From contig JBBPFI010000012.1 in the NCBI GenBank assembly GCA_037974965.1, positions 248,001 through 312,000 of the forward strand: a DNA stretch of 64,000 nucleotides, given 5' to 3'. The notes beneath the pieces were generated by a model. It saw nothing but the letters and a program-made list of their open reading frames with translations. It did not search any database and had not been told where the DNA came from. The position numbers were made by a program, and so were the translations under genes. Below are positions 1 to 64,000 of the stretch, piece by piece; the first letter of the stretch is position 1; each line of letters begins with the position of its first letter. The stretch comes from Dacryopinax spathularia. Taxonomy: Eukaryota > Basidiomycota > Dacrymycetes > Dacrymycetales > Dacrymycetaceae.

Positions 1-2242
1 GGAGTGTGGACGGCTGCATCCTGAAGGGCTGCAGGGACCCGGTCATCCTCCTGGGATGGCGCATCTCCAGCCAAGCGGTTGGCTGGAGCAGAAGGCTCCT
101 TGTTGAGCCCATCACTCTCTTCCTCGGACTCCTGCTCTTCGTCCTCGCTAGATTCCCCTTCCTCAGACTCCGGGTCTTCACCCACAGCGGGCCCCTGTTC
201 CCCATCGAGCCGGCCTCCTTCCCCGCCCAGATCCTGCGACGAGAGACGAGGTCGCTTGTGGCTCCTTGAAGAAGCGTCCGAATTATCTGGCTTGGGGCGC
301 TTAGGGGGTTTCGGGCGCTTAGGAGGCCTTGCGAAGGAGGGGGTTTCGGGAGCAGGTGGCAAACCGGCGTTTTTCTCGGCTAGGGCTTTGAGGCGCTCCG
401 ACCGCTTGACAGTTTGGGTATCATGTGAGGGTTCGTCGTCCAAGACCGCTGGGGTATGCCCATCCTCGCCTGGCGAATGGAACAAATGTAAGGAGGAGTC
501 GGAGGATGCGCCGTTTGGTATGGAACGGGACAGCCTGTCCTCCGATGGAGAGTCGGCAATTGAGGAGGGATTTGGGGAGCTTTGTTGGTCAGCCCCAGGA
601 GGAGGAGAAGGAATATCGTGTTCCTGAACCGACCCATCTTCCCCAGTGACATGGGCGGCCAAACCACCAGCAATCGAGGAGGGATTTGGGGAGCTTGGTT
701 GGTCAGCCCCAGGGGGAGGAAAAGATATGTCATGTTCCTGAACCGACCCATTTTCCCTAGTGACATGGGCGGCCACACCGTCGGCTGGTACCGGGGGGTC
801 GTTGCTTCTGAGAGCAGGATCGATGTTGATGTCGTTGTCGATGTCCATATCCATCGGACTCTGGTCGCCTGGCCCTTCTTGCCCGCTTTCCTGCCTCTCC
901 TCATCCGGACAATCGTTGGGCGGATTATCCTCTGTGGCCGGGGCCGGCTCATAGTATGGGGAGATGGCCCCAGCTGGTTCCAGATACAGACGAGGCACGG
1001 TGCCCAGAGCTTGCGACATCGGGTAGTAGATCTCGCCCCTGGGGGTCAGCAGCATCTCCAACTCTACGACATCGGCCAAGGCATCTCTGACGAATTTACG
1101 ACGGGCGAGGCGAGCGAGTCCTTTCTTGCAAGGAAACTTTTGGAAGGGCAGCACCGCGATCACCTTCCACAGGATCTGTTCCAGTCGGCGGAAGGCATAC
1201 GTGGTCGGATCTGCACGATGGCATGGAACGATGTCACCGTAGACAACATGCCTCTAAGTGGCCGTAAGTTATAGGTGGAAAATAAAGACGGGACCGTACC
1301 TGGGCGGGGACATGTATCCCAATGTCATGGTAATAGAGCTTGACCTCGGCCAAGATGGTTGCAATACTGAAGAAGGCGGCGAGGACGTTGGGCGTCAAGA
1401 GCTTGGAGTTAGACAACTTGGTTGTCCCTTTGGACCTCTGCAGCATGGCAGTTTTGAAGTCCTCCGGCAGGATAGGCGCTCCATGAGTATCAAGCGCCAG
1501 ATTCTAAAGGGACATTAGCTGAAGCAAAGCAGAGCCGTGGGCGACATACCGAATAGAGTCCGATTGTAGAAGCCAACATTTGCAAATTGGCCATGAAGTA
1601 GCCCACGTCCCCTTCTTCTCCTTCGCGCAATGCCGCTGTCATGAGGGCTACCGGGCCCTCTTCCTCCCCTTCGTTCTCTCCGTCTTCTTCGACGTCTTGA
1701 TTCAATCGAGCATAGATGTCTAGTAGACGGTCTAGTGCTGTGTTCGTGACTTCCACGAGGGTCTTGGTGCGGGAGGTCGTGGCCGAATGTCGGCCAGGGT
1801 GGTAGAAGTACATGTCCTCTAGGTTGAGGTACCTTGGAAATGACACGGGAGCGGGCTGTACAGAGGGTGGGTCGACTTCTGCTGTCAGGGAAGGCTGAAC
1901 TAGGGTTTGGTCAGGCCGGGGCTCCAGTTCGAAGCAGTGTTTGAGGCGATCGCAGGTGAGGATGATCATCTGCACATATCGCCATCCGTCATGGAGGCGT
2001 TGTCCGCCAAGGACCGAGCAGGCATCAATACCCAGTGAGTTCTGTAGTAGATCAGGATTCTGGACCACACTACAAATCCATCGCAAGACTTCGCGCTCGG
2101 CATGGTCGATGCCTTGCTCCAAAGGTTCTGGCAAAGTGTCCAACTGGATGCTTGCGGTCCATCGAAGGGCGAGGGGCTGGAGAAACTTTTGCCAGAGTCC
2201 AGGATGGAGCTGGTAGACTGCTTCTGAAAGAGCAGTGAGCAT
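1..2242 (-). CDS. Unknown acidic, NLS-rich protein of the integrase/HECT element (3' end off window)
   Basis: I do not recognise this protein. Reading minus, an ATG at 2242-2240 opens an exon of 231 codons to about 1550. A 46-nt intron follows (starts GTATGTCG, ends TTTAG), then a 68-codon exon (1503-1300), another 46-nt intron, and a third exon from 1253 that is still open at base 1, so the protein has at least about 716 residues. The first two exons look globular and partly helical. The last is disordered and acidic, with a tandem duplicated 38-residue block and a Lys/Arg/Pro-rich stretch (PKRPKPPKRPKP) that looks like a nuclear localisation signal, followed by Glu/Ser runs. It lies just upstream on the same strand as the integrase gene, with only the palindrome repeats between them. 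I infer that it is an accessory protein of the same mobile element. The intron junctions keep one frame throughout. Confidence 0.65.
562..789. repeat. Two tandem copies of a 114-bp unit inside the unknown gene
   Basis: The sequence starting GAGGAGGGATTTGGGGAGCT at about 562 recurs at about 676, with only scattered differences over the whole unit. 114 is divisible by three, so the frame is kept and the protein carries a duplicated 38-residue block containing AAHVT, GSVQEHDI and PPGADQ. Recent slippage or unequal crossing-over is the simple explanation. Confidence 0.85.
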
Positions 2243-2339
2243 CCCCACAGTAGCAGCAAGTTAAGCAAGCCAACTACTAGTCTGCCTTCGCCGCAGAGAA
2301 GAAGTGGTATGTAGAAGAGGAGTGAATAGAAGGCCAAAG

Positions 2340-2552
2340 GCTCCGGGCCAAACTCGAGTTTGGAACGGAACCTTTTGCTCCCATCAGATAGGGTCCGCTC
2401 CAAACTCGAGTTTGACCCGGAACCTTTTGCGGGCCACAAATAAGGGTCTGGGCCAAACTCGAGTTTGGAGCGGAACCTTTTGTCCCATCAGATAGGGTCC
2501 GCATCAGATAGGGTCCGCTCCAAACTCGAGTTTGGCCCGGAACCTTTTGCTC
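2340..2552. repeat. Four copies of a palindrome-bearing repeat (CCAAACTCGAGTTTGG)
   Basis: A 16-bp palindrome, CCAAACTCGAGTTTGG, lies at 2348-2363, 2400-2415 (last base changed), 2453-2468 and 2520-2535. Each is followed by a conserved tail CGGAACCTTTTG and most by CATCAGATAGGGTCCG. The spacings are 52, 53 and 67 bp; the last is longer because CATCAGATAGGGTCCG is itself duplicated. The array fills the 361-bp gap between the integrase stop and the start of the unknown gene. It could be a binding-site array for the element's transposase, a promoter array for the unknown gene, or a minisatellite. Confidence 0.85.
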
Positions 2553-2603
2553 CCTGAGGCGCCTCGGAAATCCCATCCCATGCATTCGCATTACTATTCT
2601 AAA

Positions 2604-4425
2604 TTATTGACTAACAATATGCTCGTAAGTTGTAAGGGCCCGCTCCCAAAGCTCTGCCATGCTTTCCACGTCCAGTGTTTCTCCAATGGCGGGCAATGAT
2701 TGATCCAGCAACAAACATTCCTCTTCGCTCAAGGGGGAGCCGGGGTCATCAACAGCGGCTTCAGCAAGGTTCCAGGGCTGACCTCCGCCCACTCGGTGAC
2801 TTTGTAGCATCCTGTTTTCCATATCCTGCCAGTCTACTCCATACATGTGGCCGCCTCCTCGTTCAGGAGGTAAATCATAGACGGGGTCATACCTGTCGAC
2901 CTCCAGCTCGGGTTCCTCGTCAGACTGTTCCGGCTCCTGATTGAGGCCGGGAAAGTCCAATCCTCGGCCGCCTTTCTCCAGGTGTCCAAAGTACCACAAA
3001 GCTGCCGGAGAGCTAAGCCCACCTTCCGGCAGGCGTAAACTGTGCTCATTCCACACGTTCCGCCATACTTCGACGTCTGTACGGAGGCGGTCAAGGAAAA
3101 CATGGTGAAGGAGCCAAAGATGGGTTTCATCCGAAGCGTCAAGATGGTGATAGATCTCCAGCCGGGCAAAGAAGTCTTTCCAGCGAGCGCCAACTCCACG
3201 AGTAACGTCCACCCAAAGCCGTTCAATGCGAATGTTGTGCACAGATCTAAAAGTAAACCAAATTCAGCGCGCTGCCTCGAAGTTCCTGTGAGGAATGGGT
3301 CGAGCGAAGAGACTTGTTTACCTGCCCCAAAGGAAAGAACCCCGATCCAAACCCTGGTTTTCTTCCATCCAACTGGCGATATCCAGATTCTCACGTCCAT
3401 GATCCCCCCGTACTCTAGATGGTGTACCGTACTGGGCGACAGACTGTTCAAACAGACGGAAGAATGTATCCTTTCGATTGTTTGTGTGAGCGCCTAGGCC
3501 GACGCACAGACGAGAGTAGCCGTCAATTATGCCGTGAAAGACAATGCCGTATCTTCGAAGTCCTGAAGGAGCTCAAGACTAAGAGCAAGGAAGTGGGCCA
3601 TGCTCACCTAATTGGGCATCAATGTGCCAAAGCGCATTAGGACCAACTACAGAGTAGACCCGTCTCTTCAGTAGCCGACGCTCTCCAAACTTTCGGTATG
3701 GGGACACCCGCTGCAGGGATGCCCTCACCTGCCTCTGTGTGGCAGCTAACCCTTGGACTCGAAGGAATGATTGCATCATTGGACGACCAAAATCGAACAG
3801 ATGTGTGGCAGCCCGGACCTGATCGTCCACATCTTCATCGGTGGGGCGGTTGGCCTGATCCTGGTAGCTCTCCAATGTGGGCACCATGGTCCAGCCCTGG
3901 GCAGTCTCTTGTCTATGAAAGACAGGCTTGCATGGCTCCTTGAGACCCAGATCCAGCAGCCTGCGGCGAATCGTACGGCGATCGACTCCGAGTACACGCG
4001 CAATGGCGGTAGGTGTGGCCAACGAGAGGGCGGCCTGCAGCCATGAGGCGTTGAAGAGCAATCGAGGACGACCCCCTGTCCCCTGCCAGACAGCAGGGAT
4101 AATAGTAGACGTTATCGAGTTATCCTCCTCCTTCTGGGCCCCTTGAACAGCTTCAAGAGCTTGCCTCACCGAACTCAAGGCAGCCTCCACGTCTTCCAAG
4201 GGCAGGAGCGCCCTTATCTGTGCAACATCAGCACTGGTCCACTGAGGACAGGTAGACTGAGCTTACTTCTTGAGTGTCATGCAAAAACTGTTGCCCTTGC
4301 TCCTCCACACGAGTTAACATGGAGTAATCTCCCTTGTTTTGGTGCGCCGACCGGTTCAAGCGGTTCAGGATGGTATGCCAGCGTGCATACCAGCTTTCAA
4401 TGGCTTCACCAACTGCTTCATCCAT
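2604..4425 (-). CDS. DDE integrase-type transposase with N-terminal helix-turn-helix
   Basis: Four exons (4425-4267, 4217-3608, 3562-3322, 3246-2604) join in frame to 550 residues with consensus splice borders. After an N-terminal helical exon there is a helix-turn-helix (AIARVLGVDRRTIRRRLLDL). The catalytic core shows the first acidic residue in LWHIDAQL, then GIVFHGIIDGYSRL, the second Asp in VRGDHGRENLDIA, and the Glu in NIRIERLWVDV. The segment after it (HHVFLDRL, WNEHSLRL) is typical of the basidiomycete and animal integrase-core family. From memory this resembles Pfam rva_4 and possibly the Repbase IS3EU group; I have not checked this. It should cut and join DNA during transposition. 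The intact frame and conserved D, D and E suggest recent activity. It is not linked to any reverse transcriptase or capsid gene. Confidence 0.85.
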
Positions 4426-4866
4426 GTGGACTGGGCCAGAAAAAGGGAGGGAAGGACCAAAAGATCAAGAACAGGAGAAGCAGCAGGGCAAGGAGCTACA
4501 ATGGGAGATTTGAGGTGGTCCGTAGTGAATAGCCAGTAGGAACCCTGTTCTCCGCCTTCTTGGGCGTTGGTAACGCGGGGGTGGCCGAGTCTGGAGTCTG
4601 TCTTCGGAGTTATCCTATCCGCTGGCCCCGCAGGCCCGGGGGCGGGATCATGGGAAGCCACTTGCTCATCGCTATAGAGTCAAAGTCTGGCAAGCCTGCT
4701 TTGATCAGTGTAAACCTGCTTAGTTATAGTAGCGTGTATATCGCGGTCGGCCTCTCAGACAGCTTGATTTAGGCGACGTTAGCCCCTTCCATATGGTAAT
4801 GAACGATGTTGCCAATTCTGTCATGATGGAGATGTATCAAGAGAGGAATTCTACCTGTCCTTAAAA
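4426..4866. other. Spacer between integrase start and HECT-like stop
   Basis: This 441-bp spacer should hold the integrase promoter. It contains a GC-rich patch (4570-4650) with an A-box-like TGGCCGAGTCTGG, but I find no matching B box or acceptor stem. I see no further gene. Confidence 0.5.
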
Positions 4867-7800
4867 CTATACAGTAGTGTGATCTCTTCTCCCCGCAATC
4901 TCCATGAACAGAGCAGTGTCAAATGGCAGCCCAACCCCGTAATCACCTGGTTGCAAAAGGTCGTCATGGGACGGAAGTACCGGTATAATGACTTGCGGGT
5001 AGCATGTGGTCCACTTGATGCCTGCTGCGGATCTATCCAATCTGATCTGAGACCATGGTCAGCAAGAAAGCAGGGGGGAAAAGGGCTCTCACTCACAGAT
5101 ATCCAAGCCCCCGAGGTGCCTCGAGGCGGCAGCCTCGCCTCCCCGGCTGCCATGACCAAGAACCGCCGAACTCGGAAAAGGGGGTCCTCAGCATGTCGGG
5201 GCAGAAGACCATCTGCCCAAGAGAACCTTCCTCCAATGATTGCTTCGTCCAGACGAGGAGGCAGGCCAGAGCCTTGCAAAAAGTTCTCGATCATGTCTTT
5301 GATACGTTTCTGCAACATCTCAGAGGCTTCAGAGTCGAAGACCCATTTCAACCTGGGTAAGATCTGAGCAGGTGTATCCAGCCGCTCCTCTCCCCATGCA
5401 TCCTTCAGGAAACCTCGAAGACCTTGCTTGTATTGCATTCTGATAATCTACTCCTTGAAATCAGTGGATGCCCAGATATAGTAGGCCATTCTCACCTGGA
5501 TCATTGTGCTACCGTCAGGGAAGGAAAAGTCGAAGCCCTTGCGGAAATATCGAAGTTCTTCCGGTTCCGGCATGTCGAATGGGGCTGGTAGGCTTGCTTG
5601 AGCGATCAGATAAGTATGCCAACGTTGGTGCATGTCTTTATCCAGAGGAAAGTGAAAATGAGCTGGCTGAAAGATTCTTTAGAGGACGCAAACCAAACAA
5701 AGGAGATTGGCTTACAAGCAGTCCCAGCCGTTGATAGGCATATAGTGCTAGCTTGTACTGCGGATGATTCTTCTCCTACAACAGGATGAGCATGTATTGG
5801 CCCAGTCAGAAGAGTAAAGTGACATACCATCGACTGTTGTGGGTCCATTAGTTTACCCTCGGTTCCAATTGACTCCCAGATGAGCAATGCATCATAAATT
5901 TCTGGCTCGAATTGACGCATGGTTCGCATAGAAGGCTTGAATTCCTTCAAGGCCACTCTCTCGATGAGCAGCGGACTGATCTGGTAGGGTCCATGTCCCG
6001 CCAGACAGATGTATGCGAGGGTGATGGCTCCTAATACAGCAAAATTGAGCTTCTCCTCCTCTGACAAGACCGGCAAAGGGATGCTGCTGTTGTAGTTCCT
6101 TGTCTTGAGAGTCATATACCCTGCAGCTCCAGTGGGGATTAACCAGGCTTGTTCAATGAAGGTTTGAAGAAGACAGGATAGCACATCTCGGGTTGTGCCT
6201 TGACCTCGGCTGGCGGGGCCCCTGTTAATAGTAAGTAAGAGCAATTTACAGAAAGTTCATAATGGCTTACACAGTTATCCAGTGCCGAACTGCCAGGAAA
6301 TGTTTGAGATCAGATACAGGGAGACTACCCTGCTCTGCTATCACAGGACGGAGAGCAGATCGGATCCAGGTCTCAAGATTTTGTGCTGCTTCCAGTGTGG
6401 TGCTGCCACGGATGTCCGGAGTATCTGGCGCCATTTGATCCAGGTGCGATTTCTCCCGCAAGATTGAGATCAAGCCATTGATGGAGCAGATCTCGGAAGG
6501 GGTACCGGAAACAATATGACGAGTCATGTTGGAGGGCTGCCACCTCACCAAGTCCTGCCTAGGGAAGGGCTGGGAGTTAAGAGCGCCCAAGTGCCTACCC
6601 GTGGAGGGCCAAGAAGAAGGTGTCATGCCAAGTGGACGAAATATGGTATCAGTTTCTCCAAGTGCTGAAGCAGGCCTCCCTATTTCTGACCCATGAGGAA
6701 TAGCGCCATGAGTTGGTGGGTTGGGCAGCTGAGCATGACCTGGAACAGTGTTGTGACCAGGTGGAGCACCATGAAGACGACCATGGTGCTCCTCTTGTGA
6801 GCCATTAGGAAGAGAGTGGTGAGCCCGGTTAGGCACAAGGACTGCGGCGCTCTGGGGGGACGAAGGGTGGGAGGTTTCCCGATCCTGTAAAAGAGAATGA
6901 GCCCAAGTACCTTGGCAATGATCTAGCTCACGCACCTCCTCAGACTCCTCGGATAGGCGATCCAACTCTATGCTTCCTAGGGTATCGTTGCGCATCTCTG
7001 CTAGCAACCGGAATCCTGCGGCCACTGGCTGCCCCTGCACCATTCGCTGGAGGTTACCATTTCGAGGTACTAGTTCTAAGTTTAGAAGAAAACAGGAAGA
7101 CTTGGTGTTGAAGAGCATACATATGTGCAAGTCAGGCACATCACGATCATCCCTGCCCCCGCAGTCCTTCCACAAATCAAAAGCCTTCTTGTAAGGCTGA
7201 TTTTCAATCGGGATAAGCATCACGTGCTTTCCTCCACCCTGGCCCTTGGCAGGGAGCCAGGAAAGAGATGGATATGTGGACCGTGAATGGCAGTGGGCGG
7301 GATATGGGGGGGGGAAATATAGATGCGCCATGAGAGGTTGTAGTTGGGTATCCAGCTCCATGAGACTGGCTTGGCGAGGGAGTGTGATAGTGAATGTGAG
7401 GCCATACTCTCTGCACCTACTCTGCGTCAGGATGTGCATCATGGATTAGGGGGAGGGTCGACATACCTTGATATGAAGAGGTCCCGAGCAATCCTATAAA
7501 CACGATTCTGTTGACCTGCCTGGGAAGTCGATTACGGCCAAACTGGCAAGAAGCAGCCAGTAGAGCGCTCACCTCACCAGAGCCATTGGAAGCAGGTGGG
7601 AACAGTCGTATTATGATGTTTAGAGTGATATCGGGTGGCTGAAGTCTTCCACGGCCACGAGCTGGCCTAATGGATGGAAGTTGGGCTCCTCTGGAGAAAT
7701 GACGTGCGGCACTAGCTGCCCGATTGTTATTTGCTGCCAGCATTCCAGCAGGAGAGAGTGATTGTCGGCCAGAAAAAGGAATGATTGGACCTAGTCCACC

Positions 7801-8187
7801 TCTGGGAGACCGAGAAACAGGAGATGAAGCCTCCAATAGGGACCGTCTTAGTCCATCTCCTTGACGAAGAGGCGTCCGAGGAGGTCCGCCAACCCCTGAG
7901 TGGATACCAGACATCTGTAGTCCAGGTCTCTGTCCTGGACCAACCTCCGTTAGAGAGCTTCTCAAGATGTTGATAACATGATGCTTACCACGAGCAGGAG
8001 CCTCCTCATGATCCCGAAACCTATGAAGACATCGACAAAGTTCCTCCTCGCGCGGCAACCCATATGCAGTGAGCTGTGGGGAGACTTCATGGGGTGGAAA
8101 GCGGAACTTGGGGCAGGGGCAACGGTCTGTATTGATGCATGGTGTTGCATAAGCAAAGCAGTTTCCTGAGTATATAGGCTGCTCCAT
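4867..8187 (-). CDS. HECT-like E3 ubiquitin ligase with N-terminal Cys/His cluster, element-borne
   Basis: An ATG at 8187 opens an exon with a Cys/His-rich module (C-X6-C-X5-C-P-C, then LCRCLHRFRDHEEAP) that could bind zinc. A long disordered linker follows. The C-terminal exons read as a HECT-like fold: an N-lobe piece LNFAVLGAITLAYICLAGHG with PYQISPLL, then ELRYFRKGFDFSFPDGS, then a C-lobe ending in KWTTCYPQVIIPVLPSHDD, where the Cys (codon 5004-5002) sits where HECT ligases carry the thioester cysteine. The stop is at 4869-4867. I count about six or seven introns; one acceptor (near 5420) is an AAG and is less certain. If active it would pass ubiquitin to unknown targets. Its same-strand position next to the integrase suggests it belongs to the same element. 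The family assignment rests on motif reading only. Confidence 0.7.
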
Positions 8188-8890
8188 CTCCGAAGGTGTG
8201 CTGTTGTGGGGAGTAGGAGAGAGTCAAGTGTGTGTGGGAGTCTCAACACGATCATTCACATGTGCTGGGTCAGGACCATGGCTATGAGCCATTCATGGAC
8301 CCCGGAGACATCCTTCAGGGCCCTAGGGTCCTGCAGACATTTTCGAGGGACCCTCACGGAACTGGCTCCGGCTGTGGCAGTGCCGAGTCATCTGGCCAGG
8401 CTTGGGCTGCGGCCAAGAAGACTTCGGCTTGAGCTGCGGCCAAAGGCCTCGCTGCTGAAGCCGAGGTCCAATGGCCGCGGCCAGGGTAGCTGTGGCCGCA
8501 GCCTGACTACCAAACCGGCACAGAACTGACTTTTGTCCAGTGGAACCAACCATAGTTTCTACCCGCTTTTTGCACAGTGGACAACGTGGCCCTACCTCCG
8601 AGGCATTCTTCGAATAGGGCCTGCTGGCCCATATATAATGGTGTCTGTGCGAACCTGCGGCTTTTAGGCTTGGCCTCGCGCTCTGTGCGCACACTCAGCG
8701 TTGGCCCTTGTTTCCGCTTTCGACAGGAATGCTCTCGGACTCCATCTCATGACTCGAACAGGGCTTATTGAACGGCACTCGGACTGGTGATACGTGTTCT
8801 CAGTCATCTCCGGCTCGATATACCCCTGTTCTGCGGAGGCACTTACGATCCTATTCCTGCGGGTCGGAGTACTTGTGCCCGCTGGAAAGG
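8188..8890. other. Spacer with GC-rich direct and inverted repeats; possible right edge of the element
   Basis: This spacer holds the inverted pair GGACCC / GGGTCC (about 8298-8332), two near-identical 18-mers, GGCTTG(G/A)GCTGCGGCCAA, at 8399-8416 and 8426-8443, and further GGCCGCGGCC-like palindromes to about 8505. I see no gene. The element boundary and the methyltransferase promoter must both lie here, but I cannot fix a terminal repeat because the left end is outside the window. Confidence 0.4.
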
Positions 8891-8897
8891 TATATAA
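8891..8897 (+). promoter_or_regulatory. TATA box of the first methyltransferase gene
   Basis: TATATAA lies 45 bp upstream of the ATG at 8942 and overlaps an earlier in-frame ATG at 8897. The second paralogue has TATAAA at the equivalent place, so I read both as core promoters, which favours the downstream ATG in each gene. Confidence 0.5.
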
Positions 8898-8941
8898 TGG
8901 GCTCGCATGGTGTCTCTGGCGACTCTTCCCCGGGCTCCGAC

Positions 8942-11134
8942 ATGTCTCCCATTTCATCGCAAGGGGGGTGGCGCGCCCGATTGTCCTCCTTGACCGGTCG
9001 GGCCAAGACACCGGATCCAACGCCTTCACGCACCTCGAAAGCGAAACAGCAGCCGCCTCGAGAAGAAGATTACTTCACTGAGGGCTGGGGACATGGTCGA
9101 CTCACCCAAGAGAAGCGGACACGTACGCGCCAGAATGAGCCTACGCCAACCTCTTTCCAAGTGGATCGAGACCTCTCCAGAACACCCATGCCGACACCTC
9201 CGTCCACGGCGAGCAGGGGAAGACCTGTAGCGAAGACAAAGGATGACGGATACGCAACCGATGTGGCGCCCTCTGTACGCGCAAAGCGATCGGACCACAC
9301 CCGTACGATGCCGGTCCTAACTTCTGGCGCTTCTCAAACGAGCCAGCACCCAAGGTCTCCAACGCAAGTCCCCCTACCTCGAAGTCCACTTTCCCCGTCT
9401 TCGCCGGACTGGCCAAGTTCCCGCTCCGTCACCCCCCCAACTCCGCCATTCCTGCAGCACAAGCGCGGTCACTCAAACAGTCCTCCAGCTTTACCGCCTC
9501 TGCCATCGCTGCTGAGGGCAGCGGTTCCACCTTCAGAATTGGTTCGCTGGCCGTCCTCTGGAGGTGAACAATCTACCGCAGCCGTGTCACCTAACCGAAC
9601 AAGGTCAACCTCTAGGCCCGACATTCGGCCTGTGACGCCTCGGCCGTTGACACCAAAGCAACGCCGCTCCTTTTCCAAAGGTGGTCACAAGCCACCTTAC
9701 GTGTCCGATAGCGACTCGGATCTTCAAAAAGTACCCACGAAGACCAGAAAACGCACGTTTTCCTTCTTCAGGAAGCGGGCGAAGGCCAATCCGCAGCCCA
9801 CGAAAGGGCAGGCTTTACTGCAGCAACTGCTTCTACCCTACCCCCTTTCGATCGATCTGGAAACACGATCTTTGTACGTCTCAACCATTCATACTCGCTG
9901 CCCGATATAATTGTGGCGGCTTTAGGGAGAAATACATCTATCGAACGCTCTACTACTCCGCACCCCCCTACAACTACGAGAAATACTGCGGGCCCTCGTT
10001 TCACGAAGGTTTTGTGGAACGAGGCCCAAAGAAGGCTCTGGATGTAGGATCTGGCTACTGGTATTGGTTGCGCGATGCCTCGGCGTACTGGAAGGTACGT
10101 CTACTTTATCCATTCACTTATCCACCATCTTACAGAGTCACGGAGTCCACCAAATTTGTTGCGTTCGATTTCTTCGAGTTGCCTCATTGTCATATTCCGA
10201 GTGACCAGCTTAAGAGGATTAACTTCGTTCAAGGCGACCTCCTGTAAGCACTACAACGAGGAGTCGCGCCCGACTGACGGCTATTTCGCTAGTTCCCGCG
10301 ACCGACTGCCTTTCCAAGACGGGGAGTTTGACTATATACGACTGGCGAACATGCGATTGGCCATTCCTGATGCGGAGGTGAGCGCTCGAAACATACATCT
10401 TTCTCAGCTGACTCCTCCTGCTATCCAGTGGGAATATGTTCTCTGGGTAAGAGGTTTCCTGATCAAGCAAGTTCTTGCGCTGACGAAAGGGCAGCACCTG
10501 TCCAAGAAACTCTGTCCGGGGGGAATACTAGAGGTGTGACCTTCGGTGATCTGCTAGACTGTAGACTTATGCACGACAGATTGTCGACGATGGCTGGATG
10601 CCTCCACCAGCCCCTGCGGATTCACCGGTAGATCATGTCTTTTTGCGATCGTACGAACGCCTCTTTGAGAAGATGCTCATGTCGAGAGGCTTCATTTGCA
10701 AGTTGAACTTGCCGGACCAGTGGGAGATTGTGATTGAGGGCTATGTGGAAAGAACCCCTGGGCTGGAATTCGTCATGCGAGGCACGGCCCCTGTGATGCC
10801 CTTTGATCTTGATCAGGACTCGGAACTCCGATGGCATCGCACTTACATGCTGGCGGAGGATGCGATACGCTTCACCCTGGAGCCTCAGATTGCCAATCTG
10901 CATCGGTCATCTCCCGAGACACCGCCGACCCTTGAAGGAAAAATTCGAGCGTTCCGGGAAGACTTGCAGGCCATGAGTGATCGTATCGCTGAGTATGAGC
11001 CGTGCTTGCCTTCCTCCTTCATCTATACTCAACTGCGCTATTCCAGTCATCCGGAAACACGGCGATACGACGGATCCACATTCCACGTAACAATAGCTCG
11101 GAGGAAAGTCGATAGTCGATTCAAGCATCGTTAA
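8942..11134 (+). CDS. SAM-dependent methyltransferase-like protein, paralogue 1
   Basis: A long Ser/Pro-rich N-terminal region (exon to 9873) is followed by a methyltransferase core spread over short exons: ALDVGSGYWYWLRDA (motif I region), KFVAFDFFEL, a short INFVQGDLL, FDYIRLANMRLAIP, and CPGGILE then IVDDGWMPPP, ending at 11134. The motif order matches fungal UMTA/LaeA-like methyltransferases; the substrate is unknown. All but one intron match those of paralogue 2. The exception is the junction near 10094-10138: the obvious donor (after TGGAAG) and acceptor (CAG before AGTCACGG) shift the frame by one nucleotide relative to KFVAFDFF. A weak alternative pair (donor GTCTAC, acceptor after CAGAG) restores it. 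So the gene either uses an odd splice or carries a frameshift. The start may also be the in-frame ATG at 8897. Confidence 0.7.
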
Positions 11135-14113
11135 GACTTAAGACCGATTCTCCGCCGAGCTCTTTCATCTCCAGTTGGTTGACACATCTAACTTTTACGT
11201 ATATTATCTGTACCAGCAGCATTCACGGAAGCATCGGCTTACTCCTATAGTTCCTCTTAGTCTGAATTCGTACTTATGGATAGCCTCATGTTCAACTCAT
11301 TCCCGATGATCCATCCCTCTCCGATTGTGACGCTAACGTAGCTGTGCTCTGCTGCTCCTCCAATAGCCTAGCTTTAGAGATTTCGGGGATCAAAGCTCAT
11401 CTCTCAGCGATCACGGCACGTAGGCGACCTATAGAAGGGAACTTCTTCACTGCGGAACTGCTAATTATGCCGGCTCGAATTCATTCGTAAAGTGGTCGGA
11501 GACACGCAAGGTTGCCATCCGCAGTGCGGCGTAGCTTTCCACTTCTTCCTAATTCTACGGGCGCCTTCTGACCTACCACTCGACCGGTATCGTTGGCAAG
11601 CGAGGAGGTACCGTTGTTCCGCATCGGTCAAGATCGACCCCTTTGTTGAGTCGATCGGTTTAAGCAAGGCTGCCACGTAACATGGGAAGGGATTACGGTA
11701 AGGGGTCGAGCTTGGGCACAGAAGTGTTTGTCAAATGTTATGGTAGACCCCGCTTGCTCAAATACTACGAAGGGGACTGGAACGATCAGAGCGTTGAAGC
11801 CATGCCGCCGACACCACAAGCGGCGTCAAGGTCTGGCATCCACTCCCTGATCTCGTCACCACAGACGATCTAGAACCTCGGACGCGGCAGCGGTCGAAAA
11901 AAACTTTGCTCGGTCCTCGAAGGCCTGGACGTTCCCAACGATCTGCCAAGCTGTCGGAAGTGATAACGAGAGCGTTCCACATGTCGACCAGATCGGTGGT
12001 AGGACGGAGCCTCCCCTGCACCGGCCGGGTCAAGGAAGGAAGGGAGACTCAGCCGACGGAGCGGAGAAACCCAAATGATGACTCCGGAGGCTACTGGATT
12101 GTGGTAGAGGCTGCTGGTTCTATCTCAGGTGATTTCAGAGGCAGGCCTCCCTGCGATAAAAACCTACGTACCAGAACCGGGAGCGTGGACTCCCGGAAGT
12201 ATGGAAGGCAGGGCGTAGGGTTTGGCTATGATCGTGTCAGCCTAGGAGGCCGCTCAAGCACGTGATGAGCCTCGTTCCGTAATGTGGCCAGGTTCCCAAT
12301 TCTTGGGTGGAAAAAAGAGGGTGTTCCTCCTGACTGCCAAGCGAGGGCCAAGCTTCCATGGTGACGCCGATTCGACGCACCCTCCCTTCTGCGAGACGTG
12401 GCTCTCAGTCCGTCAACCGACAGGTATCCTGACAGCGGACCAGCTTAACCCAGTGGGAGAATTCGAAACCGGACTGGCCTGAGATCGGGCCAATCGGGCC
12501 AATCGGGCTTGCCGCTTGCATTTGCATTGAAAGCACGTGGCGTGCCGGATTGAACAGGCCATTGAAGACATCGCTGGCCGTCATATGCACTAAGATGCTT
12601 CATGTACGAGGGATGGGTTCCAAAGATCGGCCACCTGTGGGTTGGGAATCTGGCATATTTGGGGCATATTCGTGTTCCTTTCTGCCTGATGCAGACGGAA
12701 CGAGAAATCGTAAGAATACCGGTCCGAAGCTTCGGCCAACTATGTCGCCGGACAATTACCTGCAAAACCAAGCTTCTTTTGCGCCTCAGTAGCGCAATAT
12801 TGTTTTCGTAGGGAGTCGCAAATTAGGTCATGGACCCCCGACCCTCACCTAGCGTGCGAAAATCAGGCAGTCACGCAGATTGGGATTTGATGCTGTGTTA
12901 CGTTGCGACCGGGCCCTGGGTCCTTGGAGACCGATCTTACTCGGGTCGCGCGACCGAAACCACTGAATAAGTATGTGCCGCAGCGCCATTGCGTGGGGAA
13001 TCTACCGTTTGACCCTGAATGAGAAGCATGGCTTAAGAGCTTACGAGAAGTCCTTGTACGCTGAAACAAGTCTATCCTTGCGCTTTGGCTTGCCGACACG
13101 TGTGGCACCGCGCATTGCAACACAATATCAAGGAAGAAAGATGTACATAGACGCTTCACCCCAGTCCGTTGATTTGGATACGCAAATTAACAACGTATGG
13201 CTAAGACTATCAGCACTGGTCTTGCGCATAGCGCGAAGTTATGACGCGGTGACTGGGCGCGCATCTGCGCGCATCTGAATTACATAGCGGAAGCTAAAGT
13301 AAAAATTGAACCGTGAGCGACCTTTCGACCGATAGGAATCCCGCCATTCCCGCAAGAAGAGATGGATTGGGAGGGCTGTGCAACTGAACTGCAAACACTG
13401 TGCAAGAAGTGTTCTGCGGGCCATCACCATCTTTTGGAGAATTCCCGTCTTATTGGGAAGTCTCCGATGCTTTTCTCCGCACGGGGCTCCTCGCTCGAAG
13501 CAGTCTCTCCCTGCATTCGCAGAACGCCGCGAAACTCTACGACCTCCAGCAGGCTTCTTTTTAGGCAGAACCTGAATTAAGGCGTCATGTGGTCTATCTA
13601 ATCGGCATCTATCTTCTCGGTGGAGATTTATACGTCGGACCGGTATGCGACCGGCATCTGTGATCTTTGCTGATCTACCCTGGTTATGATGCACTTGGTG
13701 TCGGCTTAGCAAATACATACGCGTCCAGCTGGTAACCATGAAGTTCCATCAAAGCGGCGAGCACGCGACATGCAATATACGAATCGAGAACGGCCGACTT
13801 GTTGGTCGATGGCCTCAACCCTGTCACTCCATCCCCCACTGTCTCTTACCGCTTTTTTCGACACCCTTTACGTGCATCTCCGGTCCGCGGCGCAAGGACC
13901 CGGTTCTTGGCTGGGGCCGCGTTATCTCTTCACGCGGGCCATGCCCTTCCAACGCTTCTTCCTCCTGCTCCCTCTCGTCTGGCCTGTGATGGTCCCCCTC
14001 GCCCTGGAACAGTCTCGATCTGGCGGTGATCCTCAAGTCGCGCTTCTGTAAACGGGGATACGTACTCTAGTACTGCGATGACCGTGACTCGGGTCCTCGT
14101 TGCAACCCCGAAA
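11135..14113. other. 3-kb gap between the two methyltransferase paralogues
   Basis: I find no coding region here that I can support; open frames are short and lack family motifs. It includes a 10-bp tandem repeat ATCGGGCCA(A) three times at about 12483-12509. The two flanking genes are paralogues, so this may be decayed sequence from the duplication. I see no clear trace of a third copy. Confidence 0.4.
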
Positions 14114-14116
14114 TGG

Positions 14117-14122
14117 TATAAA
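14117..14122 (+). promoter_or_regulatory. TATA box of the second methyltransferase gene
   Basis: TATAAA lies 51 bp before the ATG at 14173 and overlaps an in-frame ATG at 14122. The short sequence upstream (CGGGTC.. to ..GGTATA) resembles that in front of paralogue 1, as expected of duplicated promoters. Confidence 0.5.
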
Positions 14123-14172
14123 TGCGGACGTCTCTCTCCAGGGTTATGCCCGCCCCATTCCCGCTCCACGAT

Positions 14173-16037
14173 ATGTCCGCCCCTACGCCGCGTCGTCGCC
14201 TCTTTTCTTTTGGCAGTCGTGCCAAAACGCCTGACCCATCCACTGCCGCCCCGGCTGCAGCTCCACCTCCCCGTTCGAAGACACCGGCGCCGTCTGCCTC
14301 AGGAAGCTCTTCCCACAGAAGAGCTGCGTCTAACGTCGACAGCGGCTATGCAACTGATGCCGGTTCGAGCCGTAGGCGTGCTGCTGAATCCCGACGGGGT
14401 CCCCCAACCATCAACCCTGGAGTTCCCCCTGTGCCTCCACTTCCTCGTGCGCCGACAGGACCTAGACCACCTAATCAACCAGCAATTGCAGGGCGACCTG
14501 CGTACGTGGTCCCAACCCACTCCGTGGATGCTCGGCCGCCTAGTCGAGCAGGCAGTCGAGCAGGCCTTCGAGCTCCACCCACACCAGCACCTGCGCGCTT
14601 CCGCCGACCTCCGCTGCCTAGACCGGCGTTTCTGTCGGATTCCGAAGGGGAAGGTCCATGGCCACAGGACAACGGCTTTCATTACAGAGGACGATCCCGC
14701 CGGACACTGATGAGCCCGGAATATCAGAGTGAGCGAAACGCTCTGCAGAGCGTTATGCTCCCATATCCGCTTGATTTGGGCGATGACGCAAGGAAACTGT
14801 GAGTTTCTCATGACGGAAAGTGTTCCCCCCGCTGACCATCCTTCAGGGAGAAGTATCTCTATGGTCTAGTCTATAATAGGCTGCGGTCCAATGGTCGCGA
14901 ACGCGTATACGTAGGACCGACTTTCAGCAAGAAGTACGCCAAGCTTCCGCCGCAGCGTGTCCTTGATATCGGAGCCGGTTATTGCTATTGGATTCGGGAC
15001 GCTATGTTATGCTGGCCGGTAAGTAGGCTCTTCTCAGCACGTCTTGTGCTTGCTAACATTACCGGTGCCTATCGCAGAGGACAGAGTTCGTCGCATTTGA
15101 CTTCCACGACCTAAGACCGGAGTATCTGAGAAGTATCCCGAGAGTGCGATTCGTAGAAGGCAATCTTCTGTGAGGGCTCTCACTTCTTCCGCAATTCAAT
15201 CCTTGCTCATCGGACTCATACCAGGGGAGACCCGCAGGGCCAGTTGCATTGCCTTCTTGCGCAAGGCAAATTCGACTACATCCGAATGGCTAATATGTCA
15301 TTGGCTATTCCTTGGGATCAGGTAGATCGTGTCCTTTCTTATCAGTTTGGGCTATGTATTGACGACCGCGCAGTGGACCAACGTCTTTCGAATCGTGAGG
15401 GAACTCCTGACTGATCGTGGAGTTCTGGAGGTTCGTGGGTCGACGGCGCAGCCCTCAACTTCTCACTCATCGCTCTTTCCTAGATCGTTGATGACGGCTG
15501 GTTCCCTCCGCCCTTCGAAGCGAACGCTCCTTTCGACGACCAAACCCAAAGGACGTATGACCACATGTTCGTGGACATGCTCGAGATGCGCGGCATTCGG
15601 AGCTCCGAGAAGAGTCAGCAGCAATGGGGAGCGATGCTTATGGGAAGCCTGAAGAATGCCGATTTACATCTGGTTGATATCAATCATAAGAAGATGACGA
15701 CTCTGGAGCCTGTTGAAGACGATCAGATGTCGAAACGATGGTGGCGCACCCTGAAATTGAGTGCGGATGCCATCGAGAGCACTTTCACCAGTTTGTTCTA
15801 CGGGTACAACGAGGAAATCGAGAATAATCGACGTCAAGGCCTGCGCGACGATCGGCATAGGATCAGAATTCCATCGTTCGTTGACCAGCTGCACAATATG
15901 CGAGACCTCCTGTGCATGTACGCCCCAGTCTTCGTAACGTTTGGAAGAGTTGCTGACACCTAGACAGAGGATCCAGCGAGGCATACGTGTACAACGAATC
16001 CACATTCGCCATCATGATCTGCGAGCGGCGCGGTTGA
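14173..16037 (+). CDS. SAM-dependent methyltransferase-like protein, paralogue 2
   Basis: The Ser/Pro-rich N-terminus (MSAPTPRRRLFSFGSRAKTP) aligns with paralogue 1 (SLTGRAKTPDPTPS). After the first intron (donor after GGAAACT) come EKYLYGLVYN, VLDIGAGYCYWIRDA (motif I), TEFVAFDFHDL, VRFVEGNLL, FDYIRMANMSLAIP, WTNVFRIVRELLTDRGVLE and IVDDGWFPPP. A last 50-bp intron (15918-15967) leads to an exon ending in YNESTFAIMICERRG and a TGA at 16035-16037, matching the YDGSTFHVTIARRK end of paralogue 1. All junctions resolve with consensus borders, so this copy looks intact. Class I methyltransferase fold is inferred from motif I and the FDYIRxAN / GVLE order. Substrate and pathway are unknown; the neighbouring drug-type transporters hint at secondary metabolism, but that is only inference. 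Confidence 0.75.
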
Positions 16038-16884
16038 TCACTGGATGTTCACAACCTCTGTCCTCATGCCATTCCCCCCTCCCAATTCTCATAATCCTGC
16101 CCCTTCACGTACTCTGAGTCCTCTCACAACTGTCTACATTACCACCTAATTCTACTCTGCATATTTGTACGGCGGTCTGTTTACTCCACACTAGTGCGGT
16201 ACGGATCGTCTTTACTTAATGCCCTCTGTTCATACATTTCCTATCTAATGATAATGTCATGTTATGCCTGATCATGTGGCTACGAATGCCGAGGTCCGCC
16301 TAAGGTGTACGGAGGCAAGAAGCCGCGTGGAAGGCTATTTCTGAAACCAGTTATTGATCTGCTATGCAGAAGCAGAAGCACCGATAGTGGGGACACAGCA
16401 TCGGCTGAAGGCACCTTCCTACTTAGGAAAGCACCCGTCCTTACCGAGACGGGTTGCATCTTCTAGCTTCGTCTCTTTACGCGGTCGACGCCGCATGACA
16501 CCTTGTCCGTGCTTGCAGCACTGTTGCGGCCGGACTCGTAAGGCGGACCTAACCATATACGAATGCGCAGCTGAGCGCCCTCCTTGTTGCCTGCGACCAC
16601 GAGGAGGCGGATCTTGGCTTGAGCTCAATCCTCTCGTACTCCTGCTATGACTACGAGAGGCTCAAACAGTTCGAGCGAGTGCAGATTGGTCTGACACGCT
16701 ACCTGTGAGCGAATCACGGCCACGAAACCATTCAGTGGAACATGCATCCACCGCGTGCTGGGGTGCTGATGACTGAAGAGATGCATTCCCTTCCCTTGCA
16801 TGCGTACAAATACAGGATATCTCTATAAGGAAATCGAACAAGATCCTCTACCCTTCCTCCAACACTCGAGCCTGCGAGCCCTGC
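16038..16884. other. Convergent spacer, no gene seen
   Basis: This is the region between the stop of methyltransferase paralogue 2 (+) and the stop of the first MFS gene (-). It should hold both 3' ends. I see no further coding frame, RNA gene or repeat. Confidence 0.5.
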
Positions 16885-18794
16885 CTACACGGCCGCTGCA
16901 CCAAGCTGGACGCCAAGCTCCTTCAGGTTCAGGTTCCTGATCAGGAGCGCGCTCAGGGTGGCAAGCACGCCAGCAGGTACACCAATAATGTACACATAGT
17001 CGAGCGCCTTCGTGTATGCCTCGATGATGGGTGCCTGCTGGTCGAGCGGCAGGGTCAGGACAACCGTCACGCTTTCCCTGATAGACTGTGCCGTCGCAGA
17101 GTCCAAGCCAGGCGCGTACTGTGCGAGTTCGGTCGTGAGCTGGTTTGCGAATGCTGTTCCGGCGATGCAGATGCCGATGACACCGCCGATAAGCTGGGTG
17201 AAGTTGACCATCGACGTGCCCTGAGGGATCATCCGCTCCTCAGCGTGGTATTCGGCTTGGACGGCAATGATCGTGTTCTGCATGGAGCCGCCGATGCCCG
17301 CGCCGAACAGAATTTGGAAGCCGATGAGCTTTGCGTTGGAGGTGTAAGCGTCAATGGTGAAGAGGAGACCGGCGCCGATGGCGGTAAGCAGAGGAAGCGC
17401 GAAGATGAAAGGCCAGTAGCGACCGGTATACTATAGAGGCTCAAGTCAGTACAGAGAGCTAAGAAAGAGTGGCAGGGCGCACGTTGATAACGCCGCCAGA
17501 AGCAGCAGCGCTGATGACCGTTGCGAGCATGAAAGGCAGGATATCAATCCCGCTCTGCGTCGCGCTGTGTCCCTTGGCCTGATACAGCAGCGGCAAGTAG
17601 TACGTGGCGAGCAACATGCAGAGCATGATCCAGAACGCCTCCAGGCACGCGCCGACCTGCGTCCTCCGTTTGAACATGTGCAGCGGCATGAGCGCACGCA
17701 CGCCCATCCTCCATTCCCAAGCGATGAAAGCGATAAGCAACACGCCGAACACGCAGAAAGTCGCGATGACGGCCGGGTCGTTCCAGGGCTTGCTGTTCCC
17801 GCCCCATTGGAGAGGGAGGATGAGCGAGGTGACCATGCCGATACTAAGGACTGCACCGAGCCAGTCGAGACTCATCCATCGCCTGAGGGTGCTGAGGCCG
17901 TCGGTCGCGTCGCTTCCGATTGGCGGGCGGGCTTCGATGAGGAGGAGAATGACGCCGACGGAGACGGCACCGATGGGGAGGTTGATGTAAAAGCACCAGC
18001 GCCAGGTGACGTGGTCACTGAATGCACCACCAAGAAGCGGACCGACGACAGAGGCAAGAGCAAATACGCCGGCGAAGGAGCCGAAGAGGAGCGGTCGGTT
18101 CTTGATGTGCGTTATTTGGGCGATGATGGATAAGACAGCGACGAATATCCTAACGTAGAATGTGGTTAGCACGCGCTTTTGGCCGAAATTGAAGGAGGGC
18201 TTACCCAGCGGCACCGATTCCGGCAAAAGCACGCCCAAAGATCAGCACATTGACGCTAGGCGCCACACCGCAGATCAAGCTTCCAATCTCGAACAGGGTA
18301 ATAGCGGAGATATACACCCATTTGGTAGGTGCAATCACGAGCAGCTGACCATAAAGCATGAGGAACCCCGCTTGGGTGAGGAAATAGGCACTGGCGATCC
18401 ATGTTACGTCGCTGAGGGAGTTGAACTCGGACGCGATGCGGGGTATGGCGGTGGAGGTGATTGTCTGGTCGAGGGCGATGAGGAAGACGGAGAGAAGCAT
18501 GGCACTAGGAAACGCGTTCTCGTCAGTACCAAAAGTGGCAAAAGGGATAGGAAAGACGTACATCTGGGCAAGCGCGAGCTTTGAGCCATGGTAGTATCGC
18601 AGGTCATTTGGGTCGCCGCCTGCATCTGGGGGACGAGCAGCGATCGCCGCGAGGTCGGGCTCGCTTTTCTGTGCCGGAGGAGCAGTCGGCGGGGCGTAGA
18701 CGATTTTTTCAGGCCCGTCCGAGGCCGTTGAGGCGCGCCGGATGGAGAGGGCCGGGGAGTTCACCGCTGTCGGCTCCTGGTCGAAGCTCGACAT
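16885..18794 (-). CDS. 14-TM MFS drug:H+ antiporter, paralogue 1
   Basis: Four exons (18794-18562, 18504-18205, 18149-17483, 17430-16885; lengths 233, 300, 667, 546) join to 581 residues. A disordered N-terminus is followed by MFS helices. Family signatures are VFLIALDQTITSTAIPRIAS in TM1, the A-loop region AIPRIASEFNSLSDVTWIAS, and the DHA2-type WRWCFYINLPIG. A late segment reads GTSMVNFTQLIGGVIGICIA. It should export small lipophilic compounds across the plasma or vacuolar membrane using the proton gradient; the substrate is unknown. The next gene on the same strand is its paralogue with the same intron positions and phases. The last intron of both genes starts with the less usual GTGCGC. 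Residues near the C-terminus (LIRNLNLKELG) are also shared. Confidence 0.93.
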
Positions 18795-20174
18795 TATTGT
18801 GCTAAAATGGAGGGTTGACAGAGACAAAGACCGGAGGCAAGGACAAGAAAGGGGAGGTCCTTAGCGGAGATAGGTCGACAGTGCGAGGGGGATGTCGTCA
18901 AAGAAAAAGATGTACAGCAGAAAATTCGCGGAGGGACCGGTGGCCAGAATCGGGAAAATTAGCCAGGCGTTATATACGTACCTCGTCCATCAGAGAGAGA
19001 GGTAAAATCAACATCGCGCCATCCCCGCAGGGGCGGACCCGGATGTCACGGCCCATGATGGCGGCCAGAGCCAAGCGTATCAAACCTACCAGAAATCAAT
19101 CGAACGCCGTAGCAAAGTGTCCAACAGTAGTGGTAAGGAATGACACGTCGACCGGGGCGGCAGAGCGCCGGCCGCGACGCGCGTCTTCCATCTCAGGACA
19201 GCTGTGCGCGATAGCAAGAAAGACTGCAGCCCACGAACGCCCACGTCAGGCACCAGGGTAACGTGCGCCGGTGAGGTCAGCAAGTCTAGATTGCTTATGC
19301 CTCTTTTGCCAGCTGCGACTGCTGCGATGATAGCGCAGAAGGTGAAGATTATTGGTTGCTGCCGATGCGGTGCTGTCTGTGCATCGTGAATCGGGCGGAC
19401 GAAAGGGCGGAAGCGCCGGACAAATTGATGTAGACCCTTGCTTACGAGCGATGACTCCTGTTTGTCAGCCAGACGGGCGCTCGTAGGGGTGTAGCAAGCC
19501 GCCGGCCAAGTCCGATCCTAAGAGGAGAGGGGAGGGATGACGCGTCGATCTGAGCAAATTATCGACGTGGTTTTTGTTTGTGGTGAACCCTGCAAAGAAT
19601 GTTTCGCGCGTACAGAAGGGCTTCGCAGGGCCTGCGAGGCTGGATAGTAGGGGATTGCTCCCGCGCCTTCGCCCATGAGTCAGGATCCATGACGCGCCCC
19701 GATCATGGGTACACGGCCAATCTTCGCTTCCGATCAAGTCGATTTTGATCGGTTCGCGGGCGGAAATCTTGAGTTGGCCTGTGCACGTTCCAGGATGATG
19801 ATTATCAGCCCACTCACAATCAACCAAGTTGAGGGAAACGAGAGGCATATAAACACCACGAAAACGCTACGATATTAGTACGCCCTTGTTTCCCCCCTTT
19901 GGTGCTTACCTTGTTGCTCAAACCAGCCTGAGGCGAAGACGAAACCCCCCGGGCGGACAAACAACGGACGAGGCCGGACTAACTTCCGCGCTTCGGTGGC
20001 TACGCTTGCGATCTGCTGCCACGAGACGCAGTTGCAACATCGTAGTATCTGGAAACGAAGTTTGTTAGGAATATGATCGTCATTCCTGCACCATCCAGCG
20101 TGTGCAGCAAGTATATACTGCAGACTACCGGTATCTCATCCAACCCAAAGCGGCCCTGCCATCCGCTCAGGCAC
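18795..20174. other. 1.4-kb spacer between the two MFS genes
   Basis: It holds the promoter of MFS paralogue 1 and the 3' end of paralogue 2. I see no convincing coding frame or RNA gene. Confidence 0.5.
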
Positions 20175-22056
20175 CTACACGGCAGCAGCAGTCGTCTTCA
20201 TCCCCAGCCTCTTAATGTTCATATTCCGAATCATCAGCGCGCTCAAGCTGGCCAACACTCCCGCCGGGACACCAATAAGATACACATAATCCAGCGCCTT
20301 CGTGTACGCCTCCACGACCCCCGCCTGCTGGCTCGCAGGAAGGGACAGAACAGCAGTAACGCTATCCTTGATCGCTTGAACTGTCGCAGCCGGCAGCCCA
20401 GGCGCATACACAAGCACCTGTTTGCTGAGCTCGTTCGAGAATGCCGTCCCTGCGATCGAGATCCCAATAGTGCCGCCGATAAGCTGCGTGAAGTTGACCA
20501 TCGACGTGCCCTGCGGGACGAGCCGCTCTTCGGAGTTGTATTCGGCTTGGACGGCAATGACTGTGTTCTGCATTGCGCCGCCTAGGCCGGCGCCGTAGAG
20601 GATTTGGAAACCGATGAGCTTGGCGTTTGGGGTGTAGGCGTCGATCGTGAATAGTAGGCCGGCGCCCACGGCTGTGATGAGGGGGAGACCGACGAGGAAG
20701 AACCAGTAGCGGCCGGTGTACTGCATAGGATGTAAGCTACAAGCGAGCAGGAGTGTGGAATGGAAGCGCACATTGATGATTGCTGCTGCACCTGCGGCAC
20801 TCACGACGGTGGACAGCATGAACGGCAATATGTCAATCCCGCTCTGTGTGGCGCTATGTCCCTTCGCTTGATACAGCAGTGGAAGGTAGTACGTAGCGAG
20901 CAGCATGCAGAGCATGACGAAGAACGCCTCCAAACACGCTCCAACCTGCGTCCTCCGCTTAAACATATGTAGCGGCATAAGAGCACGAGGACCCATCCTC
21001 CATTCCCAGAGGATGAATAGGATGAGCAGGACGCCGAATACGCAGAAAGTCGCGATGACGGCCGGGTCGTTCCATGCTTTGCTGTTTCCGCCCCATTCGA
21101 GTGGGAGGACGAGAGTCGTTACGAACCCTACGGAGAGTAGCGCGCCGAGCCAGTCCAGGTTGATCCATCGCTGCAGGGTCGTCATCCCGTCTGTGGCGTC
21201 GCTGCCGATGGGGGGACGGGCGTCGATGAGAAGGAGGATTACGCCAACGGAAAGACCACCGATGGGGAGGTTGATGTAGAAGCACCAGCGCCAGGTGACG
21301 TGGTCGCTGAAGGCGCCTCCAAGGAGTGGACCGACGACTGAGGCGAGAGCGAAGACGGCGGAGAAGGAGCCAAAGAGGAGGGGACGGTCCTTGATTCTGG
21401 CTATCTGAGCGATGATAGATTGCACGGAGACCATGATCCTAATGTCCGTGGTCAGACTAGAAATGCAGGATTGAAGATCGAATCTGGGCTCACCCGGCTG
21501 CGCCCACCCCAGCAAACGCACGTCCGAAGATCAAGACATTAACGTTCGGTGCCACACCACAGATCAGGCTACCAATCTCGAAGAGCGTTACTGCCGCAAT
21601 GTAAACCCATTTGGTCGAGGCGATGACGAGCAGTTGGCCGTACAGCATAAGGAAGCCAGCTTGGGTGATGAAGTAGCAAGCGGCGATCCAGGTCACGTCG
21701 TTGAGGCTGTTGAACTCGGAGGCGATACGCGGGATGGCGGTCGATGTTATAGTCTGATCGAGGGCGATGAGGAAGACGGAGAGCAGCATCGCTCTATTTT
21801 GTGGTTTCACTGGCGTCAGCCCCAGGGGAAGTGAAGGGAGCTGGAGAACTCACACTTGGGAGAGGAAGAGCTTCGTTCCGTGGTAATACCGCGGGTCGTT
21901 CGGGTCGTCCTCCTGGTTTGCCGATGTGACTGGTGGAGCGGATTGCTCCGCTTTCGGGTTCTGGATGGCTGCCATCTCGTGTTCGTTGGAGACAGTTTGG
22001 GTGAGCGAGGCCGTTGGGGAGTTGATAGCGGTGTGATCCTCGTTCGGCGCGGCCAT
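20175..22056 (-). CDS. 14-TM MFS drug:H+ antiporter, paralogue 2
   Basis: Four exons (22056-21854, 21793-21494, 21438-20772, 20720-20175; lengths 203, 300, 667, 546) give 571 residues. Exons 2 to 4 have exactly the lengths of paralogue 1, so the genes arose by tandem duplication with introns already in place. The first exon differs in length and sequence apart from the end (DPNDPRYYHGTKLFLSQ versus DPNDLRYYHGSKLALAQ). It carries the same TM1 signature (DQTITSTAIPRIAS), WRWCFYINLPIG and GTSMVNFTQLIGGTIGISIA. Expected role: proton-driven efflux of an unknown compound. The start is the first ATG giving an N-terminus like that of the paralogue. Differences cluster in the N-terminus and the loop after VGPLLGG, so the substrates may have diverged. 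Confidence 0.93.
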
Positions 22057-23559
22057 ATTAGCGCAGTTTCGGCTCTTGAATGGCAAGGCAAGGCAAGGAA
22101 TGCTGAATGAGTGAAAGTCGGAAAGAGATAGGATAGAGTGCTGGGAGCAACGAAGGATGCGAAAACCGGAAGGAATGGGAAAGACTGAGACGCAAGTAGG
22201 AAAGACCTCTGGTAGACTGCAGGGGCTTTTGGTGTCAGGAAGAGGTGGACTTGAGTAAAATGCTGATGGGTGGCAAAAGTACAAGTGAGGACGCTTCTGA
22301 GCACAAATCGCCTCGTACCACGAACAGCCTTTGATTTTATACCATTTTCTCGCCAGCCGCTCCATCTCCGACGGGAAGTTGAAGAATTAGAGAAATGACC
22401 AACACCGGCAGTCCGGAAGAGGCATCGCAGAGATTTTTTCTGAGAGCCCTCTTTCCGAGAACGTTGGTGTTGGTCATAACCTCAATCCAGCCGCCGGGTG
22501 GCTAGGGCTCGGCGCCGGTCATTACGCAAGCATCGGCGGTTCAGCGTAAGGGGCAGAAGTGCTGGCTGGGCTAGGGGTCGTCGCGTGCCTCAATGATACG
22601 GGCCGGCAGGGCCAGCAGACACGAAGAATGTGTGAAGCTAGCGCCCATATCCAAATCTGCTCACCGAGCTAGAGGTAGATCAAGCGTGGTATATGCGAAT
22701 CTGGAGAAGCCGACTAACCCGAGGACAACCAGATGGATCGAGAGAAGAGTCGGCAAATGGGGCGTGACTGCGCAGCTAAGAGCGGACGCCTGTCAAAAGG
22801 CCAGAAGAGCACAGCGCGAAGATCTATCGTGTGGTATTGAGTTGACCATCGTGCAGCAGAGGGTACGAGAGAGGCGCAGCGGACGGCCGTAGAGGCAACG
22901 GTGGTCGGTCCCCTAAGAACTGAACAGAAGAGATGGTCCCTGGAACCGATGATGAGTTGAATGACTAACACCCTATTACGTGAGGGGTGCTTCTGCTTCT
23001 TACCTACTACGGTCCTGTGGACGCGCCCGACGAGGAGTGTATTGTTCTTCGTCGCACGACCATCGCCTTACAAGGCCAAGCCTTGCGTCACATTGGATGT
23101 CTGTCATGTACGTTCATTGCGTCGGTGCCCAGCTGAGGTTAGCACCTTAGATCCGAATTTGCATGCTTCGGTAGTGTCGTCCGTTGAAGAGGTTTCCAAG
23201 AGGCAGGCGTTTACTTCCAAGACTCCCCCAAGTGGGCGCAGAATGGCTTTTATTCGCCACAGAGGTAACCTCTGAGACAGAAAGAATGGAAACATGAGGG
23301 AACGTGCGGGTTTTCGGCAGAACCAGGAAAGAGGACTGGCCGCTATGCGTGGCTGATACGAAGCCGGAAGCGAGAGAGAGAGAAGGCAAAGAATGCGGGA
23401 GGGGATACATATCAGGTCATCATGTACAGGGGTTGTCAGCCGGTCGGTCTGACAGTATGAGAGATTGAAGGGAAAGTAGAACACGCAAGGACAGGCGAGG
23501 GAAAACGAGAGGTGCAGAGTGGAAAAGAGCGAGAAAGAGGGAAAGGAGAGAACAAGGGA
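22057..23559. other. Promoter region of MFS paralogue 2 and 3' side of the RRM-like gene
   Basis: About 1.5 kb without a supportable gene. It contains the ATGACCAACACC inverted repeat listed separately and, at about 22960-22971, a one-mismatch copy ATGACTAACACC. On the coding strand of the MFS gene the first 300 bp upstream are pyrimidine-rich, as in many fungal 5' leaders. Confidence 0.45.
22395..22477. repeat. 12-bp inverted repeat in the MFS promoter
   Basis: ATGACCAACACC at 22395-22406 is exactly complementary to GGTGTTGGTCAT at 22466-22477, with a 59-bp loop, about 340-420 bp upstream of the MFS start codon. The arms could be paired binding sites for a transcription factor. A near copy (ATGACTAACACC) lies about 490 bp further away. 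Confidence 0.6.
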
Positions 23560-24418
23560 TCAAGCGGTTATTTCTGACCCGCTGGCCGATGCTGAAGGTG
23601 GGGAAGCCCGGCGAAGGCTTGGGTGCCGTACGCCCAGTGCACCAGCAACCATCCTCCGCCCTGCGTCGCCGATCCTTGCACCACCTTGTGCGGCATCGTC
23701 CACCGGTGGGCTGGTCGCTAGTGCCGAGCCGTTGATCATCGCACCCAATGGTGTCTGATATGGCAGTTCTGGAAGTGCGGGGGGAGTCGAGCCGTCAGCC
23801 TTTGGTGCCCAGCGGGACGCGGCACTGCCCGCGAGCTGACCAAGCGATAGGCTGGACGACATACCGTGTCCTCCCACGCTGGGGATAGCAGCAGCCATGC
23901 TCGCTGCGCGGATATGACCGCTCCCCGACCCGCCGCCCGAGACGCTGAAGGACGCGCGTGACTGGTGCGCGTTCTGCGAGTTTTGCCGGGAGGGAGGGCC
24001 GGTGCTACGCGAGTTGACGTTGGCGATGATGGCTTGTGCGTCTGGGCCGTCATAGGGCCTAATCTGGAGCGGTAGGGTAGAAGTGGGGGAGACAAGGACG
24101 GCAGGCGGAGAAAGGAGCGTCTGGAGATATGCGCGTTTCGCTGTACGCGGCATATATGCGTCAGCTTTGTGCCGCCGAATGGAGAGAAGGGACAGACGCA
24201 CCAATAACAGCATCGTTGAATACTACCAGCGCACTCGTATCGTCAATCCACTTGATCTTGAACCCGCCCTTCTCGTTCTCCCACTGCTGGAACGCGCTGT
24301 GTATATCGCGCGTCTTGAGCTCGGGCGGGAATCCAGAAAGGTGGAGGATGCGCGTTACGCATGCGGACAGAGTTTGGGGGTTGTGAGGGAGAGAAAGACC
24401 AGGGAGTGGGCCGGACAT
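23560..24418 (-). CDS. R3HCC1-like RRM-type RNA-binding protein
   Basis: Two exons (24418-24202 and 24140-23560) join in frame to 265 residues across a 61-bp intron with donor GTGCGT. The N-terminal 90 residues hold a compact RRM-like fold: ILHLSGFPPELKTRDIHSAF, then GGFKIKWIDDTSALVVFND and AKRAYLQTLL. The pattern of FDIKW(V/I)DDTHAL followed by a final helix is what I know from the C-terminal RRM of animal R3HCC1/R3HCC1L, and I assign it on that resemblance. The rest is disordered and rich in Ser, Gly, Pro and Ala. RNA binding is inferred; the partner and process are unknown. The frame and splice are clear. Confidence 0.75.
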
Positions 24419-26543
24419 AGTTGTGTGAGTTTACCGAGTTCGGCGGGGTGAGTGAAGTGGGAAATGCAGCAGGCAGGTGTGTAAGGTGCAGGAATGAAGG
24501 CTGGGGCTGCGTAATTAGGCGCAGCAGATTCCGGTGAAAGGGTCGCAGTCAGCAGGCAAAAAAATCAAGTCGTCAGTTCAGACAGAGACGACCCAAGGTT
24601 TGAGAGAGAGAGAGAGCTGATAATAAGTAAGACGGAGAATGCCGTGCAGGCTGAGACGAGGAGGACAGAAGGGAAGGACAACGAGGAGAGGATAGAGGCG
24701 GTACTTTGAATGGGAAGGCTAGACGAATTGATGGCGTGTGAGGGCTGGGGCTGGGCCCGTCCTTCCTCCGTCGACGCGTTCGGCTCCGTAGATGCCTCCG
24801 TTTTGGCTCCGGTCTTGTGCATATATTCAGCGCGAAGACGCGTCCTCCTCAGCTCGTTACAGTTCTCAGGCTCTCCGCCCACCTTCTGGTGCTCCTCCAC
24901 CTCAAGCTAGTGCTACAAGCTCTGCACGCCCTTGTCTGGTGGTACTTCGCGTTGTGATGCCACCCCTTGTACCCTTCTATCCTTGGAAGATCAAGGTTCA
25001 ACTCATGCGCAGCATCCTATCGCCCAGTGACTCCATCCAGCAGGCCTCCTTCCGCCAACAGCGAGCCTGTCTAGCCTCGTTGCATCCAATCCCTCAGGTT
25101 CCTGGTGACTGAACGCGTTGACTTGCCCTGTATGGCTCCCACCTAGCGGATGGGATGGCGAATACTGGAGCAGTCCGCGTTCTGTTGCGAGGTTAACTTG
25201 TGGCCCACTATCCATCCTGCGCCTATCAGCCTGCGGTCGCTGGATTGACACGCCGGTACCAGCTCCAGGGCCATGACAGAACGCAATCCCTTTGCGATGG
25301 CCCTTCTCCGTCGGCCAAGAGGGGGGGCGGCGTTCGCACGGCCATCGAGGAATGCGTTCTGTCTTGCGCCGCACTTGCCGGAGACTACATGTCTGCGCTT
25401 CGCTCTGCCCTTGATCCTCGTCGCGACTCGTGACTGAACGCAGGCATGACATCCGACACTCTCACCAGTGCAGGACTGGCGATAAGCTCGGATTGAAATT
25501 GACCGCGTTCTCTCCGGGATAGCTGTCGGGCCGGTCCTTTCTGCGCCTCTCTACCTACTCCTGCTCCGTCGGCCAGAGGTTGGCCTCTCTCGAATCGAGT
25601 TCTTTCTTCTGCGGGGCTTTAGATCTGGCTCGTCATGCATGGATATGCGCTCTCTCGCAAGGAAGAGCACTGGATGTTCCTGACTGCGTTCTGGCCTGGA
25701 AACCCATTGCAATACCTCGACCTGATTCGCGTTCGAGCCTTTGGCTCTGATCCTCCATGTTTTGCTTGGCTGCTGGCGACCCGTGACTGTACGCAGGTTG
25801 TCAGATGTGCGTGATCTTGCCCTTGAGGGTCGTGCTCATGCATACATCTGGTAGCTGCCGGCTATCATGGAGACCCCAGCAATCCGCCCATCTCAGCCGT
25901 TCTGTGAGCTCACTTCACTCCAGCGCCGGACGCAGGGAGGGGTGCTCGTCTCCATGGTACGCTGCGTATGTATGTTTCTGGGGCGTATCGAGGAATCAGC
26001 TTGTCCGGACGTTGTGCGTGCAGGTTCAGCGTTGTGCATGTGTCTCGCGTATGTTCACCCATCTGTGCTGACAAAATCATGTATCAGCCCGGTCCAGGTT
26101 GGGCATACTATAATCTGCTATAGTACTACAGTGTTCACACAATGGTCCGTAGTTTTGTTCATTTATATGCAATTCAAGTCGTTTCTCCGTGTTCGGACAA
26201 ACCGCCTGCACGCTTCTTTGACGAACGTGATCGCACGGAAACGGATTTGTGTATGGTGACGTCGGACCCCTGGCCGAAGACGCGCATACAGTACACAGTC
26301 TCCCACGTACCCATCCTTACCCAACCACAAAGCCATATACCGCTCGGTAGGCAGTGGCCGTTCCTTCTACACTCTAAGCCAGCGAAAGCCCACCCGCTGC
26401 TATTCTCTTTTATCTTTGATTACCTGCGTTCGTTATACCAATACGGCACCCACAGCCGCATCAGCCGTTCGTCAACCTGGCTCGCTAGCACCGCATCACC
26501 ACCCCCACACGGCCAGCGTCTATCACAACAGAAAGAGCAACCG
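24419..26543. other. 2.1-kb spacer upstream of NVJ2, with degenerate repeats and one doubtful small ORF
   Basis: On the minus strand a frame at 24900-24565 encodes about 111 codons ending in one hydrophobic helix (VLLVSACTAFSVLLIISSL), but it lacks an ATG at its start (first ATG at about 24822) and I do not recognise it. Between 25080 and 25800 the phrases GTGACTGAACGCAGG / GTGACTGTACGCAGG and CTCCGTCGGCCA(A)GAGG recur in degenerate form. A purine-rich microsatellite (GAGAGA) lies near 24602. The NVJ2 promoter must lie at the right end. Confidence 0.4.
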
Positions 26544-29500
26544 ATGTTGACCTATCTCATCATCTATATCCTCGGCGGACTTACTTTCCTCCCCCTCTTG
26601 GCTGCGGCAGCCGTAGCGTACGCATGGTACACCGCCGTCCCGCTTCCCTCAAAGTCCGCACTCCATGCGCCAGCAGCGGGTGAAAAGGCCGCTACCGCCG
26701 AGCATACGCCTGAGGAGGAAGGAAGCCTTCTGAGGCAGAGGGACGACCTTCTCCCCGACGCACCCACGTCAGACACCGCTGCGGGCAAAGAGACCGACCT
26801 GCCCGGCGTGCGAGTCCGCTCCGGCTGGCTAACAGTCCGAAACACCTACGCGCCCCTCCCCCCTCCTACATCCTACGTCTCCTACGTCGTCTCCTCCTAC
26901 CGCTCTCTCACAACGCGCCAACCACCACGCAATTCCGCTACTGGTGATCCCCAGGCGCCGAGGGATCGGTTCTTCGCCCAGCTTAAGGGGCGCGTGTTGT
27001 TTTTGTATGAAGACGAGGAGTGTGCGGAGGTGTGGGCTGCGCTGGATTTGGGGAGGTATGAGGTCCTGATTGAGGGACCTGAAGGGCCGGGAGAGGAGGA
27101 GAGGAGGGGGATTATGGATGGGGAGCTGTATGCTAAGCGGCACGCTATTGTCCTCCGGCGGAAAGAGGCCGGCAGCGGCGGTGGTGGGAGCGCCAGCGGG
27201 GAGGGCGCGGTTACAGATAGCGAAGGCACAAGTGCTGGTGAACGCGGAGGATCAGAGAAGGAGAAGGAGAAAGGCGAAAAGGACGCTGACCTCCGACCGC
27301 CCCCTGCTCCTCGCCGGACCAGCTCCTCAGCGAGCGGCAAAGCTACGCGCGAACCGCCCGAGCTGTCAATGCCCTACTTCATCTTCGTCCGCTCCAACAC
27401 GCAGATGGAAGACTGGTACCTCACTCTCCAGACCCTTTCCCAGCCTCCCGAAACTCCGCTCTTGCCACTCCAGCCAAGCGTGTACAACGAATCCGACATG
27501 GACGCGCTCCTCCGGTCGATCGACGCCTTACCCGAGCACATTCCCACTCGTTGGCTGAATGCTCTCCTTGGCCGCGTCTTCCTTTCGTTCTATAGGACGG
27601 CAGCGCTCGAGGAGTTCGTCATAGGCAAAATGATGCGCAAGCTCTCCAAAGTCAAGCGCCCCAGCTTCCTCAAGGAGGTCGTAGTGCGCGAGGTCAACCT
27701 GGGCAGCCGCCCGCCAACAATAAGCAAACCCATGCTCAAATCCCTCACCCGATCGGGCGAAGCGTCCGTCGAAGCCGCCGTCTCCTACACGGGCGAAGTG
27801 CGCATAACGCTCGAAGCGCTCGCCTCTCTCTCCCTCGGCTCCAAATTCCGCAGCTATACCGTCAAGCTTGTATTGGCGGTGGTGCTGCGGGGGTTGGAGG
27901 GGAATTTGAGAGTGCTTATTAAGGAGCCGCCGAGTAATAGGGTTTGGTATGGGTTTACCGCTATGCCTAGGATGGAGCTCGAGGTCTTGCCGGTCGTTAG
28001 TGAGAGACAGATAAAGTGGAGCATGATCTTGAAGCCTATTGAGTCGAGGTTGAGGGAGATCGTGAGTCGTCCTCTCTCGCCTTCTTATGCCCCCCCGCTC
28101 TCCCCTTCTTATCCTCCTCCACTATCCCCTCTCCACTCTCGCTTTTCCGTATTCGAATTCTAAGATTGTGAGGCCGAGATTGCTGGGAGTACGAGCTGAC
28201 CGATCGCCCCAGATCCAAGAATCGGTAGTCGCACCCAATATGGACGACATTCCCTTCTTCGACACCCGCTCCCTCCCCGTCCGAGGCGGGATATTCGCCG
28301 ACTCCGCCCGAAAAGAAAAACATATCGTCGGGCTCGCCTCGGGTCCCACAGTCGACTCATTAGGGAGAACAGAGCAGGAAGGGCTCGAGCCTGCCCTCCT
28401 GGCTGGGGAAGTGGAGCTTGCTCCGGGGCCTGATGTGGGGAGGTCCGAGAAGGCGAATGGTAGTGGTCTTGGGCTTGGGCTGGGGAGGACAGATACACGG
28501 TCGTCGGCTGCGTCGGCCCCCTTGCTTGGGGCTGGAGGAGGGGAAAAGGGACATGGGAAGAAGAACAGCTGGTTTGGAGTGGGCGGGATGGGCAAGAAAG
28601 ATCCGGGGGTGCGGTCGAGCTGGGCGAGCGGGAGCGCGAGCGTTGTTGGGCTTGCTAAACCCGCTGGGGGCAGCGATACGCCTCCATCTGGTGGGCTCAC
28701 GGCGGGGGAGGCGATAGGGGAAGAAGGAGCGCAAGGCCGGAGCATCAGCGATCCGGCTTTGCCCCAGGCCTCAGGGGACGGGCTGGCACTCCAACGCTCT
28801 CGTTCCCCCGATGCGTCGACCTCCAGCCTGGCTGGCACGCAGTTCGCTTTCCCCTCTACCGAGTCGGTCGATACTGGCCCTACGAGCGCAACCTCCGTCA
28901 GCAGCCGGACGAGCGCTATCAGCCTGAGCAGCAGTACGCCCACCCAGAGATCCCCGCCTGTCTTTCCGAGGCGCGCGACTCGGGCTATTTCCTCTGGTAG
29001 CTTCCCTTTGCCGGAACCGTGGCCTTCTCCCACCGGGTCTCCGAACAAGGCCGATGCGCTTTCCCTCGGTAGTGGCAGTAGCGCCAGTACGAGTACTACG
29101 CAGCTTGCCGGGCAACAGGGTCAACAAGGGCAGCAAGGCCAGCAGGGAACGCTCCTGTCTTCCTGGCGCGCAAGGGCGTCGGACAAGCAAGCCCTCCAAG
29201 CGAGCGTGAACCAAGCCAAGGACGCGATGAAGAAGTGGGGTGTGAGCTTCGCAGCCAAGCGGCGTGCGGGCGGAGGAGTAGTAGGAAGCATGTTCGGCAC
29301 CCGGGGCGGCTCAGCCGAAGACCTGGGCGAGGAAGACGGAGACGACGAGGATCAGCAGTCCCAGCCTCAGCCTGAGCCGCCTAGAGGACGGGAACCACCT
29401 CCGGCGAACGAGTTCCCCGGCACGCTCAGGCGGAAACCGGTGCAGTACGACGAGTACTCGTCTGGGTCGGCACTGGATTCGGAGCCGGATAATGCGCCTG

Positions 29501-30945
29501 TTTCTGGTCGATCTTCACGAGCTAGCTCCGTCTACAGTGGGAGACAATCCTCTTTCTCTGGCGGCGTGTCAGGTGGGAAGACGTCTCGCCCTTCCAGTGT
29601 ACGTTCAGTCTCGTCGTCTGCAGCTGCCGGTGGCCCTTCGGTCAAGCCAGGTTTCGTTGTTCCCTCTGCTCCGCGAACAACGATCGAACTTTCGACCAGT
29701 CCCCCGCCCGAGGACCCACCTGTGCCGCCTCCGCCACGCAAATCGTTAGAAAACCCGCCCGTCCCCGTGCCAAGGAAGAGCACTGACAATACAAGCGTCA
29801 GCGCGGCACGCAAGTCTACCGAAGTGCCAGCCATCGTTGCTCCTGCTCCGAGGAGGTTGTCGGATAACCCCGCATCAGCTCCTGCAGCCTCACTCGCGCC
29901 TAATGCTGCTACGGAAATAGGTCACAAGCGGGAAGCGCCTTCTCCTATTCACACGCAGCCCAAGAGCGGGATGACGATGATGGTTCCTGGTATACATGAG
30001 AGCCATAAGGGCGAGGTGATGGCGCTTGGCAGTTCTCCGCCTGTCCCGCCGAGGCCGGAGCCGAAGCCCATGGTGCAGAGCGTGTACCGACTGTTCAAGA
30101 GGGAGGGAAGCGAGACGCCGTCTTCCAGTGGAACAGCGTCCGCACCTCCGGCCGCGGAGAGTGGCACTTCACCTTCAGCCTCTGCTATTCCTGCAGCACG
30201 AACGTCTCCCGCTCCTCCCAGTGTTGCTTTGCCCCAGATGCCGGCGCCGGCTCTATCTCCGCAGCCTACGCCAGCCAGACTTCCCTCTCCCGCTCCCATG
30301 CCAAAGCCAAATCCGCCCACAGCTCCCGCACTTCCTGCAAGACCCGTTCAGCCGTCGTCACCAATACCGCCACCCATACCCGCTCGTCCTGCTGCACCCG
30401 CCCTACCAGCCAGACCAGCTCAGCCACGTCCGACGCCTCCGTCGTTACCTCCGCGTCGGCCTACGACAAGCACGGCTGTTGTAGCTCCTGCGATTACTAG
30501 CCTTCCTTCGCCCGTGACGACGCTCATTACTGAACCACCATCCAGCCCATCTCGCTTCACCACTAGTTCGCTGAAGTCCGAGATGTCGCCGGACTCTCAA
30601 ACTGCCGCGAGCGACGCTCTGCGGAACGTAGCAGCCAGGCATCGGGCACGTTCCACTCTCGATGGCTCCTCACAAGGCACCTCGCCGTCATCTACCCCGA
30701 TCGTGACCGATGAAAACTATGGCAGTAACGCGAAGTCAAGTACGACCGAAAGCACCAGTCAAGATATAACAGCCACCGATCAGCCGGAAAAGTTGTCGTC
30801 TTCCGCACCGGCGCCTACACCGGACTTCCAGGAGACAAAGAATGCGGCGGCTCCGGCGCCTCTGGGCGATGTGAGCGAGCAGATACCTGCAGACGACAGC
30901 CAAGACGAGCCTTCCGAAAGGATTGAGGAGTTCATAGCAGCGTAG
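26544..30945 (+). CDS. NVJ2: Nvj2/TEX2-type SMP lipid-transfer protein of ER contact sites
   Basis: Two exons (26544-28061 and 28213-30945) join in phase 0 to 1416 residues. Order: one N-terminal transmembrane helix (about residues 5-32, LIIYILGGLTFLPLLAAAAV); a PH-like region (about 90-290, VRSGWLTVRNT to EDWYLTLQTL) split by a Gly/Ser/Glu-rich insertion; an SMP domain (about 316-520) with WLNALLGRVFLSFYRT, VYYGF-like VWYGFTAMPRMELEV and the closing VAPNMDDIPFF. A 900-residue disordered tail rich in Ser and Pro follows, with QQG repeats and several polyproline stretches that could bind SH3 or WW domains. Nvj2 in yeast sits in the ER at nucleus-vacuole and ER-Golgi contacts and moves ceramide; TEX2 is the animal relative. 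The long tail is far longer than in yeast Nvj2. The start is the ATG directly before the membrane helix. Confidence 0.9.
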
Positions 30946-31057
30946 CCCATCCTCTATCAGCAATGTAACCATATCACGACATGCAATGTATATATCAGAT
31001 TGGCATTTCATATCTATTGTCCGAGATAAGGATGGTGGACTCACGGCCACTGGAAAA

Positions 31058-33333
31058 CTATAGTTTCGCCCTGGCCGGCTCCTCCCTTCTGTAAGGAATG
31101 TGGATGCCCTTGATTTCCTTGAGTGATCTTCGTAATATCTTCCCACTGGACCCCACTTCAATTACGGGTGCAGCACACTTTCAAATATAGTACTTACGTT
31201 GGCGATTTCGCAACTGCTGTACACAGCACGATCCCTCCTCTTAACCATTTGTAATGAGCGCACTGTTTCTCCACTGTGCTGAAGACTTCGGCTGCCAACG
31301 CCTGCAGTCCTGGATGCTTGGCATCGCCGCGTTTGACGGCTTCCAACAGCTCGGGTGACCGAGGAACGACATAGGCGATTGGCAGTTCCGAAGCATGTTG
31401 TTCGGAGTATATAGATGTTGTTCCGACATCAAGAACCGATGGAATTGCTCCGATTACGGCGTCCAATTCGACGGGAGATACTTGGAATCTAAGTAATACT
31501 TGGTACCGTTGTGTGTTCCCGCCCAATTAGAACATACCCGTTGTATTTGATGACATCCTTGATCCTATCGATGACTGCACTCGGTTAGTGGCCTGGCGTC
31601 ATGTTGCATAGATATAGGACGTACTCTTGATGAATCGATCCTCGCTTAGGATCCCGATATCTCCAGTATGGATGAACCCGTCCTTAGCGAACGTCTCCGC
31701 GTTCGCTTGAGGATTCCGAACATAGCCGATCATTTGTAGATCAGAGCGCATCATGATTTCGCCCGGGGTGCCAGGCGGCACGGCTATGACGAGTCAGGCT
31801 CGACATCCATTGTTAGAGACAAACGGCTCACGGTTGCCGTTCTCGTCACATATCTTGATTTCTGCTTCGGGCATGACGCGGCCCGAGAAACCCAGTCGCT
31901 TCTCCTCACTTTCCCATGTTGGTTCCATCCGATGGGTGAAGCATCCGGTTTCTGACAAGCCGTATCTGCGGAGCATCAGCAGGATTACACAGCAAGTATG
32001 GCGGCTTCACGCACCCCATAAGAATGGGAATTCCAGTCCTCTCATAGAACTGACGGATGATCTCTGGCGAGAGTGGGGCCGCACCGCACCCGGCCGCTCT
32101 CACGGCCGAGAGGTCGCACCACGGCTCGTCGAGTAAAGGCGTCTTAGTGAGAGCGAGCGCAAGTGGCGGAGCAAGGTTTAGAGTCGTTACTCGATGCTTG
32201 ACCACAAGGCGGAGGTATGTTTCTAAATCGAAGTTGCGCATGAGCACTACTTTCGTGCCATACAGCGGTGCCTGCGGGCCTATGTCAGATGAATCTCCTC
32301 CATTAAGTAGTCGTCACGAACCAGTAGCATTATGGTTTCCAGGCCCATGATGTGGTAGGATGGCGGCAGTCCTATCCAGACCTACACTCAAATTAGCATC
32401 CACGGAGCACTCGAAACAGCACGACCTACCGCATTTTCTGGCTGATATCGTGCATACTTTTGCCATAGAACATCTGATGTCACAAGTCCGCGATGGGAAT
32501 GCATCACTCCTTTGCTTTTGCCTGTCGTGCCTGATGACCAGACAATGCAAGCGCAACAATGTTTCTGCTCATGCAGATCCTGCATACCCTGTTAGTATCG
32601 ATGTGAAGCCGACTAACGAGTGGGACTTACCATAGGCTGAACACGAAACAATGTGTCAGTATTTAGTAAATGCAGCCAATTGCTCTGCGACAGCGGCTCC
32701 GGAAGTGACGTTGAGGGGTATTGTACGGGGTCCACGGTAAATATCTTTGCCTTGATTCCAAGATGTGGCACGAGCTCAAGCGTCTTTCGGATGACATCTT
32801 CGCCCAGCTTGCCAGGTAGAGTAAATATTGCGTCTGGCGGTACGAGCTCCAACACATGCGCCAGCTCCTGTGGGCTGAGAGCAGGGCTGACGAGGTTCAT
32901 TGTACATTTCGCTGCGACGCCGCCGAAGAATATCACAGGGAATGCACAGCAGTTCGGCAGGTGCATCATTATGATCGGCCCGACCAGCGTTCCAGGCACG
33001 CCGAAGTCGTCTTTCGCAGGCACGTCGGCTAGAAGCTTGGAGATAGACTTCGCGAAGCGTAAGCTGTCATCTCGTAGTTGTCCTAGTGTGAGATCTTGCG
33101 ATGTCGCGGGCTCGTGGAAGATTACTCGGTCATCTGGGACGTTGAATCGTCTCCAGACCTTCCGGTTCTGAAAGAGGTACGAGCTGCAGAAGTGATAGGC
33201 GCCGTGAGTGCGTATTTCTGTCATTTCCAGTTGAAGACACTGACAAGAGATTGTCCGACGGGACATAGTTAGCACCGGGAGGTGCGTCCACACGCTGAAT
33301 GGGAGGAAGCGGCGTCCTTGCCGTACGAGCCAT
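31058..33333 (-). CDS. 4-coumarate/acyl-CoA ligase-like AMP-forming enzyme with peroxisomal tail
   Basis: This ANL-superfamily enzyme activates a carboxylic acid with ATP to an acyl-adenylate and then to a CoA thioester. From an ATG at 33333 about nine exons carry the family motifs in order: NLFSYLFQNRKVW, the P-loop-like SSGTTGKSKGVMHSHRG, LPPSYHIMGLE, CGAAPLSPEI, YGLSETG (adenine binding), HTGDIG, IDRIKDVIKYNGFQVSPVEL, and a C-terminal SGKILRRSLKEIK with the catalytic lysine. The protein ends in RAKL; AKL fits the PTS1 peroxisome signal, so I infer a peroxisomal enzyme, perhaps for phenylpropanoid or fatty acids. It converges on NVJ2 with only 112 bp between the two stops. I resolved junctions by motif continuity; the first intron uses the donor GTCAGT. 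Confidence 0.88.
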
Positions 33334-34080
33334 TGAACAAGAAAGAGAGACAGTCCCAACACTACGCAACAGAGCAAGTTATCCGGGGATGATGATGCAC
33401 AGCGTCGAACTCATTGGTCCACGGTAAGTATTTAAGCGTCCAGCATGTCCTCGTAGTTAACCGGAAGTCGTAGCCGGTCAGAGAACCGTTCGCTGTCGAG
33501 AAGAGCGAGGGGAGCAGCGAAGTGTGGCCTCATTCAGGGTCATGTGGGGTAAAATTATCCCGTGGGGCATTTTGGCCGAGTCAGCCGGCTTTTCAGGGTT
33601 CTCAAGAATATCATTGATCACGTGCTAATGATGTCTTGCAATATGAAACGTTGTCTGGTACCCAGCTTAACGTCACAGGAGTTAATTCCTATCTCGGTAA
33701 TCTACTACATCATTGCCAAACTGGCGGAATCAGCAACTGTGCCGCCCGCTGACATAAAGCCCTACTTGATCTTTGTATCACTTACCTCAACACAAATTTA
33801 TGTAACAGTCGAATCGATCAAATAACCACTCAATGATCAAGATGACTCAAACTCATTCTGGCACTGACCTCTAGAATACTAAAGTGCCTTTCTGGTTGGC
33901 GGCCAACTGGATGATTTGGGCACCCGGCCCACTTGCTGATAATATGCGGTACGCCTCACTCTCGCAAGTCTTTCAGCAAGCAATCGACCACGCGGTCGGG
34001 AGTCCCAGATTAGTATTACATCCCCATCAATCTTCCACAAATAGCAAAAGCGAGAAATCTTCCTCAAGGCCCAAAGCAGT
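33334..34080. other. Spacer between ligase start and BDP1 stop
   Basis: This 750-bp spacer, more AT-rich than its surroundings, should contain the ligase promoter and the BDP1 3' region. A plus-strand open frame at 33562-33825 has no recognisable feature, and I do not call it a gene. Confidence 0.45.
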
Positions 34081-36710
34081 CTAGACCCTCATAGCCTCCC
34101 TCACACTAGGCAGATCCTCGTCCTCCTCCCCATCCGCACCAAGCACAACATCCCGCGCATCGATCTCCTCATACGTCGCGTCCTCCTCTTCTTCCCCAAC
34201 ATCCATATCGAACTCCTCCTCCTCAGGCTCACCGTCCACCAGCCTTCCTGCTGCCGCGGACTTCCCTGTGCGGCGAGAGGTTTGCTGCGGAGCGGTTGCG
34301 GGCTGTTGTTGGACTGAGAGGTCGGGGTTGGGAGGTGCGGGGTCTTCTTCGCGCGCTGGGGTGGAGGGGCGGGCGATGGGCGCTGCGGGGAGGAGGAGGT
34401 TTGCGCCGACGTGTTTCGAGAAGAAGGATAGGTCTAGCAGGAGTCGTGAGCGCATAGTCCATCAAACACGGTTGACAGGATACGAAACAAGGGTCAATGA
34501 ACATGGGGAAAGAAAGAACAAGAATGCAGCAGAATGCATGACAGAAGAGGAGAGGCGGACTCACCAACCGGCTCCCTATTCTCCCACGCCATCCTCGCCC
34601 TCTCCGGCTCCTCCCTCTCCAACCTCTTCCACCTCCGCTTAACCGTCCCCCTATTCCGTCCCACAAACAATCTGCTAATCATCTCAAAATCATACCCGAA
34701 CCACCCCACCCCTCTACACAAAAGCTCCGTCTCCTCCTTGCTCCATCTCTGGCCCGCTTTGCCCTCCCGCTCACGCCGGGACCAGGTATAGGAAGTGACG
34801 AACCGGTCGGCTTCGCGTTCTTCTACGACTTCGTATGCTGAGTCCGGGGCGAGGGCGGGGTCGGCGGTGCGGTCGATCTCGAGTGCGGACTCGTCCACTT
34901 CCCAGTCGCCGGAGGCGTTGATCCGGATTTGGGGAGCGGTGTGCGTTTCCCTGAAGGGACCGTCTTCGTCTTCTTCCTCGTCGAGGGGAGGAGCAGCAGC
35001 TCGCAGAGCAGCTTCGGCCGCTGCCAACCCGGTGAGAGGTCGATCTTGTCCTTCTTCTCCGCCTTCCCCTCCTTCTGCTTGCGCTCCAGCTTCGCCCTCG
35101 CCGGCAGCAGCAGCAGCCTCAACCTTAGCCCTCTCCCTCTCGACCTCCAACTCAAGCACCTTCGTCCTCTCCCCCAACTCCAGAGCCCTAACAGCCCTCT
35201 CCTCCAGCTCGCGCTTCTTCCTCCTCTCCTCTTCAACCCTCCTCACTCTCTCCCTCCTCCTCTCTTCATTAAGTCGCCTCTTAGCCCGAAAAGCTTCTAC
35301 GAACCGGTTGCTGACCCTGCCGACGCCGGGATCACGGAGGATGTCGGACATGAGCGTGGAGGACGCGTCGAGCGGAGGGCCGGGGTCGTGTGTCGCTGGA
35401 TCTATGTCGAGCTCCGGGGTAGCGGTACGCGTCCGTCCCCGCCTTGGCCGCTTATTAGCTAGGACCAGAGCAGTCGATGCAGCTCCTGCTTCTTCGGTGT
35501 TGCCCTCTGCTGAAGAGTCCAATGTGCCGTTGGTAGTGGTGTTGGTGGGAACGAGCGCGGAGCCGCCAGAAACGGGATCGTACCCCTCTTCACCCGGCAT
35601 CAAGCCGTTCGCGTCCGCCCGCAGGAAATCGAGTTTTCGCTTCTTCCCTTTCTTTGGCCCTGATGCTGATGTGGGCTGACGTTTAGCGCGGGTCTTGCTT
35701 CTCGCAGCTCGTGCAGGTTGATCGGGTTCCTCTTCGTCTTCCTCTTGTTCTTCTTCTTCGTGCGAGTCGTCCGCATAGGTGGGAGCCGAGGTGGGGCCTT
35801 GCGCTGCTACTCGGGCTGAACGACGTGTCCCACTTGCAGAGGCTTCACCTTCGGTCGTGGTGGCGGGTGCGGTATTTCGAGCACGTTTTGCAGCCGGTCC
35901 GCCAGTAGCAGGAGCAGCACGCTTCTTCCCTGCGGCTGGGGATTCGTCCTGTGGCCGGGAGGTTTCCTCGCCTGAAGAAGGGGGAGGTGGAGGGAGGATG
36001 CTCCTTACTTGAGGAGTCTGGGCTTCTCGTGCTTGAATGGCGCTAGCGACAGTTGTTGAGGGCTGTGACGATGTTACTGGAGGTGGCGGTGGTGGACGAG
36101 GACGAGCAGAGGGCGACGATAGCCGGGTCGCGCCGTTCGGGAGTGTGCTTGAGCCGGAGATGGCGGCAGCAGATCCAGTAGATGTAGACGGAGCGGTGAA
36201 AGCGGAGGTCGAGGGCGTTGAGCTCGGTGCAGGCGGAGCAGGAGGAGGCTGACGCAGTGCCGCCGCCGGCGTCGGAGCAGTAGATGTATGCGCACCAAAA
36301 CTAGAGGGAGCAGCTGGTGTTCCTAGTGGTTGACCGGTCGGCCTACTAGGACCACTAGGAGGAGCGAGTGCAGTCCCGGCCGGGCGACTTGGCGGTGCTG
36401 CGGGTGCTCCTAAGGGTGTTCCCGCCGGTCGGCTGGGCGGAGCCAGAGGGACGCCTAAAGGTGTGCCTGCTGGTCGGCTGGGTGGTGCTAGTGGGACACC
36501 TAGAGGTGTGCCTGCTGGTCTGCTAGGAGCACTTGGGAGACCGAGGGGCGTTCCTGCTGGTCTTGATGGAGCTGGCCTTCCCGTGCTGGAAGTGGATGCT
36601 TGGGCCATGGTTGATGCAGAGGTCGAGGGAGTCCGTTGGGATGTTGATACCCCCGCTGAGTTACCGCTCTGGGCCGGCTTACGCGGTCTGAACGTCGTTG
36701 CTGTTCCCAT
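34081..36710 (-). CDS. BDP1: TFIIIB subunit B'' (Bdp1), RNA polymerase III initiation
   Basis: Two exons (36710-34565 and 34433-34081) join in frame to 832 residues. Bdp1 joins TBP and Brf1 at Pol III promoters and helps open the DNA. The diagnostic part is the extended SANT domain at about residues 640-710: SYTWSRREREG, RWSKEETELLCRGVGWFGYD, FEMISRLFVGRNRGTVKRRW. Upstream lies a coiled, highly charged segment of Arg/Glu/Lys (about 480-570). The N-terminal third is low-complexity and includes a tandem repeat of SRPAGTPLG units. The C-terminal exon is acidic. The length fits fungal Bdp1 (yeast 594) with a longer disordered N-terminus. The gene shares a 389-bp divergent promoter with the voltage-sensor gene. 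The intron lies directly after the SANT domain. Confidence 0.9.
36310..36575 (-). repeat. Tandem PSRPAGTPLG-type repeats in the BDP1 N-terminus
   Basis: About five to six units of the pattern P-S-R-P-A-G-T-P-L-G plus a short linker (VPLAP, APAAP) lie head to tail. At DNA level the units are near-identical, period about 51 bp (one is 42), with mostly synonymous differences. This is a coding minisatellite whose copy number probably varies between strains. Confidence 0.75.
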
Positions 36711-37099
36711 ATGAACACACTCCCTATGCAGGACAATGTGTGCAATACTCACAAAAAGACATCCTATCCTTCCCTCTATCAATGTCAATCCCAATCGCAG
36801 GTATCGCAGGTCTGATGAAGGTCGACGACCCCTACAACGAACGAACCAGCCGTCCCTGACTCCCACAAAATCAAGTGGCTGTGTACATTATGTAATCATG
36901 CCGATTCGGCTTGGCTTCCGGTCTAGAGCAGCTTGAGCGGGCTGACTACCGGATTCCTGCACAGCGTCTCTCTCTTTCCACTTTGCTCAACACGCTCTTT
37001 CACCCCAAAACAGACTCCTATCGCCTGACTACCAACTGTATAACTTCCGAGAAAACCTGTTGGATATATCTGGAGGAAGAGAGTACCAAAAGCGGAGGG
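36711..37099. promoter_or_regulatory. Bidirectional promoter between BDP1 and the voltage-sensor gene
   Basis: These 389 bp separate two divergent start codons, so both promoters must share it. It contains pyrimidine-rich runs (CTCTCTCTTTCC at about 36965) near the plus-strand start. I see no clear TATA box. Confidence 0.55.
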
Positions 37100-38152
37100 A
37101 TGGCGACCGCAGCGGAGACGCAGCGGCTTGAGCTGCACGGCAGTCCCGAGCATGAAGAGGAGGACGAGCTCGCCCAGCTCGAGCGAGAGATCGGGCTCCC
37201 TTCAGACGACGGGGCGAGCACAACATCATCAACACTGTACGTCCCATCCCCATCCTCATCCCCCTCTTCCCACCACCCACTGCGACCCCGCCGCCGCCGG
37301 TGCAAGAGATAGCGCGAACGAGCTCACTGACGTTCGTTCGTTCGCTTGCAGACCACTCCGATCCCAATACGCCCAAACGCGGCAAGAACTCGCCGCCGCG
37401 CTCGCCAACCGCTTTGTGCACAGCAGGACCTACATTTTCCTCTACCTCGGCATGGCCGCCTTATCTCTAACGACCGTCGTCCTCTCGCTCGTGGAGGGCT
37501 GCCCCGGAGTGGCATTCTACGTGCTGGAGCTGATCGTCAATCTGGCTATGATTGGCGAGGTCGCCATCCGGCTCGTGGCTTTCGGGAGGGTACGTACCAC
37601 CCGTCTTCTTGCTCAATGGGTAGGGGGACAAAGGCTGATTACGTGCAGAAATTCTGGAAATCAATATACAACATCATCGACATCCTCCTCACGCTCCTCT
37701 GCGCCCTCACGCTCCTCCTCCTTCTCTTCTCCTCCTTCTCCCGCGGCTGCAGCCGCACCTCCACGAGCGAAGAACTAATCGACACCCTCCTCCTCGTCGC
37801 GCGGAACATAATCCAGTTCGTCCGTCTCGCCAATGTACTCCGGAAGAGCGGGAGGAGCATATTTGATCGACCGAGACCGATCGATTTGAGTAAAGCGAGA
37901 GGGTATGCGGATATCGATCTGTTTGATGAGGATGCTGCGCTTGCGGAGGAGGAGCCGGAGGCTGCTGCGCCGCTTGTGCCCCAGCATTCTGCAAGGCCGG
38001 GGGTGCTATTTGATGCGAATGGACATGAGAATGGAGCGTGGCAGGGGCAGGGGAGCGCGGTCAGCGCAGTGGGGCAGGATAGGATGGGCGCGCCGGAGAG
38101 GGGGAAGGTGTTTGGGACGGACGATGCGGAGGAGCAGTGGGCGCATCTGTAA
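37100..38152 (+). CDS. Voltage-sensor-domain-only membrane protein (Ion_trans-like, no pore)
   Basis: Three exons (37100-37236, 37352-37589, 37649-38152) join to 292 residues. The protein shows four hydrophobic helices in the order of a voltage sensor: S1 (RTYIFLYLGMAALSLTTVVL), S2 with acidic residues (ELIVNLAMIGEVAIRL), S3 with its aspartate (FWKSIYNIIDILLTLL), and S4 with spaced arginines (ARNIIQFVRLANVLRKSG). No pore helices S5-S6 follow; instead there is a cytosolic tail rich in Asp, Glu and Gly. Voltage-sensor-only proteins include proton channels (Hv1) and phosphatases (Ci-VSP). The RxWRxxR signature of Hv1 is not present, so proton conduction is uncertain. The DNA of the second half of S3 is unusually rich in CTC repeats. 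The substrate or partner is unknown. Confidence 0.8.
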
Positions 38153-40989
38153 CTCCGACCTCTGGCTCAACTCCTCCAGCCTTGGGTGCAGGGCCCGAGG
38201 GTAGGTAGGCTGATGGTTGGGTTGGAGGAGGAGGGGATGGTGATTGTATCTTTAGTTCATACGCTCTTGATTTGTTTCTTGCAAAAACTGGCAGTATTGT
38301 TATTTTTGAACTGCTCGACGGACAATAACACTCTTTGGTATCACATCCTTCAGCTGGAAAAATGTATACGGAGGTTCATTCTCTCTTCAAAACCGATTAC
38401 CTCATCTAATCTCCCATACAAGCAGACGCATGCTTCGCTGATCCAACCGGACAGCTATCCCCATCTGCGCGCTGCCAGAACTTCAGAGAAGCCTCTCGTC
38501 CAGTTTCGGCCTTGATCAGGTCAGGCCGACAGATCGTGCTCGAAAGTTGGAACATGTTGAGCCGGCGGGAGAACGCCGTCCTCCGGCCGCCGTCCACGGT
38601 CATCGGATTAAGGGCCTACGCTCAGGAGGGCGAAGATGGGCCTCTGTGCGCCGCCGATGAAGGTGGAGAACTTGAGGCTGTCGCGCGCTCGTGGGTACTC
38701 GGCACTTTGGTCCGTCTACTCTTGTTAAACGTCGCCTGAAGGCACATAGTGAAGAGGAAGAGCAGCATATATGCGTGTCTCCGCAGACTGAGAATGCTCG
38801 ATCGACGGCGAAGCAGCACAGAATTGGCAGCAGCTTCTGTTTATACCGCAGTGACTTCATCCGACTCGTTCGAGCGAAACGTCCGAGGAGAACGCTCTTG
38901 CACGTCTTACGTCCCACGTTCCATACCCAGCTCGATCAAGCATGTACCTCCTCAGTGCAGTTCCAGAAGCCCACTCGCACGACCGACAGTTCCAGAAGTC
39001 GAAGTCCGCAGAGCACGCCAGACGTCGAAGAAGACATTCGCCATTCATCAGATAGGGGTAAAGAACGTCCAGAACGTCCAGAAGGACGAGAGGAAGCGAA
39101 GATGTTGCGTGCGAGGTTGAATTGCCTTATATGGTAAGAGGCGAGGAGCGAAGCCAGACCCGGGCCGTTATCGTCTTCGTCGTCCGGATTTGGCGGGATG
39201 TGCTGGCAAGTCAAAGCACGGCAAAGGCAAGTTCGACGAGGAACGTGTCTCGTCCTCCAACCAGCAGCTCTCCACAGATGTGTTGACGACAATGGACAAT
39301 GGACAACTACCCCAAGCTGCATCGTTGTCCAACATTCCAGTCGTAATCGCAAGGTTCTAGCTCAGCAGAACCATGGTCTAATCCAGCACATCGTGTCCAG
39401 CAGCTTGGGTCATTTACCCAGATGGATCGTCACAGGGGTACAAGCTCGACCCGACCCGTTGGGCCGCAACAGGAAGCTCCATTTCCGTGGAAGGACCGGT
39501 TAGATGGGCGCGGGTTATCCGATAGGGGAGAGCGCGATCGGGAACCCGCGGTGATCGCGGGCTAGAAGAATGGAAAGGAAAAAGATGGAGGATGACTGTA
39601 TGTATTGAGTCGTGAGAGAAGGAAAGAAGGGAGCACAGGGCAAATTGACTCACCGATCATTGTTCGTCCAATCGGCTCGCCCGTCCGAGAGCGGGTATCA
39701 ACATCCTATTCATCAATCCATCATCCGCTCTCAGTCATCGTCTTCATCTCTTCCCGCAGATTCTGACTTCCTTCTCACTGCTCGAAAGAGGGGTTACAGC
39801 CGTGGGCGGCGCCCGCGCGCCTCATCAATCAGAAGAGGGGGCAGCATAGCAACAGCCATATGTACAAAAACGGTCATGCGCAATTCGCTCGGAGATGTAT
39901 TGCGCTCGCTTCGAGCTTTCTGAACTTCTTTGTCGAATGTTTTGTTTCGTCCACCAAGAACTGTGGCATGGAAGATGGCGTCCGCTGAACAGCAATAATA
40001 TCGCGTGAGGCGCAGAAGCGTCAGGGACGATTTTTGACAGCGGCGCAGGTCCGGCGGGCCGCGTCCTTGCCGTAATTTCTCTCATCGTCCACCATCCCCA
40101 AAGCCCGGACCTTCAGTTCGAGGGGCTCTACAAAGATAGGAAAGGCGCACCCCATAACAAGGTGTCGATGTTGTTAACTCCTTCCGGTAAGCCGGGGACA
40201 ACGTAATGCGTCTATATATTGCCAGCGCATGATCAATGCTGTAATAAGCAAATGGATATGTTGCTGACATTATTGAAGAATCAGCCGGTTACCAAGGGCC
40301 CTTATGCCACACAACCCCTTCCAGGCCCTGGAACGATGCTTCTCTCGCTTCTCTCCTCTTCCCGCTCTTCTCAGCGCCTTTCCCCTTCCCGCCGTCGGCC
40401 TCGCTTCTGCCGTTGAACGACTCGGCTTCCGAATGCCCCCGTTTTTGCTTTTTCGAAAATGGACTGTGGGTGGGGGGACGATGTCCATATCGCGTGGAAT
40501 CGTACTCTATTGCGTTCCTGCCTGACCGGGGGGTGTCTCTCGCTGGGCGAAAGTGGGGGTCGGTCGGCTCGAAAACCCCGCGAGCACCCCGCTTTTTTAC
40601 TAGGAGACGACGACGACGACGACGGGCTTTAGGGGGTTGGGCTCGCTGTCGCTCTCTGACTCCTATCTGATATCTGCTGTTTGCAGTGTGCTGCTTGCTG
40701 TCTGCTCTTTACTATTTGGTTCGACCGCTTGGTACTCTTCGCGCTTGCTGTCAGTGTCCTTCGGCGTTCTACGACTGCTGCGACCGCTTCGACTTGACTA
40801 CCCATCGCAGTCTCTGCAGTTGTCGACTGGCACTGGCTTGCTCTTGGAACCGTATTTCCTGCGGTTGCTCGTCGCTGTGGTGCGATACCCTGGCTGTCGA
40901 TACCCTGTCACGTCCTCGCCCTCCGTCTTTTTGGAACCGCTCTACGACACTCGATGCCCTAACGTCCCTCATTCCATATCTCAACCGAA
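38153..40989. other. 2.8-kb spacer, no gene I can support; long 5' leader of the next gene
   Basis: Minus-strand frames near 38534-38760 (KFSTFIGGAQRPIFALLS) and 39350-38936 are suggestive, but I could not join them into a convincing gene. The region 40640-40980 is pyrimidine-rich with CTGCTGTTTGCAGTGTGCTG-like runs and probably forms the 5' leader of the gene at 40990. A (GAC)6 microsatellite sits at 40606-40623. Confidence 0.4.
40606..40623. repeat. (GAC)6 microsatellite
   Basis: Six uninterrupted GAC units lie about 370 bp upstream of the large disordered-protein gene. Confidence 0.85.
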
Positions 40990-43900
40990 ATGACGACACT
41001 CCCGCCTGTGTCGTACAACCCCGGTCCTTCATCCTCATCCTACCACTCTCATTCCCACGAATCCACCTCACACTCCCAACACCCACCGTCCTCCACATCT
41101 AACAAGCCCGGCTGGTGGCGTCGACCCTCGACCGCCTCGGGGACGGCAACGCTCGGTCGGCGACCTTCACATCCCCTTCTTTCTCAAGCTGCTCAGCCTG
41201 GCTATACGGCCCAAGCATCGCAGCCGGCCCAGCCTGCATTAACCCGTAGCTCGTCAGGCCAGGCATCAAGAAGCGGCACACTTCGCTCGACGTCATCCGC
41301 AAACTCCCACTCGCATTCTCGTGGGGTCCTTACGAGCCCTACGAGCCCAGCCTCCAGCGCGAGATCGCCGACATCTACGACTTCCGACGTGTTGCAGTAC
41401 TATACCGCATCTTCCGGACCTGCAAGCCCAAGTGAAGGCGGTCATTCCTTTGTTTACGCCGAACTTTCTCCGCGTAGTTCTACCCGGGATCGCTATGGAC
41501 AAATGGAAGATATGGGTCAGCGATCAACCTTCAGCCAATCCAGCTCCGGATTGTCGTCGAGCATGCGGGAGAGGGAAAGGGAGAGGGATATGCGAGATCA
41601 CCAGGATTCGGGAGGCGGCGGATCCCTTGGATTCTCGATCGCCACCCTCCGATCTGTCTTCAAGGGAAAGAAACGCCCTGCCCTCGAACTGCAACCTCAG
41701 CGTACACCAGCGATCACCTCCAGCTCGAGAGATCAACTAGCGCGCACGACCTCATACGTCGTACCCGAATTCTCTGCCACGCAGGGCAACAGAAGCAGAG
41801 CATATACCGCTTCCTCCCCTCCTTCCTCCTCCCAAGCCCGCGAACCCGCAAGATCCCGATCCTTCACCGTCGACCAGCCCCGCCCGCCAACTCTACCACG
41901 ATACGCCACCTCCCCCTCTCTTTCCTCCTCTGCTGGGCCTAGCCTATCTCTCCCTCCGAACCGAGTGGGCAAAGGTGAGAAACCGCCCCGCCCACCACGA
42001 AGCCCGTTGAGGCCGACACAGGAGGGGGAGAATCTTCAGTTTTTGCACGAGCTGAGTGCGCTTGTGGGGAGGGAGGAGAAGGATGTGTGGGAGAGGGTCA
42101 ATAGTCCGTTGGTGCCGCTTGAGGATGTTGAGGCGGAGACGGGGTCGACTGGACAGGCGCCTAGTGAAGTCGAAAGAGTGGGGAGGACACGGTATGTTTT
42201 AGTTCTGGCTTGACGCCGTTCTTTGGGCTAATAAGGTTTGAGCAGGCCCAGTATCAGCACGGCGTCCGTTTATTCGGACGGAGGTAGTGCGCCTGTCACT
42301 GCTTCCTCCGAGCGGCCAAGCACGGACGCGACGGACTCACCAGTGCCGACCGTGAGCCCGCTCCGGATACACAGTCCCGCTGCAGCCCAGCACGCACGAT
42401 CGAGAGAACGCAGCGCGAGTAAGGAAGCCCGCGAAAAGGAAAGGAGCCGTCTGCAAGCCAAAGCAAAGCGACATGGATGGACGCTCGCTCTCCCTCCTGC
42501 CGAAGAAGATCCCGTTTCCCCACCTGCATCTTCTTCCCCTGAGAGCAAGAAGTCCCTCACTGCCTCTCCACCTCACCACACCGCTCGTTCCCTGTCGCCG
42601 TCCGCTATGAGCACAGGCAACCGTCATACTGCGTATATGACCCAGGGCTTTGTTCTCTCTTCCTCGCCGGACGACTCAAGGCTGTCGAGGAGTGGACTGC
42701 CAATGCCGGACAATTCACCTATAGTTAGGCCAGTGAGCGAATATGCTGGCCCGGGTGGGGCGCCGCCGTCGCTTGGCAGCTCTCCTAGCTCGCCGAGCCT
42801 TCATTCGCTCGGATTCTACAGAGCGCACGACGCGCCGTCTGCTCTGAGTCTTGCAGGCACTATCGGTACAGTCGGGACCGTAGGGACGAGCGACGGTACC
42901 TCCGCTCGAGGAAGTATGTCTGGTGGCCTTAAGGCCATCTTCGGCTCGTACAACCCACCGGAGAGCGTTCTTGGCGCTCTCGAGAAACGGAGAGGCAGTA
43001 AGAGCCGCGCGCAGAGTCCATCTGGGAGCCATAGGAGCAGAAGGAGCGAGAAGAGTACGATGTCGAAGGAGGAGAAAGAGGAGAAACGGGGTGTGAGCAA
43101 GAAGAAGAGTACGAAGAATGTGCGTCCGTCGACTGATCCGGGTGAGAAACCATCGTCGGCAAGCAAAGAAGCATCTCCTGTGGAAGGACCGGAACATACG
43201 AGCAACCCTTCTTCTTCCACTATTTTGGGCAGGCAGCAGGATGGCGAGACCGACGCTCCTGTCCCTGTTCCCGCTCACTCCTCTCGTCCATCCTTGGCAA
43301 GGCCAAAGACCGCGCCGAATCCTACTCGGCCCAGCTTGGACCTGTCGCCTATCAAGGACCTGGACGAAGGTAGACGGCCAAGCGCTCCGGCGATCGTGCA
43401 AACGCCCTCGGAAAATGCTAGTCCGGTCAGTGTATCCACTCGGCAGCATATCATCCCGCCTGCGGAGCTTGCTCGTCTTATGCAGCCTTCGCCATCTCCA
43501 CCAGAAATCGAGCCAGCACCTCGCCGTCCTTCGACGGCCAACTCGATCGCCGGACGGCGCGGCTCCGAAGCGGGCTCAATGCGCTCTACCATCAGTGCGG
43601 ACAGATCGTACTTCTTTCCATCGCCGCTGCCCAGTCCTTCAGATAGGGAATTCCCTCCTTGGGGCTCTGCGGTGACGAGGTCTGGATATGATTATGCGCA
43701 GGGACCTGCATTACCAAGCTTACCACCACCAAGACGGCGAGCGAGGAACCCGCCACCAGGAGTAACCCTGTCACCGCTGAACACAACCTCTAGACCATCT
43801 TCTTCCTCTTCTGGCTCACGTCTCTCTGTTCCTACATCTTCCTCGGCGATCTCGCCTAGCGGCGCAAGCACTCCTAGCACCCCTCTAAACAGACCCAACA

Positions 43901-44328
43901 CCTCTCCACGCATCAGCAATTCTCGTCATTTCATTCCACAACGGCGTCCGCCCGACTACGCGGTCCCACCACTCCCCGATCCGGGCATTACAGCTGCTAT
44001 CGTCGCTGCTGCAGCTAAAGAAGAAGAAAAGAAGAAAGTCATCGAGGAGGTCAAGCCCGATTCTAAAGAAAAGAAGAAAAAGACCGTAAAGACCGGTGAG
44101 AAGCTAACGAGAAAACCCAGTTTCCTGAACTTCGACGTTGAGGACGGAGAAGACGATGCCATCCTGTCCAATCCTGCCGAACCGAAGAAGTCGAAGTCGC
44201 GGGAAAAGCAGTCCGACCATCCCAAACTGCAATCCGTTACCGAGATCAGTCGGCAACAGAGTTTCTTGGACTTTGACGACGTGCGGCAGAGCTTCGACAG
44301 CGGACGATCTGAAAGCGATGGATCATGA
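40990..44328 (+). CDS. Large disordered Ser/Pro/Arg-rich protein, function unknown
   Basis: Two exons (40990-42191 and 42246-44328) join across a 54-bp intron to 1094 residues. I recognise no catalytic domain and no membrane segment. The protein is low-complexity, rich in Ser, Pro, Arg and Thr, with many SP/TP and RxxS sites that suit phosphorylation or 14-3-3 binding. Short conserved-looking islands are NLQFLHELSALVGREEKDVWE-like (about residues 345-360), and near the C-terminus the paired motifs PSFLNFDVEDGED and QSFLDFDDVRQSF. A Lys/Glu coiled stretch (EEEKKKVIEEVK) precedes them. Scaffold or signalling adaptor is possible but is inference. The TGA directly follows SGRSESDGS. The long pyrimidine-rich leader starts near 40640. 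Confidence 0.8.
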
Positions 44329-45381
44329 TTTTGACCTTTCTTACACGGCTGCTAACGCGCCTACCCTTTCATTCCTATATTTTCTTACATACTTGATAGG
44401 TCGTGATGGTGGATGGTTCCTCGCCTCTTATTTGTATATTCTCAGTGATGATTTTCCGCGATACGACTCCTGTTATGTCTTCGTGCGGATTAATGGGGAT
44501 TTACCGCAACTTCCGTAATTTGTCGAGCTTCGAACGGGACACGCGCATGGTACAAAGTGATCAATCATATACGCTGCTACGCTCTTGCTTGAGGAATACT
44601 GGGATCAGTTACGGTGGACTGCGGTTATCTCGCGACCGGAGGGTACTCCTAAGAGTGATCATCCGCAGCATATCGATATATAGTACATCTCACACGCGAA
44701 GCTGGTACTTCAGTTGCGTTGGTAAGCTTTATGGGAACATCGGGGTTTTCAGTCCTAAAGAGCGGGCATGTCTGTTCTCCTTCGGGCAAGAAGACCAGAA
44801 GGCTAGTGTCTCGGAAGACACGAAAGAGATGATCGTCGGAGATTAGAGGTTGCGATACGATACGCCCTTCCTAGCGCTGCGGAAGGACGAGTGCAGTGAT
44901 ACGATCTGCTTCTCCTCCTCGCAATCACGCTCGTTGCTGGCCGTATGATGCGCGGGAGAAGGTCAGAAGACGCGGATGTCTAGCACTTTAAGTCGCGAGG
45001 AGACATGACGACACGCACGCGCACGACACGCCCTCACACCGAGCACAATCCAAGTCAGTTGGAGACAGGCGGGTTGTTTGAGCAAGACATGTTATCTCTT
45101 GACCAAGTTATGGGACAGTAAGAGATGTTGTTCCTGGACAACGTAGTTGGGAAGGTTCTTTACAGGGGGAAATTCCTGGGCAACGTAGTTGACCAGGTTC
45201 TTTGCAGGAGGAAAGTCCTCGCGCTCAAAATACCCTTTTTTAGCAATGGTCACGCGGGCGCATGCGGATCTTTTTTCATCCGCCATCGTCATCGTTGTCT
45301 GGTTGTGGTCCTTTGGTGCGACACTTCTTTACTTACCACTCTTCTCGTTCTTCTTGCGCCCGCCCTTTACCTGTTCGACTT
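44329..45381. other. Spacer with the presumed 5' edge of the Helitron and a 42-bp direct repeat
   Basis: TTCCTGGACAACGTAGTTG starts at 45131 and is repeated, with small changes, at 45173 (TTCCTGGGCAACGTAGTTG). The match continues through AGGTTCTTT(A/G)CAGG(G/A)GGAAA, giving a period of 42 bp. The iterated palindrome starts at 45382. The Helitron's 5' end should be in the last few hundred bases, but the short TC start of Helitrons cannot be placed by eye. Confidence 0.5.
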
Positions 45382-45577
45382 CTTGCGCAAGCCCTCCCCC
45401 TTCGACAATGCATCTGTGTTCGACTACGTGGACTAATTGTGCTCGGCGCCGAGTCATGTCTCTGAAGGTGGCTGGTCAAGATTGTCCGCTGCGTCAGAAG
45501 ATGGCTTGCGCAAGAGCCGCATCTTCTTTCATTAAAGCTGCGATTTGGTCTTCCTATCCTCCTGCGTCCTGGCTATT

Positions 45578-48500
45578 ATGGAAGCTGTCTTCTTGCAGTC
45601 TGGTGCAATTCGAATCGGGAATGATACACATCCCAGCTCCGTGCTGAATGCGCGCTTTACGTTTGTCGGCATCGAACGACTCGACGATTTCGACGTTTCT
45701 CAACTTGAAGATGGTGCTATCGCTTTGTCCGCTCCTTGGTCGGTCCTTTCTCAGTCATATGGCCACTTTACGTTAGGCGACTTGCGCAAGATGGTCCGGA
45801 GTCTTCGTCTGTCAGGCCACAGCAAATCCACTCGAGAAGAGATCCTACAATTGATGCACAGCACGTCAATCTCCCATGGACAACTTCGCTGGATATTCAA
45901 ACCGAGGGCTCCGAGCTTTCATAACGGGTTCTCTGTTCGCCCATCGTTTGTAGTGGATGCCGCAGCGTCCCACTCGCGTTCCAGTAAACGGCGCAGGGTT
46001 GTGCTTGCGCAAGACGAGGATGAAGAAGAGGAAGTGACCGCGCGGATTAACCTTCCCATGCCGGCGGATGACGATTCATTTCCGCCGCCTATCGATGACG
46101 ATCTTGTATACAAGATTATACTGGAATATCAAGATGCTGTCCGAGAAGAGAATCTGCGGCCCGGAGTATGCGGTTGTTGTGGAGAGAGCGTGCGAGAGGT
46201 TGACTTGCGCAAGACGTCTGTAGAAGACATCAATTTCGACCTGCTACAGAACGACTTCGTTCCTCGACAGTTGTCACCCACCAGTTACGACTTCGAATGC
46301 TACCACCAAGCGTTTTTGCATGCCGACGGTCTCAGCAATCCTTGGGACTTCGCAGGGCATATTGATTTATGCTCTATGTGCTGGAGAAGTCTTGCGCAGG
46401 ACGAGATGCCTCAGTTCGCCATCGCCAATGGTTTTTACTACGCGCATGAATGCTTGCCAGAAGCGGTTGCCTCTGCATTCCGCGATGCGACGTTCATCGA
46501 TCGTCGGTTGGTTGCTCGGTGCACGGCAACGAAGATATGTTTTCGGTATCTTGACAACCCCGAAAGTCGCCTTTATCGAAACGGGTACGATGGAATGCAG
46601 CGATATTCGAAGGGCAATGTTATTATCTTTCCGCAGGACAATGCGGTTTTGAACAATATCTTGCCGCCGCCTCTCAGCGATGTGAAGGACTCGTTTGTGG
46701 CCGTTTTCGCTGGTCATGAAGAGATCACGCCCGACGTACTGCGGCGTATTGGCCCGGTGAAGGCTAATGCACGCATTGTTCGTACTCTGATCGACTTCTT
46801 GCTCAAGAACAATAAGGCGTACACGTGTGCCACAGTGGACTTTCCGACTGGAGCTGTTTTTTCTCCGTCAAATTTCGCCAATCTATTTCATCCGTCTTGC
46901 GCAAGAGAGGCAACCGCAGACCTGTTGTTTCCTTGTATTCAAGTTGGTCAGGCCAATCTTGATGGGGACATAGCTGTCGAGTCCGACGTCTCCGGCCGGA
47001 ATGTCTTCGAAGATTCCGTTATTGGAGAGAACGATTTCTATTTGGAGGCTTCGGGCTTTTCGTCGACGAATCCATTGGCTGCCTCGTACCAGGCTATGAA
47101 GGCTGATGCACTTGCGCATGTCTTGGACCAACGCGGTTCTTTCCTTGTTTCCCGTCCAGGGAATCGTGCAATCCATGACATCAAGAACGAGTTCACGTTG
47201 ACATGGATGTTCCCCCATCTCGATCCCTATGGCCTTGGTGGCTTCGATGACCCACGGCGAGTGCGAAAGGTTTCGATGTCGCAGCAGTTATCTCATATGT
47301 TGCGCTGGCGGATCGGCGATTTCAAGAGGATCCGACTTTTCCTTTCGTCTTTCACAGCATCTTGCAGAAGCGGGAGGCAATCCGGCAAGTTCAGTTTCGA
47401 ATTCCGGAAGGACGCCATCAAGCAATTGTCGAACGCTTGCAAAACCTTGATCCAGAAATTTTCACCCGTCTGGCGAATCGATTACAGAAAGATCAGTGGA
47501 GTCGCCCAAACAATGCCGATGAGGAACTCGCCTTGAGAGTCTTGCGCAAGATCGACATGTTACGTCGAGATGTTCCAGGAAGTGATGCATATAAGCGAGT
47601 AAAGCGGGGTCATATGCGTTCTCTGGTCTATCGCGAAGGTTCTTTCGCCCTTTTTATTACGATTACCCTTTGCGATGTGGATGGCTTTCTATGTCAACTC
47701 GCAATCAATGGGTTCAAAGACGTGGAGAACCTGCGCAAGGGGCAATCAAGGCAGACTCGATTTTCCCGTGCAATGAAGGTTGCACATAGTCCGGCTAAAG
47801 CGGCGGAAGTGTTCCACGAAACGATGCTGCGATTCCGCGATATAATCCTACGTTATGGTCGAGGTCCTGGCCTCTTTGGCACTTGTACGGCATGGTTTGG
47901 GATGGTGGAGGCACAAGGTCGTGGAACGCTCCACTGTCACTTGCTCGTATGGCTCAAGGGCAATCCGTCTCCGGAAGACCTGCGCAAGAAGTTGTCGGAG
48001 TCGGCAGAATTTAAAGCTCGGATGTTCGAGTGGCTGGAGCACATCATCAAGACCGAATTGCCGACAGACCATGAAGTGGTAACAGAACCAAATGGACCCT
48101 TGCCAATGCCACGTCTTGCGAAGGACCAAGTCGATCCTCGTACCAGGCCAGCTCCGGACATTCGATCGTGTGGACCGGAATGGAAGGATGTGTACCTGTC
48201 GCACGTGGAAGAACTCGTAAAGGTCAATAACTGGCACGAACATTGTGCTACATGTTGGATCCACTTGCGCAAGGGAGAAGAGAAGACCGATAGTAACTGC
48301 CGAATGCGTATCGATGGAACTACGCGAGCAAAAACGACTATCGATCCCGAAACTGGTTCGATTCTCTTGCGCAGGTTGCACCCTCGGATTAACGAGTACA
48401 ACGATACGATGATGTTTTTGCTCCAAGGAAACATGGATATCCAATACGTTGGATCCGGCGAGGCTGCTAAAGCGGTGCTGTACTATATCACCGATTATAT

Positions 48501-51369
48501 TACGAAGCCTTCCCTCAAAATGCATGCCGCTCTGAGTGCCCTGATTGGTGCCCTGCAGAAGAATCAGCAGAAGTTTGCAAACGATAACGAAGCATCCGAT
48601 GGGACGAAGGCCAGAAGCTTGTTGATGAAATTGCTCAACAGCGTCTCCGCAAGGCAAGAACAGTCGCATCAACAGATCTTGAGCCATTACGTGGGCGGGG
48701 GAGATTGTTATACTTCTCACCTGTTTGCTCCTCTTTATTGGAGGGGTGGGCTTTTCCTTCCTACGCAAGAACCTTCGCCTGATGAAGATGTCGATATGGA
48801 ACTTGAAGCTAACCTGTCTGGCAATACCTATCGAGGGCAGCCATTTTCTCTACAAGGCACCAGCGGTCAAATATCCGCTGGTAATCAACAGCTCGACTAC
48901 ATTTATCGACCTGCGCAAGAACCCTTTGAGTCGCTGTGCCTGTACGATTTTGTCGCCTATACCGAGAAGGAATCTCTCTCAAAACAACCTGCAACTCCTC
49001 GAGCAGGAAAAGGTCGGCCACGCTTGTCCCGAGGTGCCTTTTTGTCATTACATCCTCAGCACGACAAATACCAGTTAAAGCTGCGATCTGTTCCTGTAGT
49101 TCCGAACTTTGTCGGGAGTCCTCTCCCTCGCCGCCCTGCGCATGACATTGATGGCGATTCTCATGAATGGTACCAAGCAATGCTGTGCCTCTTTATTCCT
49201 TGGCGCGGTGAAAGTGACTTACGCAAGGAGGGTCAAACGTGGAGGTCGGCATATGAGTCATCAAATTTTCATCCTCTGCATCGCTCCATCATTCGGAACA
49301 TGGGTGTATTCGAAGAAGCAAAGGAAGCAAGAGATGCAGACCTTCGAAATAAGCGACGCCGGAAACGCTTGGCAACATTATTACCTAACCTCTCTGTTGC
49401 GGAGGAAATCCAGGCCATCGAGGATAGCCTTGCGCAAGATAATGATCTTTACGTCCCTCCCGCTGCGATTCAACCCGAGCCTGACTCTACGGAATTCAGT
49501 TCGGCAAGCAAGGTTTTGAATACACCCAATGTTCAAACGGCCCTGATGGATCTGCTCCAAATTTTACCACCCGTACAGGAAGACGATGGTCGTCGTTCGA
49601 ATAATGATCCTGACGAAGTTCGTCGTCTCCGGCCAGAAGATAGTGCTCAGCTAGCAAGTCTTGCGCAAGAACTGCTTGAATGGCGTAGAGAGACTCGCCT
49701 TACTCATGCATCATACGCTTCCACTGCCCTGCCACCCTCCAGCGTAGTAACGAATCTGCATCATGTGGACGCACCTTCCTCTTCCGGGACTTCCGTTTCA
49801 AACCCACCCGTTCTCAGTCATGCTCGGATTCGAACCTGTCTTGCGCAAGTCCTTCGAGTTCAAAACCTGTTGCAAAATGAAGAACAGAGTCGAGTATTAC
49901 GCATTGTCGCAGAACATCTACATCCAGACAACACCCGACAGCTGTTTTTATATGTCGGTGGGGGAGCAGGCACCGGTAAAAGCCATGTCATTCGATCCAT
50001 CGAATTGCTCTTTATCAATTTGGGTATTCGAGACTCGCTACATCTGAGTGCACCCACAGGCGCTGCAGCAGTCATCATTGGAGGTTACACGATCCACTCG
50101 TTGACAATGTTACCTACGCAGAGGGGCCGAAGAATAAACCTTTCTCAACTGGATACCAACTGGCGCGGCATTCGTTGGCTCGTCATTGACGAGATCTCCA
50201 TGGTATCCGCTCAATTCCTACATGACATTGCCTTGCGCATGTCACTCGGCAAGGGTGGGGAAAGTGACGCTCCCTTTGGCGGGGTTCACATTATATATAC
50301 GGGCGATTTCAGCCAGTTAAAACCCATGGCCGCGTCTCCGCTGTACAGCTATAAGCTGGTAAACGGAGTTTCGCATGCAACAGCGAGTCATGCGCAAGGC
50401 CAGGAAGCCCTACATGGTGCTCTGTACTGGAGGCAGCTAAACGAAGTCGTACTTCTCACTCAGAATGTACGACAAGCGCAAGACCCTCGCTGGTCAAATT
50501 TACTTCGAAGGATTCGGGAAGGACACGCTTGGATGGGTCATCGGCCCCATAGTCCTGCGCAAGTCGGCGACGGAGAAAACTATTCCATCTCAGATTCCGC
50601 CGTCTTACACAGTCGGTTACTCTCGAACCTTCACCGCGCGTCCCCAGAAATAGCAGCTTCCTTTTTGGATGCGCCAGTCATAGTTTGCACAAAGGATATA
50701 CGAGACGCAGTAAATCTCAACTTGGCCCGAAGACATGCTCATTGCTTGCGCAAGGACTGCGTTATCTACTACGCTCATGACTGGATCGGCAATACGTGCT
50801 TGTATGGAGAAGCACAAAAGTCGCTATGGACATTGCCCATCAATCAAACCGACGATGCACCTCCCTTTATGCCAATATTTCCTGGCATGAGGATTATGTT
50901 GACTGAAAACATTGCACTGTCCCGGTGCCTAGTCAATGGTGCAACAGGATCGGTGGTTTCCATTCGCTACGAGCAGGACCGGGATGGACGACGCTATGCA
51001 AAAGCCGTTATGGCCAACATAGAGGGCTGCAATCATGCGCAAGAAGGACTTCCCCAAAACACGATCTGCATACAAGTTCAACGGAAATCGTTCAAGTATA
51101 CAACAACAGAAAATGGTGTCGACTTTATCCACAGTATTTCCAGGGAGTATTTGCCCTTCTTGCCGGCATACTCCTACACCGATTACAAATCCCAGGGAAG
51201 GTCTTTGGAGAAGGCAATAGTCGACCTCGCTGGATGCAGAACTCAGCAGAGCGCATACGTCATGCTATCTCGGGTCAAAACGTTAGATGGCTTGGCTGTC
51301 TTGCGGGACTTTGAAACAACCCATATTTTCAGTCAGCCGCCTTCAGAACTACGACACGAAAATGGATAG
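45578..51369 (+). CDS. Helitron Rep-helicase with SAP and DUF6570-like N-terminus (one apparent frameshift)
   Basis: The N-terminal part (45578 to about 47325) has a SAP-like motif LGDLRKMVRSLRLSGHSKS (DNA binding), then a Cys-rich CGCCGES region and a DUF6570-like segment ending in FPHLDPYGLGGFDDPRR. The Rep part follows in the next frame: FPFVFHSILQKREAIR, FITITLCDVDGF, the HUH motif in GRGTLHCHLLVWLKG, and the double tyrosine in YYITDYITKPSLKM. The helicase has Walker A GGGAGTGKSH, Walker B IDEISMVS, GDFSQLKP, YTDYKSQGRS and the closing YVMLSRVKTLDGLAVL. It should nick, unwind and transfer one strand of the element. Near 47325-47335 the frame changes: one G seems lost from what would read FKRDPTFPF. 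Either a sequence error or a recent mutation explains this. The rest is open for about 1335 codons, so decay is slight. Confidence 0.9.
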
Positions 51370-51539
51370 GCTGGCGTGCCTTGCGCAAGACACAGCAGCA
51401 CGGTACCCTTCTAGTGAGACATTCTCTTAAACCTCTTCATCTTGTCCTGCAAGCCTCCGGTCAGCCGCTCTTGCACCTTGCGCAAGATAAGCACGCGGTT
51501 ATAAATGCTGGTTTCCTACAGCACGTTCGCCCATGCATC

Positions 51540-52560
51540 ATGCCTTCCAAACGCCATGTCCCACTTGTTGAACAAGATGACGAAGTTGTCCTGCGCAGGA
51601 AACGGTTCGTCTGGTGATCTCATTATCTTCTCCGCTAACATTGTGCAGTAACAAGGTGGATGTAGGAGATAATGTCATTCCAGATATCAACGACCGCCCT
51701 GTCGACTCCCAACCTCCTCCTCAGCAACCCGGACATCCGGACGTCGACTCCGCAACCATTGCCTCCAGCTCGGATGACGATGATCTTGCTGCCCTGGCAC
51801 CAATTGAAGGTTTTGATTCTGTTACGGAGCAACGGATACACGCCATGCGCAAGTATATCGACAGCGCCCGCGGAGTCTACTATGTGTGTACTTTCCCAGA
51901 CAACCTACAGTTTGGACACGACCAAGCCTTGGACTTCAGCAATTTTGTTGTGCGCGCTGACAACACACCTGCGCATGCGTGGCTTGTTGGCCGTGTAATG
52001 GCGCTTAAGTTGCGGAACGACGATGGATCTTGGCCGGACCAAGTTTACCTCAGCGTCAAGCCACTCGTCAAGTCCGACCTCAAAGCGGCCACTCGCATCA
52101 CTAACTTATACTCAAGACCCCGCCAATGTAAGTCTGATCTCGCTCAAACGTCTTGCGCAGGCTCACAAGTGCACAGGGGCAGAACTCAATCCCTTTGGAA
52201 CTGTAATCGCGAGCAGATTCCAACGGAAGTATCAGTCCGATGCACCTGTACGTTACCTCTGCACATGTCCACCTTCTGTTCTCACTCGCGCGCAAGGCCA
52301 GAGAGTTCACGAACATTTACGATGCCTCTAACGGAATGAAGCCAAAGAAAGACCTACCCAAGCGCGCAAAGGAGGACTTGCGCAGGGGAGACCTGGTGCT
52401 CATGGACATGCAAGTGAAGAAGCGGTTTGATCCTAAAGATGCCGAGATCCCCAAACCCAAGCGACCGCACTCTATCAGTTTTCACCTGCATGCCATTTTT
52501 TTCCTACAGGAAGGCTCGGGTCTTAAAGATGATGATGATGATGTCACGTATACTTTCTAA
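51540..52560 (+). CDS. Helitron accessory protein 1, unknown
   Basis: I do not recognise a family. From an ATG at 51540 an exon to 51613, then 51649-52137, and two later exons join to about 300 residues ending in DDDDDVTYTF. The central part is the most ordered: IHAMRKYIDSARGVYYVCTF, GHDQALDFSNFVVRADN, AWLVGRVMALKLRNDDGSWP. The last exon has GDLVLMDMQVKKRFDPKD followed by SFHLHAIFFL. An acidic, Asp-rich end precedes the stop. One intron (52138-52186) contains a palindrome copy. Junctions after 52137 are inferred from frame continuity and are less sure. It is transcribed in the same direction as Rep-helicase, 170 bp downstream. Confidence 0.6.
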
Positions 52561-52571
52561 TGTGAAACTCC

Positions 52572-52988
52572 ATGAGTCAGTCAGCTGCACTCCAGTCTTG
52601 CGCAAGCCATCTACAAGCCATTTCCTTGTTTCGGCCTGAATTGCTTTATAAATCTCGTTCTCGCTCTGAACCATACCTCCTCTCCACCCTTACCCTCAGA
52701 GATGTAAGCGACCTATCAACAATTGCTCTCATTGTGCTGACATAGCACAGGGTCCGGTTCGAGACAAGCTCAAATAGCCACGGTACTTCGACCAATTACA
52801 TTCATGCGCAAGACGAAAACGAACCAATTGAACTGTTCACAACTATCTTGGCTCTACGTCTACTAAATGACGACCTTTATGAGGACTTGTGCGATATCGG
52901 AGACAAGCTTTTAACCGCTGAAGAAACGATACGCCGACAAAGCTTACTAATTCATCATCTCCGGCTTCAACTGCGACAACTATTGTAA
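52572..52988 (+). CDS. Helitron accessory protein 2, small helical
   Basis: Two exons (52572-52703 and 52746-52988) join in phase 0 to 124 residues. It opens with MSQSAALQSCASHLQAISLF and ends in a predicted amphipathic helix (ALRLLNDDLYEDLCDIGDKL, then EETIRRQSLLIHHLRLQLRQLL). The start is only 11 bp after the stop of accessory protein 1. The function is unknown; a helical partner for the coiled-coil product next to it is possible. Confidence 0.55.
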
Positions 52989-53154
52989 TCTCCGCTCTTT
53001 TTGGCCTGCGCAAGAATCTCTCTTCTCCCGATCTGAAACCGGACTACGCATTCACTCTTCTTCACGAGGCCATCCACCTTTTGCCTCCGCTTCATTACTT
53101 GCGCAAGCTTCTCACATCCTTTCCTTATCGCGCTCCTCTCTGCCCTGTTCCGCC

Positions 53155-53865
53155 ATGTAAGTTCTCACAGACCACAAATGTCTCTGGCTAATCGCTTTAA
53201 GGCCCGCCCCATCCAGCCCTCAATCCGGCCGTTCTGCTTCCAATGAACCATCGGCATTTCCGTCTACGCATTTGCCTTCGCAACAAGTTCCTGCGCAAGC
53301 CATTTCAGCACATGCGATCCACGCGCAAGCCATTCCTGCGCAAGCCACTCCTGACGATACTGGCTCCCCTGTATCCACAACGCCGGTTGACACAGATGAC
53401 GGCAGAGCCTCGCCTTCCGCCCTTCAAATGCTCGCCCTCCGCACGATCCAGGTAGATGACTTACAAGCCTCTTTGGCTGTACGTCAGAATGACTTTAACG
53501 ACCTTCTCTGGGAAGCGCACGATGTCGCCCGAGAACGCGACGAAGCCAAAGCGCAAGCCGAACTACTTGCGCAAGAATTAGCTCGAGCTCGACGCGATAA
53601 TCCAGAGCAGGAACCGGTCGACTATCTTGCGCAAGAACTGCACACTGCTCGTAGCCGCATAAGAACATTACAAGCCATGGTGGAGGATCGCAATCGAACT
53701 ATACTCCAACTCGAACCACCTGAACGGCTTGCGCAAGAGCTGCAGTTTGCTCGCCGTCGCATTTCCGAGCTTGAAGCAGTTGTCGCGCAACATAATAGTA
53801 CGATCCAAGACTGGGAGAGCAGATACGCAAAACTGCTTGAAGGCAAAGTGCGAAAGCGAGAGTAG
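53155..53865 (+). CDS. Helitron accessory protein 3, coiled coil with palindrome-derived repeats
   Basis: The clear part is one exon (53202-53865) with a Pro/Ala-rich start and about 130 residues of coiled coil (LLAQELARARRD, YLAQELHTARSRI, RLAQELQFARRRI, then QHNSTIQDWESRYAKLLEGK). The four AQ-type motifs in the first region (VPAQAI, HAQAI, IPAQAT) and the three LAQEL motifs are encoded by palindrome copies or close variants. In-frame continuation across an intron (53157-53201) reaches an AT|G split start in CCGCCATG, which gives 221 residues; the frame is open further upstream, so the N-terminus is uncertain. Likely an oligomerising partner in the transposition complex, by inference only. 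Confidence 0.6.
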
Positions 53866-54184
53866 TATAACACGTCGTACGGAATATGATTAATGGTACA
53901 AATCGTTCTCTTCCTGCGCAAGTTGCCTTATCCCGTACCGTACAGTCATCATTACGCCCACAAACTAAGTACGCTCATAGTAGGTCACGACCCAATTGGA
54001 CCGCCCCAATCCCTGCGCAAGCTTCAGCTATACACTCGAGATCCTGCGCAAGACTTACTTACCCTATCCACATAGTCCGCCGTCGCTTTAATATACATAC
54101 GATAATCACGATCGACCACTTTATCGAGGGTCTGCATGTATTGATTATGAGGCTCGAACTGTAATCCAATCAGTTACGGAGTAA

Positions 54185-56434
54185 TTACGTCTTGCGCAGG
54201 GGATAACAGACCTCCTCAATACCAGCCCAAGTCGCCATCTGAGCCGCGCTCTGTTGCAACAGGTTCGAAGTTGCAGTGTTAAAAGAGAAGATCGGGTGTC
54301 TACCGGTACCATCCTGGATGTCTGCGATAAATCGATATCTAGCACGAGATCAGTTCCTGCGCAGGTAACTTGCGCAAGACTTACTTATGCCCCGGAGCAA
54401 TATACGTGCGCTTGCACGAATCGCAAACATAGTCGCCGTTTGCCGTTACCGAGAGCTCGTTCCACTTTTTGTTGCACTCCTCGAACGGACACCCCAAATA
54501 CGTTATGTTCTTCGTCCTACTGGGCAAGATCTTCGCAACCACAATAAATGTCTTCGGCCCGTCCATACCCAAACGACGTTGGATTGCTGCGCTAATCGTG
54601 TAGGTCTCGTTCGGCATGGCTTGCGCAGGAATTGGGAAACCTTCAGCGCTGAAACTGCCCGTGAGTGTACGCCACATGTTCTGATCATGAGTGTGTGCGT
54701 TCCACCTGCGCAAGTTTCAGTCATATTAGCACATCACACGAATGGACATACCAATCCATCACTCTCTTGTGCGCCGCATTGTTGTCGTCGAAGAAGACCT
54801 TCGTCCGCTTCGCGGACGTCTTCAAGCATGGCCCATCGCGAAAGTCCACCAGCGCACTCTTGATAGTGACGCAACGTCCTACGTTGTTGATGAAAGCGTT
54901 CTGCCAACCATCGAAACAGCACAGCCGAATGACCACATGCGAATCGTCGACCAACCAAACATCAAGACGATCAGTCGACGGAGCACGCTTATGGCCCTGC
55001 GCAAGAATGAGAACATGCGCAAGTCAACAAGCAAACTACATACAAGTGTCGCCTGCGCCCCTTCCATCACCCCACTTCTGATTCCTTTGCCGCCAATTCT
55101 AGCGACGACCGCAACGAGATCTAGGAATAATCAACGACATACAAAGTCTTGCGCAAGACTTACATACCTACTGGTTCATTAAGGCGAAAAAACTGGATGG
55201 CGTTCAACGTTGTCCAGTGGAAGAAAATCGGAGGAAAACGGCCATCATCATCCACCTCATTCCACCCGGTTGCCGCTCGTACCACGACGCGGTACTTGTG
55301 CGGGACACGCGAATACTGCTCCGGCGAATCTTCCAACCCTAGGCCTGTAAAACGATAGACCTATACACTGTTAGCAGAATGAAAGAGTTCCTGCGCAAGA
55401 CGTACAGATCCAGCCGTGAGCTTTTTAACGTCCCCAACAAACTGATCATAGCCGATCAGTTCGATCTCACCCTAAAGAACGGTAAGTTCTCTGCGCAAGA
55501 CAGTTAACTATTGACTGACCGTGGTGTCTATCAAAATCGCAGTCTGGAAATATGTCCACCGCCTCGACGCATTATCCCACATCTTCGTGACTTCGGACAC
55601 TTCGTACACACGAGCGAACAATATATATCTATCACAACGTCAATATATGCGTCTTCTTACGCAAGAAACACTTACGGCTCCAGTCCTGGACGAATCTGCG
55701 CTATGTCCGGCTTGCGCACGCCGTTAGCGTAAGTTATTATAACGGACCGAGGAGGAACAACACGACGGTCGTAGTCGGGCGGAGCGTCCTCACAATCCTT
55801 CCAATTGCAGACCTTTCTCCAACGCACAGGAGCGTTTGCCGGTCGATTCGGTAAAGGCGCATGTTCTTGCGCAGGATACCCGGCTTGCAAGTGCGCCGTT
55901 GAACCGATCTCGCCATGTCCTGGCGCAGGCTCCAGTGACATCAGCAATCGCATTGGCTGTTCCTGCATGGGCCAGTTGCCCAGTTTCTTCCACTTCACCA
56001 GCATGATTGAACTGCAATGATCGTCAGTACATACTCCTTGCGCAAGACAAAACCACTCACTAGTTTTGCCCTCCCAAAGCCTGCCAGAACTCGTTCACCT
56101 CCAACACGTCCAACCTCTGCACTTGGCCAGCCTCGATTGCAGCGACAAGTCTAGGGTGCGCCAGCGCCATAATTTGGTATGTTCCATCTTGCACCTTAAT
56201 CCTACGTCGTCTTCAGCAACTACTCAAAACTTGCGCAAGAAATCGTACTCACAGATAAAGACGTGGTGTATGCGGCGTACCGTTGTCCTTGCGCAAGGGG
56301 CCCACGAAGCCCAAGACTTGCAAGATCGCAGTATACTGAATTGGCGAACCGAAGACCATCGTGGGCAACGCGCCCTTCGTCAATATCGGGCGAGGTCGCT
56401 GATTGGCAGATTGATTGTTAGATGGCTGGGCCAT
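54185..56434 (-). CDS. RPA70-like single-strand DNA-binding protein encoded in the Helitron
   Basis: The first exon (from ATG 56434) reads as an RPA70 N-domain: ILTKGALPTMVFGSP, then AILQVLGFVGPL. OB-fold segments follow: SVIITYANG; VYRFTGLGLEDSPEQYSRV with FFHWTTLNAIQFF (like DBD-A); DVWLVDDSHVVIRLCCFDGW with VTIKSALVDFRDG (DBD-B). The final exons carry the DBD-C zinc ribbon C-X4-C...C-X2-C (YLGCPFEECNKKWNEL, YVCDSCKRTY) and APGHKYRFIADIQDGTG. The stop follows YPLRKT. I count about eight short introns. It should coat the displaced single strand during rolling-circle transposition. Its opposite orientation makes it convergent with the coiled-coil gene. Several introns contain the iterated palindrome, and one 3' splice site is a palindrome copy. 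Length and end are slightly shorter than in host RPA70. Confidence 0.82.
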
Positions 56435-57313
56435 AATTGGAGTTAAGCTTGCCGGTTACGAGACAGTGGGGAACGGAGGAATCGGTGACGAGAACGAAGT
56501 GATCGACGACGGCAAGGGGCTTGCGCAAGACCACACATTTGCTCCCGAATTCTGACTCCGCCCTCCACCACGCACGTTGCCCAGGCGTGCGCGGAGCGGT
56601 TTGACTATCGTTTGATCCCGAACTGCAACCTTCCTAATGGGGAACTACTTCCGTGGGCATTTATGATTTCCAGAATCACGCGGTCGGATCAGTGCTTAAG
56701 TTCCTACCCTCATGCAGATAAGTTGCGGGCCACCTAATTTTCTATAATGAACCGCTTTAAATCAGCCTGTTATCCATTCAGCCCAACCTTAGAAGCAACA
56801 AGCTACATGTTCGCCTAGTAACTGCTTGTTGTCCAGGCGAGGGGAACTCCCAGCTGGGCGGGCGGGGGGTGCTGGGGGTTCCTCGAGCCTGGCAACATCG
56901 ATGGAAGATGCATCGACAGAAGTACTTAATTCTTAGCTTATTGTCCAGGTTCGCGCGGAGCGGATGACTATTTTTGTGTTGATCACTGAAAGTAGACCTT
57001 TTGTCCGGACACAAACCCCGCATCGCGACCAGGGTGCAAGAAACATTCCGCCCCACACATACATTCCCCAGCCCAATTTGCTCCCTGACGACAGGACACC
57101 ACCGCGCGGGGCCGGGCCATACCAACCTAACAGTCGCCGCCGTCGTCGCCTCTTCTTCTCAACCCCTGTCGCTATTCTCTTCTGCCATTGGCCAACCCAT
57201 CAGCTCGCAGTCTCAGTCCCCTATATCCGTACTTGGCTGGCTAGGCGGACCGGTTCCCCCGAGATAGGAGAATCCCGCGACGAGATATAGCTGATCGGCA
57301 GCAACTCATCACG
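56435..57313. other. Spacer with the Helitron 3' edge and promoter of the next gene; 40-bp imperfect direct repeat
   Basis: GCCCAGGCGTGCGCGGAGCGG..TGACTAT..TTGATC at 56577-56618 recurs as GTCCAGGTTCGCGCGGAGCGGATGACTAT..TTGATC at about 56944-56984. TTGTCCAGGCGAGG at about 56828 is a shorter relative. A palindrome CCCAGCTGGG lies at 56848-56857. No gene is seen. Confidence 0.5.
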
Positions 57314-60059
57314 ATGCCGACAACCGACCTCAGGGCCCGCTTCGACGAGCTAGCCATGGAGGGTATCCGCCCCGACTCGTTCATCAGTACAGCAAGCGGG
57401 ACTGGGAGCGGTAGCGGGAGCGAGTACCAGAGTTCGGCGTCCGAGCGGGACGGCCGCCGCAGCGGGTACACCATGCGTTCTGTTATGGGAAGCAAAGGCG
57501 TCACTACGGGCAAAAGAGGTAAGTGTCCTGCTGTTGCGCTTTTGTATCTTCTCTGGGATCTGGGGCTTTGCGCGAATGGGGAGGAAGGGACCGTTTTCCT
57601 GTGTACCTGGTGGGCGCGGATACCTTCTTCTGATGGGTCACACTGCATCCTGACACGCATATATGCGCCTTTTACCTCGCCGTGTCAACGAAAAAGTGTA
57701 GGGGGATGGCGTACTGACGCGTATGACAGCTCCCCACCCCTTCTCCCTCCCGGCGACGCCCACCACGCCTAGCCATTCGAGGTCACGGACAACTCACCCG
57801 TTCGCCTCTTCCTGGGCACTCAAGACGGCCGCTCCTTCCATGTCTCCGGGTCACCTTAGATCTCAAAGCGCCATTCCCTCACTGTCTTCCGCGTCTGCGC
57901 CGCCCATCTCAGCTCTGTCCGTGCACGACAAGTCAAAAAGCTTTGCCCCCCTTTCACCAGATGATGAAGGTGACGATGCAGATACCACGCCGACCGCAGA
58001 ACGCGTTCGACCAAAAGGAGGGATACCTTTGCTGACACCCGTCGAACCCGATGCCCCTTCTCCTCTGAACTATCCGCCGAGACCTAGCAGTCAACCGGCA
58101 TTCGCCCTCTCCGCTTCCGACGATGAGGACGACCCGTATCTGGTGTCAGCGACGCATGGGTTGAACAAGGCTGCACTCCTGCATAAACGCAGCATGTCAA
58201 CCACCTCGTCAGCTTCCTCCATCTCCCTCCCTTTGCCCTACCGTCCCTCCATGTCGTCCGACACGTCTCCCCTTCTTCCCAACCTTCCCCCTACACCGGC
58301 AGACCTGCCAAGACCGAAAACGATCAACAAACTCGATCCGATCCAGAAGGAACTACTGCGTCGGCGCACCCGCAAACTAGAACAACTGCTAGGAACGACT
58401 CACTTCGCCTCCGGCGGGTTAGAAGATGAGAGCACGGCTCCCATCTGCCTTCCGACGAGAGGCGAGACCGCACAGGACCTGCTGAATCGTCGGCCATCCA
58501 CGGCTGGCGCGAAGCTCGTCCGCTCTCGCACTGCTTCCGGCCCTCCTAGCAGCAAGTCTCAAACTGGCAAGTTCCCAGCTCCCGTATCGCCGCTACCGCG
58601 AATGCCTAGCATCTCCACGCTAAACTCGGAGGCTGGAGGCGTTCCAGTTACTTCTCCAAGTCTCAGCGTGTCGTCGGAGTGGGAAGATGACCCTGTCGAG
58701 AAGGACAAGCGAAGGAGGAGACAGACTCTCCAGAAGATCCACCGATATCTTGGTATTGTCGTTCCTGCTGAGGTTGTCGCTCCTTCCACCACCGGGCTGG
58801 CTACCCCACTTCCTTTGCCCGCCGAGCTGCCCTCGCCCGGCGCTTCTGGCTGGGCATGGGAGGACAAGAAGCCTGCTTGGAAGACGCTCTTTACTCGCAG
58901 CACCGGTGTTCCGAAGCTCGATGACGCGGTATGGAAGCCGAATGCAGTTAGTGTTGGCTCCGGTACTCGCCATATCGACGCGCTGAAAGAAGATACTGGG
59001 ACAAAGTCGACGCCGGAAGAACGCGCACGCAATGTCAGAAGAGCGGCGAAGATGGAACAACTGTTTGGCTCACCACCGCCTCCAGCACTCTATGTCACTC
59101 GTCCCGCAGGCGTTCCCGTCTCTCCCCTTCTCGACAGTCCAATCAGCCCCAAGAGCCCACTCCTGCCCGGTATGCGGCGTCGTGCCAAGAGCCACGACTC
59201 GCCCAGCCGACCAGATGGCATCATCGTCACCACGGAAGAAGAGGTAGAACGAGACGAGCCTAGTGGCGTCCCGCCTATTCCACCTGTACCCATTGGACTA
59301 GGTATTGGTCCTGGTGCGAAGCACAAGCGAGAAAGAATCCGGAGTGACGGCGATTTGGTCGAGATCACCGCTGACGGGCCAGTGACCGAGATGGGAGAGC
59401 TGGACGGGCGTGACAGGGAGGGTGCAAGTTTCAAGAGCTACCGGCGTAGTCTGGCGAGCTTGGATTACTTAACCCAGGCGGTGCGTACCGGTCTGATTCA
59501 CCTAATATGGTGCCCGTTCTGATGTGTACTGATGCGTATTTGATTATAGGGCAACCGCAATTCTCTCGCGACGCTGCTGCAGTTCGTCTCTGAATCGGAG
59601 GACATCGAGGGGCAGGACCCATTCGTAGCGCCCTCCCGGACGTCATCTCTTTCACCCGCATTATCGCACGCTCCCTCGCCTTCCCTCGAAATGGTAGCAT
59701 CAAGCACTACGACGAAACACGACCCAGAAACAGCCTCCCTTGTTTCCGTAGCCCTCTCAACGACGGAATCGATCGATGTCGTTCCGCCCGCGCCGCCAGC
59801 ATGGAAGCGAGCTGCGAAGTTGAGAAAGTTCTTTGGTGTGAGCTATAGGGAACTGTTTGATCAGCTGCTGGAGAGGATCGAGGCTGGCGCTAGGGAGGAT
59901 ATGGAGAGGGGAGCTTTGACGAGACAGGAGTTCGAGGTGCGCATCTCATTCCATCTTACGGGAGTGAAAGTGGTATTGACCTATCTCCAGATTGTCGTAG
60001 CGGAGCTCAGAGCCTTGCGCGACAGGAGGGAGGGGTTGTCGTCCGACTTGCTCCGATAG
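57314..60059 (+). CDS. Disordered protein with a short C-terminal helical domain, unknown
   Basis: Four exons (57314-57518, 57730-59480, 59550-59936, 59991-60059) join to 803 residues. I do not recognise the family. Most of it is Ser/Pro-rich and disordered, with islands such as INKLDPIQKELLRRRTRKLEQLLG (about 230-250), RRQTLQKIHRYLGIVV, RNVRRAAKMEQLFG, and the final AWKRAAKLRKFFGVSYRELF plus EDMERGALTRQEFE. The repeated pattern R-x-x-K-(L/M)-x-x-(L/F)-(L/F)-G in these islands suggests a repeated short helix. The last intron (54 bp, donor GTGCGC, acceptor CAG) is a multiple of three without a stop, so reading through it would also work. The start is the first ATG with a frame open to the first intron. 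Confidence 0.75.
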
Positions 60060-60980
60060 ACTGCAATAAGCCCTCGAATATCCACGCCCTTCATTAGCCA
60101 CCAAGGAAGATTTCCGACTCCCGCCTACCACGTTTCACTACTTGGCCGCACTGCAATATTCTCCTCAAACACCTCTCAGTGCGAAATAACCCACATCCCA
60201 GCTGGCCCGCTGAAATGGCCCTGATACGACCCTCAAGACCCCTCGATACGAATTTATAAATGACACCCCTTCACGATGATGCTCTGACTTTCGCATGTTT
60301 GATAAGGGAGGATGGAGGATATGATATATGATGCTTTCGCAAAACGAAGGCTCAAGCTAGGTGTGCAGGAAGAAGGAAAAGAGGAACCCGCGCTGGCGAG
60401 GCGTTTCATCTTTGCTATACCGCGGTCAATCCTGTAAACCAAGCTTTCGTGCAATAACGACAGATCCGTCACAGATATTAGACTCGTCTCATGCTGTTTG
60501 GCCGGTCATTGAAGGTCCAGTGATGCATCAGTCCGAACCGCAATGACCGGTCCTTTCGGAAAGGCGCCGAGCTTATCATTCCCTGCTCGGTTCCGCATCT
60601 CCGCTCGGGCCAATCATCCCCCTTCCCTCCAGCGCTTCTCTCCCTCCGTTTCTCCGCGACCATACGCTTCCCCACACCGTACCGCGTTGACCAGCATGGC
60701 ACATCCCCACAGCTCGGTAACATATAACTGCTATGTTTGGGTACGCGATACGAGGAATGGTGGTCATGTGCTGATAACGGCCGGCCGATGATTACGGGCA
60801 ATTGGAGCTACTCCTGCTGCTGCTGATGGGGTATGATAATAATGAAGGACCACGCTCCGCTGGCTATCGTCTTCCTCTGGTGTCTTCGACCAGATATCTT
60901 GACAGGCGACACCTTAAACTCCTTCCCTCAGTCCCTCTCTGTGTCTGTATCTCGATCTGGACTAGAGGCTACCTTCCGCC
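60060..60980. other. Spacer before ATG22, no gene seen
   Basis: This 0.9-kb stretch holds the 3' region of the preceding gene and the ATG22 promoter. Short CTCT runs occur directly upstream of the start (about 60920-60950). I see nothing else I can support. Confidence 0.5.
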
Positions 60981-63122
60981 ATGTCCCACCAGTTCCCTCC
61001 TGAGAACCCTCATCCGCCGATTGAGGAGCTGCTCGATGATACGAAGGACGGCGCTGAGCAGGTCGCTGCTGTTACTGTCCGTTCTCGCCCGTCTGGCGCA
61101 GCCGTACCGGGGAGGGACGTGGCCCTCGTAGCGCTCGACTATGAGGGCCCGGTCGTGACTCGCAGAGAGCTTTGGGCGTACTACCGCAAGTCACATTCCC
61201 CAGGCTTTACGAAGCGAAGAACTGACGCGTATCAGTGTACTACAATGGCGACAACGGCGTCGGCCCCTTGGGGTACAGCATGACCCTCTTCCAGTCCCTC
61301 GCCCAATCCGCAGGATACGACCCCATCGCCGGTCCCGGTTCGTCCTGTTCCGCCCCAGGAGCATCAGGTCAATGCGTCCTCCCGTGGGCAGGAGGGACGA
61401 AAGCCGTGAACAGCATTGTGCTTATTGCGAATGGCCTGTGCTTCATGTTTATGACATTGATCTTTACGACTATTGGGAGCGCGGCGGATTATGGGAGTTT
61501 TGGGAGGTGGCTGTTGTTGGTGTTGACCGTCGTTTGTTGGGCGGCGCAGTTCGGGAGTATGGGGTTGCTTGGTATGCATCTCCCCCTCTTGGTGTGGTTA
61601 CACCTACTCATATCGCCATGCAGGTCCGGCGCAATGGCGAGCAGCCATGGCACTCTACATGCTCGGCTTCATCTCCTGTCCGTCCTGCCCTCCTGCTCTC
61701 CCTCCTCTCCCAGCTGCTAACTCACCAAGCAGACGGCGCCACCCTAGTCTTCTACGCCGCTCTCTTCCCCCGCCTCGCCCGCAACACCCCGCACAGCCGC
61801 GCCCTCCGCGAGCGGTACGAGCGCGGAGAACTCTCTGCCGAAGAGTATGAGCGGGAAGAATCGTTGGAGAAGAACCGGATTTCGAATATCAGCACGATGC
61901 ATTCCAATTGGGGGTATCTTTTTACGCTGGCGATTAACTTGAGTGTGTTGTTGCCTTTGGCGAATGATCCGAAGGTGGATAAGTGAGTGTTCAGTACTCT
62001 ATATTTCTAGGCAGTACTGACTGGCCAGCAGCTATACGATCGTCCTGTGAGTTCGACCCCTGTAAAAGAGAGGCACGCGCTAAGGCAGAGAGCAGGACCA
62101 ACGCGTACTGGGTCATCCTCGGTATCTGGTGGTGTATGTCCATTCTCTGCTGAGCCGGAACCACTCTAACGGATGATCAGTTATCTACCAACAACCTCGA
62201 TCTGGTCCACCTCTACCGAAAGGCGAGTCCTACCTCACAATTGGCTGGAAGCAGGTACGTCGTCGCTACCTGCGAGCCAGCTGGAGTGGAGGACTGAAAC
62301 CATTGGTTATTCCTACAGATCTGGCAAGCATGCAAGCAGTACCGCAAATTGCCATACACGTTCATCTACCTGTTTTCCTTCTTCTTACTGGCTGATGTAC
62401 GTCTACATTCCAATAGCTCGGGCGAGGTCGGCTGACTCGTGCTGCAGGGCCTGAACACCACTGGCACGCTAGTCTCGATCTGCCAGAACGACCTGTTCCA
62501 GTTCTCGTTCTTGCAGAATACCTACCTTGGCTTGGCACAGGCTGTTACGTCTATTATCAGTACGGGCGGGTTCTGGTATATCCAACGGTACTGGAAGGTA
62601 AGGCATAGACCAGAAGTACTACAGGAGGGTCACTAACGTCCCGCGCAGATCAAGACCAAGCCAATGTTCGTCGTCACCAACATCTTCACCATCTTCATTC
62701 CCCTCTGGGGCATGATCGGCCTGTGGACCACCCGTATCGGGTTCCACAACTCCTGGGAATTCTGGTTCTACAACGTCATCTTCGGTCTCTTCCAAGCGCC
62801 CTACTACGCCTTCTCCCAAACGATGATGGCCGAGCTGACCCCGCCAGGATTCGACAACATGTACTTCGGCCTGTTTGGCCTCTCAAATCGCGCGAGCAGC
62901 ATGATCGGCCCTAATGTCATCCAGGCTATTATTAACAATACCGGGAATAATTGGGATGGGTTTCCCTTTCTTTTTGCGTTGTGTACGGCGGCGAGTCTGG
63001 TCATTTGGTTTGGGGTGGATGTGGAGAAGGGGAGGAAGGACGCGGTTGATTTCGCTATTGAGCAGAGGAGCAAGATCGTGGAGAATACGGACAGTCTGGA
63101 TGCGAAGGAGACGGTGTCGTAG
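60981..63122 (+). CDS. ATG22: Atg22 vacuolar amino-acid exporter (MFS)
   Basis: Atg22 sits in the vacuolar membrane and returns amino acids from autophagic breakdown to the cytosol. From the ATG at 60981 at least nine exons carry the family pattern: RRELWAYYLYYNGDNGVGPLG across the first junction, GLLGPAQWRAAMALYMLGF, YGATLVFYAALFPRLARN, the loop with ISNISTMHSNWGYLFTLAIN, TNAYWVILGIWW, and the C-terminal half with LFQAPYYAFSQTMMAELTP and FGLFGLSNRASSMIGPNVIQ. Two splicing oddities: the first intron (61186-61235) has a GC donor (GCAAGT) with AG acceptor, and a 15-nt microexon (62033-62047) encodes the YTIVL segment. The end is TAG at 63120-63122. Confidence 0.9.
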
Positions 63123-63346
63123 GTAGCAATAGGGTGATGTATAGCATTACAGCGGTGGAGGACCGTATATGAGCGATCTAACGTACGTCTGACACTCCAT
63201 TGCCTGCGATCTCCAGGATCTAATACTGGCACTGGCCTCAGGGCTTCAAACAAGGCCCATTTGACGCAAACTGGGCAGATCGTGAGCATGAACCTCGACT
63301 CGGGCAGCAATAATTGCGTACCACGAGAACCATTATCTCCTCCCAC

Positions 63347-63925
63347 CTAGTCTTCTAGTTGGGACGGTTTCCAGTTATGATTCCACCCATCTCTGCTAGG
63401 CGTATCCGTCGGTATCCGCAGCTCGCGAGGGAACAGCCTCTCATTCTTCGCCTCGATCGCTCTTCTCGCCGCAAGACCTCTAACACCCATCATCGCCTCC
63501 CTCTCCTCCGGCGTCAGCTTCCTCATATTCGGCTTGAACGTCGCCAGCCTATACAGCTTCTCGTCGCACTTCTCCAGCTCCTCAAGCGCCTGCTTCATAC
63601 ACTCAAACTTGCGCCGCATGTCCAGGTCCCTCGCGTCGCGCTGCTGTCGTCTGTAGAGCTGCCAGGCGCGGGTGATCGTCTCGTGGGCTTCTGCACTCGG
63701 GACTGCGACGTCGAGGACGGTGTAGACGTCGGATCGGTGTACGCCGGTGGGTGATTTTTCTGACCGCAGGGATTCGGGGTTTGGCGGATAGAGGGTACGC
63801 TTCAGGATCTCCATGCGGGAGTCCGGGGCGTCGCGTTGTCCCTTCTTAGCTGCGGCGTAGCCTCGAGCAAGTTTAGGTAGAGTTGATAGCCGTTGTGGCC
63901 GAACCCGGATATAGGTGTTGAACAT
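63347..63925 (-). CDS. MRPL28: Mitochondrial ribosomal protein mL40 (MRPL28)
   Basis: A single-exon frame of 192 residues from the ATG at 63925. The N-terminus (MFNTYIRVRPQRLSTLPK, then ARGYAAAKKG) is a typical mitochondrial presequence: arginine-rich, no acidic residues. The conserved core is RMEILKRTLYPPN, AHETITRAWQLYRRQQRD, RRKFECMKQALEELEKCDEK and PNMRKLTPEEREAMMG. mL40 belongs to the large subunit of the mitochondrial ribosome. An upstream in-frame start at 63973 exists, but the presequence reads better from 63925. Its stop is 225 bp from the ATG22 stop; the genes converge. Confidence 0.85.
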   Translation of the reverse strand: MFNTYIRVRPQRLSTLPKLARGYAAAKKGQRDAPDSRMEILKRTLYPPNPESLRSEKSPTGVHRSDVYTVLDVAVPSAEAHETITRAWQLYRRQQRDARDLDMRRKFECMKQALEELEKCDEKLYRLATFKPNMRKLTPEEREAMMGVRGLAARRAIEAKNERLFPRELRIPTDTPSRDGWNHNWKPSQLED

Positions 63926-64000
63926 CGTAAAAGGATTGGGAGGTGTCCAACCGCAGCGTCGCGAAGCGCACAACGTCGGAGAAGGAAGGCTCGAAATTTG

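Follow-up and report, generated by a model that had tools for sequence, protein, structure and literature searches.

The window analyzed here, a stretch of 64,000 nucleotides from a contig of Dacryopinax spathularia, contains a whole Helitron2-like Helitron, and its features are collected in Table 1. The assignment to this type follows from the Pfam matches to PF14214 and PF05970, both over the cut-off in the element, as in a Helitron2-type Rep/helicase, and from the element ends, which have asymmetric terminal inverted repeats as well as a 5′ terminal hairpin. The DNA fold around this hairpin (45165–45225) gave a z-score of −3.17, while the 3′ terminal stretch folded no better than its own shuffles. 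Helitron loci are numbered throughout: the window element is L005 (also W), and its relatives L006, L007, and L015 are also named E6, E7, and E15.

Table 1 Features of the window element; positions are those of the window
Feature	Position	Strand	Remarks
Whole Helitron2-like Helitron	about 45172–56608	+	Ends set by homology to two relatives and terminal repeats, to within a few bases
5′ terminal hairpin with inverted-repeat arm CCTGGGCAAC (45175–45184)	45175–45197	+	DNA fold
Palindrome array, 58 TGCGCA/47 CYTGCGCARG	45382–56529	.	Mean spacing 195 bp
Rep protein, N-terminal half with DUF6570 (PF20209)	45578–47536	+	Frame differs from that of the Rep/Hel half
Rep (Helitron_like_N) and PIF1 helicase half (Rep/Hel)	47362–51369	+	
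ORF2, spliced gene	51614–52557	+	Similar in motif-bearing and motif-free relatives
ORF2c, small coiled-coil-like frame	52749–52985	+	Matches in L006 and L007 only (eight elements compared)
ORF3, coiled-coil-like, short basic C-terminal tail	53188–53862	+	Full-length matches in L006 and L007 only (eight elements compared)
RPA-like gene (replication protein A large subunit)	53968–56452	−	About 11 exons, predicted from conservation
3′ inverted-repeat arm GTTGCCCAGG	56576–56585	+	Asymmetric terminal inverted repeat; 23 bases from the 3′ end

In the window copy, the DUF6570 and Rep/Hel halves are split between frames at 47251–47536; they form a single long frame in L006 and L007. Among the best 120 of 194 matches to the Rep/Hel protein, the named relatives in Calocera are 44–67% identical over 34–49% of the length, and those in other named fungi (Trametes, Favolaschia, Gymnopilus, and Peniophora) are 34–37% identical. 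The RPA-like gene matched Rep_fac-A_C with an E-value of 3.5e-6, scoring 27.3 bits (below the cut-off of 28.5), and gave weaker domain matches to Rep-A_N (E 0.046) and REPA_OB_2 (E 0.14); a comparison of one of its exons with solved structures returned nothing useful. No homolog of ORF3 was found in the protein collection searched (E ≤ 0.001), and no recognizable sequence-specific double-stranded DNA domain was found in any of the element proteins.

The 5′ terminal sequence is present in two tandem copies, 44 bp apart (45129–45214), as if the 5′ end of another Helitron lay just beyond the window element. On the other side, a second Helitron 3′ terminus is found at 56941–56971, where 32 bp match the end of L015 with 91% identity, and the stretch 56609–56971 does not contain TGCGCA.

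An iterated palindrome along the element

A recount bore out the figures of an earlier note on this DNA, with 58 copies of the palindrome TGCGCA in the array, 47 of them within CYTGCGCARG. As that note had also stated, the array nearly ends at the element edges, since the rest of the window (52.9 kb) contains just 14 TGCGCA and 1 CYTGCGCARG, the latter at 15256. In 300 dinucleotide shuffles of the element, TGCGCA occurred 5.2 times on average (maximum of 12) and CYTGCGCARG 0.10 times (maximum of 2). The Rep/Hel ORF was also compared with 2000 synonymous-codon shuffles, in which codons were swapped between synonymous positions only; it contains 15 TGCGCA vs 2.9 expected (maximum of 9) and 11 CYTGCGCARG vs 0.44 expected (maximum of 4). 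These tests rule out codon bias and base composition as the source of the array.

The whole genome (29.2 Mb) contains 519 CYTGCGCARG, compared to 299 copies of a control consisting of the same pattern read backwards. A total of 178 of these 519 fall in the available sequence of eight elements of the window-element clade, and the remaining 341 correspond to about 11.7/Mb, vs 10.2/Mb for the control. The genome-wide and shuffle counts thus yielded neither of the two outcomes that the earlier note had named as speaking against its claim, namely a similar density across the host genome or a count no higher than in shuffled sequence.

The sites are located in coding, intron, and spacer DNA. With the exon map drawn by homology, 39 of the 58 TGCGCA sites lie wholly within coding DNA, and sites are denser outside coding DNA (9.9/kb) than inside it (4.1/kb); within the RPA-like gene, 8 of 17 sites are outside the exons. 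The word was said to occupy all three reading frames, which is correct for the element as a whole (LRK, LAQ, and, at 46898, CAR), but not for the Rep/Hel ORF, where it is found in two frames only (7 and 8 of the 15 sites, and 0 in the third).

Family-specific words and conservation of the sites

A Rep/Hel search of the same genome gave 56 matches, 30 of which were taken as loci; of the remaining 26, some are second halves of these elements and some are further Helitrons (e.g., on C14, C6, C5, C2, C3, and C11). A tree built from 18 sequences led to a classification of the array-bearing elements into four types. Type I contains L005, L006, and L007, with the word CYTGCGCARG; type II contains L008 and L010, with GACTnTGCGCAnAGTC; type III is represented by L009, with GAAnnnGCGCnnnTTC; and type IV contains L015 and L022, with AGCCTGCGCAGGCT. 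The words of types II–IV are likewise GCGC-centered palindromes. The two type I relatives, whose Rep/Hel proteins are 78% and 60% identical to that of the window element, carry 48 and 55 copies of the word. Hence, the array is not confined to one Helitron, as had been supposed: two further elements share its word and three other lineages carry variants. No such word was seen in the sister clade (L011–L014, L016, and L017). The Rep/Hel proteins of the two type II elements are 57% identical. One of these elements, L010, is split (in L039) by a long minus-strand frame that, by eye, resembles the polyprotein of a Ty3/gypsy LTR retrotransposon.

A blind scan for gapped palindromes, in which three positions had to pair no more than eight bases from the center, was applied to 15 element sequences and 2 host stretches, and then to ten further loci. 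It returned a strong motif in all 6 of the motif-clade sequences given (best log10 p from −38 to −81) and no match in the sister-clade elements L011, L014, L016, and L017, in L020 and L026, or in the two 12-kb host stretches. Nine of the further distant loci were also without a match. Beyond the motif clade, signals were obtained for L021, L024, and L030 (log10 p of −10.9, −27.4, and −7.9), all weaker than those of the motif clade; other Helitron lineages such as these may carry words of their own. In the outgroup Helitron L021, CGTN6ACG is found 15 times vs 4.9 in 200 shuffles (maximum of 12) and CGTN7ACG 17 times vs 4.7 (maximum of 11); L024 contains CGNCGNCG 37 times vs 5 in shuffles (maximum of 12), and L030 gave one weak match.

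The family specificity of the words is strong, not absolute: a type II flank stands on one or both sides of 19 GCGC sites in L009, and 12 sites in L015 are of type I. With frequencies scored as seen from the opposite half-site, the type I half-site has a fixed C at −3 and T at −1 (0.94 each). Types II, III, and IV have in common an A at −5 (0.87, 0.71, and 0.75) and differ at −4, which is C in type II (0.81), A in type III (0.62), and G in type IV (0.78), a code-like switch. GCGC cores are found at equal codon columns in different types where the sister clade has none (e.g., alignment column 3966, types I–IV). Of its 15 cores, L005 shares 3, 2, 4, and 4 with elements of other types vs 1, 1, 1, and 0 with the sister clade; because this excess is small, the idea of old sites whose flanks were retuned across types is only suggestive.

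The sites are evenly spaced. The mean spacing is 186 bp in L006, 172 bp in L007, and 139 bp in L015, with the coefficient of variation (CV) ranging from 0.54 to 0.69 across these elements and L005 (0.54 for L005); random placement gives a CV of about 0.98 (0.975 for L005), and the observed values were never reached in 5000 draws. The largest gap is unusually small in L005, L007, and L015, but not in L006. Similar values were obtained for L008 (189 bp, CV of 0.58) and L009 (175 bp, CV of 0.67). As the spacing is even yet has no one fixed number, we do not claim nucleosome phasing. The element extends beyond the span of the motif: the array begins about 210 bases inside one end and stops about 80 bases short of the other.

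The sites are maintained through selection on DNA, and not through codon usage, as the earlier note had held. In a DNA alignment of L005, L006, and L007, where the two relatives are 69% and 61% identical to the window element, 45 and 41 of the 58 TGCGCA sites are found at the same aligned position, compared to 11.4% and 8.6% of background hexamers and to 21/175 and 9/175 occurrences of the other 63 palindromic hexamers. A codon alignment of L005 with L007 (60% protein identity) gave the same picture: 13 of 15 TGCGCA sites are common to both, while the control words CGCG, GGCC, and CCGG are shared in 1/8, 1/13, and 2/14 cases. At the motif codons of L005 (43–44 codons), protein identity within type I reaches 89% and 86%, vs 78% and 60% at other codons. 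The same codons are 37–45% identical in L008, L014, L011, and L016, under the average of these elements, and 52% and 55% identical in L009 and L015, at or over their average. It is therefore the DNA word that dictates the residues, given that motif codons are conserved within type I and fall to 37–45% in L008, L014, L011, and L016.

Aligning relatives had been put forward as a way to discriminate between insertion and substitution, and it indicated that sites are lost mostly through substitution. Sites absent in L006 and L007 mostly align without a gap (12 of the 13 absent in the closest relative, and 15 of 18 when compared directly); the flanks are unrelated, and the reading frames are kept. 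The high copy number and similar lengths of the sites could evoke the footprint of a tiny inserting sequence, another suggestion of the earlier note, but these alignments rule it out and leave it a probability close to nil.

Another idea of the note was a short hairpin in the single-stranded intermediate. The words are palindromic, and the 14-base word of type IV can form a weak stem of 5 bp (−3.2 kcal/mol). However, the arms vary independently: the type I table (CTT..AAG 72, CTT..AGG 25, CCT..AAG 40, and CCT..AGG 13) gives an odds ratio of 0.94 (p = 1), the arms pair no more than 0.02 above expectation at any flank position (types I, II, and IV), and no compensatory covariation between arms was found in these three types. 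Moreover, CTTGCGCAAG does not fold alone (0 kcal/mol). For these reasons we reject the hairpin, which now appears extremely improbable. Half-sites that are independent on a fixed core fit instead a dimer on double-stranded DNA.

A putative binder and the possible role of the array

Among the genes of the element, those at the 3′ side (RPA-like and the coiled-coil ORF3) appear to follow motif type best. For the RPA-like protein, the exons that align are 80% and 79% identical within type I and at most 44% identical across types. ORF3 is 60% and 69% identical within type I and has elsewhere nothing or short weak matches, such as 62 residues in L009; in the type IV element L015, it was not found except for a weak match of 33 residues. 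The identity of Rep/Hel to that of the window element, on the other hand, falls smoothly (78, 60, 53, 50, 51, 48, and 47–48%). Between L006 and L007, the 3′ module is 73% identical vs 61% for Rep/Hel, and vs 32–43% to other types and the sister clade; for the motif-free pair L011–L014, the corresponding values are 53% for the 3′ module and 61% for Rep/Hel. This within-type contrast is for type I only, the type II partner L010 being interrupted by the LTR element. Such stepping with motif type points to the 3′ module as the possible determinant.

By eye, coiled-coil-like frames that end in a basic tail take the place of ORF3 in L008 and L009, and short frames of a similar look are present in L011 and L014; L015 seems to be without a coiled-coil-like frame there. 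A comparison of the window-element genes with eight elements, made partly by eye, revealed no gene limited to motif-bearing elements. Downstream in L011 and L014 (L041 and L040), several similar-looking extra frames were seen by eye between the ORF2 and RPA-like matches, the latter being in opposite orientation.

Of the possibilities raised in the earlier note, a binding site or self-recognition mark fits these data best. That a protein binds the array is what we infer from the symmetric and independent half-sites, the lineage-specific flanks, the selection on DNA, and the absence of the array from the sister-clade elements examined. The array probably consists of double-stranded sites, evenly spaced along the whole element, for a putative dimeric protein, most likely a product of the element itself, with sites and specificity having co-diverged. 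A two-fold symmetric protein would bind the palindromes as double-stranded sites, and that of each family would read the GCGC core together with its own flanks. If sites and protein changed together, the array would mark the element's own DNA end to end. The best candidates for the element-encoded binder would be two products of the 3′ module, the RPA-like protein or ORF3. Against this reading, RPA is known to bind single strands, and no recognizable domain for sequence-specific double-stranded DNA was found in the element, nor was any of its genes limited to motif-bearing elements in the comparison above.

A similar array and element protein could also serve transposition, by coating or condensing a double-stranded circular intermediate or by loading the RPA-like/helicase machinery, rather than act on chromatin state. 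The even coverage almost to both ends would suit such a role, as would the fact that the element's own RPA-like gene follows motif type. We nevertheless regard it as unlikely, as L011 and L014 of the sister clade have Rep/Hel, ORF2, and RPA-like matches but no comparable array, and L011–L013 are near-identical copies without one. These motif-free relatives, L011–L013 included, seem to have transposed recently, which suggests that not all Helitrons need an array.

Even less probable is a host DNA-binding protein reading the sites, with the families tracking different host paralogs. The word TTGCGCAA seems to resemble the C/EBP-type bZIP site, but four lineage-specific word types are present in one genome, and the residual genomic type I word is near the control frequency (11.7 vs 10.2/Mb).

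Returning to the element-encoded dimer, it is quite conceivable, if somewhat short of probable, that this Helitron clade has a self-identity code, in which a tiled palindrome is kept at the protein's expense and read by that dimer, whose flank recognition would have switched at least three times with dozens of sites following. A eukaryotic transposon would then carry an address tag like those of bacterial genomes; to our knowledge, tags of this kind are otherwise known only from the latter. The arrays would also be a natural record of how the specificity of a DNA binder may evolve jointly with dozens of its sites, and they suggest that rolling-circle transposons might carry a self-recognition or anti-silencing layer that was not described in the literature found. 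The presence of four word types in one genome makes this protein–DNA code directly testable.

Comparison with known systems

FoHeli elements are Helitron2-type fungal Helitrons with asymmetric terminal inverted repeats (PMC5148889), and the window element resembles them in its Rep/Hel protein, its asymmetric terminal inverted repeats, and its 5′ hairpin. It differs from them in that the available parts of that source report no RPA-like gene and describe no iterated internal word. Fungal transposons, including some Helitrons, can carry a TET/JBP dioxygenase, presumed to be an anti-silencing gene (PMC12730594); none was detected in Pfam scans of the window element. A literature search, mostly outside subscription papers, gave no title or abstract opening on an iterated internal word in a Helitron, and the papers that pair Helitron with TGCGCA look unrelated.

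The nearest formal analog is HIP1 (GCGATCGC), a palindrome frequent across whole cyanobacterial genomes and linked to DNA methyltransferases (PMC4390886). The likeness to HIP1 drawn by the earlier note holds insofar as both are highly iterated palindromes. Otherwise it fails: the Helitron word is a different one, varies by family, and stays inside transposons, the 519 copies of the type I word in 29.2 Mb being near the control frequency outside the elements.

The nearest functional analog appears to be the VANDAL/VANC system of Arabidopsis, in which family-specific iterated motifs are associated with anti-silencing proteins (PMC5735166). Both systems have a short family-specific motif that is iterated in the transposon and rare elsewhere in the genome, with relatives that carry different motifs, and motif–protein coevolution has been proposed for VANDAL elements (PMC5735166). 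Their arrangement differs, which is why we do not class the Helitron array as a member: VANDAL motifs, such as the non-palindromic YAGTATTAY of VANC21, are tandem repeats in one orientation that lie mainly in noncoding DNA and reportedly evolve via tandem repeat formation (PMC5735166), whereas the Helitron words are palindromic, evenly dispersed, present in coding DNA as well (39/58 sites), and turned over mostly by substitution. By analogy with what VANC does for VANDAL transposons, the purpose of the array may be self-marking, with anti-silencing as its likeliest form; this last step, by which the chromatin of the element would be kept open, we hold to be possible but less probable than not.
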